Of a stretch of 64,000 nucleotides of DNA, positions 1-64,000 are shown piece by piece. Source of the stretch: Tropicimonas marinistellae (lineage in GTDB: Bacteria; Pseudomonadota; Alphaproteobacteria; Rhodobacterales; Rhodobacteraceae); contig NZ_LNCI01000001.1 of the NCBI RefSeq assembly GCF_001509585.1, positions 186,001 through 250,000 of the forward strand. Direction: 5' to 3'. Numbering within the stretch: position 1 is the first letter of the stretch; each line of letters begins with the position of its first letter. Both the position numbers and the translations under genes were made by a program. The notes beneath the pieces are model-generated. The model was not told the DNA's origin. It searched no databases and saw only the letters and a list, made by a program, of their open reading frames with translations.

Positions 1-540
1 GCGCGGCCTGAAGGGGCTCTGATCACCGAGATGCATCCGCAGAGCCCCTTTGCCGTGGCCGGTTTGCGCACCGGCGACGTGATACTGCGCATCGGCGGCA
101 TGCCGGTGAACGGCGAGGCGGAACTGGAGTATCGTTTGCTCACATTCGGTCCGGACCGCGACATACGGGTCGCCGTTCTGCGCGAAGGTAGAGAGTCGGA
201 GATCGACGTCGCGATTGGGCCGGCGCCAGACGGAGACCAGTCAGAGCCAAGCCGGCTCGGAGGTCGCGGCCCCTTGGCCGGGCTTCTGGTCGCAGACATC
301 ACGCCGAAGCTGATCGACGAACTGGATTTGCCGCTTTCTGCTGCGGGCGTGATCGTGATGCAAGCCGACGGGCAGTCGGCACGGTTTGGCCTTCGCCCCG
401 GCGACCGCGTGCGACGCGTTAATGGCGTTGACGTGACCGGCGTGCGCGACGTTTCCCGCCTCGCCGAAGGCAGTGGCCGGGATTGGGACATCGAAATTGG
501 CCGTGACGGGCGCGTGCTGAGATTGCGGGTCCGCAGCTGA
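1..540 (+). CDS. C-terminal part of a PDZ-domain serine protease (Do/HtrA type), 5' end outside window
   Basis: The reading frame is open from base 1, so the protein begins upstream of the window. The visible 179 residues contain two PDZ-like modules. The first runs from the left edge to about residue 80, with the ligand-loop region around GLRTGDVILRIGGMPV. The second runs from about residue 90 to the end, with GLRPGDRVRRVNGVDVTG. Two C-terminal PDZ domains are the layout of periplasmic Do-like proteases, where they bind exposed hydrophobic C-termini of misfolded envelope proteins. The catalytic His-Asp-Ser domain would lie outside the window, so protease activity is inferred. A 219-base gap without a gene-like frame separates it from the next gene. 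Confidence 0.7.
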   Translation, partial: ARPEGALITEMHPQSPFAVAGLRTGDVILRIGGMPVNGEAELEYRLLTFGPDRDIRVAVLREGRESEIDVAIGPAPDGDQSEPSRLGGRGPLAGLLVADITPKLIDELDLPLSAAGVIVMQADGQSARFGLRPGDRVRRVNGVDVTGVRDVSRLAEGSGRDWDIEIGRDGRVLRLRVRS

Positions 541-759
541 GATCGGAGATGTCGGTTTACAATCCCGAACGAACGGCCCTTGGTTGCGCGAACTCGGTTC
601 GGTACGGGGAGCTTGGCTTCCCAAGCTGCGCGCAGCTGGCATGCGGGATTGCGCAAAGGCGGATGGACCCTTTCCGCTCCAGCCGCTAACAAGCGGGATA
701 TCCACAACCGGCAGGTCGCAAGCCGCGGTCGCCAGATCTGCGACACAGAGGGCTCTTAG

Positions 760-2439
760 TTGCCTGCATCCACCGCGTCTCCGAGCGAATTTCGCCGCCT
801 GACTGAGCTTTCAACAATCTTGATCCGGTACGGATTCGGAGATTTCCTGCGCTACGCCGGTGTTGATCAAATCGTTGAGAAAGCCGGGGAGGTCCTGCAC
901 CGGAGCGACAGCGAACGTCTGATGGACGTTCCGGCGCCGGAGAGAATGCGGCGTGCGCTGGAAGAGATGGGGCCGACCTTTGTCAAGCTCGGGCAGATCC
1001 TCTCCACACGTGTGGATTTGCTGCCGCCCGACTACATTCGCGAACTTGAAAAACTCCGGGACCGCGTGCCGACGTTGCCGTTCGATAAACTGGTGACCGA
1101 GATCGAGGCCGAATTGGGACGCCCGCTTCGCGAGGTCTTTGCCGAGATCGACACGGTGCCGTTGGCCGCGGGGTCGGTCGCCCAGACCCACCGCGCGTGC
1201 CTCGCGAGCGGCGATGAGGTGGTTGTGAAGATCCGGCGCCCCGGTATTCGCCGAATGATCGAGGCAGACCTGCGGTTGCTGCGCCGCCTTGCCCGTTTTG
1301 CAACTCGCCGCTTCGAAGATGTGGCCCGACTGCGGCCGGAAGCAATATTGCAGGAATTCGCAAACTCTATCCACACCGAGCTCGATTTCGCCATCGAAGG
1401 TCGGAATTCGGAAACCATAGCCCGCAACTTCGCGGATGATCCGGCGATTTCCACGCCCAAAGTCTACTGGGACTACACGAGCGAAAGGATGAACGTGCAG
1501 GCGTTCATCGACGGAGTTGCCGGCAGCGATCGGGAGGCGGTGGATGCGGGCGGTTTCGACAAGCGCCGGATTGCGCGGCGGGGCGCAGAAGCGGTTCTGA
1601 AAATGATGTTCGAGGACCGGTTCTTCCACGCCGATCCGCATCCCGGGAACGTATTCTACCTACCCGACGACCGGCTCGTTTTCATTGACTTCGGAATGGT
1701 CGGTCAGTTGTCGCGCCAGCGGCGCGACGAGATGGTCGACCTGCTTCACGGTATGGTCGAACGCCGGGCCGACAAGGTGACCGAAATCCTGCTGACCTGG
1801 GCGGATGCCGACGATCGGCGCAACCTTGCGCTGGAGGGTCGCATCGATGCGTTTATCGACCGCGTGCACGGGGTGGCGCTGGACCGGCTCGATATCGCCT
1901 CGCTTACGCGGGATCTCTTTGCCGCCATGCGAGACCACAACCTCTCGCTGCCTTCGGATCTGACGCTGATGGCCAAGGCATTCGCCTCACTCGATGGCAT
2001 GGGCCGGCAGCTTGATCCTGATTTCGACATGGTGGCCGTCGCCGAGCCGTTCCTGCAGCGCCAGATGCTGCGCCGCTACGCGCCCGACCGGGTGCTGCGC
2101 AAGGCGCGAGACGGGGCGGCGGAGGGGTTGGATCTTGTCACTGGCCTGCCGCGCGATCTTAAGAAGCTGCTGCAAATGGCACAGCGGGGGCAGCTCAACC
2201 TCGGCATCGACATCGTGCGTATGGAGCACTACCTCGACCGCTTCGAGCGCTCGATTACCCGCGTTTCCATGGCCATCGTCATTGCCGCACTCATCGTTGG
2301 GTCCTCCATGGTGATGAGTTTTTCCGGGGCCAAACTGCCGGTTGGTCTCTCCGTCTTTGCGATGCTCGGGTTCGCGGCATCGGTCGTGGGCGGCTTCTGG
2401 CTCATCTACACGACCTGGCGGGGGAATGGGCGCCGTTGA
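760..2439 (+). CDS. ABC1/AarF/UbiB family atypical kinase
   Basis: The 559-residue protein has the UbiB-type hallmarks. A KxGQ motif (FVKLGQ, about residues 74-79) occupies the ATP pocket in place of a glycine-rich loop. A VVVKIRRPG lysine segment follows, then catalytic HADPHPGN at about 290-297 and the metal-binding FIDFG at about 308-312. Two hydrophobic C-terminal helices (about 503-521 and 527-550) resemble the UbiB membrane anchor. UbiB proteins support ubiquinone biosynthesis through an ATPase activity at the inner membrane. The start is TTG, directly after an in-frame stop, with AGAGGG upstream. The next ATG is near residue 58 and would remove conserved sequence. It is not next to ubiE or ubiJ here, so ubiquinone function is inferred from family only. 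Confidence 0.85.
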   Translation: MPASTASPSEFRRLTELSTILIRYGFGDFLRYAGVDQIVEKAGEVLHRSDSERLMDVPAPERMRRALEEMGPTFVKLGQILSTRVDLLPPDYIRELEKLRDRVPTLPFDKLVTEIEAELGRPLREVFAEIDTVPLAAGSVAQTHRACLASGDEVVVKIRRPGIRRMIEADLRLLRRLARFATRRFEDVARLRPEAILQEFANSIHTELDFAIEGRNSETIARNFADDPAISTPKVYWDYTSERMNVQAFIDGVAGSDREAVDAGGFDKRRIARRGAEAVLKMMFEDRFFHADPHPGNVFYLPDDRLVFIDFGMVGQLSRQRRDEMVDLLHGMVERRADKVTEILLTWADADDRRNLALEGRIDAFIDRVHGVALDRLDIASLTRDLFAAMRDHNLSLPSDLTLMAKAFASLDGMGRQLDPDFDMVAVAEPFLQRQMLRRYAPDRVLRKARDGAAEGLDLVTGLPRDLKKLLQMAQRGQLNLGIDIVRMEHYLDRFERSITRVSMAIVIAALIVGSSMVMSFSGAKLPVGLSVFAMLGFAASVVGGFWLIYTTWRGNGRR

Positions 2440-2530
2440 AACTAGCTCTCGGCGCAATTTGGTTTTCGGCGACACAACGCGGCGCGTGCGGCACAATCTG
2501 AATCCCGCAATCAACGACATCCAAATGCAA

Positions 2531-2562
2531 ACGCCCCGCCGTTGGGCGGGGCGTCACTGGGT
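2531..2562 (-). terminator. Hairpin terminator of the DUF2125 gene
   Basis: A perfect 10-bp stem (ACGCCCCGCC, loop of 4, GGCGGGGCGT) lies at 2531-2554. Read on the minus strand it is followed by a T-rich stretch (TTTGCATTT), just after the stop of the 2599-4101 gene. It may also stop transcripts of the convergent UbiB-like gene, although the plus-strand tail lacks a T run. Confidence 0.7.
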
Positions 2563-2598
2563 GTTGTTAGTTTCGCAGTCTGAACGTCGATTGCCGGA

Positions 2599-4101
2599 TC
2601 AGAACGGCATCGGCGCGCCGTTGATCAGCAACTTGCCGCTGCCATCGATGACGATCTCGGACACCAGTTCGTCCGGCCCCGCGCCGGGCTTTGCGAACAT
2701 GCCGGTCATCATCCGCACCATCATCACCTGATCCTGCGGTATCAAACCCATCTTGGCGAGATTGTCGATCAGTGCGTTGCCGCCGACGAGTTTAAAGCCA
2801 GCCTTGCCTTCGGGCCGCGGGACGCCATCGAAGGTCGATGTGTCCGAGTTGTCGAAGGTGAACGCTCCTTCTCCGGTCAATTCCGCACCACCTATGGCGA
2901 GCTTCAGTGCATTGAGGGAGAGGTCTTCGAGTTCGCCCGGCAACTCGGTGCCCATCATGGCCGTTTCGTCGAAGATATCCACCAACCAGCGGCCCGTACC
3001 TGCCAGATCGACGATCAACGTGGCCGGATCGCGCGGCAGGACCGCGCCGGGGTCGAACATCGACCAGATTTCCTCCCCGACGCTCAGATCTTCGAGAGCC
3101 ATCTTCATTGCAAACGGGGACGCAGTCTCGCTCGGCTGGACCGGAATCTGGAACGTCGTGGCGCTGCGGCCGGCCTGCGCGGTGATTTGCGGCAGCGGGA
3201 TGTCGCTGCCCGACACGGTCACGTCGAGCCCTTCGTAGGCGACGTCGTAAACCATCCCGGACGCATCGATCCCAAACTCTGCCTGCCCGCCGGTCAGGCT
3301 GCCGCTTGCCATCGCCGTCTCACTGCCGTCCTGGAAATCAAACGCGAAAGTGACGGGGCCGTAGGTGCCTGATCCCCGGCTTTGAAAGCCGGCGGCGAGC
3401 ATCTGAGCCATGTCGTCGGACATGGACATGTCCATGTTCCGCCCGCTGGTCTGCGAGGCTATGTCGGCCACCGTGGCATTCACCTTTATCGTGCCATCGC
3501 CTTCCGGGTCCTGCATGTCCAGATCAAGCGTGGCGCTGGCCGCTCCGAAATTGGATTCGACGCTTCCGGGCGCGGTGCCATCGAGTGTGTAAGCGCCCTC
3601 GACTGCGCTGGCGGTCGCCGACAGATCCAGCGGGACGGTCTGGTCATTGAGCGACAATTCGTCGACCTGAACGCTGATGGCGGGAGATTCGTAGGAAAAC
3701 GCAGTGGCGCCGCCCGCGTCCGATGCGCTCATGACCATCCCGGGCTGCGAGATGGTGACAACGACGTTCACCTTGTCGCCAGCCTCGTCGATGCCGGATA
3801 CGACGAAGGGAAACGACTCGGACATCGTGATGGCAACGCTTCCGTCGCTCTGTTCGGAAAAAACGACCTCTTCGATCGTACCGGTCGCCGTCATCTCGTC
3901 GAAGTCGGCAGTGAGCGTGACACCGCTCACCGTCAACTTGCCGTCCATTGTCGCTTCGCCGGAGCTACTGAGCGTCTGGCCATAGCTTTCGGCCGCCGTC
4001 TTCCAGTTCTCCCATGCCTGCTGTGCCGTCAGGCTCCACCCGGCATCCGCACCGGCCACCAGAGCCGCGGCCGAAACGCCGCCCAGAATCCACTGTTTCA
4101 T
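2599..4101 (-). CDS. Exported DUF2125-family protein
   Basis: A 500-residue protein with a signal peptide (MKQWILGGVSAAALVAGADA) followed by repetitive, polar, beta-rich sequence. The N-terminal QQAWENWKTAAESYGQ segment after the signal resembles the DUF2125 family common in Rhodobacteraceae, which is uncharacterised. No catalytic motif or transmembrane segment was seen beyond the signal. The composition (many D, G, T and S, no Cys) fits a periplasmic or surface beta-structured protein. AAGGA lies upstream of the ATG. It is a single gene with a hairpin terminator downstream. Function is unknown. Confidence 0.75.
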   Translation of the reverse strand: MKQWILGGVSAAALVAGADAGWSLTAQQAWENWKTAAESYGQTLSSSGEATMDGKLTVSGVTLTADFDEMTATGTIEEVVFSEQSDGSVAITMSESFPFVVSGIDEAGDKVNVVVTISQPGMVMSASDAGGATAFSYESPAISVQVDELSLNDQTVPLDLSATASAVEGAYTLDGTAPGSVESNFGAASATLDLDMQDPEGDGTIKVNATVADIASQTSGRNMDMSMSDDMAQMLAAGFQSRGSGTYGPVTFAFDFQDGSETAMASGSLTGGQAEFGIDASGMVYDVAYEGLDVTVSGSDIPLPQITAQAGRSATTFQIPVQPSETASPFAMKMALEDLSVGEEIWSMFDPGAVLPRDPATLIVDLAGTGRWLVDIFDETAMMGTELPGELEDLSLNALKLAIGGAELTGEGAFTFDNSDTSTFDGVPRPEGKAGFKLVGGNALIDNLAKMGLIPQDQVMMVRMMTGMFAKPGAGPDELVSEIVIDGSGKLLINGAPMPF

Positions 4102-4579
4102 TGCGAAACGTCCTTCCCTTGGAAATTCCTTGCGCCGACCATCTGCCAGTGATTGCGCCCGGTCAAGGGTCGTCGGGTCCGTGGTCCAACGTGTTGGACA
4201 ACACGTGTCACGATCATGCGAGGCGCTCGAAACCGGCCGGTCATCCTGAGACGGAATGTTCCCGCTTCGAGATCATACCACATCCCGCTGCATCGCATGT
4301 GTCGGCGTTTGCACGCAGTCTAGCCAATCGCGAATGAGCTTGCTTCCCAAGGCCGTTTGGGCTCCGACAGGCCGTGAATACCACTTTGCTCTGACACTGG
4401 CCGGTTGTCCGTGTGGACGAGGGGGCGGGAGGTCTCGCGTTCGATTCGGCATCTATGGCCGTTCGCGCAGCTTCCGGCTACCCGGTCAGGCAACCGAACC
4501 CGCCTTGGCTCCCCCCTTTCGCTGCGGCAAAAAAAACGGCATTCCGTTAGCGGAGCTTGGTGGATTGGAGGTGCGGACA
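4102..4579. other. 478-base intergenic region between divergent genes
   Basis: No convincing gene is visible. It must hold promoters for the DUF2125 gene (leftward) and the SDR operon (rightward). An inverted repeat ACGTGTT-GGAC-AACACGT at 4189-4206 is a possible operator or hairpin. The in-frame extension of the SDR frame back to 4256 does not look coding, and the ribosome-binding site GGAGGTG lies just before 4580. Confidence 0.5.
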
Positions 4580-5335
4580 ATGACCGATATGACCGGCAAG
4601 GTGGTTCTGATCACCGGGGCCAGCCGAGGGATTGGCGCCGAGGCTGCGCGTGTCTTTGCGGCAGCCGGAGCCAATGTGGCGCTGGTGGCGCGCAGCAATG
4701 AGGTGCTCGCGGGGCTGGCCGGAGAAATCGGCGAGGCAGCCCTGGCAATCCCTTGCGACATCTCGCGGTACTGGGAGATGCAGGCGGCCGTTAGCGCGAC
4801 GGTGCAGGCCTTCGGGAAACTCGACGTGCTCGTCAACAACGCAGGTGTGGTGGACCCGATCTCCCATATGGCGGAGGCCGATCCGGAGGCCTGGGGGCAG
4901 GTGATCGATGTCAATCTCAAGGGCGTGTTCCACGGCATGCGCGCGGCGCTGCCGGTCATGCTGGATCAGGGCGGCGGGACGATCCTGACGGTTAGTTCGG
5001 GAGCAGCCCACGGTCCGGTGGAAGCCTGGAGTGCCTATTGCGCGTCGAAAGCCGGGGCGGCGATGCTGACCCGCTCGCTCGACAAGGAGTATGCGCATTT
5101 GGGAATCCGCGCGATGGGGCTTTCGCCGGGAACGGTTCAAACCGAAATGCAACGGGTAATAAAGAAAAGCGGCATTAACCCTGTGAGCAAACTGGAATGG
5201 GACGATCACATTCCCGCCGACTGGCCGGCGCGGGCGCTGCTGTGGATGTGTGGCGTTGAGGCGGATGAGTTCGAGGGCAAAGAGGTTTCGCTGCGAGACG
5301 AGGAAATCCGGCGCAAGGTGGGGCTTATAGAGTGA
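4580..5335 (+). CDS. Short-chain dehydrogenase/reductase (SDR)
   Basis: A 251-residue classical SDR. The cofactor-binding TGASRGIG is at residues 12-19, NNAG at 86-89, the catalytic Tyr-x3-Lys at Y153-K157 (YCASK), and a serine-rich VSSG just before it. The family oxidises or reduces hydroxyl/keto groups with NAD(P); the substrate cannot be read from sequence. ATG 4580 is chosen because GGAGGTG sits 8 bases upstream and the family N-terminus begins there. The stop overlaps the start of the crotonase gene (GTGA), so the two are translationally coupled and probably act on the same acyl or 3-hydroxyacyl substrate. Confidence 0.9.
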   Translation: MTDMTGKVVLITGASRGIGAEAARVFAAAGANVALVARSNEVLAGLAGEIGEAALAIPCDISRYWEMQAAVSATVQAFGKLDVLVNNAGVVDPISHMAEADPEAWGQVIDVNLKGVFHGMRAALPVMLDQGGGTILTVSSGAAHGPVEAWSAYCASKAGAAMLTRSLDKEYAHLGIRAMGLSPGTVQTEMQRVIKKSGINPVSKLEWDDHIPADWPARALLWMCGVEADEFEGKEVSLRDEEIRRKVGLIE

Positions 5336-5949
5336 TCGAGGTTGAGAAACACGACGCCGTTTGGACGTTGCGGCTAAACCGTCCAGACAAAGCCAATTCG
5401 CTGACCCGAGACATGTTGCTTGCGGTAGAGAAAGCGGCCGAGGAGGCGGAGCGGTCGGAAATCGCCGGTTTCGTGCTGACCGGTACTGGAAATGTGTTTT
5501 CGGCGGGCGCCGATCTGGAGGAGGCACGGGCCGGACTTGCCACGGACGGAATATGGGAGCGTGTCAGCGGCCGAATTGCGCGACTGCCCTGTCTGACGCT
5601 GGCCGCACTGAACGGAACGCTTGCCGGCGGAGCGTTTGGCATGGCGCTGGCATGCGACATCCGCATCGCAGTGCCGTCGGCGAAGTTCTTCTACCCCGTG
5701 ATGAAGCTCGGATTCTTGCCGCAACCATCCGATCCAGCCCGCATGTCCGCGCTTATCGGACCCGCGCGCAGCAAGATGATCCTTATGGCGAGCCAAAAAA
5801 TCGACGCCGAGACAGCGCTCTCCTGGGGGCTGGTCGATCGGGTGGTGGCGCGAGAGGCGCTGGCTGACACGGTGGCCGAACTGACGGAGGCGGCGTGCGC
5901 TGCTCCGGCTGAAATCCGAAAGGGTATCAAACAGATGATCCCGGGCTAG
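5332..5949 (+). CDS. Enoyl-CoA hydratase/isomerase (crotonase) family protein, short form
   Basis: A 205-residue crotonase-fold protein starting at GTG, overlapping the upstream SDR stop by 4 bases. The oxyanion-hole segments are present: AGADL at about 60-65 and a GGAFG-like turn at about 100 (GTLAGGAFGMALACDIRIA). The usual E. coli-type catalytic Glu positions are not obvious. The chain ends about 50 residues earlier than canonical hydratases of about 255-260 residues, so the C-terminal helices used in trimer contacts are short or absent. The sequence ends cleanly before a hairpin, which favours a natural short form over frameshift. Hydratase versus isomerase activity cannot be decided. Confidence 0.8.
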   Translation: MIEVEKHDAVWTLRLNRPDKANSLTRDMLLAVEKAAEEAERSEIAGFVLTGTGNVFSAGADLEEARAGLATDGIWERVSGRIARLPCLTLAALNGTLAGGAFGMALACDIRIAVPSAKFFYPVMKLGFLPQPSDPARMSALIGPARSKMILMASQKIDAETALSWGLVDRVVAREALADTVAELTEAACAAPAEIRKGIKQMIPG

Positions 5950-5957
5950 AGCCCGGG
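5940..5957. terminator. GC-rich hairpin at the end of the crotonase gene
   Basis: CCCGGGC-TAGA-GCCCGGG forms a perfect 7-bp stem that includes the TAG stop codon of the crotonase gene. There is no T run on either side, so it may be a weak terminator or an mRNA-protecting structure between convergent genes. Confidence 0.4.
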
Positions 5958-5986
5958 ACCACGGGCTTCGATGAATCGCCTTGGAC

Positions 5987-6397
5987 TTAGCCGCGCGCCT
6001 TCAGTGCGTCGCGGATCTCGATCAGTAGGTCCTTTTCGGTCGGCTCCGGGTCGGCGGGCGTTTCCTCTTCCGCTTCGGCGGCGACCAGGTCTTGTGCGAG
6101 ATCTTGCGCCTTGTTCACCGCCTTTATGAGCAGGAATACGACCCAGGCGATGATCAGGAAGTTGACAACCGCCATGATGAAATTGCCGTAGGCGAAAGTG
6201 GCCGAGTTTTCCCCCTCGCCAAGTCGGAAGCCGAGGCCGGAAAAATCGATCCCGCCGGTGAAGAGGCTTATGAAGGGATTTACGAGATCCTCCACGAGAG
6301 AGGTAACGATTGCAGTGAATGCGGCACCGATAATGATACCGACGGCCATGTCCATGACATTGCCGCGTGAGATGAATTTCTTGAATTCGTTGAGCAT
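5987..6397 (-). CDS. mscL: Large-conductance mechanosensitive channel MscL
   Basis: A 136-residue protein matching MscL in length and layout. It has an amphipathic N-terminus ([20 protein letters not shown]), TM1 ([20 protein letters not shown]), a periplasmic loop, TM2 ([23 protein letters not shown]) and a charged cytoplasmic helix ending in [14 protein letters not shown]. The pentameric channel opens under membrane tension and releases solutes on hypo-osmotic shock. The start at 6397 gives the family N-terminus; upstream in-frame sequence is not MscL-like. Monocistronic. Confidence 0.97.
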
Positions 6398-6505
6398 ACT
6401 TTCATTTCCCTGATTCGACCTGAATCGAAATACCAGCGGAGGTGCCGGCGTTTTCGTTATGGAGGAACGGGGAATCCGCGTCACGCCAAACCTGCGCCGA
6501 TTACT

Positions 6506-6820
6506 TCACCGCTTTCGGCGCGGGCCGGGCGTACGCGCGTGGAACTCCGGTGGGCGTTTGGAGACCCACGCAACAAACCGCGCCAATTGGGGGTGAGCAC
6601 GAAGGCTTGCGATTGTCGAGTAATCCCGCGCCAGTTCGGTCTCGCTGAGTGCCGCGTGGATCTGGTCGTGGCAAATCTGGTGCAGCAAGACGGTTGGGCC
6701 GCCTTTTCCGCCACGCAGGCGAGGTACGAGATGGTGCACACTCTGGCGCGCGTGCGTCGGGATCGGCCGTCCGCAGAGAGGGCAGATTGGTTCGGCCGCG
6801 GTGTTTGATCTGTCGGGCAA
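6506..6820 (-). CDS. Small HNH-type zinc-finger nuclease-like protein
   Basis: A 104-residue protein with CPLCGRPIP, HHLVPRLRGGKGGPTVLLHQICHDQIH, i.e. a Cys-x2-Cys knuckle, an HH pair and a second Cys/His cluster, as in HNH domains. The core matches short stand-alone HNH proteins often annotated as restriction-like endonucleases. The only available start is TTG at 6820, because an in-frame TAG lies four codons upstream. The ribosome-binding site is weak. It is not flanked by phage, methylase or toxin genes, so no defence role is implied. The substrate is unknown. Confidence 0.7.
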   Translation of the reverse strand: MPDRSNTAAEPICPLCGRPIPTHARQSVHHLVPRLRGGKGGPTVLLHQICHDQIHAALSETELARDYSTIASLRAHPQLARFVAWVSKRPPEFHARTPGPRRKR

Positions 6821-6932
6821 GTGTCTATCGCGCTAACAACGTTTTCTTGACACACCGCACTTGGTGCGGAGGTGTCGCCAAATGATGGTGCGCGTCCTGC
6901 GGAGGGGCAAGGCCATACGGCAGGGCTGAGAT

Positions 6933-8111
6933 ATGGAAGACGTGCAGGCACTTGTTATTGGCGCGGGACCGGCCGGGTTGATGGCCGCGGAGATGCTTGC
7001 GGATGCCGGCGCGCGGGTTCTGGTCTGCGAGGGCAAGCCGTCGGTTGGACGCAAGTTCCTGATGGCAGGGAAGTCGGGGCTGAATCTCACGAAGCAGGAT
7101 TCGCCGGAGGTGTTTCGGGCGGCCTATGGCGAGGCGGAGCCGAAGCTTGCGCCGATGCTCGCTGAATTCGGTCCGAGGGATGTTTGCGAATGGGCAGAAA
7201 CCTTGGGGCAGGAACTCTTCACAGGGTCGAGCGGACGGGTTTTTCCGGTCGCCATGAAAGCCTCGCCGTTGTTGCGCGCATGGATCGCCCGACTCTCCGG
7301 AAAAGGCGTTCAATTTAGAACCCGCTGGCGGTGGCAGGGATGGCAGGGGCATGCCACCGTGTTCGGCACGCCGGACGGGGAACGGAAGTGCGAAGCCGGA
7401 GTGACCGTGCTTGCCCTTGGCGGGGCCAGTTGGGCACGACTAGGCTCAGATGGTCAATGGGCACAGATCCTGGCGCGAGAAGGGGTGCCACTGAGACCAT
7501 TTCAACCGGCGAATGCAGGGCTCTGCGTGAACTGGAGCCCGGTGATGGCCCGCCATTTCGGTGCTCCGATCAAGGGTGTTGCGCTCTCAGCCGGGACGTT
7601 GAACTCACGGGGGGAGTTCGTGATATCCGAGCGCGGGTTGGAGGGCGGCGGGATCTATGCTGTCTGTCGGGCGATACGCGAGGGCGCACCGCTGCGGGTC
7701 GACCTTCGGCCGGATTGGCCAATTGCCAAGGTTGCCGAGCGTGTGGCCCGGCCGCGTGGCCGACAGAGCATCGGCAACCACCTTAGAAAAGCCCTGCGTC
7801 TCGACCCGCCGCAGATGGCGCTGCTCATGGAATTCGCGCAACCGCTTCCCAACACGCCGGAAGAGATTGCGGCCAGCGTCAAGGCGTTGACGGTTAGGTG
7901 CGCCGGTCTCCGCCCGCTGGATGAAGCGATTTCCACCGCTGGTGGGGTTGCATGGGACGGGGTCGATGCGGGGTTGACCTTGCACGCGCGGCCGGATGTT
8001 CACGTGGCGGGTGAGATGCTGGATTGGGAGGCGCCTACCGGCGGTTATCTGCTGACCGCTTGTATGGCGACCGGTCGTTGGGCCGGGCGCGCGGCAGCGG
8101 GGCGTTTATGA
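6933..8111 (+). CDS. FAD-dependent oxidoreductase of the HI0933/TIGR03862-like flavoprotein family
   Basis: A 392-residue flavoprotein with an N-terminal dinucleotide-binding motif (VIGAGPAGLMAAEMLADAG, about residues 8-26) and the family segment GRKFLMAGKSGLNLT. A C-terminal FAD contact follows (VAGEMLDWEAPTGGYLLTACMATG), where the flavin-binding Gly-rich turn is read through into a helix. Members are conserved in bacteria but mostly uncharacterised; one relative is a bile-acid reductase, which is not implied here. Single gene between the HNH gene and the GST gene. Confidence 0.85.
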   Translation: MEDVQALVIGAGPAGLMAAEMLADAGARVLVCEGKPSVGRKFLMAGKSGLNLTKQDSPEVFRAAYGEAEPKLAPMLAEFGPRDVCEWAETLGQELFTGSSGRVFPVAMKASPLLRAWIARLSGKGVQFRTRWRWQGWQGHATVFGTPDGERKCEAGVTVLALGGASWARLGSDGQWAQILAREGVPLRPFQPANAGLCVNWSPVMARHFGAPIKGVALSAGTLNSRGEFVISERGLEGGGIYAVCRAIREGAPLRVDLRPDWPIAKVAERVARPRGRQSIGNHLRKALRLDPPQMALLMEFAQPLPNTPEEIAASVKALTVRCAGLRPLDEAISTAGGVAWDGVDAGLTLHARPDVHVAGEMLDWEAPTGGYLLTACMATGRWAGRAAAGRL

Positions 8112-8150
8112 CGCGCGGTCTCTCGCCTGGTGACGCCTGCCAGGCACGCG

Positions 8151-8738
8151 TCAAAACGCGCGTACGCGTTCCAGTGCCGGTCGTGTCTCCATTCGTGCGA
8201 GGTAGTTGGCAAAACGTGTTTCTGTTATCGGAAACCCCGCAACCTCGGCCCACGCGCCGCAATGGGTGAGAATGAAATCGGGCACGGTCATCTGGTCGCC
8301 CATCAAATAGGGCCCGTCTGCCATTCGCGCCGCAAGGACTTTCTGGCTGCGGGCGAATTCCCATTTGAGGCTGTCCTTTATCGCGGCTTGCCGAAGCTCG
8401 GCTGGCAGCACGAAACTGTGACGTGCGGCCATCCACAGCGCCGCATCGAACTCGTCGAGCAGGAATTGCGTAAGGCTGTCCTGCCGTGCCCGCTCCAGCG
8501 TGCCGGCCGGGAAGGTCAACGCGCCATGGCGGTCGGAGAGGAACGTCAGGATCGCCGTGGAATCGGTGATGGGCGTGCCGTCGACCAGCAGGATAGGCAC
8601 CTTGCCCGCGGGATTGAACGCGATCACATCCTCCGAGCGCGGAGGCGCGGCCATGTGCTTGTAGGGCACACCCAGTTCCTCCAGCATCCAGAGCACGCGC
8701 AAGGCGCGGCTCTGCACGTCTCCGACGACAGTGTACAT
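8151..8738 (-). CDS. Glutathione S-transferase family protein
   Basis: A 195-residue protein with a thioredoxin-like N-terminal half (MYTVVGDVQSRALRVLWMLEEL), the cis-Pro segment GKVPILLVDG and the glutathione-gamma-Glu binding DST motif (PITDSTAILTFL). An all-helical C-terminal half contains MTVPDFILTHCGAW. The start at 8738 is set by GGGAGGA just upstream and the family N-terminus. The role (detoxification or unknown conjugation) cannot be read from context. A small gap separates its 5' end from the holA 3' end. Confidence 0.85.
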   Translation of the reverse strand: MYTVVGDVQSRALRVLWMLEELGVPYKHMAAPPRSEDVIAFNPAGKVPILLVDGTPITDSTAILTFLSDRHGALTFPAGTLERARQDSLTQFLLDEFDAALWMAARHSFVLPAELRQAAIKDSLKWEFARSQKVLAARMADGPYLMGDQMTVPDFILTHCGAWAEVAGFPITETRFANYLARMETRPALERVRAF

Positions 8739-8836
8739 TACGTCCTCCCTCGTGCCGCTCGCCGCAAACACGGTGGCGCGGCGGGCAACAGGCTTGCACG
8801 GGGGCCGGGGAGCGTAAAGGGGCAATTGCCAGCCGC

Positions 8837-9877
8837 TCAGAGCCTTGCGCTGCGCAGCCGTGAGAGCCGTATGAACAGCCGTTCAACCAACGCCATCTGG
8901 GGGGCGGTCTGCCCGGCGGACCTCAGCGCGAGATCGGTGTCCACAAGCTGCGGCAAGGCGCGTTCAAGGCGCATCAAACCCCAGTCTTGCGCCTGCCGGA
9001 TCATTCGGTCGCGGCGTGGGCCGAACACCGGCGGTCGCTGTCGCGCGAGGCCGGCGGCCGGTCCTTTCGGGTCTGCGGCAGCGGCATGCAGGGCGCGGAA
9101 ATGCCGTGTCGCGGCGATGATCAGTCCAACTGGAGTTTCGCCCTGGCCGCCGAGTTTCTGCATCAGCGGTCCGACCCGCGCCGCCTGGCCCTCGGCGACT
9201 GCATGCAGCAGGTCATCGGTCGCCGCCTCAATGGTTACAGGAGCCAAATCCGCGATTTCGGTGCTCGTCAGGGGTTCCGGATCGGCGATCTTATAGAGCG
9301 AGATCTTCTCCAGCGTTTGACGAAAGTCCCCGGGGTCCAGCGCGCGCGCGAGCGCATCCAGATCCTCCATCGCCTCAGGCAAAACCTGCGCGAGTCCAGC
9401 GCGCCTGAGTTCTGTCTCGATTTCTGCCCGGCTGGGCGGGTCGTCGTAGATCGCGGCAGAGAGCGCATTTCCGGCGCTCTCGAAGAGCTTGCGAAGCTTG
9501 GAGCGGGCGGGCAGGGGGCCTGCAGTTGCGACGATCATCGCGTCGCCCGCCTGCCAATCTTCCAGGGCTGCTTGCAATGCCGGCGTCGTGCCGTCGCCGG
9601 CGTCTTCTACGAGCACAGCGCGGGGGCCGGGGAAAAACCCGACAGCTTTCACCGCGTCGAGCAAAGCGGCGGGATCGCGCCGCAAGTCGGTCGCGGCAAT
9701 TCGGCTGAGGCGCATTTCCTCCTCGCCGGTCGGACCCACAAGCGCAGCGATCATGTCTTGCCGCTTCAGGGCCACGCGCATCGCATCCGCCCCGTAGATG
9801 AGAACGCCTGCCCGGGCCGGATCAGGCCGCGCGAAGAAAGCACTGGCATCGCGCGTGGACAGTTTCACGGCAGCCAC
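8837..9877 (-). CDS. holA: DNA polymerase III delta subunit (clamp loader)
   Basis: A 346-residue HolA. It belongs to the AAA+ clamp-loader fold without a functional Walker A; the delta subunit opens the beta clamp. Recognisable are the N-terminal VLIYGADAMRVALKRQDMI, the domain II/III segments and a C-terminal helical collar. The start is GTG at 9877, inside the last 13 bases of lptE, so translation is coupled. The lptE-holA adjacency after leuS is conserved across Alphaproteobacteria. Confidence 0.93.
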   Translation of the reverse strand: MAAVKLSTRDASAFFARPDPARAGVLIYGADAMRVALKRQDMIAALVGPTGEEEMRLSRIAATDLRRDPAALLDAVKAVGFFPGPRAVLVEDAGDGTTPALQAALEDWQAGDAMIVATAGPLPARSKLRKLFESAGNALSAAIYDDPPSRAEIETELRRAGLAQVLPEAMEDLDALARALDPGDFRQTLEKISLYKIADPEPLTSTEIADLAPVTIEAATDDLLHAVAEGQAARVGPLMQKLGGQGETPVGLIIAATRHFRALHAAAADPKGPAAGLARQRPPVFGPRRDRMIRQAQDWGLMRLERALPQLVDTDLALRSAGQTAPQMALVERLFIRLSRLRSARL

Positions 9878-10365
9878 CCATCGGCGCTGGCCAACAACCG
9901 AGCGACCAGTTGATCCGCGAGTACGACCATCAGGCGCTGCTCGGCATCGGTCTGGGAGGCACGCGTGGCGACAGTCGTGCCGATCGCCGAATAGGAGGTG
10001 AAGCTGTTGACCTGCCCAGAGGTCAACACCCTGCCGGTCGCCCGGTCGGTGATGCGATAGCGGATCGTGCCCGTCAACTGGTAGCGGAGCGTCTCCTGGT
10101 CCGGCGTAACGGCCAGCCCCTCGCTGTCGGTGTCGATCTCGTAGGCCAGCGCAAATGGCGCAGCGTCGGTTGCGCGGCCAAGACGGTCTTCGAAATGCGC
10201 CACGAAGGTGTAGCCGTCCCGGTTGCCGGGGGCGTCGGCCAGTATCTGGCCGTGAAGACGGTCGCCGGCGCCGCCGGGCGCATAGACAGGCGTGAACCCG
10301 CAGCCCGACAGGCAGGCTGCCGCCGCGAGTGCGGCGAGGACTTTCCGGCGGTCAGACCACGACAT
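9865..10365 (-). CDS. lptE: LPS-assembly lipoprotein LptE
   Basis: A 166-residue lipoprotein with signal peptide and lipobox LSGC (acylated Cys at about 22), followed by [10 protein letters not shown], the typical start of mature LptE-like proteins. LptE plugs the LptD barrel and helps deliver lipopolysaccharide to the outer leaflet. Its 5' end overlaps leuS by 14 bases and its 3' end overlaps holA by 13, fixing a leuS-lptE-holA operon. Assignment rests on this neighbourhood and on the N-terminal motif, since the family diverges strongly in sequence. Confidence 0.88.
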
Positions 10366-12955
10366 TCACGATTCGTCCGGGCACGACGATCAGCTTTCTG
10401 GGTACTCCGCCATCGAGCGCTTTCACAACCGCCGGATGTTCCAGTACCAGAGACTCCACCACGGTCTTGTCGGCGTCCTTGGCGACCTCCAGCTCGCCGC
10501 GCCGCTTGCCGTTGATCTGGATCGGCATCGTGATCGAATCGTCGACAAGCAGCGCTGGATCGGCCTTGGGCCAAGCGGCTTGCGCGACCAGCCCTTCGCC
10601 GTCGAGCATCGACCAGACCTCTTCCGCCAGATGCGGCGTCATCGGCGACATGAGCTGTGCCATGGTCCGCAGGGCCGTCGCCTTCGCGCTGGCGCTGGCC
10701 TTTGATTTCGCGATGGTGTTGGTGAAGCCGTAGAGCTTGGCGATGGAGGTGTTGAAGGCGAATCCCTCGATTCCCTCCGTCACGTCGGCGATGGCGCGGT
10801 GGGTGGCCTTCTCCAGGGCCCGGTCCTCCTCGGAGGCGCCCTGCGGGGCCACCTCGTCGGCCCGCTGGCGGACCTCGTCCGCCAGACGCCAGACCCGACC
10901 GAGATGCTTGAATGCGGCCTCGGCACCGGCGGCGGTCCATTCGACATCGCGCTCCGGCGGGCTGTCCGACATCACGAACCAGCGGGCCGTATCCGCGCCG
11001 TATTGCGTCACGATGGAAACCGGGTCCACCACGTTCTTCTTGGATTTCGACATCTTGGCGGAGGGGACCACCTCGACCAGTTCGCCGGTCGTCTTGAGTG
11101 TGACGCCCTCCTCGCTTCGCACGACGTCTTCTGGCAGGTGGTAGACCGGGCGGTCGTTCTCGTCGCGGGTCAGGTAAATCTCGTGTGTCACCATGCCTTG
11201 GGTGAAGAGCGCGTTGAATGGCTCCTTGCATTTCTCCGGCAGGTGCCCGGTCAGGTGCATGGCGCGGGCATAGAAGCGCGAGTAGAGCAGGTGCAGGATC
11301 GCGTGTTCGATGCCGCCGATATACTGGTCGACGTTCATCCAATACGCGGCATCCGCCGCCACCGTCGGTGTCTCCGCGTGGGGGGCGGTGAAACGGGCGA
11401 AATACCAAGAGGAATCCACGAACGTGTCCATCGTGTCGGTTTCGCGTTTTGCAGGCTCGCCGCAGGAGGGGCAGGGCACGTCGCGCCAGGACGGATGACG
11501 GTCCAGCGGGTTGCCGGGGACCGAGAAGTCGATCGGTTCGCCTTCCTCGTCGTATGGCAGTTCAACGGGCAGGTTCTCCCGCTTCTCCGGCACGACGCCG
11601 CAAGCCTCGCAATGCACCACCGGGATCGGGCAGCCCCAGTAGCGCTGACGGGACAATCCCCAGTCGCGCAGGCGGAACTTGGTGACGCCCTCGCCCAAGC
11701 CCCTCTCCTCAAAAAGGTCGATGGCAGTGGCGACGCCCTCGTCACCGGTCTGCACCTCGGCGCCGGCGAATCCCCTGACGTAGGCGACACTCTCGGATTT
11801 CGCGGGCACATAGGCCTCGCCGCCGTCCTCGGGTGCGATAAAACCGTCCTCGGGCGCAATCGGCGCGTAGGTCGAGATGACGGGAAGGTCGTACTTGCGG
11901 GCGAATTCCAGGTCGCGCGCGTCGTGAGCCGGGCAGCCAAAGATCGCGCCGGTACCATAGTCCATCAGGATGAAATTGGCGATGTAGACGGGCAGGTCCC
12001 ACTCTGCGTCGAGCGGGTGGCGGACCCTGAGGCCGGTGTCGAAGCCGCGTTTCTCGGCTTTTTCAAGTTCCTCCTCCGAGGTGCCCGTGCGGCGGCATTC
12101 GGCGCAGAACTCGGCGATCTCCGCGTTCCCCTCCTCCAGCGCCTTGGCCAGCGGGTGGTCGGGCGAGATGCCGATGAAGCTTGCGCCCATCAGCGTATCT
12201 GGCCGGGTCGTGTAGACCTCGATCTTCTCGAATCCCTCCGGCGCGTCCAACGTCTCGAAGGCAAACTGAAGGCCGCGGCTCTTGCCGATCCAGTTGGCTT
12301 GCATCAAGCGCACCTTTTCCGGCCAGTCGGTCAGACCGTCCAGCGCCTCCAGCAGCTCTTCGGAGAAATCCGAGATCTTGAAGAACCACTGCGTCAGTTC
12401 CTTGCGCTCCACCAGCGCGCCGGAGCGCCAGCCGCGCCCGTTCTCGACCTGCTCGTTGGCCAGCACCGTCATGTCGACCGGGTCCCAGTTGACCACGGCG
12501 CTCTTGCGGTAGATCAGCCCCGCGTCGAGCATGTCGATGAACATGCGCTGCTGCTGGGCGTAGTACTCAGGATCGCAGGTCGCGAACTCGCGGGACCAGT
12601 CGATGGACAGGCCAAGGGGCTTCATCTGGTCCCGCATGTCGGCGATGTTGGAATAGGTCCAGTCCTTGGGATGCCCGCCCGAGGCCATTGCCGCGTTCTC
12701 TGCCGGCATTCCGAAAGCGTCCCAGCCCATTGGGTGCAAGACGCTGAAACCGCAGGAGGATTTGTAACGCGCGATGACGTCGCCCATGGTGTAGTTACGC
12801 ACATGGCCGATATGGATGCGCCCCGACGGATAGGGGAACATCTCAAGCACGTAATACTTCGGCTTGTCCGGATCGCGGACGGCCGAGAAGCATTCGGCTG
12901 CCTCCCAGGCGGCCTGCCACTTGGGTTCGATCTCGGATGGGATAAGGCGGGACAT
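10352..12955 (-). CDS. leuS: Leucyl-tRNA synthetase
   Basis: A class Ia synthetase of 867 residues. HIGH is at residues 48-51 within [15 protein letters not shown]. The CP1 editing domain carries the TTRPDTLMG segment, and the KMSKS motif reads [13 protein letters not shown]. It charges tRNA-Leu and hydrolyses mischarged products. The start at 12955 ([13 protein letters not shown]) is preferred to an ATG six codons upstream because GAGG lies 7 bases before it. It overlaps lptE at the 3' end. Confidence 0.98.
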
Positions 12956-13043
12956 CGCGCTACCTCGGCTCACGTGCGTTCATGCGTTGCGCGGCTTGAT
13001 AAGCGCGCCGCCCGTCAGCGTCCAGAGCGGGATTGCCCGCAGC

Positions 13044-13535
13044 CTAGAGCGCCGAATGCTTGATCCGGAGTTGGCGGGCGCGGGAGAGGATGGCATCCTC
13101 GATCGCGCGCACCGTGTCCGGGTCGGCCGGTCCGGCGCGAGACGCCAGCGCCACTTTCAGCGAGCGGGCGTCGAGCGCAGGGTCGGTCACGTAAACGGTG
13201 GCGCGGTAGGCGGTGCGCCCACCGGGCGGCGTGCCGTAGCCCATGACGATGATACCCGAGAACGGGTCGACACGTTCCACTGGCATGAAGTTCAGCACGT
13301 CCAGCGAGGCGTTCCAGATATAGCGGTTGACCTCGAGCGTCGTGTTGGGGTCGTCGATATTGCTGAACAGGTCCCAGATCGTGTCCCGCTCCCGGCCATA
13401 GTCGTCAAGTGCGGGGTTGAACTCATCGGGCACGTTCGCAGGGTTGGTATCGGTAATCGGATTGCTGCTGCAGGCGGCCATGAGGAATGCCAGGCCAAGT
13501 GCGGCGCTGGTCCGCCTCACATGCTGAATGGTCAT
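13044..13535 (-). CDS. DUF3576-family lipoprotein
   Basis: A 163-residue protein with an N-terminal signal and lipobox (FLMAACSS), so an envelope lipoprotein. The mature part contains WDLFSNIDDPNTTLEVNRYIWNASLDVLNFMPVERVDPFSGII, typical of the alphaproteobacterial DUF3576 family that often lies immediately upstream of leuS. Function is unknown; linkage to lptE suggests an envelope role. The start could also be the MM pair at 13556/13559. 13535 is preferred because GAGGG precedes it and the signal peptide begins there. Confidence 0.8.
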   Translation of the reverse strand: MTIQHVRRTSAALGLAFLMAACSSNPITDTNPANVPDEFNPALDDYGRERDTIWDLFSNIDDPNTTLEVNRYIWNASLDVLNFMPVERVDPFSGIIVMGYGTPPGGRTAYRATVYVTDPALDARSLKVALASRAGPADPDTVRAIEDAILSRARQLRIKHSAL

Positions 13536-13773
13536 GCCGTTTCTGCCCTCATCCATCATTTTCGCAAGGTCTATCCGAGCGCTCACTGCCCCACAAGTCC
13601 TTAGGAGTTCGGCAGGGTTCCGCCACTGTGGCAAAGCTGCACCAAAAAACGCGGCCGGATTAAGCAATTCCAACGCTGGCTTGCAAAAGAGCGACCGTAG
13701 AGCGAGACAGTTGCGCATACCCAATTCGGATTCCCGGGTTGTGGTGGAATCTTGAAATACACGAGGGAAAACG

Positions 13774-14940
13774 ATGAAAAAGGTTCTTCTCGCTTCGACC
13801 GCCCTGGTCGCCTTTGCAGGCGCCGCGGCTGCTGAAGTCTCTCTCTCCGGCTCGGCTGAAATGGGTGTTGTTGGCGGCAAAGGCCAAGATGCTCAATTCT
13901 TCCAGGACGTTGATGTCAGCTTCGCTATGTCGGGTGAAACCGACGGCGGCCTGACCTTCGGCACCAAAGTCGATCTGGACGAGGCCGGGAAGCTGGGCGA
14001 CAGCTTCTCCAACCAGGGCGTGGCGATCTACGTCTCCGGTGAGTTCGGCACGGTGACGCTGGGCGACACCGACTCGGCCTTCACCTGGGCCGTCGACTCG
14101 ATCGATAGCTGGGGCAACCCCGGTTCGATCGACGATTCGGAAACCGCGCACTTCGGTCGCCAGGGCGACTTCCTGAAGGGCACCGCCTATGACGGTCAGG
14201 TTCTCCGCTACGACTACACCTTCGACGCCTTCGGCTTCGCGGTGTCGTTGGAGCAGGACGACAGCTCCGACTTCGAGCGCACGACGTTCGACGCTGATGG
14301 CAACGTTGATTCGGTCGAAGACGCTGGCGACTACCAGTGGGCCGTCGGTGCTTCCTGGTCGCCTGAACTCGGCGGCGGCACCCTTGACCTCGGCATCGGT
14401 TACGAATACGCGCCGAACGGCGCCATCGGGTTCGACCTGACCGACGCTGCAGCTCTCGACCTGTTCGAGTCCCTTGCGGCAGCCGACTTCACCGACGATG
14501 AGATTGCGGCACTCGAGACGTTCTTCGGCATCGACTACGACGCCGTCGACAACTCGTCGTTCCTCGTCAACCTCGGCGAAGACGTGTCCTCCTGGGGTCT
14601 GTCGGCTGGCTACAGCACCGACAACGGCCTGAGCATCGGTGGCGTCTACGCTGACTTCTCGGGTGACGACCTCGACTCCGGTTCCTACTGGGGCCTCGGC
14701 GCTGGTTACGCGTTCGAAGAGTTCTCGTTCCACGTGAACTACGGTGAGCATTCCTTCGAAGGCGACGGTGGCGGCGCGTTCGACTCGACCGGTTACGGTG
14801 TTGCCGCTGGCTACGACCTCGGCGGTGGCCTCAGCGTTCTTGCCGCCTACGGCAACTCCGACGTCGACATCAAGATCTTCGACGAGAAAGCCAAGACGGA
14901 CTTCGACACCTACTCGCTGGGTCTGAGCATGTCCTTCTGA
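13774..14940 (+). CDS. Outer-membrane porin, Rhodobacter type
   Basis: A 388-residue precursor with a 20-residue signal peptide (cleavage near AAA-EVSLSG), then an acidic beta-strand pattern. The EVSLSGSAEMGVVGG start and the terminal aromatic YSLGLSMSF are porin signatures. The sequence is very D/E/G rich and lacks Cys. It forms a trimeric channel for small hydrophilic solutes. GAGGG precedes the ATG. Codon use is strongly biased (highly expressed), which is why a 598-codon frame is open on the opposite strand. A strong terminator follows directly. Confidence 0.93.
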   Translation: MKKVLLASTALVAFAGAAAAEVSLSGSAEMGVVGGKGQDAQFFQDVDVSFAMSGETDGGLTFGTKVDLDEAGKLGDSFSNQGVAIYVSGEFGTVTLGDTDSAFTWAVDSIDSWGNPGSIDDSETAHFGRQGDFLKGTAYDGQVLRYDYTFDAFGFAVSLEQDDSSDFERTTFDADGNVDSVEDAGDYQWAVGASWSPELGGGTLDLGIGYEYAPNGAIGFDLTDAAALDLFESLAAADFTDDEIAALETFFGIDYDAVDNSSFLVNLGEDVSSWGLSAGYSTDNGLSIGGVYADFSGDDLDSGSYWGLGAGYAFEEFSFHVNYGEHSFEGDGGGAFDSTGYGVAAGYDLGGGLSVLAAYGNSDVDIKIFDEKAKTDFDTYSLGLSMSF

Positions 14941-14964
14941 TCTCCGGATCGGAAAGTTCTTTGG

Positions 14965-14996
14965 AAAGAGCGGGCATTCGCCCGCTCTTTTCTTTT
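14965..14996 (+). terminator. Strong rho-independent terminator of the porin gene
   Basis: AAAGAGCGGG and CCCGCTCTTT pair perfectly around a short CATTCG loop (14965-14990), followed by TCTTTT. It lies 25 bases after the porin stop and insulates the sulfotransferase gene. Confidence 0.92.
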
Positions 14997-15044
14997 GCGG
15001 GAGAACGATGGTAGCAGAACGGGTGAGCAAACACCGGTGCCGAC

Positions 15045-16517
15045 GTGCTTCCACTGAACCCATCGAAGATCCAGTCAGACTTCCGCCGCGCCATGACGTT
15101 GTTGAAGGCCGGCAAGCGCGACGACGCTCAGGCGATGCTGCAGTCGTTGCACAACAGCGGCGCAGTGCTTCCGGAGATCGAGTTTCAGCTCGGCCGAATG
15201 GCACTTGCAGCAGGTCGTACGGACGTGGGTATCGCGCATCTGGAAACGGCCGACGCCCGCCGGCCTGACGAGCCGACGATCCTCGAAGCGCTCGCGGGCG
15301 CATATGCGGCGGCGGGACTGAACGAGAAAGCCCTGGCAACCTATGACCGCTGGAGTGCGGTGCAACCGAAATCCGCCAACCCATTGATCGACAAGGCGTT
15401 GCTGCTGCAACGTCAGGGCGCAATGGAGGAGGCTGAGACCGTCTTGAAACGGGCAATGAAGCGCGATCCTCGGCGCGGCGAGATTTATCGGATGCTGGCC
15501 GTGAGCCGCAAGCTCAAGCCCGGCGATCCGCTGATCCGTACCATGAAGAAGGCCGAATCCGACAAGCACCAGTCGCCCGAGGCCCGCGTGCAGCTTCAAT
15601 TCGCATTGGCGAAGGCGATGGAAGACACGGGAAAAACCGATCACGTCTTCCGCTACCTCAAGCCTGCAAATCGCGCCATGAAATCCGCGTATCGCTTCGA
15701 TATTCGCAGCCGAAAGGCGGAGGTCGACGGCTTGATCCGCGCATTCTCAGGGGAGGACTTCACGCCCATCTCCGCGGCTGGAAACGGTTTTGCACCGATC
15801 TTCGTTACCGGTTTGCCCCGCTCCGGGACCACACTCGTGGAGCAGATCCTCAACGCGCATTCACAAGTGAGTGCTGCTGGTGAGCAGCCCCACGCGCTGC
15901 GCCTTGCCTATGATATTCTCGGTGGCCCGCGTTCCGGCTTCTCCAAGGCAAGGTCTCTCGATGAGGAAGACTACCGGCGTTTCGCGTCTGATTATGAAGA
16001 CGCGATGCGCGCCGCGATACCGTTTGACCGGATCGTGACCGACAAGGCGATCCAGACCCATCTGATTATCGGATTCCTGAAGCGGGCGCTGCCCGATTCC
16101 AAGGTTATCGTCGTGCGCCGCGACCCGCGTGACCTGCTGTATTCGATTTACAAGAACATGTTCGCGCCTGGCACGCACCGATACGCATACGACCTTGAGG
16201 ACCTGGCCGGCTACTATGCGTCTTTCGTGCAGATACTGGATTTCTGGCGGCGGACGCTTCCGGACGGTTTCCATGAGTTGCACTACGAGGAGCTTGTGGC
16301 ACACCCCGAAGAACAAACACGCGCATTGGTGGCCGCGGCCGGCCTCGAGTGGGAAGATGGCTGTCTCGATTTCCATGCTGCAAAAGGAGAGGTGAAGACT
16401 CTCTCGGTCAGCCAGGTGCGCCAACCCATTTACAGGTCTTCTGCTCGGGCTTGGGAGAAATACGCCGCCGACCTTGCTCCGCTTACCGCGGCGCTGGAGC
16501 GGGAAGGAGTGCTGTGA
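15045..16517 (+). CDS. TPR-repeat sulfotransferase family protein
   Basis: A 490-residue two-part protein. Residues 1-190 are helical TPR-like repeats (KAGKRDDAQAMLQSL, GLNEKALATYDRW, GAMEEAETVLKRAMKRDP). From about residue 245 a sulfotransferase domain begins with the PAPS 5'-phosphosulfate loop VTGLPRSGTTLVEQIL. The 3'-phosphate segment VIVVRRDPRDLLYSIYKNMF follows. Such TPR-sulfotransferase fusions modify proteins or exopolysaccharides; the acceptor is unknown. Start is GTG 15045, the only start after the in-frame TGA at 15024. The stop overlaps the next gene (TGATG). Confidence 0.87.
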   Translation: MLPLNPSKIQSDFRRAMTLLKAGKRDDAQAMLQSLHNSGAVLPEIEFQLGRMALAAGRTDVGIAHLETADARRPDEPTILEALAGAYAAAGLNEKALATYDRWSAVQPKSANPLIDKALLLQRQGAMEEAETVLKRAMKRDPRRGEIYRMLAVSRKLKPGDPLIRTMKKAESDKHQSPEARVQLQFALAKAMEDTGKTDHVFRYLKPANRAMKSAYRFDIRSRKAEVDGLIRAFSGEDFTPISAAGNGFAPIFVTGLPRSGTTLVEQILNAHSQVSAAGEQPHALRLAYDILGGPRSGFSKARSLDEEDYRRFASDYEDAMRAAIPFDRIVTDKAIQTHLIIGFLKRALPDSKVIVVRRDPRDLLYSIYKNMFAPGTHRYAYDLEDLAGYYASFVQILDFWRRTLPDGFHELHYEELVAHPEEQTRALVAAAGLEWEDGCLDFHAAKGEVKTLSVSQVRQPIYRSSARAWEKYAADLAPLTAALEREGVL

Positions 16518-17170
16518 TGGGGCTGGACGACATTCGAGGCCGGATTGCCAAGGCGGAGGCCGATGCGGGCAGGGCTACCGGAAGCACCACGCTCATTGCG
16601 GTCTCCAAGGTGCAGCCGCTGGAGAGGGTCGAAGCGGTGCTGGACGCCGGGCACCGGGTTTTCGGCGAGAACAGAGTGCAGGAAGCGCAGGGCAAATGGC
16701 CGGCATTCAGGGAACGCTTCGGCGGGCTGGAGCTGCATTTGATCGGTCCATTGCAGACCAACAAGGCGCGCGTTGCGATCGACCTGTTCGACGTCATCCA
16801 CACGCTGGACCGTCCGAAGCTGGCCAATACGCTCGCCCGCCTGGCGCAGGAGACCGGCCACTGCCCACCGCTCTTCATTCAGGTGAACACAGGTGAGGAA
16901 CCGCAGAAGGCGGGCATTCTGCCACGTGATGCTGACGCCTTCATTGCCGAGGCACGCGCCTTGGATCTGCCGGTTGAGGGCCTGATGTGCATTCCCCCGG
17001 TGGAGGAGGAACCGAGCCTGCATTTCGCGCTGCTTGCCAAGATCGCGGAGCGCAATGGCCTAGACGGTTTGTCGATGGGAATGAGCAGTGACTTCGAGCG
17101 AGCGATAGCGCAAGGCGCAACCCACATCCGTGTCGGCTCCGCCATATTCGGACCGCGCGATTACGGGTGA
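16517..17170 (+). CDS. YggS/PLPBP family pyridoxal-phosphate homeostasis protein
   Basis: A 217-residue single-domain alanine-racemase-like barrel. The PLP lysine sits in LIAVSKVQP near the N-terminus. Conserved FGENRVQEAQGKW, LHLIGPLQTNK and GLSMGMSSDFERAIAQGATHIRVGSAIFG match the family. It binds PLP without known catalysis and balances vitamin B6 and amino-acid pools. The ATG shares one base with the upstream stop (TGATG), and GGAAGGAG lies upstream inside the sulfotransferase gene, so the pair is co-translated. Confidence 0.95.
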   Translation: MGLDDIRGRIAKAEADAGRATGSTTLIAVSKVQPLERVEAVLDAGHRVFGENRVQEAQGKWPAFRERFGGLELHLIGPLQTNKARVAIDLFDVIHTLDRPKLANTLARLAQETGHCPPLFIQVNTGEEPQKAGILPRDADAFIAEARALDLPVEGLMCIPPVEEEPSLHFALLAKIAERNGLDGLSMGMSSDFERAIAQGATHIRVGSAIFGPRDYG

Positions 17171-17208
17171 TGGCGGGCTGTCGTATCACGCCTCCGGCGG
17201 GGATATTT

Positions 17209-17718
17209 TCAGACAGAAGAAGGGGCGGGCACGAAGAGCCGCGTTCCGGGGGCAATCCGTGCGGCGGCCCACAGCAGGTGGTCGCGGCGGAGCGCGATAC
17301 AGCCCTCGGTCGGGTGGCACTTTTTGCGCCAGATGTGCAAGAAGATCGCCGAGCCGCGCCCGAGCGTGGCAATTGGCGAGTTCCAGTCTGTCACAAGAAC
17401 GATGTCGTAAAGCGGGTCGGGTCGCCGCAGCGATTCATGCCCGAAACGGTGCGGCGCGCGAATTGGGCGGTTGTACTCCGGATCGGAGGGGTCGTCGGAC
17501 CACAGGTCGCCCGGCCTGATCGGAGTAGCCCAGGGGGCGGGACGCGCGAGCCTGTCCGGACGGTACAGCGTATGAACGATGTGGTGGATGCCGCACGGGG
17601 TGGCACCGTCGCCTTCCCGTTTTGCTGTGCTGAGGCCTCCGCGCCCGACGGCAACGGGAAAATACCGGCCCTTGAAACGCAATCCGCGCGGCGTGAGGAC
17701 GAGATCTTCAGGGGTCAC
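17209..17718 (-). CDS. L,D-transpeptidase (YkuD-domain) family protein
   Basis: A 169-residue catalytic domain without signal peptide or LysM. The active-site region reads HIWRKKCHPTEGCIALRRDHLLW, with catalytic Cys in the S/TxGC pattern and the upstream His. It matches YkuD L,D-transpeptidases that make 3-3 peptidoglycan crosslinks, although this short form without visible export signal is of unclear localisation. Start is GTG 17718, overlapping the ribA TGA as GTGA, so it is coupled to ribA. The 3' end faces yggS with 38 bases between them. Confidence 0.82.
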   Translation of the reverse strand: MTPEDLVLTPRGLRFKGRYFPVAVGRGGLSTAKREGDGATPCGIHHIVHTLYRPDRLARPAPWATPIRPGDLWSDDPSDPEYNRPIRAPHRFGHESLRRPDPLYDIVLVTDWNSPIATLGRGSAIFLHIWRKKCHPTEGCIALRRDHLLWAAARIAPGTRLFVPAPSSV

Positions 17719-18797
17719 AGGAGATGTCCGGATTTCGCCGCCTTTGTCGCGAGATACGTGGCGTTCTCCTTGGTGTGACCGACCTTGAGCGGGACCCGTT
17801 CGATCACTTCTACACCCTGCGCTCGCATCATGTCGATTTTTGCCGGGTTGTTGGTCATCAGGCGGACACTGGAAAAACCCATCTCGCGCAAAAGCGCCGC
17901 GCCAATGCGAAAGTCTCGCTCGTCGTCTTCGAAGCCGAGCCGATGATTGGCTTCGACCGTATCGAAACCTTGATCCTGAAGACTGTACGCGCGCATCTTG
18001 TTGGCAAGACCGATACCGCGACCTTCCTGATTGAGATAGAGCAGAATACCCGCGCCTTCCTGCCCCATGGCGGCGAGCGCGGCGCGTAATTGCGGGCCAC
18101 AGTCGCACTTGAGCGATCCGAGCAAGTCACCTGTGAAACAGGCGGAGTGCAGGCGCGCGAGCACTGGCTGGTCGCGGTCCGGTTGACCAACCTCGACGGC
18201 GTAGTGCTCTTCTCCCCCGTCGTTGGGGCGGAATATGTGCAACCGGCCAGCGCGCGCGAGTTCCATTGGAAGCCGGGCCGAGACGACCTCCGCGTATGTC
18301 GCGGCGTTACGTGGTACGTCATCGGTTGCGAGGTCGAGGGTCGTCAGGTCGAGCGCGGTCGCGTCTTCCGAGCTCCTCAATGGACGTAGCAGGATGGCTG
18401 GCAGTAGGCGTGCCTCCTTGGCCAATGCAATGGCCGAACGATGCAAGTTGGCCGATCCGTCGCGTTCCGTTCGGAACGGGCCCTTCATCGGGTCGGAAAG
18501 GTCGTCGGCAGGGTCGGCAACGGATTGGGCCCAACTCAGGGTAGCGCCCGGCGCAAGAACGATCCGGGCGAGGTCGCCGTCGTAAGGTCTTGCTTTCAGG
18601 GTCTCCGCACGACGCGCCGTGATGGCAAGCACGGCGTCTGCGCCTGTGGTGAGTTCTTCAAAGCGGATCGGAGTCAAGGTTTCGACAGCGGCGACGAGTG
18701 CGGAGGTGCCATCCGCGGTCAGGCACACGGGCAAGCCCATCCGTAAATCCGCGCGTGCGCGTGCGCGGCGTTCGGCGGGAGAGGGGGATAGGCTCAT
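17715..18797 (-). CDS. ribA: GTP cyclohydrolase II with long N-terminal extension
   Basis: A 360-residue protein. The C-terminal 200 residues are a complete GTP cyclohydrolase II. The zinc cysteines lie in SACFTGDLLGSLKCDCG, the catalytic NQEGRGIGL segment follows, then MTNNPAKI and GVEVIERVPL. It opens the imidazole ring of GTP in the first step of riboflavin synthesis. The first 150 residues resemble the fold slot of RibB in bifunctional RibBA, but the acidic DDEDRENEGD motif is absent, so DHBP synthase activity is not expected. The start at 18797 (MSLSPSPAERR) fits the 5' end. It is coupled to the L,D-transpeptidase gene. Confidence 0.92.
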   Translation of the reverse strand: MSLSPSPAERRARARADLRMGLPVCLTADGTSALVAAVETLTPIRFEELTTGADAVLAITARRAETLKARPYDGDLARIVLAPGATLSWAQSVADPADDLSDPMKGPFRTERDGSANLHRSAIALAKEARLLPAILLRPLRSSEDATALDLTTLDLATDDVPRNAATYAEVVSARLPMELARAGRLHIFRPNDGGEEHYAVEVGQPDRDQPVLARLHSACFTGDLLGSLKCDCGPQLRAALAAMGQEGAGILLYLNQEGRGIGLANKMRAYSLQDQGFDTVEANHRLGFEDDERDFRIGAALLREMGFSSVRLMTNNPAKIDMMRAQGVEVIERVPLKVGHTKENATYLATKAAKSGHLL

Positions 18798-18961
18798 GTT
18801 CGCTCGCTTGGTTCGAGCCGGAGCGTTAGCATGTAACACATCGGCCCGGAAGCTGAAACATTCGCTTTCAATCCCACACAACGGCGTGAGAATCCTGCAG
18901 CAATTCTTGCCGCAGCCGATGTTGCTGCGCATTTGCGGAAAAAGAAACGGAGGATTTCCGC

Positions 18962-19648
18962 ATGGGAACGCTGAAGAAAATCCTGTTGGTCGACGATGAG
19001 GAAGACCTGCGCGAGGCGTTGAGCGAACAACTCGTGATGACGGAGGATTTCGATGTTTTCGAGGCTGCGAATGGCCACGAAGCGATGGAGAAGGTCAAGG
19101 CCGGGTTGTTTGACCTCGTGATACTCGATGTGGGGCTGCCGGACACCGATGGGCGCGAACTCTGCCGGTTGATGCGCAAGCAGGGGGTCAAGTGCCCGGT
19201 GTTGATGCTTACCGGACACGACAGCGACGCTGACACCATCCTTGGGCTCGATGCCGGGGCAAATGACTACGTTACCAAACCGTTCAAGTTCCCGGTTCTG
19301 CTTGCCAGGATCCGCGCACAACTCCGCCAGCACGAGCAATCTGAGGACGCAGTGTTCCAGCTCGGCCCGTACACGTTCAAGCCGGCGATGAAGATGTTGA
19401 TCGACGAAAACGACCGCAAGGTTCGGCTGACTGAGAAAGAGACGAATATTCTCAAGTTCCTCTACCGGGCCACTGAAGGCGTGGTGGCGCGCGATGTGCT
19501 GCTACATGAAGTCTGGGGATACAACGCCGGCGTGACGACCCATACGTTGGAGACGCACATCTATCGCCTGCGGCAGAAGATCGAACCAGATCCTTCCAAT
19601 GCGCGGCTGCTGGTCACGGAATCGGGTGGCTATCGTCTTGTCGCATGA
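18962..19648 (+). CDS. OmpR-family response regulator
   Basis: A 228-residue two-domain regulator. The receiver has an acidic pocket at D11-D12, phosphoacceptor D56 in VILDVGLPD and the KPF lysine. A C-terminal winged helix carries LTEKETNILKFLYRATEGVV and THTLETHIYRLRQKIEPDP. Alphaproteobacterial relatives include the envelope regulator CenR, a possible but unproven match. No histidine kinase is adjacent, so the partner is encoded elsewhere. GGAGG precedes the ATG by 9 bases. The 3'UTR is unusually structured (see the next entry). Confidence 0.9.
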   Translation: MGTLKKILLVDDEEDLREALSEQLVMTEDFDVFEAANGHEAMEKVKAGLFDLVILDVGLPDTDGRELCRLMRKQGVKCPVLMLTGHDSDADTILGLDAGANDYVTKPFKFPVLLARIRAQLRQHEQSEDAVFQLGPYTFKPAMKMLIDENDRKVRLTEKETNILKFLYRATEGVVARDVLLHEVWGYNAGVTTHTLETHIYRLRQKIEPDPSNARLLVTESGGYRLVA

Positions 19649-19679
19649 GAGATACGTTCTGATTTCCACTCGCAGGATT

Positions 19680-19778
19680 CTCTTAACCCTTCTTCGTTAG
19701 GGTTTATTCATCGCGCCGGGGATCGGCGTGGTAACCTCCCTGTTGGACTGGCCCGGGCAAAGAGCCCGGGCTTTTTTT
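19680..19778 (+). ncRNA. Candidate small RNA or structured 3'UTR with exposed CCTCCC
   Basis: Three hairpins follow one another: AACCCT/AGGGTT (19685-19704), a 7-bp stem CGCGCCG/CGGCGTG (19712-19730) and the terminator stem at 19751-19771 with seven T. Between the second and third lies an unpaired linker with CCTCCC (19735-19740), complementary to a Shine-Dalgarno sequence. This is a layout known from alphaproteobacterial regulatory RNAs, but no family is claimed. It could be its own transcript or a processed 3'UTR of the response regulator mRNA. Confidence 0.35.
19751..19778 (+). terminator. Strong rho-independent terminator
   Basis: A perfect 8-bp stem GCCCGGGC, loop AAAGA, GCCCGGGC, then TTTTTTT. 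It ends the response-regulator transcript or the candidate small RNA. Confidence 0.93.
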
Positions 19779-20247
19779 CATTCACACATGGCGAGTGTAG
19801 GTCGCGGAGACGCGTATTTGGTCTGGACGTGCGTGACGTCGCAAACGGCGTTTTTCAATCAAGCTTCCAGTCACTTGAGTGCCGAACGCGCAAGCGTTCT
19901 GGAGCCTTCGGTACTCGGGGCTTGGACGGCGGAGCGAGACCTGCAGCGAGTGGGCCGAGTGGTGCTGCGCGAGCAACATTCGTCAAGCTTTTTTGGAAAG
20001 CGTGACCTTCTGCAGGGGCGCTCGTAGATTAAAAGATGAATAGAAAATACATAATATAAAAAATTAGCTATCATTTAGAGTAAATTAACGTCGCAAATTG
20101 GCTTGAAGCGAGATATATTTTTCCGTTTTTGTCAATTACATTCAAATATTCATAATTTGTTGTAGATCAAGGACAATTTCCGCCACCCGTGTATCCGTGG
20201 AAGCGCAGTAGAGCCTGCTGGCATCCAGGACAGGGAGGGATATGCTC
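19779..20247. other. Long intergenic region with an AT-rich promoter half
   Basis: No gene-like frame was recognised. The first 250 bases have chromosomal GC content, and no coding or RNA structure stands out. Bases about 20028-20160 are strikingly AT-rich compared with the rest of the window. They include long A/T runs around 20040-20090 and TCAATTACATTCAAATATT. The region ends with an FNR-like box and the leader of the octaheme cytochrome gene. Confidence 0.6.
20157..20170 (+). promoter_or_regulatory. FNR/CRP-type box upstream of the octaheme cytochrome
   Basis: TTGTT-GTAG-ATCAA matches the FNR consensus TTGAT-N4-ATCAA at 9 of 10 positions. Centred at 20163.5, it would place a class II start near 20205, and TATCCG at 20192-20197 is in -10 position. 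FnrL is encoded in this window. A DNR-type nitric-oxide regulator or CRP could also bind. Confidence 0.55.
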
Positions 20248-21891
20248 ATGAGATCCGGATTAACCACAGCAATTGTCGGCCTCGGACTTGTCCTGTCCGG
20301 TCTCGGACCGGTCTCTGCGCAGCAGTCCCAATCCATTCCGGAGGAAACGTCCAACACGACGGTGGATCACTCCAAGCTGGAAGTCCTCCAAAAGCAGTTC
20401 GCGAGTGGTCCAGAGGTCACGGAAGCGTGCCTGAGCTGTCACACGGAAGCCGCTGATCAGGTCAAGCAGTCAATCCACTGGAGTTGGGACTACACGCATC
20501 CCGACACCGGACAGGATCTCGGCAAGAACAACGTCATCAATTCGTATTGCGTTGGGGTCGCCGGAAACGAACCTCGCTGCACCTCCTGCCATGTCGGATA
20601 TGGCTGGAAGGACATGAATACGCCTCCGCCGGAAGAGACGAGCGCCGTGGACTGCCTGGTCTGCCACGACAAGTCAGACACGTACTTCAAGATCCCCGCC
20701 GGAGCTGGCCAGCCTTTTGGAGCCGAGGTCAAGGAAGGCGCTGTCACAAATACCGGAAAACCAGCAAAACCTGTTGACTTGAAACTGGTCGCGCAAAGCG
20801 TCGGCCTGCCCGATCGCGACAATTGCGGAAACTGCCACTTCTACGGAGGCGGCGGCGACAATGTGAAACACGGTGACCTCTCATCGGTCCTGCATCACCC
20901 GACCGAAGCAATCGACGTGCACATGGCCGAGGATGGGCTCAACTTCGATTGCCAGGAATGCCACGTGAGCGACCGCCATATCTGGCACGGTTCACGTTAC
21001 AATGTGACCGCCAAGGACACCGAAGGTGCCGGACTCCCGGGGCAGCGGCGAGATGTGGCCACATGCGAAAGCTGCCACGGCACTGAGCCACATGACGCCT
21101 TTTCGCTCATTGGCTTCAAGCTCAATTCCCACCGCGACAAGATCGCCTGCCAGACTTGCCACATCCCTGAGTACGCCAAGGGAGGCGTTCCAACAAAGAC
21201 GCTCTGGGACTGGTCCACGGCAGGCAAGATGGGTGACGACGGCAAGCCGATGAAGGTTGCCAAGTATGAGTCTGGCGCCGGGAAGAAAAAGCCCACCTAC
21301 GTGACGATGAAGGGCGATTTCGAATGGGGCGAGGATTTGCAGCCGGAGTATTTCTGGTTCGATGGCCAAGTCGAATACGCAAACGCCGATCATGAGATCG
21401 ATCCGTCAGGGATCGTCGAGGTCAACACCATCTCCGGCAGCCAGGATGATGAGAAGAGCCGGATCTGGCCATTCAAGGTCATGCGCGGCAAGCAGCCCTA
21501 TGACACCGAGCGAAATCGCCTGCTCTATCCGCACCTTTTCGGCCCAGGTTCGGAAACGGCGTACTGGGGCAAATGGGATTGGGACAAGTCGTTCGAAGCA
21601 GGCGCGAAAGCGTCCGGCACGGAGTATTCCGGGAGCTATGACTTCGTCTCGACAGAGATGTACTGGCCCGTGACGCACATGGTTGCTCCGGCCGAGGATC
21701 ACGTCGCATGTGAGGAGTGCCACAGGCAAGATGGCCGGCTGGCGAATATCGCTGGTATCCACATCCCGGGCGCTAACCCAATGGGGCCCGGCGGCAAACT
21801 GGGTGCGCTGATCCTCGCGCTAACGCTGTTGGGAATCGTCGGTCATGCGATCATGCGCTTCGTCGGCCGCAAGAACATGAAGGAGCACTGA
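20248..21891 (+). CDS. Octaheme tetrathionate-reductase-family cytochrome c
   Basis: A 547-residue protein with signal peptide and exactly eight CxxCH heme motifs, at about C61, C111, C136, C193, C235, C273, C301 and C488. Gly-rich GGGGDNVKHGDL follows the fourth motif. In the octaheme tetrathionate reductase (OTR) family the active-site heme has a lysine ligand; K207 is the likely candidate (inference). A free Cys (C101, NSYCVG) lies near the second motif. OTRs reduce tetrathionate in vitro and can act on nitrite or hydroxylamine; the true substrate is uncertain. A C-terminal helix (GALILALTLLGIVGHAIM) anchors it to the membrane. ATG 20248 has GGAGGG 8 bases upstream; ATG 20242 is too close. 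Confidence 0.9.
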   Translation: MRSGLTTAIVGLGLVLSGLGPVSAQQSQSIPEETSNTTVDHSKLEVLQKQFASGPEVTEACLSCHTEAADQVKQSIHWSWDYTHPDTGQDLGKNNVINSYCVGVAGNEPRCTSCHVGYGWKDMNTPPPEETSAVDCLVCHDKSDTYFKIPAGAGQPFGAEVKEGAVTNTGKPAKPVDLKLVAQSVGLPDRDNCGNCHFYGGGGDNVKHGDLSSVLHHPTEAIDVHMAEDGLNFDCQECHVSDRHIWHGSRYNVTAKDTEGAGLPGQRRDVATCESCHGTEPHDAFSLIGFKLNSHRDKIACQTCHIPEYAKGGVPTKTLWDWSTAGKMGDDGKPMKVAKYESGAGKKKPTYVTMKGDFEWGEDLQPEYFWFDGQVEYANADHEIDPSGIVEVNTISGSQDDEKSRIWPFKVMRGKQPYDTERNRLLYPHLFGPGSETAYWGKWDWDKSFEAGAKASGTEYSGSYDFVSTEMYWPVTHMVAPAEDHVACEECHRQDGRLANIAGIHIPGANPMGPGGKLGALILALTLLGIVGHAIMRFVGRKNMKEH

Positions 21892-21892
21892 G

Positions 21893-22555
21893 ATGTCAGA
21901 GCGATTGGTCAAAATCTACCCGCCGTTCGAACGATTCTGGCATTGGACACAGGTGATCCTTGTGCTGGTCATGACGTTCACCGGCTTCCGACTCTACGGG
22001 CTCCACGAGTGGATTCCGTACCAGCAAGCCGTGGTCGTGCATACCTATGCCGCGCTTCTTCTGATGCTGCTATGGATCTTCGCGATCTTCTGGCACTTCA
22101 CGACGGGCACCTGGAAGCACTATGTTCCGACGACCAATGGGCTTTGGCAGGTGATCCGTTTCTACGGTTTCGGAATATTCAAAGGGGATAAGCACCCTTA
22201 CAGGAAGGCCTATTGGCGCAAGCACAATCCGTTGCAGGCGATGGCCTATCTGACGCTGAAGGCACTGATATTCCCGACGATCTGGATCACTGGTATCGCT
22301 TATCTGACCTACCGGCTTTGGGAGCCGGCGCAGAGTTCGGGTTTCTGGATCGAGATAGTTGGAAACCTGCATGTGCTCGCAGCCTTCGGAATCCTCTCGT
22401 TTGTGGTCATGCATCTCTACCTGATGACCACCGGGCATTCCGTTTGGGAGCACGTCCGGCCGATGTTCAGCGGCTATGACGAGATCGACTTAACGCCCGA
22501 GGAAGAAGCGTACCTCGAGACGGACGAACCGAGCCGGATCAAACCCGTCGTTTGA
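21893..22555 (+). CDS. Cytochrome b561/FdnI-type membrane cytochrome b
   Basis: A 220-residue integral membrane protein with four hydrophobic helices. Helix-embedded His occur in RFWHWTQVILVLVMTFTGF, VVVHTYAALLLMLLWIFAIFWHF, and GNLHVLAAFGILSFVVMHLYLM, as in di-heme b subunits of formate dehydrogenase or hydrogenase. It probably takes electrons from quinol and hands them to the octaheme cytochrome. It starts one base after that gene's stop, with AAGGAG inside the upstream gene, so the two are co-translated. Confidence 0.9.
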   Translation: MSERLVKIYPPFERFWHWTQVILVLVMTFTGFRLYGLHEWIPYQQAVVVHTYAALLLMLLWIFAIFWHFTTGTWKHYVPTTNGLWQVIRFYGFGIFKGDKHPYRKAYWRKHNPLQAMAYLTLKALIFPTIWITGIAYLTYRLWEPAQSSGFWIEIVGNLHVLAAFGILSFVVMHLYLMTTGHSVWEHVRPMFSGYDEIDLTPEEEAYLETDEPSRIKPVV

Positions 22556-22580
22556 CACCCGCGCATTCGATCTCCTCAAA

Positions 22581-22607
22581 AAGGCGGCGCAAAGCGTCGC
22601 CTTTCTT
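22581..22607 (+). terminator. Terminator after the octaheme/cytochrome b pair
   Basis: AAGGCGGCGC and GCGTCGCCTT pair with one G-U, loop AAA, followed by TCTT. It separates the redox pair from the RND genes, which therefore have their own promoter. Confidence 0.85.
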
Positions 22608-22624
22608 GTGGTGTTTCATTGTTT

Positions 22625-22775
22625 GGGTCTGCGGTAAAATATTGAAATATAACAATAAATAGTATAAACTATTGAGTCGCGGCCATGGGCTTTGAGGGTG
22701 CGATTCACTCGGGGCTTGAATAACATTCAAAAAATGGCATATGTTATCCGGCCGCCGTATGGAAAGGAGTTTCCA
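22625..22775 (+). promoter_or_regulatory. AT-rich promoter region of the RND operon with palindromes
   Basis: The region contains ATATT-GA-AATAT and TAGT-ATAA-ACTA palindromes in a T/A-rich block at about 22638-22672. A perfect inverted repeat TTGAAT-AAC-ATTCAA lies at 22716-22730, suitable as a repressor or activator operator. ACATTCAA also occurs in the AT-rich region upstream of the octaheme gene. AAGGAG precedes the ATG at 22776. No regulator gene is adjacent. Confidence 0.45.
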
Positions 22776-23756
22776 ATGCCAAGATTCATGCTTCCAGTTC
22801 TGCTCGCCATTGCGTTGCCCTCTGCCGCGCTGGCGGAGACCGCCATGCAGGCAAGACAAGCCGAGGTCACAGAATGGAAGGCTGTTTTCGGGCGCATCGA
22901 GACCCGCGACAGCATCCCGGCCCGGTCGCGGCTCGGTGGAACACTGGTGGATCTGTCCGTCGAGGAAGGCTCGCGGGTCGAAAGGGGTCAGCACATCGCG
23001 ACCGTTCAGGACGAGAAACTCGACTTGAAGCTCGGGGCGATCGATGCGCAGTTGCGTGCGCTGAAGGCACAGCTGGAAAATGCGAAGACCGAGTTGCAAC
23101 GGGGTGAAAACCTCCTTTCACGGGGAGTGGCAACGGCACAGAATCTCGACTCCCTGCGAACCCAGGTGGACGTCATCTCCGGCCAGATCGATGCGGCGGA
23201 GGCGGATCGCAATGTGTTGCTTCAGCAGGAAGCCGAGGGCGCTGTGTTGGCGCCTTTGTCCGGAACGGTATTGAGTGTACCCGTAACGGCCGGCGCCGTG
23301 GTGCTGGCTGGCGAGACGATTGCCGAGATTGGCGGCGGTGGATTCTTCTTGCGGCTGGCGGTTCCGGAACGGCATGCAGCCTACCTCAAGGAGGGGGACG
23401 CGATCCGTATCGACGGAAGCGACCAGATGCGCGACGGTCGCCTTGCCAAGATCTATCCACAGATCGAAAGCGGGCGTGTAATTGCGGACGTCGAAGTCGA
23501 AGGTCTGAGCCAGGACTTCGTTGACGCCCGCGTTCTGGTGCGCCTGCCCATTGGATCCACTAAGGCCGTCGTCGTGCCACCGGACGCTGTGACATCTCGG
23601 ATGGGACTGGATTTTGTTGCCGTCGAACGTGGCGATGGCTCTATAGCTCAGCGCACGGTCGTACTGGGTGAGCCCGTCGAACTGGACGGTGAACCGATGG
23701 TCGAAGTTCTATCCGGCCTGAAGGGCGGCGAAAAACTGGTTCAAGGTCATGAGTGA
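22776..23756 (+). CDS. RND efflux periplasmic adaptor (membrane fusion protein)
   Basis: A 326-residue adaptor. It has a signal peptide (FMLPVLLAIALPSAALA), a lipoyl half-motif (GTLVDLSVEEGSRVERGQHIATVQD), a coiled-coil hairpin (about residues 85-150), the second lipoyl half (GAVLAPLSGTVLSV) and a beta-barrel. It links the inner-membrane pump to an outer-membrane channel, which is not encoded nearby. ATG 22776 with AAGGAG 6 bases upstream gives the signal peptide. It overlaps the pump gene by 8 bases. Confidence 0.92.
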   Translation: MPRFMLPVLLAIALPSAALAETAMQARQAEVTEWKAVFGRIETRDSIPARSRLGGTLVDLSVEEGSRVERGQHIATVQDEKLDLKLGAIDAQLRALKAQLENAKTELQRGENLLSRGVATAQNLDSLRTQVDVISGQIDAAEADRNVLLQQEAEGAVLAPLSGTVLSVPVTAGAVVLAGETIAEIGGGGFFLRLAVPERHAAYLKEGDAIRIDGSDQMRDGRLAKIYPQIESGRVIADVEVEGLSQDFVDARVLVRLPIGSTKAVVVPPDAVTSRMGLDFVAVERGDGSIAQRTVVLGEPVELDGEPMVEVLSGLKGGEKLVQGHE

Positions 23757-26700
23757 AAAACCTACCATCACCCGCCGCGGCATAGCTGGCGGTTTGACCA
23801 GCGCGTTCATTCAATCCGCGCTGACCCCATTGATCATTCTCGCCTCACTTGCAGTCGGTCTGATCGCCCTCGTCAGCCTGCCGCGTGAAGAAGAGCCACA
23901 GATTTCCGTGCCGCTCGTGGACATTCACATCCAGGCACCCGGCCTTATGGCAGAGGATGCGATGAAGCTCGTAACCGAACCGATGGAAACCATCGTGCAG
24001 GGCATCAACGGCGTGGAGCATGTGTATTCCCAGACGAGTGACGACTACGCGATGGTCACCGCGCGGTTTCTCGTTGGTACCTCGTCAGACGCGGCAATTC
24101 TCAGGGTACATGAGAAGGTCCGCGCCAATATGGACCGCATCCCGATGGGGATCGAAGACCCTCTCATCGTCGGGCGCGGTATTGACGACGTGGCCATTGT
24201 CTCGCTGACACTGACCCCAACAGATCCGACAGGCGATGTGACCGCGAACGACCTCACCCGGATCGCCCGCCAATTGCAGGTCGAGGTGGCCAAGATCGAC
24301 AATGTGGGCCTGACGTATATCGTCGGCGAGGCGCCGGAAGCGATCCGAATTGCGCCGGACCCGGAGCGTCTGGCGCTCTATGGGGTGACGCTTCAGCAAC
24401 TGGCTGGCAAGGTTCAGGGCGCGAACCGCGCATTTTCGACCGGATTGGTCCGCGACGGCGGCGAACAGATTGCCCTTGTCGCCGGCCAGACGCTAAAGGC
24501 GCCCGCAGATGTCGCGAACCTTCTTGTCACGACCCGCGATGACCGGCCGGTCTACGTACGCGACGTGGCGGACGTCTCATTCGTGCCGGACACATCGGAT
24601 CGGATCGTTGCGAATGTCACGCGCGATACAGATGGCGCGATAACTCGGACACCGGCGGTGACGCTGGCGGTGGCAAAACGGGCCGGTGCCAACGCCGTGA
24701 TCGTGGCCGAAGAGATCCTGCATCGTGTCGAAGAGCTGGAGCATGAACTGATCCCCGACAGCGTCGATATCGACGTGACGCGCGACTATGGAGAGACGGC
24801 GAACGAAAAGGCGAATGAGCTTTTGTTCCATCTGGGGCTTGCGACCATTTCCATCGTGGCGCTCGTGTTCTTCGCGATCGGCTGGCGTGAAGCGCTCGTT
24901 GTCGCGATCGTGATACCAGTGACTATCCTTCTCACGCTCTTCGCCGCGTGGATCATGGGCTACACGTTGAACCGCGTCTCGCTGTTCGCCCTGATTTTCT
25001 CCATCGGTATCCTGGTGGATGACGCCATCGTTGTGATCGAGAACATTGCACGCCACTGGGCTATGCCGGACAAGGCTGACCGGGTGACCAAGGCGATCCG
25101 CGCTGTTGCCGAGGTTGGCAATCCGACGATCGTTGCCACGCTGACGGTTGTCGCGGCGCTCCTACCGATGCTCTTCGTGTCCGGGCTCATGGGGCCATAC
25201 ATGAGCCCCATACCGGCAAATGCGTCGGCGGCGATGATCTTCTCCTTCTTCGTCGCGGTCATCGTGACACCCTGGCTTATGGTCAAGATAGCCGGCCGCG
25301 CGCCCTCCCATGACCCTTCCGGAGAGGCTCACCATGGTGGCGCTTTGGGGCGGATCTATGCCGCGGTTGCACGGCCGCTCTTGCGGACAAAGGCAGGCAG
25401 CCTGCTATTCCTGCTTGTGGCCGCCGCGGTATCATTCGGGTCACTCGGTCTGCTCTACACGAAGGACGTGACCGTCAAGCTCCTGCCATTCGACAACAAG
25501 TCGGAACTGTCTGTGGTGATCGACCTGCCAGAGGGGGCGTCGGTCGAGGACACCGATGCCGTTGCTCAGGACGTTGCGCAAAGCGTGCTGGAGTTGCCCG
25601 AGGTGATATCGGCGCAGACCCACGCAGGCGACGCAGCACCGTTCAACTTCAACGGATTGGTCCGGCACTACTACCTGCGGGCAAAACCGGAAATGGGGGA
25701 CGTACAGATCAATCTCACCCCGAAGCACGATCGTGAGCGCACAAGCCACGACATCGCGCTGGAAATCCGGGAGCGTATCTCGCAGCTTGATGTTCCCGAA
25801 GGCACGAGTCTCAAAACGGTCGAACCGCCGCCGGGGCCGCCCGTTATCGCGACCTTGCTGGCCGAGGTCTACGGCCCGGACGGTGAAACACGTCGTGAGG
25901 CGGCTGCGAAGATCCGCGAGGCCTTCGAGAGTGTTCCCTTTGTCGTAGATGTCGACGACAGCTACGGCGTGCAGCCGCGGCGGCTTCGGGCGACAATTTC
26001 CGCCGACCAGCTCGAATTCTACGGTGTGCAGGAAAGCGACGTGTTCGACACCCTGGCGATCCTCAACGCCGGGCAGACCGTGGGTTACTCGCATCGGGGC
26101 GGTGGCCGCTACCCGATTCCGATAACTGTGGAGCGCGACAAAGCGGACCGTGTTGTGGACGAGCGGTTCCTCTCCACGCCCATTCCGGCAAATGCGCTGC
26201 CGGGCGCCCGTGGCGTGGTTGAGCTCGGCGATGTGGTGGAGATCACCGAGGAAAAGGCGTCCTTCCCGATCTTCCGCCACAATGGCAGATCGGCCGAGAT
26301 GGTGATGGCCGAACTCGCCGGCGACTTCGAAGCGCCGCTCTACGGAATGCTCGCCGTGGCCGATGCGCTCGACGCGATGGAGTGGGAGGAGGGTACGAAG
26401 CCCGAGATCCGGCTGAACGGACAGCCCGAAGATGAGGCCGCTGTAACCTTGCTCTGGGACGGCGAGTGGGAGGTTACCTGGGTGACGTTTCGTGACATGG
26501 GTGCTGCCTTCGCAGTCGCGCTGCTCGGCATCTACATCTTGGTCGTCGCGCAGTTCGGTTCTTTCCTGTTACCGCTGGTGATCCTGACGCCGGTTCCTCT
26601 CACCTTTATCGGTATCATGGCCGGGCATTGGGCATTCAACGCACCCTTTTCAGCGCCGTCGATGATCGGTTTCATCGCGCTTGCAGGGATAATCGTGCGG

Positions 26701-26955
26701 AATTCGATCCTCCTGGTGGATTTCATCCGCCACGCGGACCCCTTGGCTGACAAGGTTGAGACGCTGATCGAAGCGGGGTCGATCCGCTTCAAGCCAATCC
26801 TGCTCACGGCTGTTGCCGCGATGATCGGTGCGGCCGTGATCCTGGCCGACCCCATTTTTCAGGGTCTGGCGCTGTCGCTGCTTTTCGGATTGCTAAGCTC
26901 GACCCTGCTGACCGTGCTCGTGATCCCGGCCATCTACCGAGTGTTCCGAACGTAA
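23749..26955 (+). CDS. RND-family efflux transporter, inner-membrane pump
   Basis: A 1068-residue pump with the internal RND duplication: TM1, a large periplasmic loop, TM2-6, and again. TM4 carries the proton-relay acidic pair in FSIGILVDDAIVVIENIARHW. The TM8-12 block contains IGFIALAGIIVRNSILLVDFIRH, with the GxxVxNSIL-type motif of the HAE1/multidrug clade. Metal-pump (CusA) Met clusters were not seen, so an organic substrate is more likely. Substrate is unknown. Overlap with the adaptor gene fixes the operon. Confidence 0.93.
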   Translation: MSEKPTITRRGIAGGLTSAFIQSALTPLIILASLAVGLIALVSLPREEEPQISVPLVDIHIQAPGLMAEDAMKLVTEPMETIVQGINGVEHVYSQTSDDYAMVTARFLVGTSSDAAILRVHEKVRANMDRIPMGIEDPLIVGRGIDDVAIVSLTLTPTDPTGDVTANDLTRIARQLQVEVAKIDNVGLTYIVGEAPEAIRIAPDPERLALYGVTLQQLAGKVQGANRAFSTGLVRDGGEQIALVAGQTLKAPADVANLLVTTRDDRPVYVRDVADVSFVPDTSDRIVANVTRDTDGAITRTPAVTLAVAKRAGANAVIVAEEILHRVEELEHELIPDSVDIDVTRDYGETANEKANELLFHLGLATISIVALVFFAIGWREALVVAIVIPVTILLTLFAAWIMGYTLNRVSLFALIFSIGILVDDAIVVIENIARHWAMPDKADRVTKAIRAVAEVGNPTIVATLTVVAALLPMLFVSGLMGPYMSPIPANASAAMIFSFFVAVIVTPWLMVKIAGRAPSHDPSGEAHHGGALGRIYAAVARPLLRTKAGSLLFLLVAAAVSFGSLGLLYTKDVTVKLLPFDNKSELSVVIDLPEGASVEDTDAVAQDVAQSVLELPEVISAQTHAGDAAPFNFNGLVRHYYLRAKPEMGDVQINLTPKHDRERTSHDIALEIRERISQLDVPEGTSLKTVEPPPGPPVIATLLAEVYGPDGETRREAAAKIREAFESVPFVVDVDDSYGVQPRRLRATISADQLEFYGVQESDVFDTLAILNAGQTVGYSHRGGGRYPIPITVERDKADRVVDERFLSTPIPANALPGARGVVELGDVVEITEEKASFPIFRHNGRSAEMVMAELAGDFEAPLYGMLAVADALDAMEWEEGTKPEIRLNGQPEDEAAVTLLWDGEWEVTWVTFRDMGAAFAVALLGIYILVVAQFGSFLLPLVILTPVPLTFIGIMAGHWAFNAPFSAPSMIGFIALAGIIVRNSILLVDFIRHADPLADKVETLIEAGSIRFKPILLTAVAAMIGAAVILADPIFQGLALSLLFGLLSSTLLTVLVIPAIYRVFRT

Positions 26956-26961
26956 CCGATT

Positions 26962-26988
26962 GTTGGCGCGGGGCACTCCCGCGCCGAC
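26962..26988. terminator. Hairpin between convergent RND and glycosyltransferase genes
   Basis: GTTGGCGCGGG and CCCGCGCCGAC pair over 11 bp with one G-U around a GCACT loop. There is no T run on either strand. It may slow polymerase or protect the 3' ends of both convergent transcripts. Confidence 0.45.
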
Positions 26989-27029
26989 AGCTCCCCGCGT
27001 AGAACGAATCTCGTATTGACTGGCAAGTG

Positions 27030-28250
27030 TCAGGAGTACTCGACTGCGTCCTGGTCGACCGCCCAGAGCATGTCGGTCAGCAGGTCGGGGTCGGCTGCGT
27101 GGACGCGGTTCCAGGTGGGTATGAACGGCGTCTCAGCGGGGTTCTCAAGGAAGATGTGCCCAGCAATGACAATGTTTTGGGCAAATAGCTCGATCGACTG
27201 CTCTTCCTTGTGCCTGTCGACCGCAAGCCCGTTCATCTTTGCGTCGTTGTAGTAGCAATCGAGGAGGTCGAGCGCGGATCGGTAGTACGTCGCCTTAAGA
27301 GACCGGAATATCTCTTCGGAAAACACGGTTCCGTCGGCTGCCAGCTTGCGGAAGATCGCCTTGCAGATGTCGATGGACATGCGAGACAATCCGGCCGTGG
27401 AATCCTCCTCGCTCAAAGGCTGGTGTTTGTGATCGTAGGCGTCCGAGATTTCCACCTGGCAGACGGATTTCGGTGCGAGATTTCGCCAAGCCTCGCTCAG
27501 CACGCCGATTTCAAGCCCCCAGTCCGAAGGAATTCGCAGGTCCGCCAGAATGGGCGCGCGCATCGCGAATTCACCGGAGAGCGGGTACCGGAAGCTTCGG
27601 AGGTAATCGAGATAATCGCGGTCGCCCACCACACGTTTCAGTGCGATCAGCAGGGGCGAAACCAGCAGCCGTGTCACCCGTCCGTTGAGCTTCTTGCCGT
27701 CCGTGCGGGGGTAGAAGCCCTTGGCGACTTGGTAGGGGAAGCTCGGATTTGCCACCGGATAGACAAGGCGGGCCAGCATGTCGCGCGAATAGGTAACGAT
27801 ATCGCAATCGTGGATGGCGACCACCGAGCTGTCGGCGCAGGCCAGCAGGTACCCAAGGCAGGTCCAGACGTTCTTTCCCTTGCCCGGTTCGTTCGGTGCG
27901 AGCCCAAGCTCGTCCAGACGCTGTTGGATCGCCAGCATTCGCGGGCTGTCGTTCCAGATCACCACATGGTTTTGCGGCAGAACCGAGAAGAACTGGCGGG
28001 CATGACGGAACTGGGCCTCGTCTGCACGGTCCAGTCCGATGACGATGCGGTGGAGGAACGGCACCTGTGCCAGTTCGTCGAGAATTGCCGGCAGGGCCTC
28101 CCCCTCAAGTTCGGAGAACAGCGATGGCAGGATGAGCGATATCTTCCGGCTGCTTCCGAAGCTCGCGAGTTCGGCCGTAAGCGCTTCCGTGCTCGTCGAA
28201 CGCAGGTTGTGCAGCGTTGCGATGTTTCCGTTCTGGTGGAAGTCGGCCAT
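27030..28250 (-). CDS. GT81-like glycosyltransferase, probable glucosyl-3-phosphoglycerate synthase
   Basis: A 406-residue GT-A enzyme with the metal-binding DxD in VVAIHDCDIVTYS and family segments KGKNVWTCLGYLLACAD, AKGFYPRTDGKKLNGRVTRLLVSPLL and DWGLEIGVLSEAWRN. It resembles glucosyl-3-phosphoglycerate synthases, which join NDP-glucose to 3-phosphoglycerate. Sugar identity (glucose versus mannose) is inferred. The start at 28250 has AGGAG upstream. The phosphatase gene ends 17 bases before it, so both are one operon, and the product would be the compatible solute glucosylglycerate. Confidence 0.82.
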   Translation of the reverse strand: MADFHQNGNIATLHNLRSTSTEALTAELASFGSSRKISLILPSLFSELEGEALPAILDELAQVPFLHRIVIGLDRADEAQFRHARQFFSVLPQNHVVIWNDSPRMLAIQQRLDELGLAPNEPGKGKNVWTCLGYLLACADSSVVAIHDCDIVTYSRDMLARLVYPVANPSFPYQVAKGFYPRTDGKKLNGRVTRLLVSPLLIALKRVVGDRDYLDYLRSFRYPLSGEFAMRAPILADLRIPSDWGLEIGVLSEAWRNLAPKSVCQVEISDAYDHKHQPLSEEDSTAGLSRMSIDICKAIFRKLAADGTVFSEEIFRSLKATYYRSALDLLDCYYNDAKMNGLAVDRHKEEQSIELFAQNIVIAGHIFLENPAETPFIPTWNRVHAADPDLLTDMLWAVDQDAVEYS

Positions 28251-28267
28251 GGGAGGCGTCTCCTGTC

Positions 28268-29041
28268 CTAGATATTCAAGCTGTCGAGGAGGTCGAGCAC
28301 GGCGCTGTTCCATCCCTCAGGTCCCGGTGCAGATGTCCGGTGAATGCGGCCCGCTGCCTCTCCCGGCAGTGGTGGAAGCGGGGTGCCATGCGGATTGGCG
28401 ACGATCACGCCGTAATCGGCCGCCTCGATCATCTCCCGGTCGTTTGGCGCATCTCCGAGTGCCAGTTTCGGCGGATTGTCGTAGCGGGAAGCGACCTCGG
28501 CCATTCGGTCGGCCTTCGTACCGCCGAACGAGAGTGTCAGAAAACGACCTCCGTGGCGGGCGCTGACGCCGAGCGCTTCCAGTTCTTGCAGGAACGAGTC
28601 CAGTTCCGCGTTGCTTCCGTTCCAGAGGCCGGGTTCCGAAAACTGCCGCCTCGAAGCGTTCGCGGCGTCTTCGGGGGCCAAACCTGTTGCCAGCGCGACA
28701 CCGTCAACACCAAGGTCGGCAAAGCCAGCGAAGTGGGCACGCAGATCGGGGGTGACTTGATCGAGGGCCGCGCGCAGACGCGTGTAGTCTGTGTCGCTCT
28801 CCGTGGGGTCGGCTTCAAGAAGGCCGGCGCCATTCTCCACGATCGCCGGATACGCTTCGCAGCCAATTTCGCGACGCAATACGTCGATCTCTACGGCGGT
28901 CTTGGAGGACGCGAGAACCAGGGGTATCGCTGCGGCTCTCAGGCGGTCGAGAGCGGCACGGGCGGGTGCTGGCGAATATGTTGCGTGGTCCAGCAATGTG
29001 CCGTCGAGATCCGAAAAGACGATCAGCGGTGGACGTGTCAT
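28268..29041 (-). CDS. HAD-IIB phosphatase, probable glucosyl/mannosyl-3-phosphoglycerate phosphatase
   Basis: A 257-residue HAD enzyme. Motif I is FSDLDGTLLDH; a Cof-type cap resembles mannosyl-3-phosphoglycerate phosphatases, and motif IV is LALGDAPNDREMIEAADYGVIVANPHG. It would remove the phosphate from glucosyl-3-phosphoglycerate made by the next gene. First gene of the two-gene minus-strand operon. ATG 29041 gives the family N-terminus; longer upstream frames are not conserved-looking. Confidence 0.85.
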   Translation of the reverse strand: MTRPPLIVFSDLDGTLLDHATYSPAPARAALDRLRAAAIPLVLASSKTAVEIDVLRREIGCEAYPAIVENGAGLLEADPTESDTDYTRLRAALDQVTPDLRAHFAGFADLGVDGVALATGLAPEDAANASRRQFSEPGLWNGSNAELDSFLQELEALGVSARHGGRFLTLSFGGTKADRMAEVASRYDNPPKLALGDAPNDREMIEAADYGVIVANPHGTPLPPLPGEAAGRIHRTSAPGPEGWNSAVLDLLDSLNI

Positions 29042-29241
29042 GGGCCGGACTGTATCGCCGTATTTCCAACGCTGCGAGCCCATTCTCGCCTGTCCGTCCA
29101 AACGCCGCACGCCGCGGTGCTTGCTCCGGAGAAGGACCGCCGCAATGGGTTTGGCGCTAGATACCGTTCAATAGCCAAACCGCGGATTCAAGGCTTGTTT
29201 GGGTGGCGCCGGGGCGCGCCAATGCGCCCCGTACGCAATGT

Positions 29242-31221
29242 TCAGAGCGTGATGCGGTAACTCGCGAAGCCGTTGGTGCCGTCGCCGGCCGGTTCGATCT
29301 TTACCGCCTTCACGTCGCCGATATGTTCGGCGGCTTTGGGGCCGGTCTCGAACAGAACGGTCGTACCCGGCATCGGCGCGAAGGACCAGTTATCGTCTGC
29401 CGTTGGGTTGATTGTCCCTTGCTCGACGATGTAGCGCACGATCACGTCGCGGTTGGTGTCCGGCGCTTCGAGGATGGTCGTCTCCGGGCTTGCGCCAGGG
29501 AAGTCACCACCGCCACTCGCACGGTAATTGTTGGTGGCAATGACGAACTCCATGTCGTCTGTCACTGGCTGGCCGTTAAACTCGAGGTTCACGATCCGGC
29601 TGGCATCTGGGTTCAGTTCCTCACCTTTGGGGCCGAACCGCGAAGGTTGCGACAGGTCGATCTGGTAGCTAACGCCGTCGATCACGTCGAAATTGTAGGA
29701 CGGGAACGAGGGGTTCAGCAGAACGGCGTCGGTGCTACCCGGTTCGATCTGGTTGAACATGCCGGCAGAACGCTCCAGCCAGCCCTTGAGCTGCGCGCCG
29801 GTCACCTTCACTGCGCGCACGATATTGGGGTAAAGGTAAAGGTCGGCCACGTTCTTGATTGCGACGTCACCCGGGGCGACATCTGTGTAGTAGTCCGGTC
29901 CGCCGCGACCGCCGGCCTTGAAGGGCGCCGCAGCCGACAGGAGTGGAAGCCCTTCGTACTCCGTGCCCTTGAGCATTTCCCCTACGTACCATTTCTGAGC
30001 GATGGAGACGATCTGTACCGACGGGTCGTCTGCCACGAGTGCGAAGTAGGAATGTAGCGGCGCGGCGGTTTTACCGACGGCGCGCCGTACGTAGGCCAGC
30101 GTTTCTTCGTGCACGTCCTTGACGGCGTCGAGCACTGACTGATCGTCCTCGACCAGGGCGGTGACGGACCGGTCCTCGTTGCGTTTGGAGATGGGGCGCG
30201 CCTCGGTCTCGAAGTTCACGACACGCCAAGCATCGCCGTCGCGTTCCAGCATCAGGTCGATGAGCCCCATGTGCGAGCCCCAGAATCCGCCCATGACCGC
30301 GGGCTTGCCGTGGATTGTGCCCGCATCGGCATCTACCGCGGCGTAGTCGGCATAGGTGGGTGAAGGGAAGACGAGATGCGAGTGCCCCGTCATAACCGCG
30401 TCGATCCCGTCGACGGCGGCCAGCGGAACGGAGGCGTTTTCCATCAGATCGGAACGGTCGGCGGCCCCGATGCCGGAGTGGCTGAGCGCGAGGATGATAT
30501 CGCATCCTTCTTCACGCATTTGTGGCACCCAGGCTTCGGCCGTCGATACGATGTCGCGGCTCTCTACGTTGCCTTCCAGGTGCCGGCGATCCCAGTTCAT
30601 GACTTGCGGTGGGACAAAGCCGATGAGACCGACGCGAATGGGGTGTTTCGTGCCATCGCCCATCTCGATTTCGCGTTCGAGAATCACGTAGGGTTTCAGG
30701 AGCGTGGTGTCCTGGGTTGGTTCTGCCCCCATCTTCTTCGCAATATTCGCACAGACGACGGGGAATTCGGCCCCGGCCAACGACTTCTCAAGGAAATCCA
30801 GGCCGTAGTTGAACTCGTGGTTGCCGAGCGTCGAAGCGTCGAAGCCGGCAGCATTCATCGCGCTAATGATCGGATGCATGTCGCCTTCTTTCATGCCCCG
30901 CTCATAGGCGATGTAGTCGCCCATCGGGTTTCCCTGAAGGAAGTCGCCATTGTCGACGAGCATGGAGTTGGTGGCCTCGGCCCGGATGCCGTCGATAATC
31001 GTCGCGGTTCGCGACAGGCCCACGGTGTCGACGGCCCGGTCGGAATAGTAGTCGTACGGGTAGACGTGAACGTGCAGGTCTGTTGTTTCCATGATCCGCA
31101 AATGCGCTTGGTTGGAGGCGGCGCGTGCGGAGAAGGGATGGAGAGTAATCAAGGAGGCCCCTGCAATGCTGCCCGCCAGGAAGCCGCGGCGGGAAATGTC
31201 GAACTTGTTCATGCGTTTCAT
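29242..31221 (-). CDS. cpdB: 2',3'-cyclic-nucleotide 2'-phosphodiesterase/3'-nucleotidase, Tat-exported
   Basis: A 659-residue periplasmic metallophosphatase. A twin-arginine signal (SRRGFLAG) leads the metallophosphoesterase domain with [34 protein letters not shown] and MTGHSHLVF. The 5'-nucleotidase C-terminal substrate domain follows ([21 protein letters not shown]). It hydrolyses 2',3'-cyclic nucleotides and 3'-nucleotides to nucleosides for uptake and phosphate recovery. ATG 31221 is chosen because GGGGTG lies just upstream; ATGs at 31212 and 31233 are alternatives. It diverges from nudC over about 220 bases. Confidence 0.92.
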
Positions 31222-31444
31222 AGAGCACCCCATCTGATTGCAAAGCGAGTGGCGGGATACCTCCGACGCATCACACGCAGATGAATGTCCGGAACTGTCC
31301 CAACGTCAACGTCTTTTTCCGAAACGACTATAGCAGGTTTCGTGCGAGGAGTCGGTGGGGCTGGCGAATATCTCCGGCAGGCGAATTGCGTCGCGTTTGA
31401 AGCCATGCGATTGCAGCTTCAAGCAAGTTTGGGGACATGTGCCA

Positions 31445-32413
31445 ATGCGACTGGCGGAGACTGTGACTTTTGGTGGCGGCGGGCTGGACAGAGCCGCCCA
31501 TATCAGGCGGGACAACGACGCATTGGCGCACCTTCTAAGCACGCCGGATGCACGGATTTTGCCGATGTGGCGATCCAAACCCTTGGTTCAGGGCGGCGAC
31601 GCGTTGGTGCTTGCGCCGGTTCCCGACCGGTCCCTGTTGCGCGGTTTTTTCCAGGAAGTGCCCTTCTTTCTGGGAAAGGCGGATGGGGCCGCCTGGTTTG
31701 CTCAGGATGTTTCCAGCTGGGAGCCCGAAGGGCAGGATACAGCGACGGTCGGTGCTTTCGTCGACCCCACGGAGCAACACTTCCCGGACTTGCCGGAGGA
31801 CTGCCGATTCGTGGAGTTGCGCGCGGTCATGGCGCGGCTATCCCCGTTGGATGCAGAACTGGCGGCGACGGCGCGAGCGTTGATCGAGTGGCACCGCGCG
31901 CATCGGTTCTGCGCCCGGTGCGGTGCGGGGTCCACGCCGGTCGAAGCCGGTTGGCAACGAAAGTGCACGACCTGCGGCAGACTTCATTTTCCTCGAACCG
32001 ACCCGGTCGTGATCATGTTGATCACGCATGGGAACTCTGTACTGATGGGGCGCAGCCCGGGTTGGCCGGAGGGCATGTTTTCGTTGCTCGCCGGATTTGT
32101 GGAACCGGGTGAGACGCTTGAAGCGGCAGTGCGCCGCGAAGTGTTCGAGGAAGCCGGTGTGTCTGTCGGCGCGGTGTCGTATCTGGCGTCTCAGCCCTGG
32201 CCGTTCCCTGCGTCGCTGATGATTGGGTGCCGTGGCGATGCGCTGACGCGCGACATCTGCGTTGATCCTGCCGAGATCGAGGAGGCGCTATGGGTCAGTC
32301 GAGAAGAAATGCTGTCGGTTATGGCTGGCGACCACGCCACTATCCGGACGGGCCGCGAAGGCGCGATTGCACGCTTCCTGCTCTCGAACTGGCTTGCGGA
32401 CCGGTTGGATTGA
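31445..32413 (+). CDS. nudC: NADH pyrophosphatase NudC (Nudix)
   Basis: A 322-residue protein with a zinc ribbon (CARCGAGST, CTTCG) and the Nudix box GFVEPGETLEAAVRREVFEEAGV. Directly after lies the NudC-specific SQPWPFPAS. It hydrolyses NADH to NMNH and AMP and can remove NAD caps from RNA. The start at 31445 (MRLAETVTF) gives the usual length; earlier in-frame ATGs would add unrelated sequence. A separate promoter serves the divergent cpdB. Confidence 0.95.
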   Translation: MRLAETVTFGGGGLDRAAHIRRDNDALAHLLSTPDARILPMWRSKPLVQGGDALVLAPVPDRSLLRGFFQEVPFFLGKADGAAWFAQDVSSWEPEGQDTATVGAFVDPTEQHFPDLPEDCRFVELRAVMARLSPLDAELAATARALIEWHRAHRFCARCGAGSTPVEAGWQRKCTTCGRLHFPRTDPVVIMLITHGNSVLMGRSPGWPEGMFSLLAGFVEPGETLEAAVRREVFEEAGVSVGAVSYLASQPWPFPASLMIGCRGDALTRDICVDPAEIEEALWVSREEMLSVMAGDHATIRTGREGAIARFLLSNWLADRLD

Positions 32414-32456
32414 CGCGAAACAACCCTCAAGTGGCCGTATCCTACAGAGGCAGTGC

Positions 32457-32909
32457 ATGAAGTTTTCGACTCGTGACGAAATCGAAGCGCCGGCCGATCG
32501 GGTGTGGGCAGCGCTGACGAATGCCGAGATGTTCGAACAGGCGGCGCGGTCGCGCGGCGCAGAGGTGATCCGGCATCCGGAGCCGCAGAACTTCGGAGTG
32601 GGCACGTCTTGGACGACCCATTTTGAGTTTCGCGGGGTCAGGCGCAAACTCTTTACGGAGGTGGTCTCCTGTGATGCGCCCGGGCTTTTGGTGTTCGAGT
32701 CCAACGTCGGCGGCGTCGACGTCTTGGCGCGGTTCGAACTTGAACCCTTGGGGAATGCCCGAACCAGAATGGGAACCTCCCTCGACATGACAGCACGGTC
32801 AATTCCGGGCCGCATTCTGATTCAGACGTTGAAGCTCGGAAAAACCACGCTCAATCAGAAGTTTCGCCGGCGGATGCGTCGATTTGCGCGTTACCTCGGC
32901 AGGACCTAG
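32457..32909 (+). CDS. SRPBCC (START-like) domain protein
   Basis: A 150-residue single-domain protein with the Bet v1-like pattern: MKFSTRDEIEAPADRVWAAL, a middle beta-sheet (VGTSWTTHFEFRGVRR), and a C-terminal amphipathic helix. SRPBCC domains bind hydrophobic ligands in a deep cavity; no ligand or enzymatic residue is evident. AGAGG precedes the ATG. It lies 43 bases after nudC on the same strand and may share its transcript. Confidence 0.75.
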   Translation: MKFSTRDEIEAPADRVWAALTNAEMFEQAARSRGAEVIRHPEPQNFGVGTSWTTHFEFRGVRRKLFTEVVSCDAPGLLVFESNVGGVDVLARFELEPLGNARTRMGTSLDMTARSIPGRILIQTLKLGKTTLNQKFRRRMRRFARYLGRT

Positions 32910-32925
32910 TTCGAGTTTTGAGGCA

Positions 32926-33762
32926 TCAGTGGCGTTTCGGGTCGGCAGGATAAACTCCTAGGACGTCGAGACGATCGGTGAAGTAATCCAACTCGTCCAG
33001 CGCGAGTTTGACGCCGGGATCGTCCGGATGGCCCTCGATATCGGCGTAGAACTGCGTCGCGGAAAACGAACCGTCCACCATGTAGCTTTCGAGCTTCGTC
33101 ATGTTTACGCCGTTGGTGGCGAAACCACCGAGCGCTTTGTAGAGCGCAGCCGGGATGTTCCTGACCCTGAAGACAAACGTGGTCATCATGCTGTCACCGC
33201 GCGGCGTGTGGTCGGGCTTTTCGGACATTATTAGAAAGCGCGTCGTGTTGTGCGCCTGATCTTCGATATGCCGGGCGAGAATCTCGAGCCCGTAGGCTTC
33301 CGCCGCAAGGTCGGAGGCCAAGGCGCCAACATTTCGGAGCCCTCGGCGGGCGATGTCTGCCGCGGCGCCGGCGCTGTCCGCAGCCGGCTCGCCTCGAATG
33401 CCGAACTGGTCGAGAAAATTCTGACACTGCGGCAAAAGGACGAGGTGGGCGCGCACTGTTTCAATCTCGTCTATGTGCACGCCTGGCATCGCCATCAGAC
33501 TGATATGAACCCGTACGAAGGCCTCATCGACGATGTGCAGCCCGCTTTCCGGCAGGAGTCGGTGAATATCGGCCACTCTGCCATAGGTGGTGTTTTCCAC
33601 CGGAAGCATGGCGAGTTCCGCAGCGCCGCTCTGGACGGCACGTATCGTGTCTTCAAAGCTCCGGCATGGCAGGGGCTCGTAGCCCGGACGCGCGTCGTGA
33701 CAGGCTTGGTGCGAATAGGCACCAAGTTCTCCTTGGAAAGCGATGCGGGGGCGGTCTGTCAT
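32926..33762 (-). CDS. pheA: Prephenate dehydratase, monofunctional
   Basis: A 278-residue enzyme. The PDT domain starts with IAFQGELGAYSHQAC and includes MLPVENTTYGRV and the catalytic TTRF motif (AHNTTRFLIM). A C-terminal ACT domain binds phenylalanine for feedback inhibition (the ESRP signature is ESYM here). It makes phenylpyruvate from prephenate. Chorismate mutase is not fused. The 3' end faces the SRPBCC gene at 16 bases. Confidence 0.94.
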   Translation of the reverse strand: MTDRPRIAFQGELGAYSHQACHDARPGYEPLPCRSFEDTIRAVQSGAAELAMLPVENTTYGRVADIHRLLPESGLHIVDEAFVRVHISLMAMPGVHIDEIETVRAHLVLLPQCQNFLDQFGIRGEPAADSAGAAADIARRGLRNVGALASDLAAEAYGLEILARHIEDQAHNTTRFLIMSEKPDHTPRGDSMMTTFVFRVRNIPAALYKALGGFATNGVNMTKLESYMVDGSFSATQFYADIEGHPDDPGVKLALDELDYFTDRLDVLGVYPADPKRH

Positions 33763-33886
33763 TGATCTTTCGCGGATATATTCAAGTTGATGCGACGATA
33801 TGGCGGCCAGTCGCGTAAACTACACCTTGCGCGATAGGCCCGGAAACATGATAGATGCGCGAAACGTTCATTTAGCGGGATGCGAC

Positions 33887-34402
33887 ATGTTCGACACGAT
33901 GACCCTCACCAAGACCGTCGGCGCCCTTTGCGGCTCCCTTTTGGTCTACCTCCTTGGCGTTTGGGCCGCCGAAATCCTGTTTCACGTCGGTGGCGGTCAC
34001 GGCGATGATCACGCTCAGGCCTATGTGATCGACACCGGCGACGGTGGGGGCCATGGCGCCGAAGAGGCCGAAGAGGTCGATTTCGAAGCCCTCCTTGCCA
34101 ACGCGGATGTCTCGAAAGGCGAGAAGCTCTTCAAGAAATGTCAGGCTTGCCACGTTCTTGACGAAGGCGTGAACAAGACCGGTCCGACGCTGCATAACAT
34201 CGTTGGCCGCGAGGTCGACGCGATTGCGGACTTCGCTTACTCCGGGGCGCTGATTGCTGTGGCCGATGTCTGGACCCCGGAAAACCTCGATGGCTTCCTG
34301 GAAAACCCGAAGAGCTTTGCTCCGGGAACCAAGATGTCCTTCGCCGGCTTCAAGAAGGCAGAGGAACGCGCCGATATCATAGCGTACCTGCAAGCCAACT
34401 GA
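33887..34402 (+). CDS. Membrane-anchored cytochrome c (cytochrome cy/c552 type)
   Basis: A 171-residue protein with one N-terminal anchor helix (LTKTVGALCGSLLVYLLGVWAAEIL) and an acidic, His-rich linker (HVGGGHGDDHAQAY to EEAEEVDFEALLA). A class I cytochrome c domain follows with CQACH, GPTLHNIVGR and the Met ligand near FAPGTKMSFAG. This is the layout of Rhodobacter cytochrome cy and Paracoccus CycM, which carry electrons from bc1 to oxidases without leaving the membrane. It would suit the cbb3 oxidase encoded 10 kb away. Confidence 0.88.
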   Translation: MFDTMTLTKTVGALCGSLLVYLLGVWAAEILFHVGGGHGDDHAQAYVIDTGDGGGHGAEEAEEVDFEALLANADVSKGEKLFKKCQACHVLDEGVNKTGPTLHNIVGREVDAIADFAYSGALIAVADVWTPENLDGFLENPKSFAPGTKMSFAGFKKAEERADIIAYLQAN

Positions 34403-34438
34403 GGCATCACCGCTCCATGGAGCGGCTGTATTTCCGGC

Positions 34439-34473
34439 AATGCCCGCGCTCTCCGGAGGGAGGCGCGGGCATT
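34439..34473. terminator. Large hairpin downstream of the cytochrome cy-like gene
   Basis: AATGCCCGCGC and GCGCGGGCATT form a perfect 11-bp stem around a 13-base loop that itself contains CTCCGGAG. A smaller palindrome CCGCTCCATGGAGCGG lies at 34410-34425, followed by CTGTATTT, and may be the actual termination signal. Confidence 0.5.
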
Positions 34474-34581
34474 CGCGTCAATCACGGGGTGTCACGCAAT
34501 CGCAACTTGATAATCCGGTCGTCGCATAGGTAGGTAAACGGTCAAGTAGTACTGGACGGAACTCCTCAAAGGGACCTGCCT

Positions 34582-36498
34582 ATGCGAATTCGGAAAGCCG
34601 GGGCGATTGCACGTATCCCAACATGTCACATGGCCGGGATTCGTGCCATTTTCACCGGGGTTGCGCTAGTCGCGGCGTGTTCTGCGACCGCCGATACCTC
34701 CGACACGGTCATTTCCACCCACGGTTACTCCTTTTTTGGCGAACTTGCCTATCCGGCAGACTACCAGCATTTCGATTTTGTGAACCCCGACGCGCCGAAG
34801 GGCGGGGAACTGGCAATCGGGGCATCCGGCACTTTCGACAGTCTCAATCCCTACTCGCGCAAAGGACGTGCTGGCGCGCTGACCTCGATCCAGTACGATT
34901 CGCTTATCGAAAGCGTCGAGGATCAGGTTGGCCAGTACTACGGCATCCTCGCCGAAAGCCTCGAATATCCCGAAGACAAGTCGTGGGTTATATTCCACAT
35001 GCGGCCCGAGGCGACATTCTGGGATGGCACGCCGGTGACGGCCGAAGATGTGGTCTACAGCCACAAACTGTTTATCACCCAGGGTCTTCCGTCCTATGCG
35101 GCAGCAGTCGGTGAGATGGTGACGAGCGCGGAGGCGCTGGACGATCACACGGTGAAATTCACCTTCAATACCGAACTGACCAAACGGTCCCGTATCGAGA
35201 CCGTGGGTTCCACCACGGTGTTTTCCAAAGCGTGGTTCGAGGCTGACGAATCCCGCCGGCTCGACGAGCCGCGGCTGGAGGTCGCCGTCGGATCCGGGCC
35301 GTACCAGCTCGACAGCTTCGATGTGAACCGGCAAATCGTCTACAAGCGGCGCGAAGACTATTGGGGCGCGGACCTCCCGTACAATCGCGGCCGTTACAAC
35401 TACGACACGATCCGCGTTGAGTACTTCGCTGATCAGACCGCTCTGTTCGAAGCGTTCAAAGCGGGAGAATATACCTTCCGCACAGAAAGCGATCCAAAGG
35501 TCTGGGCTTCCAACTACGATTTCCCGAAGGTGAAGAACGGCGCGATCAAGCTGGAGGAGATCACGGACGGCAGCCCGGCCACGCCCTCCGGGTTCGTTTT
35601 CAATCTCGCGAAACCACAACTGCAGGACAAGCGCGTGCGCGAGGCTATATCGCTGGCGTTCAACTTCGAATGGACGAACCAGTCGCTGCTATATGGTCTC
35701 TATGCGCCAAGGTCCTCCTTTGTTCAGGGAACGCATATCGAGGCGATGGGCGTGCCCGAGGGTGCGGAGCTGGAGTTCCTCCAGTCGCTCGGCGACGTGG
35801 TGCCGGAGGACCTGCTGGCAGAGCCTGTCCGGGTCATGCACGAATCCAACCCGGGGAACGTGTCCGACCGGCGGAACCTGCGCCAAGCCTCGCGCTTGCT
35901 GGAAGAAGCCGGGTGGACGGCGGGGTCGGACGGGATGAGGCGCAATGCCGACGGCAAGACGCTCGCGGTGAACCTATTGATCCCGACGAATATCCAGGCC
36001 TCGGTCGAGTCGATGCACGAGGTTTTCGTGCAAAACCTGCGGCAGATCGGCGTGGATGCGACCTTCGAGAAGGTCGACCCGTCACAATACACCCTTCGCC
36101 GGCGCGACCGCGATTACGACATCCTCTATTCGACCCGCTATAGCTCGTTCCTGTCGACAGGGGGCGGTCTGAGCCAGATGTACGGATCCAAGGAAGCGGC
36201 CTTCAGCCTCTTCAATCCTGCGGGGCTCGCCAGCCCGCTGGTCGATGCGATCATTGATGCATCGTTCGAAGCGCAGTCTCAGCAGGAGACCGATGTTGCG
36301 CTCATGGCGCTTGATCGGGCGCTGCGATATGAGCTTTTCGTGATACCAGACGGTTATATTCCTGACTATTGGGTCGCGTCGTACGATATGTACGAATACC
36401 CGGAAAACCTGCCAGCCTACGATCTGGGCTATCTCAGCTTCTGGTGGGTGAACCCCGACAAGGCAACGGCACTCAAAGAGGCGGGCGCGCTGAAATAA
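34582..36498 (+). CDS. yejA: Peptide ABC transporter substrate-binding protein (YejA/microcin-C type)
   Basis: A 638-residue solute-binding protein of the oligopeptide (SBP family 5) class. It carries an N-terminal signal with a Cys-containing stretch (LVAACSATA), and the family segments [24 protein letters not shown] and [23 protein letters not shown]. The long form and the yejBEF genes behind it fit YejA, which binds peptides and, in enterobacteria, microcin C. The next gene begins 1 base after its stop. Confidence 0.9.
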
Positions 36499-36499
36499 C

Positions 36500-37582
36500 A
36501 TGGGCGCCTATATCCTCCGCCGGCTACTGCTCATCATCCCGACGCTGTTCGGGATCATGCTGATCAACTTCACGCTCATCCAGTTCGTCCCAGGCGGGCC
36601 GATCGAACAGGTGATTGCCCAGCTCGAAGGGCAGGGCGACGTCTTCGAGGGGTTCTCGGGGGCTGGCAGCGGCGGTGCGGAACTTGAGACGGCCAATGAA
36701 GACTACATCGGCGCCCGAGGTCTGCCGCCGGAGTTCATCGCGCAACTCGAAAAGGAATTCGGATTCGACAAGCCGCCGGTGGAGCGCTTCTTCACCATGC
36801 TGGGCAACTACATGCGCTTCGATTTCGGCGACAGTTACTTCCGCTCTATCTCTGTGGTCGATCTCGTTTTGGAGAAGATGCCGGTGTCGATCACACTGGG
36901 GTTATGGTCCACGGTGATCGCCTATCTGGTGTCGATTCCACTCGGTATCCGCAAGGCCGTAAAGGACGGAACATCCTTCGACACCTGGACGTCCGGGATT
37001 ATCATCGTGGCCTACGCGATCCCCGGTTTTCTCTTCGCCATCCTGCTGCTTGTCCTTTTCGCAGGAGGATCCTACTGGCAGATCTTCCCGCTCCGCGGGC
37101 TGACCTCAGAAAACTGGCATGAGCTGAGCCTTCTGGGGAAGATCGGCGACTATTTCTGGCACATCACGCTACCCGTCGTCGCCTCAACGATTTCGAGTTT
37201 TGCCACGCTGACCCTGTTAACGAAGAACTCGTTTCTCGATGAGATCAAGAAGCAATACGTGATCACCGCCAAGGCAAAGGGGTTGAGCGAATCCGGGGTT
37301 CTCTATGGCCACGTATTCCGCAACGCGATGCTGATCGTGATCGCCGGGTTCCCGGCAGCTTTTCTGGGCGTCTTCTTCGGGGCATCGATCATTATCGAGA
37401 CGATCTTCTCGTTGGACGGGCTGGGTCGGCTCGGGTTCGAGGCTGCTGTAGCGCGCGACTATCCCATCGTTTTCGGCACGCTCTATGTCTTCGGTCTGAT
37501 CGGGCTGCTGGTCGGACTTCTGTCCGACCTGATGTACGTCCTTGTTGATCCTCGGATCGACTTCGAAAGCCGGCGGGTGTGA
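36500..37582 (+). CDS. yejB: Peptide ABC transporter permease YejB
   Basis: A 360-residue permease starting [34 protein letters not shown], as in DppB/YejB. An extended first periplasmic loop is typical of YejB. The EAA-like cytoplasmic motif reads [22 protein letters not shown]. It is paired with YejE. Second gene of the yejABEF operon with 1-base spacing. Confidence 0.94.
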
Positions 37583-37583
37583 C

Positions 37584-38747
37584 ATGACAGAACAAGCCGC
37601 CGAAACCGTTGCCGCCATCCCGGAAAAGCGCCGTTTCGCGCTCTCGCCACTCAACCAGCGGCGCTGGCGGAACTTCAAGCGCAATCGTCGCGCCTATTGG
37701 TCGTTGATCATCTTCGCGGTTCTGTTCGGCCTGTCGCTCTTCGCCGAGTATATCGCGAACGATCGGCCGATCATTGTGAACTATCGCGGCGAGCTTTTCT
37801 TTCCGGTCGGTAATTTTTACGCAGAAACGACGTTCGGCGGCGATTTCCCGACCGAGGCCGTTTATCGCGATGCGGAGGTGCGCTGCCTGATCGTCTCAGG
37901 TGGTCTGATCGACTGTTTCGACGATCCCGATGGAGTCATTGCGCAGGTTCAGGAGGGCGCAACGGAGATCAACGGTGAAGCGGTCCACCAGGGTTGGATG
38001 GTCTGGCCCATCATTCCCTACAGCTACAACACGCCGAACAACCTCAACCAACCCGCACCGTCACCGCCCGACGCGCAGCATTGGCTGGGCACAGACCAGG
38101 CGACACGAGATGTGCTTGCGCGGGTGATATACGGGTTCCGGCTGTCGATTGTTTTCACGCTGATCGTTACCGTCTGCGCCTCGATCATCGGGATCATCGC
38201 GGGGGCCGTGCAGGGGTATTTCGGCGGCTGGATCGACCTGGTGTTCCAGCGGGTGATCGAGATCTGGTCCTCCACGCCACAGCTCTACATCATCATCATC
38301 ATGTTCGCGATTCTCGGCCGAAGTTTCTGGCTTCTTGTCATACTGACAGTGCTGTTCGGCTGGCCGGCGCTGGTTGGCGTGGTACGGGCGGAATTCCTGC
38401 GGGCGCGCAACCTGGAATATGTACGCGCGGCCAAGGCCCTCGGCGTCTCCAACTGGAAGATCATGTTCCGGCATATGCTGCCCAACGCGATGGTGGCCAC
38501 CCTGACCATGCTGCCCTTCATTGTGACCGCGACCATCGGTACGCTGGCCTCTCTCGATTTCCTAGGTTTCGGCCTGCCATCCTCCGCGCCGTCGTTGGGG
38601 GAACTGACCTTGCAGGCCAAGCAGAACCTCCAGGCGCCATGGCTTGGTTTCACGGCCTTCATCGTCTTCGCCGCCATGCTGTCGCTGCTGGTCTTCATTT
38701 TCGAGGGCGTGCGGGACGCGTTCGATCCGCGAAAGACGTTCCAGTGA
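37584..38747 (+). CDS. yejE: Peptide ABC transporter permease YejE
   Basis: A 387-residue permease with an N-terminal cytoplasmic segment (LSPLNQRRWRNFKRNRRAYWSLIIF) and the YejE-specific periplasmic insert before TM2. The EAA motif is RAAKALGVSNWKIMFRHMLPNAM. ATG 37584 lies one base after the yejB stop. Followed by a 120-base structured gap before yejF. Confidence 0.94.
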   Translation: MTEQAAETVAAIPEKRRFALSPLNQRRWRNFKRNRRAYWSLIIFAVLFGLSLFAEYIANDRPIIVNYRGELFFPVGNFYAETTFGGDFPTEAVYRDAEVRCLIVSGGLIDCFDDPDGVIAQVQEGATEINGEAVHQGWMVWPIIPYSYNTPNNLNQPAPSPPDAQHWLGTDQATRDVLARVIYGFRLSIVFTLIVTVCASIIGIIAGAVQGYFGGWIDLVFQRVIEIWSSTPQLYIIIIMFAILGRSFWLLVILTVLFGWPALVGVVRAEFLRARNLEYVRAAKALGVSNWKIMFRHMLPNAMVATLTMLPFIVTATIGTLASLDFLGFGLPSSAPSLGELTLQAKQNLQAPWLGFTAFIVFAAMLSLLVFIFEGVRDAFDPRKTFQ

Positions 38748-38769
38748 TGAGCCACGTGAAAAGGTCGAA

Positions 38770-38847
38770 GGGGGGCCGTCTGCCCCCCGTCCTGGCCGCG
38801 AGCGGCCAGGACTCCCCCCGAGGATACTTGTGGCCAGAAGAAACCGG
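38770..38847 (+). repeat. Tandem GC hairpins plus Rhodobacteraceae-type intergenic motif inside the yej operon
   Basis: A first stem GGGGGGC/GCCCCCC (38770-38788) is followed by a second 11-bp stem GTCCTGGCCGC/GCGGCCAGGAC (38789-38812). A C6 run at 38814-38819 can compete for the first G6 run. GAGGATACTTGTGGCCAGAA follows, resembling a motif near 17190-17220 (CCTCCGGCGGGGATATTTTC). Lying between yejE and yejF, it probably tunes ATPase-subunit expression by termination or mRNA stability. Confidence 0.55.
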
Positions 38848-38867
38848 GGCCGGAGTGAGGAGTGGCG

Positions 38868-40502
38868 ATGCCTGAACGGGGCCTTCTGACAGTTCGCGAC
38901 CTTCGGGTGTCCTTTCGCCAGGATGGCCGGGATATTCCCGCGGTCAAAGGGGTCTCCTTCGATGTGGGCGAGGGCGAGACGGTGGCTCTTGTCGGGGAGA
39001 GCGGGTCGGGCAAATCTGTCACGGCGCTGTCGACGGTTTCGCTTCTGGGCGACAACGCCAGCATTGCGGGATCCATCACCTACGACGGTCGAGAGATGGT
39101 GGGCGCTCCGGAAAGCGAGCTGATGGCGACGCGTGGCAATGACATCAGCTTCATCTTCCAGGAGCCGATGACCTCGCTCAATCCGTTGCACACGCTGGAG
39201 CGGCAGCTCACCGAGTCCATCGCACTGCATCAGGGCGTGACGGGTGCGGCCGCGCGGACGCGTGTTCTGGAATTGCTGAACAAGGTGGGCATTCGCGATC
39301 CCGAGAGCCGCCTTGGTGCCTATCCGCATCAGCTTTCGGGCGGTCAGCGGCAGCGTGTCATGATCGCGATGGCGCTGGCAAACGGGCCGGATCTACTGAT
39401 TGCCGACGAACCGACGACCGCGCTGGACGTGACGATCCAAGCACAGATTCTGGAACTCCTGGCGGAGTTGAAGCGCTCGGAGCGCATGAGCTTGCTGTTC
39501 ATCACCCACGACCTCGGGATCGTTCGGAAGATTGCCGATCGGGTTTGCGTGATGAAGGACGGTGAAATCGTCGAGACCGGGGCCACGTCAGAGATTTTCT
39601 CCAACCCGCAGCATCCCTACACCCGGAAGCTGCTGGCGGCCGAGCCGAGCGGTACGATGCCGCCGCTTGAAGGAGCGCCGGAAGAGGTCGTGTCGACGGA
39701 CGGGCTGCGGATCTGGTTTCCGATCCAGCGCGGCTTCCTGCGGCGGACTGTGGGTCATGTGAAGGCGGTGAACGATGCATCGATTTCGATCCGCTCCGGA
39801 GAGACCCTGGGGATTGTCGGCGAAAGCGGATCGGGCAAGACCACGCTCGCGCTCGCGGTCATGCGCCTTATCGCAAGCGAGGGGCCCGTTGTCTTCCTCG
39901 GGGACAACGTGCAAGGCAAACCGCAACGCCAACTGCGCGATTTGCGGCGTCATATGCAAATTGTTTTTCAGGATCCCTACGGCAGCCTCAGCCCGCGCAT
40001 GACCGTAGAGGAGATTATCGCCGAGGGGCTCGGCGTTCATAAGGTCGACCGCAATCGGTCTTCGCGCGAGCAGGTGGCGGATATCATGGCGGAGGTCGGT
40101 CTCGATCCGGCCACGATGCATCGCTATCCGCACGAGTTTTCAGGCGGTCAGCGGCAGCGTGTTGCGATCGCCCGAGCGATGATTTTGCAGCCACGCCTTG
40201 TGGTTCTCGACGAGCCGACATCGGCGCTGGACATGACGGTGCAAGTGCAGATTGTAGACCTGTTGCGCCGGCTCCAGGCGAAGCACGGGTTGGCCTACCT
40301 CTTCATCAGCCACGATTTGCGCGTGGTTCGCGCGCTTTCGCACAAGGTGATGGTTATGAAGCAGGGAGACATCGTGGAAAGCGGGAGCGCACGGGAGATA
40401 TTCGAGGCGCCCAAGACCGACTACACGCGGGAATTGATCGCGGCGGCCTTCAACCTCGGCGACACGCACGCCGGATCGGTTCGCGAACCGAATAGTGCGT
40501 GA
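38868..40502 (+). CDS. yejF: Peptide ABC transporter ATPase YejF (two fused nucleotide-binding domains)
   Basis: A 544-residue protein with two full ABC ATPase domains. Domain 1 has [17 protein letters not shown] and [12 protein letters not shown]; domain 2 has [24 protein letters not shown] and [12 protein letters not shown]. Fusion of both ATPases is the YejF layout. ATG 38868 with GAGGAG 6 bases upstream is preferred to GTG 38862. Confidence 0.95.
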
Positions 40503-40503
40503 C

Positions 40504-40519
40504 ATACCCTGGAGGGTAT
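40504..40519. terminator. Short palindrome after yejF
   Basis: ATACCCT-GG-AGGGTAT, 7-bp arms, between the convergent yejF and hemN genes. No T run; weak evidence for termination. Confidence 0.35.
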
Positions 40520-40586
40520 CCTCTCCCGAACTTGCCAGTACGCCATTGCGAATATGACGTCGACCGATGCCTATCCGCGGCCGACT

Positions 40587-41942
40587 TCATATTGCGTGGC
40601 TGTGGCCCGCCTTGTCCATCTCGTAGGCATCGAATGCGCGTGCGATCATCCGCGTCAGCGGACGACCCTGCGGCGGGATCTCCAGGCCGTTCCTGGTGAC
40701 TGTCACGAATTCGCCGAACGTGCGTTTCACTTCAGCGAACATCGTGTCCAGTGTTTCGGACGCGCCACTCCAATCGCGCAGGATCTCACCGCGATCCACG
40801 CGGAAGTTGCACATCAGTGTCTCAATCATCCGGGCGCGCATTTCGTCTTGTCCGGTGAATACATGGCCACGCCCGGTCGCGAAACGACCGGCGCGGATCT
40901 CCCGGGTATAGTCGCCCGTGCCGGAAATATTCTGCGCGTAGCCCTGCGGGAAGCGCGAAATGGCGGACGCCCCCAAGCCGATCAGCGCCGGCGCAGGATC
41001 GACTGTGTAGCCTTGGAAGTTTCTCCGCAGGGTTCCGTCGCGCGCCGCAACGGCCATCGAATCGTTCTGCCGCGCGAAGTGGTCGATGCCGATCTCGTCG
41101 TAGCCGTCCCAGACGAACAACTCCCGGGCCGTTTCGAACAGGTTCAGGCGCTCCTGCGGTGTCGGCAGCGATTCTGACGGAATCAGAGTTTGCCGCCGTG
41201 CCATCCAGGGCACATGCGCATACCCATAGAGCGCAACCCGGTCGGGCGAAAGCGAGAGGAGCTTTTGCACCGATTCCGAAATCTTGTTTCGGCACTGGTT
41301 CGGCAGACCGTAGAGGATATCGGCGTTGAGGCTGGTCACGCCACGGGAACGGATACCGTCCACCGCAGCTTGGGTGACTTCGAAGCTCTGTTCACGGCCG
41401 ATGATCTTCTGGATCGCCGGATCGAAATCCTGAACGCCAATGGACGCACGTGTCATTCCGGACGCAGCAAGTGCGTCGAGACGGGCGTCGTCGATTTCAT
41501 TTGGATCGATCTCGACGGAGAACTCGCCGTCCTTGGCCATCGGTATCGACCGGAAAACCGAATCGGCAAGGTCGGCCATCATCTCGGCGCTGAGCAGGGT
41601 GGGCGTTCCGCCCCCCCAATGAAGCGCGGACAATTTGACGCCCTCGGGAAGCGCAGCGCCGAGCATATCGATCTCGGACTTGAGCGTCTCGAGGTATGCC
41701 GCGACCGGTGACAGGCTGGAGGTACCCTGCGTTCGGCACGCGCAGAACCAACAGAGTCTTCTACAGAAAGGAATATGTATGTAGAGAGATATTCTCGAGT
41801 TGGCGGGCAGGCGACCGACCCAGGTGGTGAAGTGGTCTGATCCGACCTTCTTGTTGAAGTGCGGCGCCGTTGGATAGCTGGTGTAGCGAGGGACGCGGGC
41901 ATCAAAAAGCCCGAGTTTCGCGAGTTGCGATACCGTTTCCAT
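40587..41942 (-). CDS. hemN: Oxygen-independent coproporphyrinogen III dehydrogenase (radical SAM)
   Basis: A 451-residue radical-SAM enzyme with the cluster motif HIPFCRRLCWFCACRTQG (CxxxCxxC), GGGTPTLL, and a HemN C-terminal domain. It decarboxylates coproporphyrinogen III when oxygen is scarce, feeding heme for the cbb3 oxidase. It diverges from fnrL over 64 bases with a perfect FNR box 36 bases before its ATG. The ribosome-binding site is weak (GTAGG) and a start placed by the box falls almost at the ATG. Confidence 0.95.
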   Translation of the reverse strand: METVSQLAKLGLFDARVPRYTSYPTAPHFNKKVGSDHFTTWVGRLPANSRISLYIHIPFCRRLCWFCACRTQGTSSLSPVAAYLETLKSEIDMLGAALPEGVKLSALHWGGGTPTLLSAEMMADLADSVFRSIPMAKDGEFSVEIDPNEIDDARLDALAASGMTRASIGVQDFDPAIQKIIGREQSFEVTQAAVDGIRSRGVTSLNADILYGLPNQCRNKISESVQKLLSLSPDRVALYGYAHVPWMARRQTLIPSESLPTPQERLNLFETARELFVWDGYDEIGIDHFARQNDSMAVAARDGTLRRNFQGYTVDPAPALIGLGASAISRFPQGYAQNISGTGDYTREIRAGRFATGRGHVFTGQDEMRARMIETLMCNFRVDRGEILRDWSGASETLDTMFAEVKRTFGEFVTVTRNGLEIPPQGRPLTRMIARAFDAYEMDKAGHSHAI

Positions 41943-41977
41943 GCGCCTACGTTTAGGGAAAGGACGCTTGAACAGCC

Positions 41978-41991
41978 TTGATCAAGATCAA
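41978..41991. promoter_or_regulatory. Perfect FNR box in the hemN-fnrL intergenic region
   Basis: TTGAT-CAAG-ATCAA matches the consensus at every specified base. Its centre (41984.5) is about 42 bases from the hemN ATG and 22 from the fnrL ATG, and the right half-site runs into the fnrL ribosome-binding site. This fits activation of hemN and repression of fnrL by its own product. Confidence 0.9.
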
Positions 41992-42006
41992 GGAGGGCGC
42001 GCGCGA

Positions 42007-42753
42007 ATGGAGATGCAGGAAATCGAACTGACGCATGTTGACTGTGGTAATTGCCCGATTAGGCATCGGGCAGTTTGCGCGCGCTGCGATGCGACCGAGT
42101 TGGATCAACTCGAAGAAATGAAGTATTACCGGACGTTTGAGGCCGGTCAGACCATCGCCTGGACGGGCGATAAACTCGATTTCGTCGCAACGGTGGTCAG
42201 CGGAATCGCGACCCTTAGCCAAACCCTCGAGGACGGGCGGACGCAGATGGTCGGCCTTTTGCTTCCGTCGGATTTCATGGGCCGGCCGGGCCGCGAGATG
42301 GCAACATACGACGTGACCGCCACGACAGAGGTTGTGATGTGCTGTTTCCGGCGCCGCCCTTTCGAGGATCTTATGCGGTCCACGCCGCATATTGCGCAGC
42401 GCCTGCTGGAGATGACGCTGGACGAATTGGACGCCGCACGCGAATGGATGCTGCTGCTGGGTCGAAAGACGGCGCGGGAGAAGATCGCAAGCCTGTTGGC
42501 GATTATCGCCCGGCGCAACGCGACGCTGAAGTTCGGCCAGGCACAGGGGCCGATGGAATTCGATTTGCCACTCACGCGAGAGGCCATGGCAGACTATCTC
42601 GGTCTCACGCTGGAAACTGTCAGCCGCCAGGTTTCGGCGCTCAAACGCGAAGGCGTGATCGAACTGGCTGGAAAGCGGCATGTTTCAGTGCCGGATTTCG
42701 ACCGGTTGATGCTGGAGACCGGCGACGATACCGACGGCGGAATGTTGGTTTAG
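42007..42753 (+). CDS. fnrL: FnrL, oxygen-sensing Crp/Fnr-family regulator with [4Fe-4S] cluster
   Basis: A 248-residue regulator, the same length as Rhodobacter FnrL. N-terminal cysteines C13, C16, C24 and C27 (DCGNCPIRHRAVCARC) and a Cys pair in VVMCCFRRR supply cluster ligands. A cyclic-nucleotide-type beta-roll, a dimerisation helix and an HTH with TLETVSRQVSALKREGVI follow; the E-xx-S-R pattern reads TTGAT half-sites. When oxygen is low the cluster holds the dimer on DNA. ATG 42007 has GGAGGG 9 bases upstream. Six FNR-type boxes in this window are its likely targets. Confidence 0.95.
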   Translation: MEMQEIELTHVDCGNCPIRHRAVCARCDATELDQLEEMKYYRTFEAGQTIAWTGDKLDFVATVVSGIATLSQTLEDGRTQMVGLLLPSDFMGRPGREMATYDVTATTEVVMCCFRRRPFEDLMRSTPHIAQRLLEMTLDELDAAREWMLLLGRKTAREKIASLLAIIARRNATLKFGQAQGPMEFDLPLTREAMADYLGLTLETVSRQVSALKREGVIELAGKRHVSVPDFDRLMLETGDDTDGGMLV

Positions 42754-42855
42754 CCAGTACGCTCAATCGGCCCGCAACTCGCGCGGAAACACACCGGCAG
42801 GACTGAACGGCGTACAGGCGCGGCAACCGTCGTCCGACGTTGCCGTCCGGCCCTC

Positions 42856-43692
42856 TCAATGACTCATGAAGACAGGTATCTGCGCCGCCTCCAGCATGTC
42901 CCGCGTGGCGCCTCCCATGATCGCCTCGCGAAACCGCGAGTGGCCATACGCTCCCATGACAAGCAGATCGGCCTGTTGATCGTCGCAGTGGCGCGCGAGA
43001 ACGTCCGCGGTACGGGGCATGGTTGCGGCGATCACGGAGATTTCTGCGCGCACGCCGTGGCGCGCGATCATTTGCGAGAGCAGGCCGCCTGGATCCGAAC
43101 GGTCCGGTCCGTGGCGCGGAGGATCAATAATGACAATGTTGGTCATCGCGGCCTGCTGTAGCAACGGGAGCGCGGCACGGACCGAGTCCAACGCTTCGGC
43201 ACTCTGGTTCCAGGCGACGACGATCTTGTCGAGCGACGCGGGCATTGTGCCGTTGGGCATCACGAGGACGGGAACATTCCCTGCGAACAGAGACGCCTCC
43301 AGCACGGCTTCGTCTGCAACGCCCTTTTCCTCGCCATAGGGTTTGGGCAGAATCACCAAATCCGAGAATCGGGCGCGGTTGCCGACGAGGTTCTGAATCG
43401 TACCGATTTGCGCCAGAGCTGCGTCGCTCGACCAGCGGCAGCTTTCGTGCTCCATTGCGATACGCACGGCATCATCGATATCCGAGGCCTCTTTTCGGGC
43501 GCGCTCGAGCGTTGCCTGTTCGATGAGTGCGTTGGTACCGGCGTAGTAGTACCCCGGCGTCGAGTGATCGATTCCCAGGGCCAGGATGTCCAGGTGCGCA
43601 TCCTGAGCCTTCGCCATGGCAGTTGCACCGGCGAGGGCGGAAGAATCGAGGTCCGTGCCGGTGACGACGGTGAGGATTGATTTGTAGGCCAT
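42856..43692 (-). CDS. Tandem universal stress protein (UspA-type, orf277-like)
   Basis: A 278-residue protein with two Usp domains. Each starts with a hydrophobic strand (MAYKSILTVVTG, SLDKIVVAWNQS), and the second ends with the nucleotide-binding LLVMGAYGHSRFREAIMGG (GxxGHxR-x9-GS/T type). A Usp-like orf277 beside fnr and ccoN is a recognised feature of Rhodobacter and Paracoccus. It diverges from ccoN; an FNR-like box at 43759-43772 is suitably placed for it. Likely induced under low oxygen. Confidence 0.88.
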   Translation of the reverse strand: MAYKSILTVVTGTDLDSSALAGATAMAKAQDAHLDILALGIDHSTPGYYYAGTNALIEQATLERARKEASDIDDAVRIAMEHESCRWSSDAALAQIGTIQNLVGNRARFSDLVILPKPYGEEKGVADEAVLEASLFAGNVPVLVMPNGTMPASLDKIVVAWNQSAEALDSVRAALPLLQQAAMTNIVIIDPPRHGPDRSDPGGLLSQMIARHGVRAEISVIAATMPRTADVLARHCDDQQADLLVMGAYGHSRFREAIMGGATRDMLEAAQIPVFMSH

Positions 43693-43758
43693 CTGGTTCG
43701 CCTTCGGGTGAACTATGTCTTTCGGCAATCAATCTAGGCGTCAGCGGGTCGCGACACC

Positions 43759-43772
43759 TTGACCTGCCTCAA
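43759..43772 (-). promoter_or_regulatory. FNR-like box, usp-proximal
   Basis: TTGAC-CTGC-CTCAA matches the FNR consensus at 8 of 10 bases. Centred 73 bases upstream of the usp ATG, a class II start would lie near 43724. It may serve usp while the stronger box serves ccoN. Confidence 0.5.
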
Positions 43773-43790
43773 GCGGCGCCTGCGACGACA

Positions 43791-43804
43791 TTGACCTAGA
43801 TCAA
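43791..43804 (+). promoter_or_regulatory. FNR box of the ccoNOQP operon
   Basis: TTGAC-CTAG-ATCAA matches 9 of 10 consensus bases. It lies about 99 bases upstream of the ccoN ATG, with TATCCT at 43821-43826 as a possible -10 element. FNR control of cbb3 oxidase genes is well established in Rhodobacter and Paracoccus. Confidence 0.8.
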
Positions 43805-43896
43805 GGCACCACCTGGCTCATATCCTCAGAAGCGAATGAGAAACACCATGAGGGGGGAGTCTGTGCTCCCCCCGCATCATAACCAAGGGACACATC

Positions 43897-45504
43897 ATGT
43901 GGGATTACGCCAAGATCGTGGCGTTGGGGCTGATCGCGCTGGCAGCAGCGATCGCGGCCAACTACGCGCGCGATGCAGCCTATCTCGTGCATGCGATCAT
44001 AATTATGCTCGCGGCCGGTGCGGCATTCATTTGGAGCGTGCGTCAGATTGACGAGGAAAAGCCGGCACCGGAGGTGGCAACGGGCTATCTTGACGGGGTC
44101 GTGCGCTACGGCGTCGTAGCCACGGCATTCTGGGGCGTGGTTGGATTCCTTGCCGGGACGTTCATCGCGTTTCAACTCGCCTTCCCGGTGCTGAACTTCG
44201 AATGGGCGCAACCCTACATGAACTTCGGCCGTCTTCGGCCGTTGCACACGTCGGCCGTGATCTTCGCCTTCGGCGGCAATGCGCTTCTGGCAACCTCCTT
44301 CTACGTGGTGCAACGCACCTCGGCGGCACGCCTCTGGGGCGGCAACCTCGCATGGTTCGTCTTCTGGGGGTACAACCTCTTCATCGTGCTGGCCGCAACC
44401 GGCTATCTGCTCGGCGCCACGCAATCCAAGGAATACGCCGAGCCGGAATGGTATGTGGACCTTTGGCTCACGATCGTCTGGGTTGCCTATCTGGCGGTTT
44501 TCCTCGGCACGATTTTCAAGCGCCAGGAAAAGCACATCTATGTGGCCAACTGGTTCTTCCTGAGCTTCATCGTCACCATCGCGATGCTGCACATCGTCAA
44601 CAACCTCTCCATCCCGGTTTCGCTCTTCGGCGCAAAATCGGTGCAGGTCTTTGCCGGCGTGCAGGATGCGATGACGCAGTGGTGGTACGGCCACAATGCT
44701 GTGGGCTTCTTCCTGACCGCGGGCTTCCTGGGCATGATGTACTATTTCGTGCCGAAACAGGCTGAACGCCCGGTCTTCTCCTACAAGCTGTCGATCATCC
44801 ACTTCTGGGCACTGATCTTCCTGTATATCTGGGCTGGCCCGCACCACCTGCACTACACCGCGCTGCCGGACTGGGCCTCGACCCTCGGCATGGTGTTCTC
44901 GGTGATGCTCTGGATGCCTTCCTGGGGCGGCATGATCAACGGCCTGATGACGCTCTCCGGCGCCTGGGACAAGCTGCGCACCGACCCGATCATCCGCATG
45001 ATGGTGGTCTCGGTCGGCTTTTACGGCATGTCCACCTTCGAAGGTCCGATGATGTCGATCAAGGCGGTGAACTCGCTCAGCCACTACACCGACTGGACCA
45101 TCGGCCACGTGCACTCCGGTGCGCTCGGTTGGAACGGCATGATCACCTTCGGCGCGCTCTACTTCCTCACGCCGCGCCTGTGGGGCCGGGAGAAGCTCTA
45201 CTCCTCGGCTGCCGTCAACTGGCATTTCTGGCTCGCCACCATCGGCATCGTGCTCTACGCGGCGTCAATGTGGGTGACCGGTATCATGGAAGGCCTGATG
45301 TGGCGTGAAGTCGACGCCAATGGCTTCCTCGTGAACTCTTTTGCCGACACCGTGGCAGCGAAGTTCCCGATGTACGTGGTACGTGGCTTGGGCGGCGTGC
45401 TCTATCTCACCGGCGCCATTATCATGGTCGTCAACCTCTGGCTCACCGTGACCCGCGGCGAGCCGAAATCCGCGCCCGCGACTGTCGCGGCGCCGGCCGA
45501 ATAA
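43897..45504 (+). CDS. ccoN: cbb3-type cytochrome c oxidase subunit I
   Basis: A 535-residue catalytic subunit with twelve transmembrane helices. Heme and CuB ligands are visible in [46 protein letters not shown] (active-site His and crosslinked Tyr region), [15 protein letters not shown] and [13 protein letters not shown]. It reduces oxygen to water at high affinity and pumps protons. First gene of ccoNOQP. Confidence 0.98.
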
Positions 45505-45519
45505 GGGAGGTCACGACAG

Positions 45520-46245
45520 ATGGCTATTATCGACAAGCATAAGATCGTCGAGACCAATGCGTCGATTCTCCTCGCGCTCAGCTTTCTTGTGGTGACGATC
45601 GGGGGCATCGTGGAGATTGCACCGCTCTTCTACCTCGAGAACACGATCGAGGATGTGGACGGCGTGCGCCCGTACTCGCCACTCGAACTGGAAGGACGGA
45701 ACATCTATATCCGCGAAGGCTGCTACGTCTGCCATAGCCAGATGATCCGTCCGATGCGTGACGAGGTGGAGCGCTATGGTCACTACTCGCTGGCGGCGGA
45801 ATCCAAGTACGATCATCCGTTCCAGTGGGGATCCAAGCGGACGGGCCCCGATCTGGCCCGGGTTGGCGGCCGCTATTCCGATGACTGGCATGTGGATCAC
45901 CTTGTGGACCCGCAGTCGGTCGTGCCGGAATCGGTGATGCCGAAATACGGCTTCCTGCTCAATCGCATGATCGACGGGAAGTACATCGAGGATGTGATGC
46001 GGACCAACCGGACTGTCGGCGTCCCCTACACGGACGAGATGCTCGAAAGCGCCCATTCGGACTTCGCGGCCCAGGCCGATCCGGATAGCGACTACGATGC
46101 GCTTCTCGAACGGTATCCGGGTGCGCAGGTGCGCAATTTCGACGGTGAACCGGGGATCTCGGAGATGGACGCGCTTATCGCCTATCTGCAGATGCTCGGC
46201 ACATCCGTGGACTTCTCGACCTTCGAACCTGTCGCCAGTCGCTGA
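45520..46245 (+). CDS. ccoO: cbb3 oxidase monoheme subunit II
   Basis: A 241-residue protein with an N-terminal anchor ([24 protein letters not shown]), heme motif [16 protein letters not shown] and the Met-containing [13 protein letters not shown]. It relays electrons from CcoP to CcoN. AAGGGAGG precedes the ATG, 15 bases after ccoN. Confidence 0.98.
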
Positions 46246-46258
46246 GGAGCGGGGGGGC

Positions 46259-46459
46259 ATGGATACATACTCCCTCCTTCGCCAGTTCGCGGACAGCTGG
46301 ATGCTGCTGTTCCTCGTGCTGTTTTTCCTTGGCGTGGTCTTCTGGGTTTTCCGCCCAGGCAGCGCCAAGGAGCAACGCGACAGTGCAAACATCATCTTCC
46401 GCCACGAGGACGCACCAGTTGTCCCGGCGGCGCCTGACCCCAAGGAGGATCGGGAATGA
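46259..46459 (+). CDS. ccoQ: cbb3 oxidase small subunit CcoQ/FixQ
   Basis: A 66-residue protein with one transmembrane helix ([21 protein letters not shown]) and a short charged tail ending PKEDRE. CcoQ stabilises the complex and in Rhodobacter shields it against oxygen. Start ATG 46259 follows GGAGCGGGG; the stop overlaps ccoP (ATGA). Confidence 0.93.
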
Positions 46460-47352
46460 GCAAACAACCTGTGAAGAAAGAAAAGGCCGAGGTCGGAACG
46501 ACCGGCCATAGCTGGGATGGAATTGAGGAATTCAACAATCCCCTCCCGCGCTGGTGGCTCTGGACGTTCTACGCCACCGTCATATGGGGGCTGATCTACA
46601 CCGTCATGTACCCTGCGTGGCCGCTCGTAAACGGAGCGACGGCCGGACTATTGGGCCATTCGACCCGCGCTGAAGTGGCTTCCGAGATCGCCAGATTCGA
46701 GGAAGCGAATTCCGGTATCCAGCAGCGTCTCGTCGACGCTGAGCTGACAGAGATCGCCGCGGATCCGGAGTTGAACAGCTACGCTCAGAATGCCGGCGCT
46801 GCCGTGTTCCGGACCTGGTGCGCCCAGTGTCACGGCGCCGGCGCGCAAGGCGCGCAGAACCTCGGCTATCCGGCCTTGGTTGATGACGCCTGGCTCTGGG
46901 GCGGCACGATCGAGGAGATCCACACGACGATCGCCTACGGTATTCGTTATGACGACGACTCGCGGTTTGGCGACATGCTTGCCTTTGGCAGGGACGACCT
47001 GCTCACCGATGAGGAAATCAACCAGACGGTCGCCTACGTGTTGAAAATCTCCGGACAGGAGTACGACGAGGCACTGGCCGGCCCCGGCGAAACGCTGTTC
47101 ATGGACAATTGCGCCTCTTGCCACATGGAAGACGGAACGGGCGAGATTTCGCTTGGAGCGCCTAACCTCACGGACGCGATCTGGCTTTATGGCGGCGATG
47201 CCGAAACCCTGTATGAAACGATCTGGAGTGGCCGAGCCGGCGTGATGCCGCCGCGTGGCGGTGCGCCTGCCGCGGTTGTCGACGAAGCAATGATTCGTGC
47301 GGTTTCGGTATATGTCCACAGCCTCGGCGGTGGCGTCGATTCCATGGAGTGA
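46456..47352 (+). CDS. ccoP: cbb3 oxidase diheme subunit III
   Basis: A 298-residue protein with two N-terminal hydrophobic segments ([24 protein letters not shown]) and two heme motifs, CAQCH and CASCH, each with its own Met-bearing fold ([23 protein letters not shown]). It accepts electrons from cytochrome cy or c2. The 4-base overlap with ccoQ indicates coupling. Its TGA overlaps a possible 53-residue frame (see next). Confidence 0.98.
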
Positions 47353-47513
47353 TGACCGGCTCCAAGCACGTCAGTATTCTTGCCGCCGCCGGCTTCTTGC
47401 CGGCGGCGTTTTTTTTGGTCCCTGGACAAGCGGCGGGCGGCAACATGGGCGGTGCGTTCGGGTGTTTCGCGGCAGCCGTTGCCTATGGCGCATGTCGGGT
47501 ATTCCTCAAATAA
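47352..47513 (+). CDS. Possible small membrane protein coupled to ccoP (53 residues)
   Basis: An ATG sharing one base with the ccoP stop (TGATG) opens a 53-codon frame starting [20 protein letters not shown]. Hydrophobic segments at about residues 7-23 and 33-52 flank PGQAAGG. However, the strong ccoNOQP terminator hairpin lies inside it (codons 11-22), so full translation needs readthrough. The hydrophobic look may come from the GCC/GGC/TTT terminator itself. Not recognised as a known family. Confidence 0.25.
   Translation: MTGSKHVSILAAAGFLPAAFFLVPGQAAGGNMGGAFGCFAAAVAYGACRVFLK
47384..47416 (+). terminator. Rho-independent terminator of ccoNOQP
   Basis: CGCCGCCGGC and GCCGGCGGCG form a perfect 10-bp stem, loop TTCTT, followed by eight T. 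It begins 32 bases after the ccoP stop. Confidence 0.95.
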
Positions 47514-47533
47514 AACACATCTGACACTCGTAT

Positions 47534-47547
47534 TTGATCTGGATCAA
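47534..47547 (+). promoter_or_regulatory. Perfect FNR box with no protein gene at promoter distance
   Basis: TTGAT-CTGG-ATCAA matches every consensus base. Centred at 47540.5, a class II start would fall near 47582, followed by a structured 150-base stretch with its own terminator and no ORF. It lies almost 380 bases from ccoG, which has its own box. Confidence 0.85.
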
Positions 47548-47581
47548 TGTCGGTTCCGGGCGGGAAAACTACACCAAGACC

Positions 47582-47732
47582 ATAGGTTGCGGCGGACGTG
47601 AGAGCAGCGGCTCGCTCGTTGGCCCAACTACCAGAACATAGCGTTTCCAGAGGGTGTCCTCCCCTGGAAGATACGCCCCGGCTCTCCGTCCTGTTCGCGC
47701 GTTTCCTAGGAGAGCTGGGGCGCCTTTCTTTG
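47582..47732 (+). ncRNA. Candidate FnrL-regulated small RNA between ccoP and ccoG
   Basis: After the FNR box at 47534-47547 comes a stretch without a convincing reading frame on either strand. It contains hairpin 1 at 47645-47669: stem TTCCAG/CTGGAA, bulged A, GGG/CCC, loop TGTCCT. Its loop and 3' arm include CCTCCCC (47658-47664), an anti-Shine-Dalgarno-like sequence. Hairpin 2 is a 14-bp stem (47674-47687 with 47709-47722, one G-U) followed by CCTTTCTTT, a rho-independent terminator. A perfect activator box, a terminator and no ORF suggest a trans-acting RNA of about 150 nt. FnrL-dependent RNAs exist in Rhodobacter (e.g. PcrZ); homology is not claimed. Confidence 0.5.
47674..47732 (+). terminator. 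Terminator of the candidate small RNA
   Basis: A 14-bp stem (CGCCCCGGCTCTCC paired with GGAGAGCTGGGGCG, one G-U) with a 21-base loop and a CCTTTCTTT tail. It isolates the upstream transcript from ccoG. Confidence 0.8.
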
Positions 47733-47838
47733 TATATCGCAAACTCACATTCAGTTGATTGAACGCGACACGCGGGCGCAGGGCCTGTTGCACCGCCTTT
47801 TGATATGTCTGAATGAACCCGCGGGTGCGCGATCATAA

Positions 47839-47852
47839 TTGATGCATATCAA
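47839..47852 (+). promoter_or_regulatory. Perfect FNR box of ccoGHIS
   Basis: TTGAT-GCAT-ATCAA, all consensus bases. Centred at 47845.5, it predicts a start near 47887, with TAGAAC at 47876-47881 in -10 position. It overlaps codons that a longest-frame annotation would assign to the ccoG N-terminus, arguing for the downstream start. Confidence 0.88.
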
Positions 47853-47919
47853 AGACGCCTTTTCCCGCCCGCCCCTAGAACGGGCGAAATCGCGAACCTT
47901 CAGCCACCGGAGAGCTTCC

Positions 47920-49359
47920 GTGAGCGACACTGGCAGCCAACCCGAGCAGCTCTATGCCGCTCGAGAACCCGTCTTCCCTCGCAAGGTGCGCGGTCGCTTC
48001 CGCAACCTGAAGTGGGGCATCATGATCGTGACGCTGGGTATCTACTACCTGACGCCATGGATCCGGTGGGACCGCGGTCCGAACCTTCCTGATCAAGCTG
48101 TGCTCGTGGATATGGCGAACCGGCGGTTCTTCTTCTTCTGGATCGAGATATGGCCACACGAATTCTATTTCGTCGCCGGGCTACTGATCATGGCGGGACT
48201 GGGCCTGTTTCTGTTCACGTCGGCGCTTGGGCGTGTCTGGTGCGGATACACGTGCCCGCAAACCGTGTGGACGGATCTGTTCATCCTCGTTGAACGCTGG
48301 ATTGAAGGCGACAGGAACGCACGCTTGCGTTTGCACCGCCAAAAGAAAATGGATGCGAAGAAGCTACGCCTCCGGGTGACGAAATATGTCGCCTGGACGC
48401 TGATCGCCGTGGCAACAGGCGGCGCGTGGGTGTTCTATTTCACCGATGCGCCGACTCTGCTGAGGGAGTTGTTCACCGGTACGGCTCACCCCGCGTCCTA
48501 TACGTCGGTCGCAGTGCTGACATTCACGACGCTGGTCTTCGGCGGCTTCATGCGCGAGCAGGTATGTATCTATATGTGCCCCTGGCCTCGGATCCAGGCC
48601 GCCATGATGGACCCGGACACTCTGACCATTGGCTATCGGGAGTGGCGCGGTGAACCGCGTGGTAAACACCGCAAGGCGGCATCCGCCGGTGAACTCGGAG
48701 ACTGCATCGATTGCATGGCCTGCGTGAATGTCTGCCCGATGGGCGTCGACATCCGTGACGGACAGCAATTGGGGTGCATCACCTGCGGCCTCTGCATCGA
48801 TGCCTGCGACGACATTATGGACAAGGTCGGTAAGGAGCGCGGGCTCATCGGGTACCTGGCGCTCAGCGACGAAGTACGCGAGCGCGACGGCGCGAAACCT
48901 CGATCTGCTTGGACCCACGTGTTTCGTGTAAGAACGATGCTCTACACCTTCCTGTGGTCGGCGGTAGGTATCGGCCTTGTCGTGGCGCTCTTCGTCCGTC
49001 CTGATATCTCTGCAACCGTGCATCCGGTACGCCAACCGATTTTTGTCACACTGTCCGACGGGACGATACGCAATACCTACGATTTCGGCCTTCGCAACAA
49101 GCACGGAGAGGATCGGCGTTTCCGGGTTACGCTGACGACGGACGATCCAAGCTTGCGCATTGCCATCGAAGGGACGCCCTACGAGAGCTTCATGGTTCCG
49201 GCAGACACCACCGGAAAGCAGCGCGTGTACGTGCTTGCCCCGAAAGGAACCGAGCCGGCCATGGCCGACCGCACGGACGTCCGTTTCTGGATCGAGGATT
49301 TGTCGAACGGCGAGAGGGTGTATAAGGACTCCACTTTCGTCGGAACTGGAGCGAACTGA
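47920..49359 (+). CDS. ccoG: Cytochrome c oxidase accessory protein CcoG (FixG/RdxB), di-[4Fe-4S] copper reductase
   Basis: A 479-residue membrane iron-sulfur protein. It has hydrophobic helices (FVAGLLIMAGLGLFLFTSAL and others), VWCGYTCPQTVWTDLF, and two ferredoxin-type clusters (CIDCMACVNVCPMG, CITCGLCIDACD). A periplasmic Ig-like C-terminal domain follows. CcoG reduces Cu(II) for CcoI during cbb3 assembly. GTG 47920 is chosen because CGGAGAG lies 7 bases upstream and the FNR box occupies 47839-47852. A TTG/ATG start at 47839/47842 would place the box inside the gene. Confidence 0.95.
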   Translation: MSDTGSQPEQLYAAREPVFPRKVRGRFRNLKWGIMIVTLGIYYLTPWIRWDRGPNLPDQAVLVDMANRRFFFFWIEIWPHEFYFVAGLLIMAGLGLFLFTSALGRVWCGYTCPQTVWTDLFILVERWIEGDRNARLRLHRQKKMDAKKLRLRVTKYVAWTLIAVATGGAWVFYFTDAPTLLRELFTGTAHPASYTSVAVLTFTTLVFGGFMREQVCIYMCPWPRIQAAMMDPDTLTIGYREWRGEPRGKHRKAASAGELGDCIDCMACVNVCPMGVDIRDGQQLGCITCGLCIDACDDIMDKVGKERGLIGYLALSDEVRERDGAKPRSAWTHVFRVRTMLYTFLWSAVGIGLVVALFVRPDISATVHPVRQPIFVTLSDGTIRNTYDFGLRNKHGEDRRFRVTLTTDDPSLRIAIEGTPYESFMVPADTTGKQRVYVLAPKGTEPAMADRTDVRFWIEDLSNGERVYKDSTFVGTGAN

Positions 49360-49361
49360 GT

Positions 49362-49811
49362 ATGACACTGACCGGTCGCAAGGTCTTCTTCATCACCGCC
49401 GGCGCCTTCGCCGTTATCATCGGCGTCAACGTCACCATGGCCGTGCTCGCCGTGGGGACATTCCCGGGCCTGGAGGTGAAGAACAGCTACGTAGCAAGTC
49501 AGTCCTTCGATGCGGATCGGGCGGCACAGGAAGCGCTCGGCTGGAACGTCGAGGCAGATGTTTCGGACGGTATGTTGACCATCGCCTTCACCGGCAGGAG
49601 CGGCTATCCGGTTGAGGTGAAGAGTATCGATGCAATCGTAGGTCGTGCGACGCACGTCCGCGATGATGTCGCTCCCGAGTTCACCTACAACGATGGAACA
49701 TTTACGGCGCCATTGGACCTGCCGCCTGGTAACTGGGATATTAGGATGGTTGCCACGGCACCGGACGGGACGGCCTTCAAGAAGAGGCTTTCTCTGCATC
49801 TCGATAACTGA
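49362..49811 (+). CDS. ccoH: cbb3 oxidase assembly protein CcoH/FixH
   Basis: A 149-residue protein with one N-terminal anchor (VFFITAGAFAVIIGVNVTMAVLAVGTFPGLEV) and a periplasmic beta domain ending in GNWDIRMVATAPDGTAFKKRLSLHL, as in FixH. It interacts with the assembling oxidase. Starts 2 bases after ccoG. Confidence 0.93.
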   Translation: MTLTGRKVFFITAGAFAVIIGVNVTMAVLAVGTFPGLEVKNSYVASQSFDADRAAQEALGWNVEADVSDGMLTIAFTGRSGYPVEVKSIDAIVGRATHVRDDVAPEFTYNDGTFTAPLDLPPGNWDIRMVATAPDGTAFKKRLSLHLDN

Positions 49812-49817
49812 GCGGGA

Positions 49818-52025
49818 ATGACTGACAGCACCTACACCGAACCGCCAACGGCCTCAGCTTGTCCAGCCTGCGACGCGGCTCCGATGGCACGTCGTATTGC
49901 GGCCAGTGGCGCGCAGGATGGGGCGGTCGGACCGGGTCGATTGATGCTTTCGCTGCCCGGTATTCATTGTGCGGCGTGCATCACGACTGTCGAGCGTGCA
50001 TTGGACGATCACCCGGGGGTGCGTTCCGCGCGGGTGAACCTATCGCTCAAACGGGCAACTGTCGAAGCCGATCCGGAGGTTACCGCCCAGGCCCTCGTGG
50101 CGGCAGTGGCAGGCGTCGGCTACGAAGCGCACGAGTTGGAAAGCGCGGTATTGAGTGCCACCGCGACGGATCGCCAAGGGCGGGACCTGCTGATGCGGCT
50201 CGCGGTGGCTGGGTTCGCCGCGATGAACGTGATGCTTCTTTCAGTTGCGGTCTGGTCCGGCGCCGCCGATGCCACACGTGACCTGTTCCATTGGATTTCC
50301 GCTCTGATCGCGATTCCCGCGGTCGCCTTTTCCGGACAACCTTTCTTCCGCAATGCCTGGGCGGCACTTAGGCATGGGCGGCTCAACATGGATGTGCCAA
50401 TCACGCTTGCCATCCTGCTGGCACTCGGAACCTCTCTCTACGAGACGGCGCATTCGGGCGAGCACGCGTATTTCGATGCCGCTATTTCGCTCACGTTCTT
50501 TCTCCTGGCTGGCCGTTATTTGGACCATCGCACACGGGCAATCGCGCGGTCGGCGGCGGAAGAACTCGCAGCGCTTGAGGTGCCGCGGGCGGAGCGCCTT
50601 TCGGACAACGGGGAGGAGACCGTCAACGTTGCCGATCTGGTGCCGGGAGATCTGATCCGGGTGCGACCGGGCGGTCGAATGCCGGTCGACGGCCAGATCG
50701 TTGAGGGTACGAGCGAGATTGATCGCTCGCTACTGACAGGTGAGACGGTGCCGGTTTTTGCTGAGCAAGGGCAGGCAGTGAGCGCGGGAGAGGTCAACCT
50801 TACGGGTCCACTAACCGTACGGGTGACCGCGGCCGGTCGTGACAGTTCCCTGCATCGCATGGCGGATCTGGTCGCAATGGCCGAAAGCTCACGGAACCGC
50901 TACACGTCGCTGGCAGACCGGGCCGCGGGCCTCTACGCCCCCGGCGTGCATATCCTGTCCTTTGTCGCCGCGGTTGGCTGGTATCTCTATACCGGCGACG
51001 TGCGTCTTGCGATCAACATTGCCGCGGCCGTGCTCATCATTACCTGTCCCTGTGCGCTCGGGCTGGCGGTGCCAGCCGTCACCACCGCGGCCTCGGGGCG
51101 GCTGTTTCGGCGGGGAATGCTGATAAAGGACGGCACCGCGCTGGAGCGGTTGGCGGAGGTCGACACGGTCGTCTTTGACAAGACGGGCACACTAACTCTT
51201 GGCGCGCCGATACTGGAAGAAGACGACACCTGGTCGGACGAAGATCTGCGACTGGCGGCCGCGATGGCGGAAGGCTCGTCTCATCCACTGTCACGCGCCC
51301 TCAGCGAAGCGGCGCAGGTTCGGGGACATGCTGTCGACCGTGTGGAATCGCTGACCGAAGTGCCCGGCTATGGTACGCAAGGCACTTGGCGCGGGCACAG
51401 GGTGCGGCTTGGCCGCGCGGACTGGGTCGGTGCGGAAGCCGGTGAGCGGACCGCAAGCTGGCTTTCAATCGAGGGTATGCCGCCGATCCGGTTCACGTTC
51501 ACCGACCGGCTGCGCCCCGGCGCGGTGGAAGCGGTGCAGGGGCTGAAGGAGACTGGCCTTTCCGTGGCGCTTGTTTCAGGGGATGCGCAGACGGCAGTGG
51601 AAACCTTCGCGCGGCGGCTCGGGATCGACGATGTCACCGCCGAAGCGCTTCCGGAGGACAAGGCCAGACGCATCGAAGCCCTCCGCGGTGCGGGCCGGCG
51701 GGTTCTGATGGTGGGTGACGGACTCAACGATACGGCCGCGCTTGCCGCCGCCCATGTGTCCATCTCGCCAGCGTCTGCGCTTGACGCCGCCCGGGTCGCG
51801 TCAGACATCGTGTTGCTGGGCGAGGACATCGCCCCGCTCGCCTCCGCGGTGACGACGGCACGCTCGGCCGTGACCCGGATCAAGCAGAATTTCACCATCG
51901 CGACTCTTTACAACGTGATAGCAGTGCCGATTGCGATCGCCGGTTTTGCGACGCCTCTCGCGGCGGCGCTTGCGATGTCGGCCTCATCAATCACGGTCTC
52001 GCTCAACTCATTGCGGCTGAGGTGA
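49818..52025 (+). CDS. ccoI: Copper-translocating P-type ATPase CcoI/FixI
   Basis: A 735-residue P1B-ATPase. An N-terminal CPAC pair and HMA domain with GIHCAAC precede the membrane domain with metal-gating CPC (ITCPCALGLAVPAVTT). Phosphorylation occurs at DKTGTLT, and the hinge is GDGLNDTAALAAAHVSISP. It exports copper for CuB insertion. Begins 6 bases after ccoH. Length fits FixI rather than CopA, as does its place in ccoGHIS. Confidence 0.97.
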   Translation: MTDSTYTEPPTASACPACDAAPMARRIAASGAQDGAVGPGRLMLSLPGIHCAACITTVERALDDHPGVRSARVNLSLKRATVEADPEVTAQALVAAVAGVGYEAHELESAVLSATATDRQGRDLLMRLAVAGFAAMNVMLLSVAVWSGAADATRDLFHWISALIAIPAVAFSGQPFFRNAWAALRHGRLNMDVPITLAILLALGTSLYETAHSGEHAYFDAAISLTFFLLAGRYLDHRTRAIARSAAEELAALEVPRAERLSDNGEETVNVADLVPGDLIRVRPGGRMPVDGQIVEGTSEIDRSLLTGETVPVFAEQGQAVSAGEVNLTGPLTVRVTAAGRDSSLHRMADLVAMAESSRNRYTSLADRAAGLYAPGVHILSFVAAVGWYLYTGDVRLAINIAAAVLIITCPCALGLAVPAVTTAASGRLFRRGMLIKDGTALERLAEVDTVVFDKTGTLTLGAPILEEDDTWSDEDLRLAAAMAEGSSHPLSRALSEAAQVRGHAVDRVESLTEVPGYGTQGTWRGHRVRLGRADWVGAEAGERTASWLSIEGMPPIRFTFTDRLRPGAVEAVQGLKETGLSVALVSGDAQTAVETFARRLGIDDVTAEALPEDKARRIEALRGAGRRVLMVGDGLNDTAALAAAHVSISPASALDAARVASDIVLLGEDIAPLASAVTTARSAVTRIKQNFTIATLYNVIAVPIAIAGFATPLAAALAMSASSITVSLNSLRLR

Positions 52026-52029
52026 AGCG

Positions 52030-52200
52030 GTGGAAGTTTTGGCGTTCCTGATACCTATCTCGCTCTTTCTCGGCGGCCTTGGGCTTGTAGCCTTTTTCTG
52101 GACCGTCCGGAGTGACCAGTACGACGATCCGGAGGGCGACAGTCATCGTATCTTGTCGGACGAGTACGACGAGCACCCGAAGACGCCACGCAAGCGCTGA
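52030..52200 (+). CDS. ccoS: cbb3 oxidase assembly protein CcoS
   Basis: A 56-residue protein beginning at GTG with one transmembrane helix (LAFLIPISLFLGGLGLVAFFW). It then has the CcoS signature TVRSDQYDDPEGDSHRIL. CcoS is needed to insert cofactors into CcoN. GAGGTGA lies just upstream, 4 bases after the ccoI stop. Easily missed because of its size. Confidence 0.95.
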   Translation: MEVLAFLIPISLFLGGLGLVAFFWTVRSDQYDDPEGDSHRILSDEYDEHPKTPRKR

Positions 52201-52234
52201 GCGAATATCGCATTGGACTTGCCCGCGAACGAAA

Positions 52235-52261
52235 GAACGGCGACCGTGTTGGCCGCCGTTC
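52235..52261. terminator. Bidirectional terminator between ccoS and the D,D-carboxypeptidase
   Basis: GAACGGCGACC and GGCCGCCGTTC pair over 11 bp with one A-C mismatch, loop GTGTT. The plus-strand tail is AGTGTGTTTT; the minus-strand tail is TTTCGTTCG. Confidence 0.7.
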
Positions 52262-52286
52262 AGTGTGTTTTGCCTTGTGCTCGGGC

Positions 52287-53762
52287 TTAAGAGCCGTTTG
52301 GTCCGAAAGTCGAGCATTCCGCACCGCGCGCTTCGAGCCGACGGCAGGCCAATGCAGCCTGTTCTTCGCTGAGGCCGAGGAAGTTCGCGTCAAAGCCACT
52401 GTTGCGCTGTGCGACCTTGCGAAGCGCGCCGTCGAGTGTGGACATCTCGGTCAGGGCAGTTTTCAGAAGAACCCGCTCAGCCTTGTACCGAGAGGGGTAG
52501 CTGCCGACATTGATCCCCCAGTGACGTCCACCTGAGGTTGAAACCCGGGAGACGACGACCTGCTCGCCTGTGGGTTCTTTCGCCGGAATAGCGGCGGCGA
52601 AGTCCATGCGTTTGGGGCGGGGCATCGGCAGTGCGCTGGTCGCACTCGCGGCCACGCGGATTTCCTGTGCCGCCGGGGTCGCACTCGGCATCTGTTCATC
52701 GGCGCTGTCGGTGCTTGCTGATGCGGTGGTCGCGTTCGTGGCCATTGCAACGGCGGCTTCGATACCGCTTTGCATTGCGGCGATTTTGACGTTCGCCACC
52801 GGAGCCTGGACCGGGCGACCGAGTGGGCGCACCGATCGGCTTACTGCGCGGGCGACTTTCACGGTCTTGGCGGCTGGCGTGGAATCATTGCCGGCATAAC
52901 GGGGTGGATTCGGCTTGCGGACAGCGGCGTGCCGCGGCGCACGCTTGAAGCCCAGGTCCATCAATTCGGCAACCTTCGCGTTGCGGGCTGCACTTGAACT
53001 GGCGCCGAAGACGGTTGTGATAATCCGGGTGTTGCCGCGATGGGCAGAGGCGACGAGGTTAGAGCCGGCGGCGTTGGTGTAGCCTGTCTTGATCCCGTCC
53101 GCGCCCTTGTAGGCCGCCAGGAACTTGCGGTTCGTGTTATAGACTGTCCGGATCTTGGCGTCCGTCGAACGCCGGGAAAACAGGTTGTAGTATTCGGGAT
53201 AGTCGTAGAACAGGTGTCGTCCGAGGATCGTCATGTCCCGCGCCGTCGAAAGGTGCCCGGATTCGGTCAGGCCGTTCATGTTCTTGAAGGTCGTGCGCGT
53301 CATGCCGAGCGCCTTTGCCGTGCGGTTCATACGGCGGGCGAAGGCCGCCTCGCTACCGGAAATCGCTTCGCCAATGGCGGTCGCGGCATCGTTGGCCGAT
53401 TTTACCGCGGCCGCGCGGATCAGGTAGCGAAGCTCGATCTGTTGACCGGCCTTCAGACCGAGCTTGGAAGGAACCTCGTTTGCCGCCTTCTTGGAGATGC
53501 GCACCTTGGTATCGAGCCCGATCTCGCCATGTTCGACGGCCTCGAATGCAATGTAGAGCGTCATCATCTTGGTGAGAGACGCCGGGTGCAGCCGCGTGTC
53601 GGCATTGCGGGAATGCAGAACCTCCCCAGTTCGGGCGTCCATGACCATGGCTGCATATGGAGCCGCGCCGGCACGAATGGACGTGCCGATCATCACGGCG
53701 AAGGTCAGAATGAGAATCACGGGGAATGCGAGCGCACGGCGCCCACAAGTGCTCGTCGTCAT
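52287..53762 (-). CDS. D-alanyl-D-alanine carboxypeptidase (PBP5/6-like) with C-terminal SPOR domain
   Basis: A 491-residue protein. A signal anchor (FPVILILTFAVMIGTSIRAGA) leads the penicillin-binding domain with SLTK (active-site Ser), SAN and KTG motifs. An Ala/Thr/Pro-rich linker of about 130 residues follows, then a SPOR domain (about 420-491, WGINVGSYPSRYKAERVLL). It trims terminal D-Ala from peptidoglycan pentapeptides; the SPOR domain would direct it to denuded glycan at the septum. PBP5-type C-terminal amphipathic anchor is replaced by SPOR. ATG 53762 has AGAGGCAGG upstream; a TTG nine codons earlier is less likely. Confidence 0.92.
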   Translation of the reverse strand: MTTSTCGRRALAFPVILILTFAVMIGTSIRAGAAPYAAMVMDARTGEVLHSRNADTRLHPASLTKMMTLYIAFEAVEHGEIGLDTKVRISKKAANEVPSKLGLKAGQQIELRYLIRAAAVKSANDAATAIGEAISGSEAAFARRMNRTAKALGMTRTTFKNMNGLTESGHLSTARDMTILGRHLFYDYPEYYNLFSRRSTDAKIRTVYNTNRKFLAAYKGADGIKTGYTNAAGSNLVASAHRGNTRIITTVFGASSSAARNAKVAELMDLGFKRAPRHAAVRKPNPPRYAGNDSTPAAKTVKVARAVSRSVRPLGRPVQAPVANVKIAAMQSGIEAAVAMATNATTASASTDSADEQMPSATPAAQEIRVAASATSALPMPRPKRMDFAAAIPAKEPTGEQVVVSRVSTSGGRHWGINVGSYPSRYKAERVLLKTALTEMSTLDGALRKVAQRNSGFDANFLGLSEEQAALACRRLEARGAECSTFGPNGS

Positions 53763-53944
53763 CACGAAGCCTGCCTCTGTCTGCCTCAAGCCGCCCTGTT
53801 TTCAGGGTCGGATTCTTTTTTGCTCCCGGGCATCGTAGCACGCTCCGATGGAGTCGAAAAGCGTTCGAATTCAACGTGTTTTCGGGTGGTATTCAAGCAA
53901 CAAGCGCAAGATGTCGGGGGCAAAACCCGCCTAGCTACAAGATT

Positions 53945-54643
53945 TTAGCCGATTTCGGCCACCAATTCCGGCAGATTGCCGAGATCATCCAAAACCCGGT
54001 AACGGTCGTGTCCTTCGGGTGGTTCGGCGGCCTCCAGAGCCCAGGCCAGGTGAAAGGGCACGTGAATGCCCCAGGCGCCGGCAGCGATTGCCGGAACCAC
54101 GTCGGATTTCATCGAATTGCCGACCATCATGGCGCGGTCCGCACCATCCCCGTGCTCGCTGAATATCCGCCCGTAGACGTCGGGTGACTTCTCCGAGACG
54201 ATTTCGACCCCATCGAAATACTCCCACAAGCCCGATTCCGTCAGCTTGCGCTCCTGGTCGAGCAGATCGCCCTTGGTGATGAGCAAAACGCGGTGATGCG
54301 ACGCGGCCATGGCCTTTACCGCGGCTTCCGCGTGCGGAAGCAACTCGATCGGATGGCGCAACATATCCTGACCAATCTCGAGAATCCGGTTGATCACCGT
54401 TGCCGGAACGCGCCCATCCGTGACCTCTATGGCCGTTTCGATCATCGACAACATGAAGCCCTTGATGCCGTATCCGTAGTGGCCGATGTTGCGTTTCTCG
54501 GAGTCGAGCAGGCGTTCGTCGAGGGTCGTTCGGTCGGTATAGTCGCTCAGTAGGTCGGCGAATCGGTCCTGCGTGAGGACGTAAAATCGCTCATTGTGCC
54601 AGAGCGTATCGTCGGCATCGAAGCCGATTGTCGTTACTTTCAT
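53945..54643 (-). CDS. HAD-family hydrolase
   Basis: A 232-residue HAD phosphatase-like protein. Motif I is GFDADDTLWHNE with nucleophile and acid Asp. Motif II is LLITKGD (Thr), motif III a lysine near VSEKSPDVY, and motif IV is MVGNSMKSDVVPAIAAG. The helical cap is type I. Substrate is unknown. The DADDTLWHNE form is shared by a group of uncharacterised HADs. It diverges from clpS across 109 bases. Confidence 0.85.
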   Translation of the reverse strand: MKVTTIGFDADDTLWHNERFYVLTQDRFADLLSDYTDRTTLDERLLDSEKRNIGHYGYGIKGFMLSMIETAIEVTDGRVPATVINRILEIGQDMLRHPIELLPHAEAAVKAMAASHHRVLLITKGDLLDQERKLTESGLWEYFDGVEIVSEKSPDVYGRIFSEHGDGADRAMMVGNSMKSDVVPAIAAGAWGIHVPFHLAWALEAAEPPEGHDRYRVLDDLGNLPELVAEIG

Positions 54644-54752
54644 GGGCGTTGCCCTCGCTCGCCTCGTCTGAACCCTTTTCAGACCATACCTAGCAGCTAT
54701 ATAAACGCAGACGACGCCGGATTTCCCAGTAGCCAATGGAGCGCACCGCGCC

Positions 54753-55097
54753 TTGACCCGCCTCAGCGAGCCCTTTTTGTCCTCCGACGACGACCAGACC
54801 GATGGCGAAACCGGCGTCGCGACCAAAACGCGCCCGCGCACGCAACGCCCGCCACTGTACAAGGTCCTCCTTCTGAACGACGACTACACGCCGATGGAAT
54901 TCGTCGTGCACATACTCGAACGTTTCTTCGGTATGACCCATGCCCAGGCGTTCGAGTTAATGCTCGTCGTACACAAGAAGGGCGTCGCGGTTGTCGGTGT
55001 GTTCAGCCACGAGGTGGCGGAGACCAAGGTCGCCCAAGTGATGGATTTCGCGCGGCGCCACCAACACCCTCTCCAATGCACGATGGAGAAGGAATAA
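54753..55097 (+). CDS. clpS: ATP-dependent Clp protease adaptor ClpS
   Basis: A 114-residue adaptor. A disordered acidic N-terminus precedes the ClpS core [43 protein letters not shown] and [15 protein letters not shown]. The substrate pocket includes N-D-D and HKKG residues. It delivers N-end-rule proteins to ClpAP. No in-frame ATG exists before the core; TTG 54753 with GGAG 11 bases upstream is the best start. clpA is not adjacent. Confidence 0.93.
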
Positions 55098-55308
55098 TCC
55101 CACCGGCCAGCAGGCAATCCATAGTCTTGGACTTTCCAAGCCTGCTTCCGCCCGTTCACCGCATCGCCGTCCATGTCGAAGAGGCATCGATTATTTGATG
55201 TGCCTGTCGTAACGGGATTGCGCCGCACAACTTGCATCCACATCGGTTTGGTAGTCTAACTTTTTGCATGTGCCCCGTAAGTGGGCAGACCTTGCAGGGA
55301 GAAAATCA

Positions 55309-56901
55309 ATGAAATTTTCGCGGACAATCACCGCAGCCATGATGTGTGCAACGGCTCTGGCCGGGGCGGCATCGGCTCAGACCCTCGTCTATTGCTCCGA
55401 AGGCTCGCCCGAAGGGTTCGACCCGGCACTCTATACGTCCGGCACGACCTTCGACGCGTCCGAACACACGATCTACGACAAGCTCACCTTGTTCGAGACC
55501 GGCACGACGAATGTCATCCCCGGGCTTGCCGAAAGCTGGGAAGTTTCCGAGGACGGCACCGAATACACCTTCAATCTTCGCCAAGGTGTGAAGTTCCATG
55601 GCAATGACCAGTTCACGCCCTCCCGCGACTTCAATGCGGACGACGTGATCTTTTCGTTCATGCGCCAGGGCGACCCGGAGAACCCCTACAACCAAGTTTC
55701 CGGCGGCACGTGGGAGTACTTCAACGGCATGTCGATGCCGGATCTGATCAAGGAAATCGTCAAGGTCGACGATTACACCGTCAAGTTCGTGCTGGCCCGC
55801 CCCGAAGCGCCGATGATCTCCAACCTCGCAATGGGTTTTGCTTCGATCATGTCGAAGGAATACGCCGACGCGATGCTGGAAGCCGGCACGCCCGAGATGC
55901 TCAACCAGGCACCCATCGGTACCGGCCCGTTCAAGTTCGTCGCCTACCAAAAGGACGCCGTGGTGCGCTACATGCGCAACGACGACTACTGGCGCGATCC
56001 GGCCGCGATTGAAAATCTGGTCTTTGCGATCACACCGGATGCTTCGGTGCGGTACCAGAAGCTTCAGGCCGGCGAATGCCACGTAATGCCCTATCCGAAC
56101 CCGGCAGACATCCAGGCGATGAAGGACAACCCGGACGTCAACGTGATGGAACAGCAGGGTCTGAACGTGGGCTACTTGGCCTACAACACTCAGTTGCCGC
56201 CATTTGACAACCCGAAGGTCCGCAAGGCGCTCAACATGGCCATCGATAAGCAGGCCATTATCGACGTGGTGTTCCAGGGCTCCGGCGAGATCGCCAAGAA
56301 CCCGATCCCGCCGACCATCTGGTCCTACAATGACGCGATTGAAGACGATGCGTTCGATCCCGATGCGGCAAAGGCGGCGCTGGAAGCGGAAGGTGTCTCC
56401 GATCTGTCCATGAAGGTCTGGGCGATGCCGGTGCAACGCCCCTACAACCCCAATGCCCGTCGCATGGCTGAGCTGATCCAGGCCGATTTTTCCAATATCG
56501 GCGTGGACGTCGAAATCGTCTCCTATGAGTGGGGCGAATACCTGGATCGTTCCAAGGCCGTGGACCGCGATGGCGCGGTGCTGCTTGGCTGGACGGGCGA
56601 CAACGGCGATCCGGACAACTTCCTGGCCGTGCTCTTGGGCTGTGACGGTGTTGGCGGCTCGAACAGGGCTCAGTGGTGCCACGAACCGTTCGAGAAACTG
56701 ATCCAGGATGCCAAGGTGCTGCCGACCCAGGAAGAGCGTGCTAAGCTCTATGAGGAGGCTCAAGTCGTCTTCAAGGAGCAAGCGCCCTGGGCCACCATCG
56801 CCCACTCGGTCGTCTTCATGCCAATGCGCCCAGAGGTGGAAGGCTACAAGGTGCACCCGCTCGGCGGGCACATCTTCTACGGCGTCAGCCTCGCCGAATA
56901 A
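55309..56901 (+). CDS. Dipeptide-type ABC transporter substrate-binding protein (DppA-like)
   Basis: A 530-residue SBP family 5 protein with signal peptide (MMCATALAGAASA cleavage near AQTLVYCSEG), similar in length and pattern to DppA. Segments include YDKLTLFETGTTNVIPGLAESWEVS, FNADDVIFSFMRQGDPENPYN and PIGTGPFKFVAYQ. The ATG at 55309 follows GGGAGA. It leads the dpp-like operon. A hairpin downstream probably lowers transcription into the permease genes. Confidence 0.93.
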   Translation: MKFSRTITAAMMCATALAGAASAQTLVYCSEGSPEGFDPALYTSGTTFDASEHTIYDKLTLFETGTTNVIPGLAESWEVSEDGTEYTFNLRQGVKFHGNDQFTPSRDFNADDVIFSFMRQGDPENPYNQVSGGTWEYFNGMSMPDLIKEIVKVDDYTVKFVLARPEAPMISNLAMGFASIMSKEYADAMLEAGTPEMLNQAPIGTGPFKFVAYQKDAVVRYMRNDDYWRDPAAIENLVFAITPDASVRYQKLQAGECHVMPYPNPADIQAMKDNPDVNVMEQQGLNVGYLAYNTQLPPFDNPKVRKALNMAIDKQAIIDVVFQGSGEIAKNPIPPTIWSYNDAIEDDAFDPDAAKAALEAEGVSDLSMKVWAMPVQRPYNPNARRMAELIQADFSNIGVDVEIVSYEWGEYLDRSKAVDRDGAVLLGWTGDNGDPDNFLAVLLGCDGVGGSNRAQWCHEPFEKLIQDAKVLPTQEERAKLYEEAQVVFKEQAPWATIAHSVVFMPMRPEVEGYKVHPLGGHIFYGVSLAE

Positions 56902-56912
56902 ACGTGATGTGG

Positions 56913-56936
56913 ACCGGGGCGTAACAACGCCCCGGT
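56913..56936 (+). terminator. Intra-operon hairpin after the dpp binding-protein gene
   Basis: ACCGGGGCGT, loop AACA, ACGCCCCGGT, a perfect 10-bp stem followed by TCGTT. A T-poor hairpin between a binding-protein gene and its downstream genes typically gives partial termination or 3' protection, raising binding-protein levels. Confidence 0.65.
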
Positions 56937-56960
56937 TCGTTCCGCCAGGTTTTATCCCAG

Positions 56961-58058
56961 ATGGATCGCTATAGCGCCCTGCGCCGCACGGCCAGAGACG
57001 TCGGCGCCGATGCCGTGGCCCTTGTGCCCGGCCCAAATTTCGAGCGCCTGTACAATACCTCATTTCACAGTCTTGAGCGTCCGCTGGTTGTCATCGTCCC
57101 AGTGGAGAATGCGCCGGCAGCGGTGGTTCCAAACCTCGAAATGAGAAGCTTCGATGCGCTCGGCTTCGAAGGGAAGGTCTTCGACTGGAGAGATCAGGAC
57201 GGATACGCAAGTGCCTTCGCGGCGCTGGCAAAGCAAACTCCGCTCGGCACATTGGCTGTCGAAGGGCAGGTGATGCGCGTTTTTGTTCATCACGCGCTGA
57301 AAACGGCCTATCCGGGATTGCAGATCGTCGATGCGGAACGAGAGATATCCGCACTGCGCAGGGTGAAGTCACCGCAAGAAATCGCGACGCTGGAATGCGC
57401 AATCAGGGCGTCGGAACAAGCGCTGGCCGAAGTGTTGGAGCAGGTGCGGACCGGCCAGACCGAGGCCGAGGTCGAAAGCCTTCTGACACAGGCGCTTTTT
57501 CGTAACGGCGCGCAGGAACATGCCTTCGGTCCGATTGTGGCCGCTGGCGACAATTCGGCGAAACCCCACGCGCATGCACGCACCGACTATGCCTTGAGGG
57601 ACGGAGATACGCTGTTGTTCGACTTCGGCGCGCGGGTCGACGGGCTGAATGCAGACATCACGCGCACGGTCTTTGTCGGACACGCAACGGACGAGGCGCG
57701 TTCGGTCTATGAGGTAGTTTTGGCCGCCAACCTCAAAGGCCACGAAATCACCCGCCCGGGAGTAACGGCACACGATGTGGATGACGCGTGTACGGCGGTG
57801 CTCGAGGCGTCGCCTTGGTCCGACTGGATCCGTACGAAAACCGGCCATGGCCTCGGCCGCGCCGTCCACGAGGCGCCACAGATCATGCGCGGCAACCATG
57901 AAATACTGGAACCGGGTATGGTGTTTACCATCGAGCCGGGGCTATACGGCGACGGAGCGTTCGGAATACGCATCGAGGACGACGTGCTCGTCACCGAAAC
58001 GGGGTGCCGCTCGCTCACGACCTTTCCCAAGGAATTGACCGTGGTTGGACAATGCTGA
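56961..58058 (+). CDS. M24-family Xaa-Pro aminopeptidase-like metallopeptidase
   Basis: A 365-residue protein with a creatinase-like N-domain and the pita-bread catalytic domain. Metal ligands are recognisable: DFGARVDGLNADITRTV (two Asp), TGHGLGRAVHE (His), MVFTIEPGLY (Glu) and GIRIEDDV (Glu). It likely cleaves N-terminal residues before Pro from imported peptides or acts as a dipeptidase. Lies 59 bases after the SBP gene and overlaps the first permease gene by 7 bases, so it is an integral operon member. No signal peptide: cytoplasmic. Confidence 0.9.
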   Translation: MDRYSALRRTARDVGADAVALVPGPNFERLYNTSFHSLERPLVVIVPVENAPAAVVPNLEMRSFDALGFEGKVFDWRDQDGYASAFAALAKQTPLGTLAVEGQVMRVFVHHALKTAYPGLQIVDAEREISALRRVKSPQEIATLECAIRASEQALAEVLEQVRTGQTEAEVESLLTQALFRNGAQEHAFGPIVAAGDNSAKPHAHARTDYALRDGDTLLFDFGARVDGLNADITRTVFVGHATDEARSVYEVVLAANLKGHEITRPGVTAHDVDDACTAVLEASPWSDWIRTKTGHGLGRAVHEAPQIMRGNHEILEPGMVFTIEPGLYGDGAFGIRIEDDVLVTETGCRSLTTFPKELTVVGQC

Positions 58059-59059
58059 AGTTCTTGCTGTCGCGCCTGTTGACCTTCGTGCCGACCTTCA
58101 TCGGCGTGACGCTCATCTCGTTTTCATTCATCCGGTTGCTTCCGGGCGATCCGATCATCGTGATGGCCGGCGAGCGCGGGGTGAGCGCGGAACGATATGC
58201 CGAGTTGCAGGCACAATTCGGCTTCGACCGGCCGTTGGTGATTCAATACTGGGACTACATGACCGGTGTTCTACGAGGTGATCTCGGTACGTCGTTTGTC
58301 ACCAAGAAGCCGGTTTTCGAAGAGTTTTTTGCGCTTTTCCCAGCGACGCTCGAATTGTCGATCTGCGCAATGATCTTTGCGGTGGTGCTTGGCCTGCCCG
58401 CAGGCATCATCGCCGCAATCAACCGTGGCAAGCTCTTCGACCGCGCGCTGATGTCCACCGCGCTTGTTGGATACTCCATGCCGATCTTCTGGTGGGCGTT
58501 GCTCATGATCATCGTCTTTTCCGGCTGGCTTGGCTGGACACCGGTCTCGGGGCGGATCTCGCTGTTGTTTTATTTCGACGACGTGACGGGCTTCATGCTG
58601 ATCGACTCGCTGCTTTCGGGTCAGGCAGGCGCCTTCCGGTCCGCTGCGGTGCACCTTATCCTGCCAACGATCGTGCTTGGTACGATCCCGCTCGCAGTCA
58701 TTGCGCGACAAACTCGCTCGGCGATGCTGGAGGTATTGTCGGAGGACTACATCCGCACTGCCCGCGCCAAGGGTTTGCCGCCCAACCGCGTGACCTTCAT
58801 TCACGCATTGCGCAATGCGTTGATCCCGGTGGTAACCGTGGTGGGCCTGCTCGTCGGAACACTGCTTGGCGGTGCGATTCTCACTGAGTCGATCTTCTCC
58901 TGGCCTGGTATCGGCAAATGGATGCTCGATTCCATATACCGCCGGGATTACCCGGTGGTGCAGGGCGGGCTCTTGCTGATCGCGGTCATGGTGATGATCG
59001 TGAACCTGACGGTCGATGTCCTCTACGGCCTCATCAATCCCAAGATCAGGAAGGCCTGA
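58052..59059 (+). CDS. Dipeptide ABC transporter permease (DppB-like)
   Basis: A 335-residue permease beginning MLKFLLSRLLTFVPTFIGVTLISFSFIRLLPGDP, the DppB/OppB N-terminus. Its EAA motif reads RTARAKGLPPNRVTFIHALRNALIPV. Six transmembrane segments. ATG 58052 overlaps the peptidase stop. Confidence 0.95.
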   Translation: MLKFLLSRLLTFVPTFIGVTLISFSFIRLLPGDPIIVMAGERGVSAERYAELQAQFGFDRPLVIQYWDYMTGVLRGDLGTSFVTKKPVFEEFFALFPATLELSICAMIFAVVLGLPAGIIAAINRGKLFDRALMSTALVGYSMPIFWWALLMIIVFSGWLGWTPVSGRISLLFYFDDVTGFMLIDSLLSGQAGAFRSAAVHLILPTIVLGTIPLAVIARQTRSAMLEVLSEDYIRTARAKGLPPNRVTFIHALRNALIPVVTVVGLLVGTLLGGAILTESIFSWPGIGKWMLDSIYRRDYPVVQGGLLLIAVMVMIVNLTVDVLYGLINPKIRKA

Positions 59060-59060
59060 C

Positions 59061-59951
59061 ATGGCAGATGCAACAGTCTCCGTCGAGCGGCCCGGTCGCC
59101 TGAGAGAATTCTGGTTCTACTTCCGGGAGAACCGGGGCGCCGTCGTCGGCCTGTGGGTCTTCCTCGCCTTCCTCTTCGTCGCGGTCTTCGCGCCGTTGCT
59201 CGCGCCGCACGATCCGACACTGCAATACAGAGACCATTTGCTGCAGCCACCGGCCTGGCAGGAAGGCGGCGAGTGGCGGTTTGTCCTCGGCACTGACGCA
59301 TTGGGGCGGGACCTGCTGTCACGGCTCCTGCACGGCGCACGCTATTCGTTCTTTGTCGGCATCGTGGTGGTCGTAGTCGCGGCCTCTGGCGGCATTACCG
59401 TCGGCCTGCTGGCCGGATTTGCGCCGAAATGGCTCGACTCGATCATCATGCGTACAATGGACGTGATCCTCGCCTTCCCCTCGCTGCTTCTGGCACTGGT
59501 GCTGGTGGCCATCCTCGGCCCGACGCTCCTGAACGCGATGATCGCCATCGCTATCGTTCTGCAGCCGCACTACGTACGCCTTACACGGGCCTCGGTGTTG
59601 GCCGAACGGCACAAGGACTACGTGACCTCTGCCAAGGTGGTCGGCGCGAGCCGTTGGCGGATGATGTTTGTCACGGTTCTGCCCAACTGCCTGGCGCCGA
59701 TCATCGTGCAGGCGGCTCTCTCTTTCTCGACCGCGATCCTCGATGCCGCCGCGCTCGGATTCCTAGGCATGGGCGCGCAGCCGCCTACACCGGAGTGGGG
59801 AACCATGTTGGCCGAGGCGCGCGAGTTCATTCTGCGTGCCTGGTGGGTCGTCACCTTCCCGGGGCTCGCGATCCTCATTACCGTGATCGCCATCAACCTC
59901 ATGGGCGACGGGCTGCGCGACGCGCTCGACCCCAAGCTGAAGAGGAGCTGA
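59061..59951 (+). CDS. Dipeptide ABC transporter permease (DppC-like)
   Basis: A 296-residue permease with a short cytoplasmic N-terminus (GRLREFWFYFRENRGAVVGL), the loop FVLGTDALGRDLLSRLLHGARYS typical of DppC/OppC, and the EAA motif TSAKVVGASRWRMMFVTVLPN. Starts one base after the DppB-like stop. Confidence 0.95.
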   Translation: MADATVSVERPGRLREFWFYFRENRGAVVGLWVFLAFLFVAVFAPLLAPHDPTLQYRDHLLQPPAWQEGGEWRFVLGTDALGRDLLSRLLHGARYSFFVGIVVVVVAASGGITVGLLAGFAPKWLDSIIMRTMDVILAFPSLLLALVLVAILGPTLLNAMIAIAIVLQPHYVRLTRASVLAERHKDYVTSAKVVGASRWRMMFVTVLPNCLAPIIVQAALSFSTAILDAAALGFLGMGAQPPTPEWGTMLAEAREFILRAWWVVTFPGLAILITVIAINLMGDGLRDALDPKLKRS

Positions 59952-59955
59952 CGAC

Positions 59956-60933
59956 ATGGCGCTGCTCGAAGTCCGCAACCTCTCGGTCGATTTTGCAACG
60001 ACATCCGGTACTTTTCGGGCCGTGGACGGATTCGACCTGACATTGGAGCCCGGGGATATAACCGCGGTCGTGGGAGAATCCGGCTCCGGCAAGTCCGTGG
60101 CGTTCCTGGCCATGATGGGGCTTTTACCCTGGACCGCGACGATCACATCGGATGTCATGACTTTTGACGGTAGCGACCTGCGCGGGATTACTCCGAAGCA
60201 GCGGCGGCGGATCATCGGCAAGGACATGTCGATGATCTTTCAGGAGCCGATGACCTCGCTCAACCCCTGCTATACGGTGGGTTTCCAGATTAAGGAGGCG
60301 CTCCGCATTCACCTGGGGATGGACCGCAATGCGCGCCAAGCGCGGGCCGTCGAGCTTTTCGAACAAGTGGGTATTCCTGCCCCCGAAACCCGCCTGTCGG
60401 CGTTTCCGCACCAAATGTCGGGCGGCATGAATCAGCGGGTCATGATCGCCATGGCTATCGCCTGTAAACCGAAGCTGTTGATTGCCGACGAACCCACGAC
60501 GGCGCTGGACGTGACGATTCAAGCGCAGATCCTTGAACTGCTGACGAGCCTGCAAGAAGAGACGGGTATGGCGCTTGTGCTTATCACGCACGACATGGGC
60601 GTGGTGGCAGAAACGGCCGATCGTGTATCGGTGCAGTATGCCGGTCAGAAGGTCGAACAGCAGGCGGTGGTGCCGCTGTTCAATACGCCGCATCACCCCT
60701 ACACCGCAGCACTCCTGGCGGCGCTGCCAGAGCGTGCCACGACAAAGCACCTGCCCACGATCCCCGGTGTCGTGCCCGGTCAATTCGACCGGCCCAAGGG
60801 ATGTCTTTTCAGCCCGCGCTGCGCCATGGCGACCGACCTTTGCCGGACAACGCCACCGCCGGTCGCCGGACCCGAACTCGGGGTCGCCCGGTGCCACTAC
60901 CCGATTAACGTCCCTGTGGAGCAAGACGCATGA
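59956..60933 (+). CDS. Dipeptide ABC transporter ATPase (DppD-like)
   Basis: A 325-residue ATPase with Walker A GESGSGKS, signature [14 protein letters not shown] and Walker [13 protein letters not shown]. The C-terminal Cys cluster GCLFSPRCAMATDLCRTTPP matches the oligopeptide/dipeptide ATPase iron-sulfur-like motif. Overlaps the next gene (ATGA). Confidence 0.95.
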   Translation: MALLEVRNLSVDFATTSGTFRAVDGFDLTLEPGDITAVVGESGSGKSVAFLAMMGLLPWTATITSDVMTFDGSDLRGITPKQRRRIIGKDMSMIFQEPMTSLNPCYTVGFQIKEALRIHLGMDRNARQARAVELFEQVGIPAPETRLSAFPHQMSGGMNQRVMIAMAIACKPKLLIADEPTTALDVTIQAQILELLTSLQEETGMALVLITHDMGVVAETADRVSVQYAGQKVEQQAVVPLFNTPHHPYTAALLAALPERATTKHLPTIPGVVPGQFDRPKGCLFSPRCAMATDLCRTTPPPVAGPELGVARCHYPINVPVEQDA

Positions 60934-61883
60934 CCGAGCCAGTCCTCGTCGCCGAGAACCTCACGCAGGAATACGTTCTGAAGGGCGGGTTATTCGGGCA
61001 GGATCGTGTGGTGCGCGCCCTGACCGGAGCCTCATTCACGCTTGAAGCCGGAAAGACGTTGGCGGTGGTGGGGGAATCCGGATGCGGGAAGTCCACGCTC
61101 GCCCGTTGCATCACCATGATCGAAGAGCCCGTGTCCGGCAGCTTTTCGCTTGATGGCACCTTGGCCGCGCCTGGTACGCACGACGCGTTGCGCACCACCG
61201 TTCAGATCGTGTTTCAAGACCCTTACGGCTCGCTCAACCCGCGTCAGCGCTGCGGGCAGATCCTCGAGGAACCACTGCTGATCAATCGCCCCGACCTGTC
61301 GCCCGACGAACGGACCCGGCGGGCGCGGGAAATGCTGGATCTGGTTGGCTTGCGCCCGGAGCACTATGACCGATATCCGCACATGTTCTCCGGCGGTCAG
61401 CGGCAACGGATCGCCGTGGGACGGGCGCTGATGCTGGAGCCGAAGGTGCTCGTTCTGGACGAACCCGTTTCGGCGCTGGACCTTTCGATCCAGAGTCAGA
61501 TCCTAAACCTGCTGGTCGATCTGCAAGAGCGTCTCGGGCTCGCCTATCTCTTTATCAGCCATGATCTTTCCGTGGTGAAACATGTCGCCGACGACGTCAT
61601 CGTGATGTATCTCGGTCGTCCGGTCGAAGTTGGCAGCAAGGAAGAGATCTTCGCCCATCAACGGCACCCCTACACCAAGGCACTGCTCTCAGCGACGCCG
61701 ATGGCCGACCCCACGTTGCGGAAGGAGCGGATCAAGCTTACGGGCGAGTTGCCCTCTCCGGTCGATATCCCGCCGGGGTGCCCCTTCTCGCCACGATGCT
61801 GGAAGGCGCAGGACAAATGTCGCCAGGAACGTCCCGAGCTCGACGCGACGGCTCACGCTGCGGCCTGCCATTTTCCGGAGTAA
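60930..61883 (+). CDS. Dipeptide ABC transporter ATPase (DppF-like)
   Basis: A 317-residue ATPase with [30 protein letters not shown] and LVLDEPVSALD, and the C-terminal GCPFSPRCWKAQDKCRQERP Cys motif. Last gene of the five-gene transporter plus peptidase operon. Confidence 0.95.
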   Translation: MTEPVLVAENLTQEYVLKGGLFGQDRVVRALTGASFTLEAGKTLAVVGESGCGKSTLARCITMIEEPVSGSFSLDGTLAAPGTHDALRTTVQIVFQDPYGSLNPRQRCGQILEEPLLINRPDLSPDERTRRAREMLDLVGLRPEHYDRYPHMFSGGQRQRIAVGRALMLEPKVLVLDEPVSALDLSIQSQILNLLVDLQERLGLAYLFISHDLSVVKHVADDVIVMYLGRPVEVGSKEEIFAHQRHPYTKALLSATPMADPTLRKERIKLTGELPSPVDIPPGCPFSPRCWKAQDKCRQERPELDATAHAAACHFPE

Positions 61884-62115
61884 TCACCTGCAAGGGTGAG
61901 TTTTGGGACGCTAACGGCTTCGTTACGTGGGCGGTGAGGTGCGATGCTGCGTTGCGGAAACAGTTGCCCGGCGGTAGCGTGGCCTCTACAAATCGGGTGC
62001 AACCACCGCACATGCGAACCTGCCAGAGGAGACCTCGGTCATCTCAGATCGGTCCACATCGACGCTGCCCGGGCCTTCTGGCGCAGAGCGCTTCGCGGCG
62101 GCGTTCGACCGTTGG

Positions 62116-63306
62116 ATGCAGGCACCGACGGCAGGTCGCTTTCCCTACGCCGAGACACTTGCAACCTACAGGGCAAGCGGCAAGCATTTCGTAGCGCGGA
62201 ACGTCACGGCGCGGCTCGACGGCTTGCGCGATAACTGGCAGCGCATCGAGGGCGCGGAGGTTGATCGACGCCGCCTCGACGACTTCCTCTTTGTTGCGCT
62301 GGACAAGGTCGATGGACGTTACGACTACGCCAGCTATTGTGCCCTTCCGGTGCTTGGCCTGGACCGGATGACAGCGCCCGGACTGACGCGACGCGAGGTG
62401 TTGTGCCAACGCGATGCCGCTCAATTGGCGCTGCTCGGGGACTTGGCAGGTTTTGAGTTGGACGCTCTGGAAGGCACGGCGGAGATCCTGCCGGAAAAAC
62501 GGCCCGCGCCGGACCTCGCACGTCGTCGCCTTCGGCTTGTTCTCGCGGCCCTTCGGCCAACCCTTGAGCGAGAGAGTATTGTTCTTCGGAATGCGGGTCC
62601 GGAAGGCGACGCACGGTCTGTCGCCGATCATGCTCGCGCGCGCGTTTCAAAGGCATGGCGGCATCGGCTGGATGCCAGCATGATCCCCGTTCACGTGGTG
62701 CATGACGAATACCTTTTCCTTCGGGTTCTTCAGAGCTTTGAAGTGACGTTTGCGTGGATCGCGACCGTTTTGCAGGAGGCTGTGAGCGCTTTGCCCACGG
62801 CACCCGCCAGAGCCGTCGAGCGGCTGAAGTTGGCAAACGTTCTCTTGCGCGAAGCCTTGCGTCTTTTTCCGCTCATCGGCTCTCTGCAGCCGGCTGCATT
62901 TCATGATTTCCGCCGGTTTACGGAGGGCGCGAGCGCTATTCAGTCGACCGGCTACAAGCGGGTGGAGGCACTTTGCTCCGCTCCGGGTGCCGAGCGATTG
63001 AACTCGGTGGCGTATCGTTCCGTGCCGCAGGTGCAGGAAGAGGTGCGCGCGGGTGTTCCTTCGCTTTCCGCGGCACTTGAGACGCTTCGGGATGATCGGG
63101 CATCGGAGCCGGATGATCTCGCGTTGCTGGACGCGGAGATGACTGAGTTCGCCCGCCAGTTGGGGCGATGGCGGCAGGCGCATTTCGAACTTGCCCGCCG
63201 GTACCTGGGTGAGCGCGGCGGTACCGGGTACACCGAAGGTGTGCCGTACTTGGCGGAGACCCGGCAAATACCGGTTTTTCGCTCCTCTCCGCCCGGGTCT
63301 TCCTGA
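62116..63306 (+). CDS. Divergent tryptophan-2,3-dioxygenase-superfamily protein
   Basis: A 396-residue protein. Three blocks in the C-terminal half align by eye with tryptophan 2,3-dioxygenase (TDO): HDEYLFLRVLQSFEV (196-210) with the TDO HDEMLF block, AIQSTGYKRVEAL (274-286) with SGFQSxQYR, and WRQAHFELARRYLGERGGTG (352-371) with the proximal heme His block, so H356 is the expected heme ligand. The distal His of TDO (His55 in Xanthomonas) appears as Leu205 and the carboxylate-binding Arg as Lys281, so tryptophan cleavage is doubtful. The first 190 residues have no clear match. ATG 62116 has no ribosome-binding site; coding-like sequence continues upstream (see findings). No kynurenine genes are adjacent. 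Confidence 0.7.
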   Translation: MQAPTAGRFPYAETLATYRASGKHFVARNVTARLDGLRDNWQRIEGAEVDRRRLDDFLFVALDKVDGRYDYASYCALPVLGLDRMTAPGLTRREVLCQRDAAQLALLGDLAGFELDALEGTAEILPEKRPAPDLARRRLRLVLAALRPTLERESIVLRNAGPEGDARSVADHARARVSKAWRHRLDASMIPVHVVHDEYLFLRVLQSFEVTFAWIATVLQEAVSALPTAPARAVERLKLANVLLREALRLFPLIGSLQPAAFHDFRRFTEGASAIQSTGYKRVEALCSAPGAERLNSVAYRSVPQVQEEVRAGVPSLSAALETLRDDRASEPDDLALLDAEMTEFARQLGRWRQAHFELARRYLGERGGTGYTEGVPYLAETRQIPVFRSSPPGSS

Positions 63307-63355
63307 CGCAGTTCAGAGAGTCACGAATAGTTTCGCTTTGCCTTGGTCGAAAGGT

Positions 63356-63434
63356 GAACAGGGACCACCGGACCGGGGGAGACCAACCTATCGTACGGTC
63401 GGAGGGGTGGTCCGGCGCTCCCTGTTCGGTTTTT
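63356..63434 (+). terminator. Long hairpin with T run after the TDO-like gene
   Basis: GAACAGGGA (63356-63364) pairs with TCCCTGTTC (63419-63427); inner CCACC pairs with GGTGG, leaving a bulge, and TTTTT follows at 63430-63434. It separates the convergent ABC ATPase gene. Confidence 0.7.
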
Positions 63435-63445
63435 CCAGGTTACCG

Positions 63446-64000
63446 TTAGGCAGCCTGGACCTCTTTGGGGGGCTCCATTGCGCCGGTCATCATCGCCACC
63501 GCTTCGGACATCGAGTGATCCGATGGTTTGATAACGCAAAGGCGCCTGCCAAGACGGTGGATATGGATGCGGTCCGCCACCTCGAACACGTGCGGCATAT
63601 TGTGCGAAATGAGCACGATCGGTATCCCGCGGGATCGGACGTCTTGAATGAGTTCCAGTACCCGGCGGCTCTCCTTGACGCCGAGCGCCGCGGTGGGTTC
63701 GTCAAGGATGATGACCTTCGAACCGAATGCCGCCGCGCGGGCCACTGCGATGCCTTGCCGCTGACCTCCTGAGAGAGTTTCCACCGCCTGCCGGATATTC
63801 TGAATGGTCATCAGGCCAAGCTCATTGAGCTTCTCCCGTGCAAAGGCGTCCATGGAGGACTTGTCGAGCTGGCGAAGGTACTTCCCTCGCCAACCGGGTT
63901 TGCGCAACTCCCGCCCCATGAACATGTTGTCCGCGATCGACAGGGCAGGGGACATCGCGAGGGTCTGGTAGACGGTCTCGATCCCAGCGGCACGCGCTTC
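63446..64000 (-). CDS. Sugar-type ABC transporter ATPase (FrcA/RbsA-like), 5' end outside window
   Basis: The frame is open to the right edge: codons 63956-64000 continue the protein upstream (GIETVYQTLAMSPALSIADN). The visible 184 residues hold the Q-loop (VYQTLA), signature LSGGQRQGIAVARA, Walker B VIILDEPTAAL and the H-loop LISHNMPHVFEVADR. The Walker A lies outside. The sequence resembles single-domain ATPases of ribose/xylose/fructose importers, but no other transporter gene is in view. Convergent with the TDO-like gene. Confidence 0.88.
   Translation of the reverse strand, partial: EARAAGIETVYQTLAMSPALSIADNMFMGRELRKPGWRGKYLRQLDKSSMDAFAREKLNELGLMTIQNIRQAVETLSGGQRQGIAVARAAAFGSKVIILDEPTAALGVKESRRVLELIQDVRSRGIPIVLISHNMPHVFEVADRIHIHRLGRRLCVIKPSDHSMSEAVAMMTGAMEPPKEVQAA

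Follow-up and report, generated by a model that had tools for sequence, protein, structure and literature searches.

What lies between ccoP and ccoG in Tropicimonas marinistellae, and what purpose might it serve? In the 64,000-nucleotide stretch of DNA analysed here (the window), the ccoP open reading frame ends at 47352 and ccoG likely starts at about 47920. The preliminary description of this interval had proposed an FnrL-activated, trans-acting RNA whose active part was a hairpin carrying CCTCCCC. From ccoP to ccoG, the forward strand carries a terminator, an FNR box, the hexamer TACACC, a hairpin with no counterpart seen outside the genus, a terminator hairpin and the FNR box of ccoG. The first of these, an ordinary intrinsic terminator 3' of ccoP with a 10-bp stem and T8 (47384–47415), separates ccoNOQP from the RNA unit and was absent from the preliminary description. 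The box, hairpins and spacing were as described there: the perfect FNR/FnrL box TTGATCTGGATCAA, which may activate a small RNA, stands at 47534–47547, the first hairpin with its CCTCCCC lies at 47644–47670, the 14-bp covarying stem of the terminator hairpin (47674–47722) is formed by 47674–47687 paired with 47709–47722 and is followed by the T-rich tail CGCCTTTCTTT, and ccoG has its own box, in the ccoGHIS promoter, at 47839–47852. The -10-like TACACC (47570–47575) stands 22 nt after the FNR box, and from this offset and from folding a small RNA of about 150 nt was predicted at 47582–47731, both ends included in the prediction. RNA folding of 47582–47735 gave z = -3.41, and of 47672–47731 alone z = -4.06.

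Seven FNR boxes with at most one mismatch were counted in the window, compared to a mean of 0.91 in shuffled sequence, and none of 100 shuffles reached seven. Just 5' of where fnrL starts lies a perfect box (41978–41991), ccoN is preceded by a one-mismatch box (43791–43804), and the starts of fnrL and of ccoNOQP–ccoG lie within about 6 kb of one another. Another one-mismatch box (20157–20170) is found in the same region of the window as a match to SorX (Rfam RF02784; 19704–19777, forward strand, 55.1 bits against a gathering score of 46.6), which was the only Rfam match in the window at gathering score. SorX is presumably the same RNA as RSs2461.

The conserved terminator hairpin

When the whole stretch from the FNR box to the tail was used as a BLAST query, 40 of 198 genomes of the family matched, the window's own included. 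Matches outside the genus fell on the terminator hairpin, and among the matches listed all but two (G003 and G182) started no earlier than query base 141. A single further genome of the genus was compared; there the terminator hairpin and the first hairpin were both kept, the latter identical, and positions from roughly 47582 to 47625 aligned poorly. An RNA acting as an anti-Shine-Dalgarno sRNA through CCTCCCC would agree with this identity, but outside the window the first hairpin was seen only in that single congeneric genome and the more distant BLAST matches lie on the other hairpin, so we regard this reading as very improbable; the CCTCCCC hairpin was rejected as the functional core. The conserved part is instead the 21-nt loop of the terminator hairpin, GUCCUGUUCGCGCGUUUCCUA (47688–47708), which, as far as comparison of sequences can tell, is probably also the functional part of the RNA and is its proposed pairing region.

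A covariance model was seeded with 30 distinct loci from the BLAST search, which had favoured them for their loops; the invariant CTGTTCGCGCGTTTCC is common to all of them and their stem varies. Twelve of the 14 stem pairs change on both sides, and paired stem cells amounted to 94.0%, compared to 81.7% in shuffles and 40–49% in slid controls. Under stricter filters the model matched 109 of the family's 248 genomes, a count that includes the 30 seeds, so that a covariance search of the family did find conserved pairing, located in the terminator hairpin; ccoP scored above its cut-off in 225 of the same 248 genomes. For the 112 model hits 110 places were fetched, two extra tandem copies in G186 sharing one stretch. 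CTGTTCGCGC of the loop was unchanged in 107 of these places (77 of 80 outside the seeds), a 16-nt loop core was exact in 88 (58 of 80 outside the seeds), and in 72 the 3' end of the hairpin showed four or more T in a window of 8 bases. A class-wide scan, likewise with stricter filters, matched two of 289 genomes, both belonging to the window's family. The loop word was present in at least 119 stretches of a named collection, at least 77 of which also contained ccoP or ccoG. Among the matches listed, the genera combining the word with ccoP or ccoG include Paracoccus, Rhodobacter, Ruegeria, Phaeobacter and Roseovarius, and in clearly non-rhodobacterial organisms with the word no ccoP or ccoG was found by tblastn. 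Some of the model-negative genomes are without such a hairpin and others have degenerate ones. Judged by its covariation, which together with the hairpin itself is established at sequence level, the hairpin is a real RNA element spread across many genera of one family.

Several loci vary in form. Two or three tandem copies of the hairpin or loop word occur in L143 (G186), L182 (Pseudoruegeria aquimaris), L207 (Rhodobacteraceae bacterium W635) and L212, spaced by about 91 nt, or by 286 nt in L212. Strongly diverged loops were found at the same place in L300 and L303, the latter having lost the CTG half and kept TTCGCGCGTTTCCT. In L006, L007, L010, L011 and L014, where the conserved hairpin adjoins ccoP, an extra GC-rich hairpin, one that lacks a clear T run, separates it from the ccoP stop.

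By place and description, rather than by a comparison of letters, the terminator hairpin fits the published orphan motif HRC-8-4, the paper on which is reportedly by Brewer et al. 2021. The position between ccoP and ccoG, a strong terminator-like stem, a U-rich tail and a conserved tip are all present, and the class-wide scan (both matches in the window's family) agrees with a restriction to Rhodobacterales. In that source, HRC-8-4 is a high-ranking candidate with 160 representatives in Rhodobacterales, a terminator with a conserved tip that lies between ccoNOQP and ccoGHIS, sometimes before hvrB, and that was not assigned a function; the authors guessed it to be an ON riboswitch or an HvrB binding site (PMC8632094). 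In contrast to that guess, we propose an FNR-controlled sRNA with fnrL and ccoG as candidate targets. The motif itself is thus already described, and what is new here is the link to FNR, the alternation between a 3'UTR and an own promoter, and the two candidate targets. In the literature searched, neither a mention of HRC-8-4 outside PMC8632094 nor a description of an FNR-driven RNA at the ccoP–ccoG place was found. The parts compared of the published sRNA tables for Paracoccus denitrificans and Ruegeria pomeroyi contained no entry that could be tied to this place. None of 4227 Rfam families reached its gathering threshold at the element, where two chance-level matches lay below threshold, and membership of an Rfam family was rejected.

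Two arrangements of the hairpin and their FNR boxes

The hairpin could be classed as ccoP-adjacent or detached in 102 of the 110 fetched places, the remainder having no ccoP nearby (L064, L077, L088, L114, L168) or a ccoP end that was not placed (L167, L169, L171). In 72 of the classed loci it sits 22–80 nt after the ccoP stop, and in 30 it is detached, in some cases beyond an inserted gene. An FNR box centred 56–132 nt before the hairpin was present in 29 of the 30 detached loci, while none of the 72 adjacent hairpins had a box at -150 to -40 (Fisher 1e-24); the contrast is partly built in, because many adjacent gaps are too short for a promoter, and for this reason the end of ccoP was searched as well, with the same result (0/72). 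L143, the sole detached locus without a box, has three copies in tandem, and the first of them adjoins ccoP. Elsewhere in the loci, FNR boxes occurred at a background of 0.017 per 111 nt, those of ccoG included. A ccoG tree, poorly resolved with 13 of 135 inner branches starred, gives at least 20 changes in detachment. The well-supported branches provide four independent pairs, in which the box tracks detachment in three to four and never runs against it, too few for significance. Three of the loci without ccoP nearby (L064, L088, L114) have an FNR box 58–127 nt upstream of the hairpin, and in L077 the distance is 178 nt.

The position of a possible -10 element was surveyed for 32 boxes of the detached class, three of them from loci without ccoP nearby. 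TA was found 22 nt after the box in ten, compared to at most four at any other scanned offset, and the 81 boxes of ccoG peak at TA offsets of 22–24. In the window the match to a -10 element consists of the TA alone (47570–47571); as it sits 22 nt past the box, at the commonest offset, an RNA start near 47582 is plausible. The box with its spacing and the switch in architecture are established from the sequences, and from them we infer transcription and, for the adjacent form, processing of a 3'UTR. The simplest reading is that FNR would have to control synthesis of the predicted RNA, whether this is the tail of the ccoNOQP mRNA or comes from a promoter of its own. As the hairpin directly follows ccoP in most classed relatives, the RNA would there be a piece of the ccoNOQP 3'UTR. 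Comparative data thereby give good support to a small RNA activated by FNR/FnrL; this sustains the FNR control claimed in the preliminary description and not its choice of the CCTCCCC hairpin as the business end.

The same arrangement bears on whether the hairpin is simply a terminator and 3' stabiliser of ccoNOQP, its loop being bound in cis by an RNase or an RNA-binding protein. The predominance of ccoP-adjacent hairpins (72/102), the strong stem and the T runs (72/110) are what such a role would lead one to expect. Among 29 detached loci, however, 12, the window included, have an ordinary terminator 3' of ccoP (0.4 expected in mononucleotide shuffles), so that ccoNOQP is there provided with its own terminator and the hairpin and FNR box nevertheless persist. 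Nor is so constant a loop obviously needed by a stabiliser, and we consider this explanation unlikely.

A regulatory role in cis on the downstream side was weighed as well. A terminator stem with a conserved tip, followed in many loci by a same-strand LysR-type gene or ccoG, could represent a terminator-embedded riboswitch or a protein-sensing attenuator (in the style of HMP-PP or guanidine-IV, or one to which HvrB binds) governing read-through into the next gene. A LysR-type gene, possibly hvrB, often lies between the hairpin and ccoG (L063–L172), the type being defined by a BLAST cluster of 33 entries, a few of them duplicates, of which one representative was checked by Pfam. Most of these reading frames do not begin until 190–700 nt downstream, and in L099 the hairpin is preceded by the cluster member. 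Where ccoG could be placed, an FNR box stands between the hairpin and ccoG in 81 of 99 loci, and in L070, L139, L145, L149 and L159 the first long reading frame past the hairpin runs on the opposite strand. Of the two opposite-strand frames compared with Pfam, that of L070 was confirmed as a DUF2270 gene and that of L139 gave no match. The detached hairpins also argue against a sensing leader, since the box can be as little as 56 nt upstream and the predicted start would leave only 14–24 nt before the hairpin in nine loci. A riboswitch or attenuator appears to be an unlikely explanation. With a box of its own for ccoG in those 81 loci and the next frame reversed in five, the FNR control proposed for the RNA is what one would expect from an RNA acting in trans, more than from an attenuator of the next gene.

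Complements of the loop in fnrL and ccoG leaders

The start codon of fnrL in the window carries CGCGCGAA (42000–42007, forward strand), an 8-nt complement of the loop. After this match had been noticed, a first set of 29 fnrL leaders, 25 of them from model-positive genomes, was examined; complements of at least 7 nt were present in seven and of at least 8 nt in four, compared to 0.37 expected and none in the reverse-complement control. A second set, the only fnrL sample independent of the window match, was obtained by searching 40 other model-positive genomes, which returned 30 loci, with script and thresholds unchanged. Here seven of 30 leaders had at least 7 nt (1.35 expected, one in the reverse-complement control), and all seven matches were 8–10 nt long, compared to 0.32 expected from mononucleotide shuffles and none in the control. 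Taken together, 14 of 59 fnrL leaders had at least 7 nt. One of these matches, the 10-nt one of G049, belongs to the four model-negative genomes in which fnrL was examined, a group too small to relate fnrL matches to the hairpin. In ccoN segments, which at 190 nt were four times longer, an 8-nt match occurred in one of 30 (the segments of L314, L317 and L323 being off the leader), and ccoN was rejected as a target on this count. Pattern searches for further targets, with GGAAACGCG or GCGCGAACA before ATG, returned about 6–47 matches per genome and were dropped as uninformative, GCGCGAACA being a common word in these GC-rich genomes.

In the ccoG leader of the window, the complement CGCGAAC (47891–47897, forward strand) is 7 nt long, a length that 13.5% of 200 dinucleotide shuffles reach, and is not significant alone. 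Across 92 model-positive loci, the longest complement between a loop and its own ccoG leader was at least 8 nt in 14, compared to three with the leader reverse-complemented, and the mean of 5.8 differed little from the 5.4 of dinucleotide shuffles. Among 20 model-negative stretches, degenerate hairpins were noticed that keep CCTGTTC and have its complement in the ccoG leader, and 38 further stretches were fetched to test this co-occurrence. In the first batch (13 with ccoG), GAACAG was in place in three of four loci with the hairpin and one of nine without it, and in the second (28 with ccoG) in seven of nine and none of 19 (p = 3e-5). In all 41 model-negative genomes with ccoG, it was in place in ten of 13 with a CTGTTC hairpin and in one of 28 without (p = 3e-6). 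Of the 140 ccoG leaders overall, 23 have GAACAG in place, compared to 2.4 in mononucleotide shuffles and one with the reverse complement; the model-positive loci with ccoG contribute only 12 of 99. The matches reach 11 nt, as for CCTGTTCGCAC with GTGCGAACAGG in L416. The flanks of the pairing follow the loop weakly (22 loci; permutation p = 0.064 in total, 0.019 on the 3' side and 0.44 on the 5' side). Many ccoG leaders (e.g. L066, L071, L098) share a GGAGYGATTCCGTG-like sequence in the start region.

The results demonstrate that complementarity of the loop to mRNA start regions is conserved in subsets of genomes only. This enrichment of complements is established in the sequences; pairing in vivo, with repression as its sign, would be the corresponding event in the cell. 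The loop can probably pair with the mRNA for FnrL or with that for an oxidase assembly factor, and we propose fnrL as the target in some genomes, perhaps including that of the window, and ccoG in others. No genome had both sites, but among the 53 in which both were looked for the ccoG motif is present in only five (p = 0.57), so that mutual exclusion of the two was not established. Further targets are likely, since most genomes show neither a ccoG nor an fnrL site and neither site accounts for the loop's GUUUCC half.

Proposed mechanism and related systems

The reading that we prefer, and hold with moderate confidence, is that the stretch encodes an FNR-activated small RNA ending in the HRC-8-4 hairpin, the loop of which would pair in trans. 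At low oxygen, FnrL would be activated and bind the box at 47534, from which an RNA of about 150 nt would start near 47582. Its terminator hairpin would display the 21-nt loop, and a small number of mRNAs from this regulon could then be paired with it in their start regions. Foremost among the candidates is fnrL, through which the oxygen sensor would receive feedback; in other genomes it is ccoG, by which assembly factors would be matched to the oxidase. Since the sites coincide with start codons or stand a short way 5' of them, the likeliest outcome would be repressed translation of the target mRNAs. A more far-reaching version, which we put forward tentatively as possible rather than probable, is that the orphan motif is the feedback arm of the oxygen regulon, its loop silencing fnrL or ccoG depending on the lineage, with the targets rewired and the loop core fixed.

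FnrS of E. coli (PMC4263372) is likewise a small RNA activated by FNR, and it represses mRNAs when oxygen is low. It differs from the RNA proposed here, in which the pairing region would be the terminator loop, feedback would act on the FNR protein itself, and no Rfam family reaches gathering score at the element. FnrL sites have been described at the promoters of the sRNAs RSs0019 and RSs2461 of Rhodobacter sphaeroides (PMC4263372); the loci are other ones, but as FnrL binds at promoters of sRNAs in this bacterial order, the principle is known there. The RNA proposed here can also be set beside autoregulating sRNAs derived from 3'UTRs, such as OppZ and CarZ of Vibrio. Such autoregulation, in which an sRNA derived from an operon mRNA's 3' end regulates related mRNAs, is reported in PMC7398697. 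The difference is that here the 3'UTR and own-promoter forms alternate between genera, and that the ccoN leaders are without a site.

Autoregulation of fnrL is mentioned for Dinoroseobacter shibae in PMC5398030. In Rhodobacter capsulatus, FnrL activates ccoNOQP and represses ccoGHIS, according to PMC4634722, and a putative RNA that represses ccoG could perhaps explain the latter effect. The analysis offers a testable function, tied to oxygen sensing, for a published orphan motif of Rhodobacterales. If true, the regulon of FnrL and the high-affinity cbb3 oxidase would gain a feedback loop at the post-transcriptional level, and the repeated switch between a 3'UTR element and an RNA unit with an FNR box of its own would illustrate how RNAs of 3'UTRs can turn into genes in their own right.
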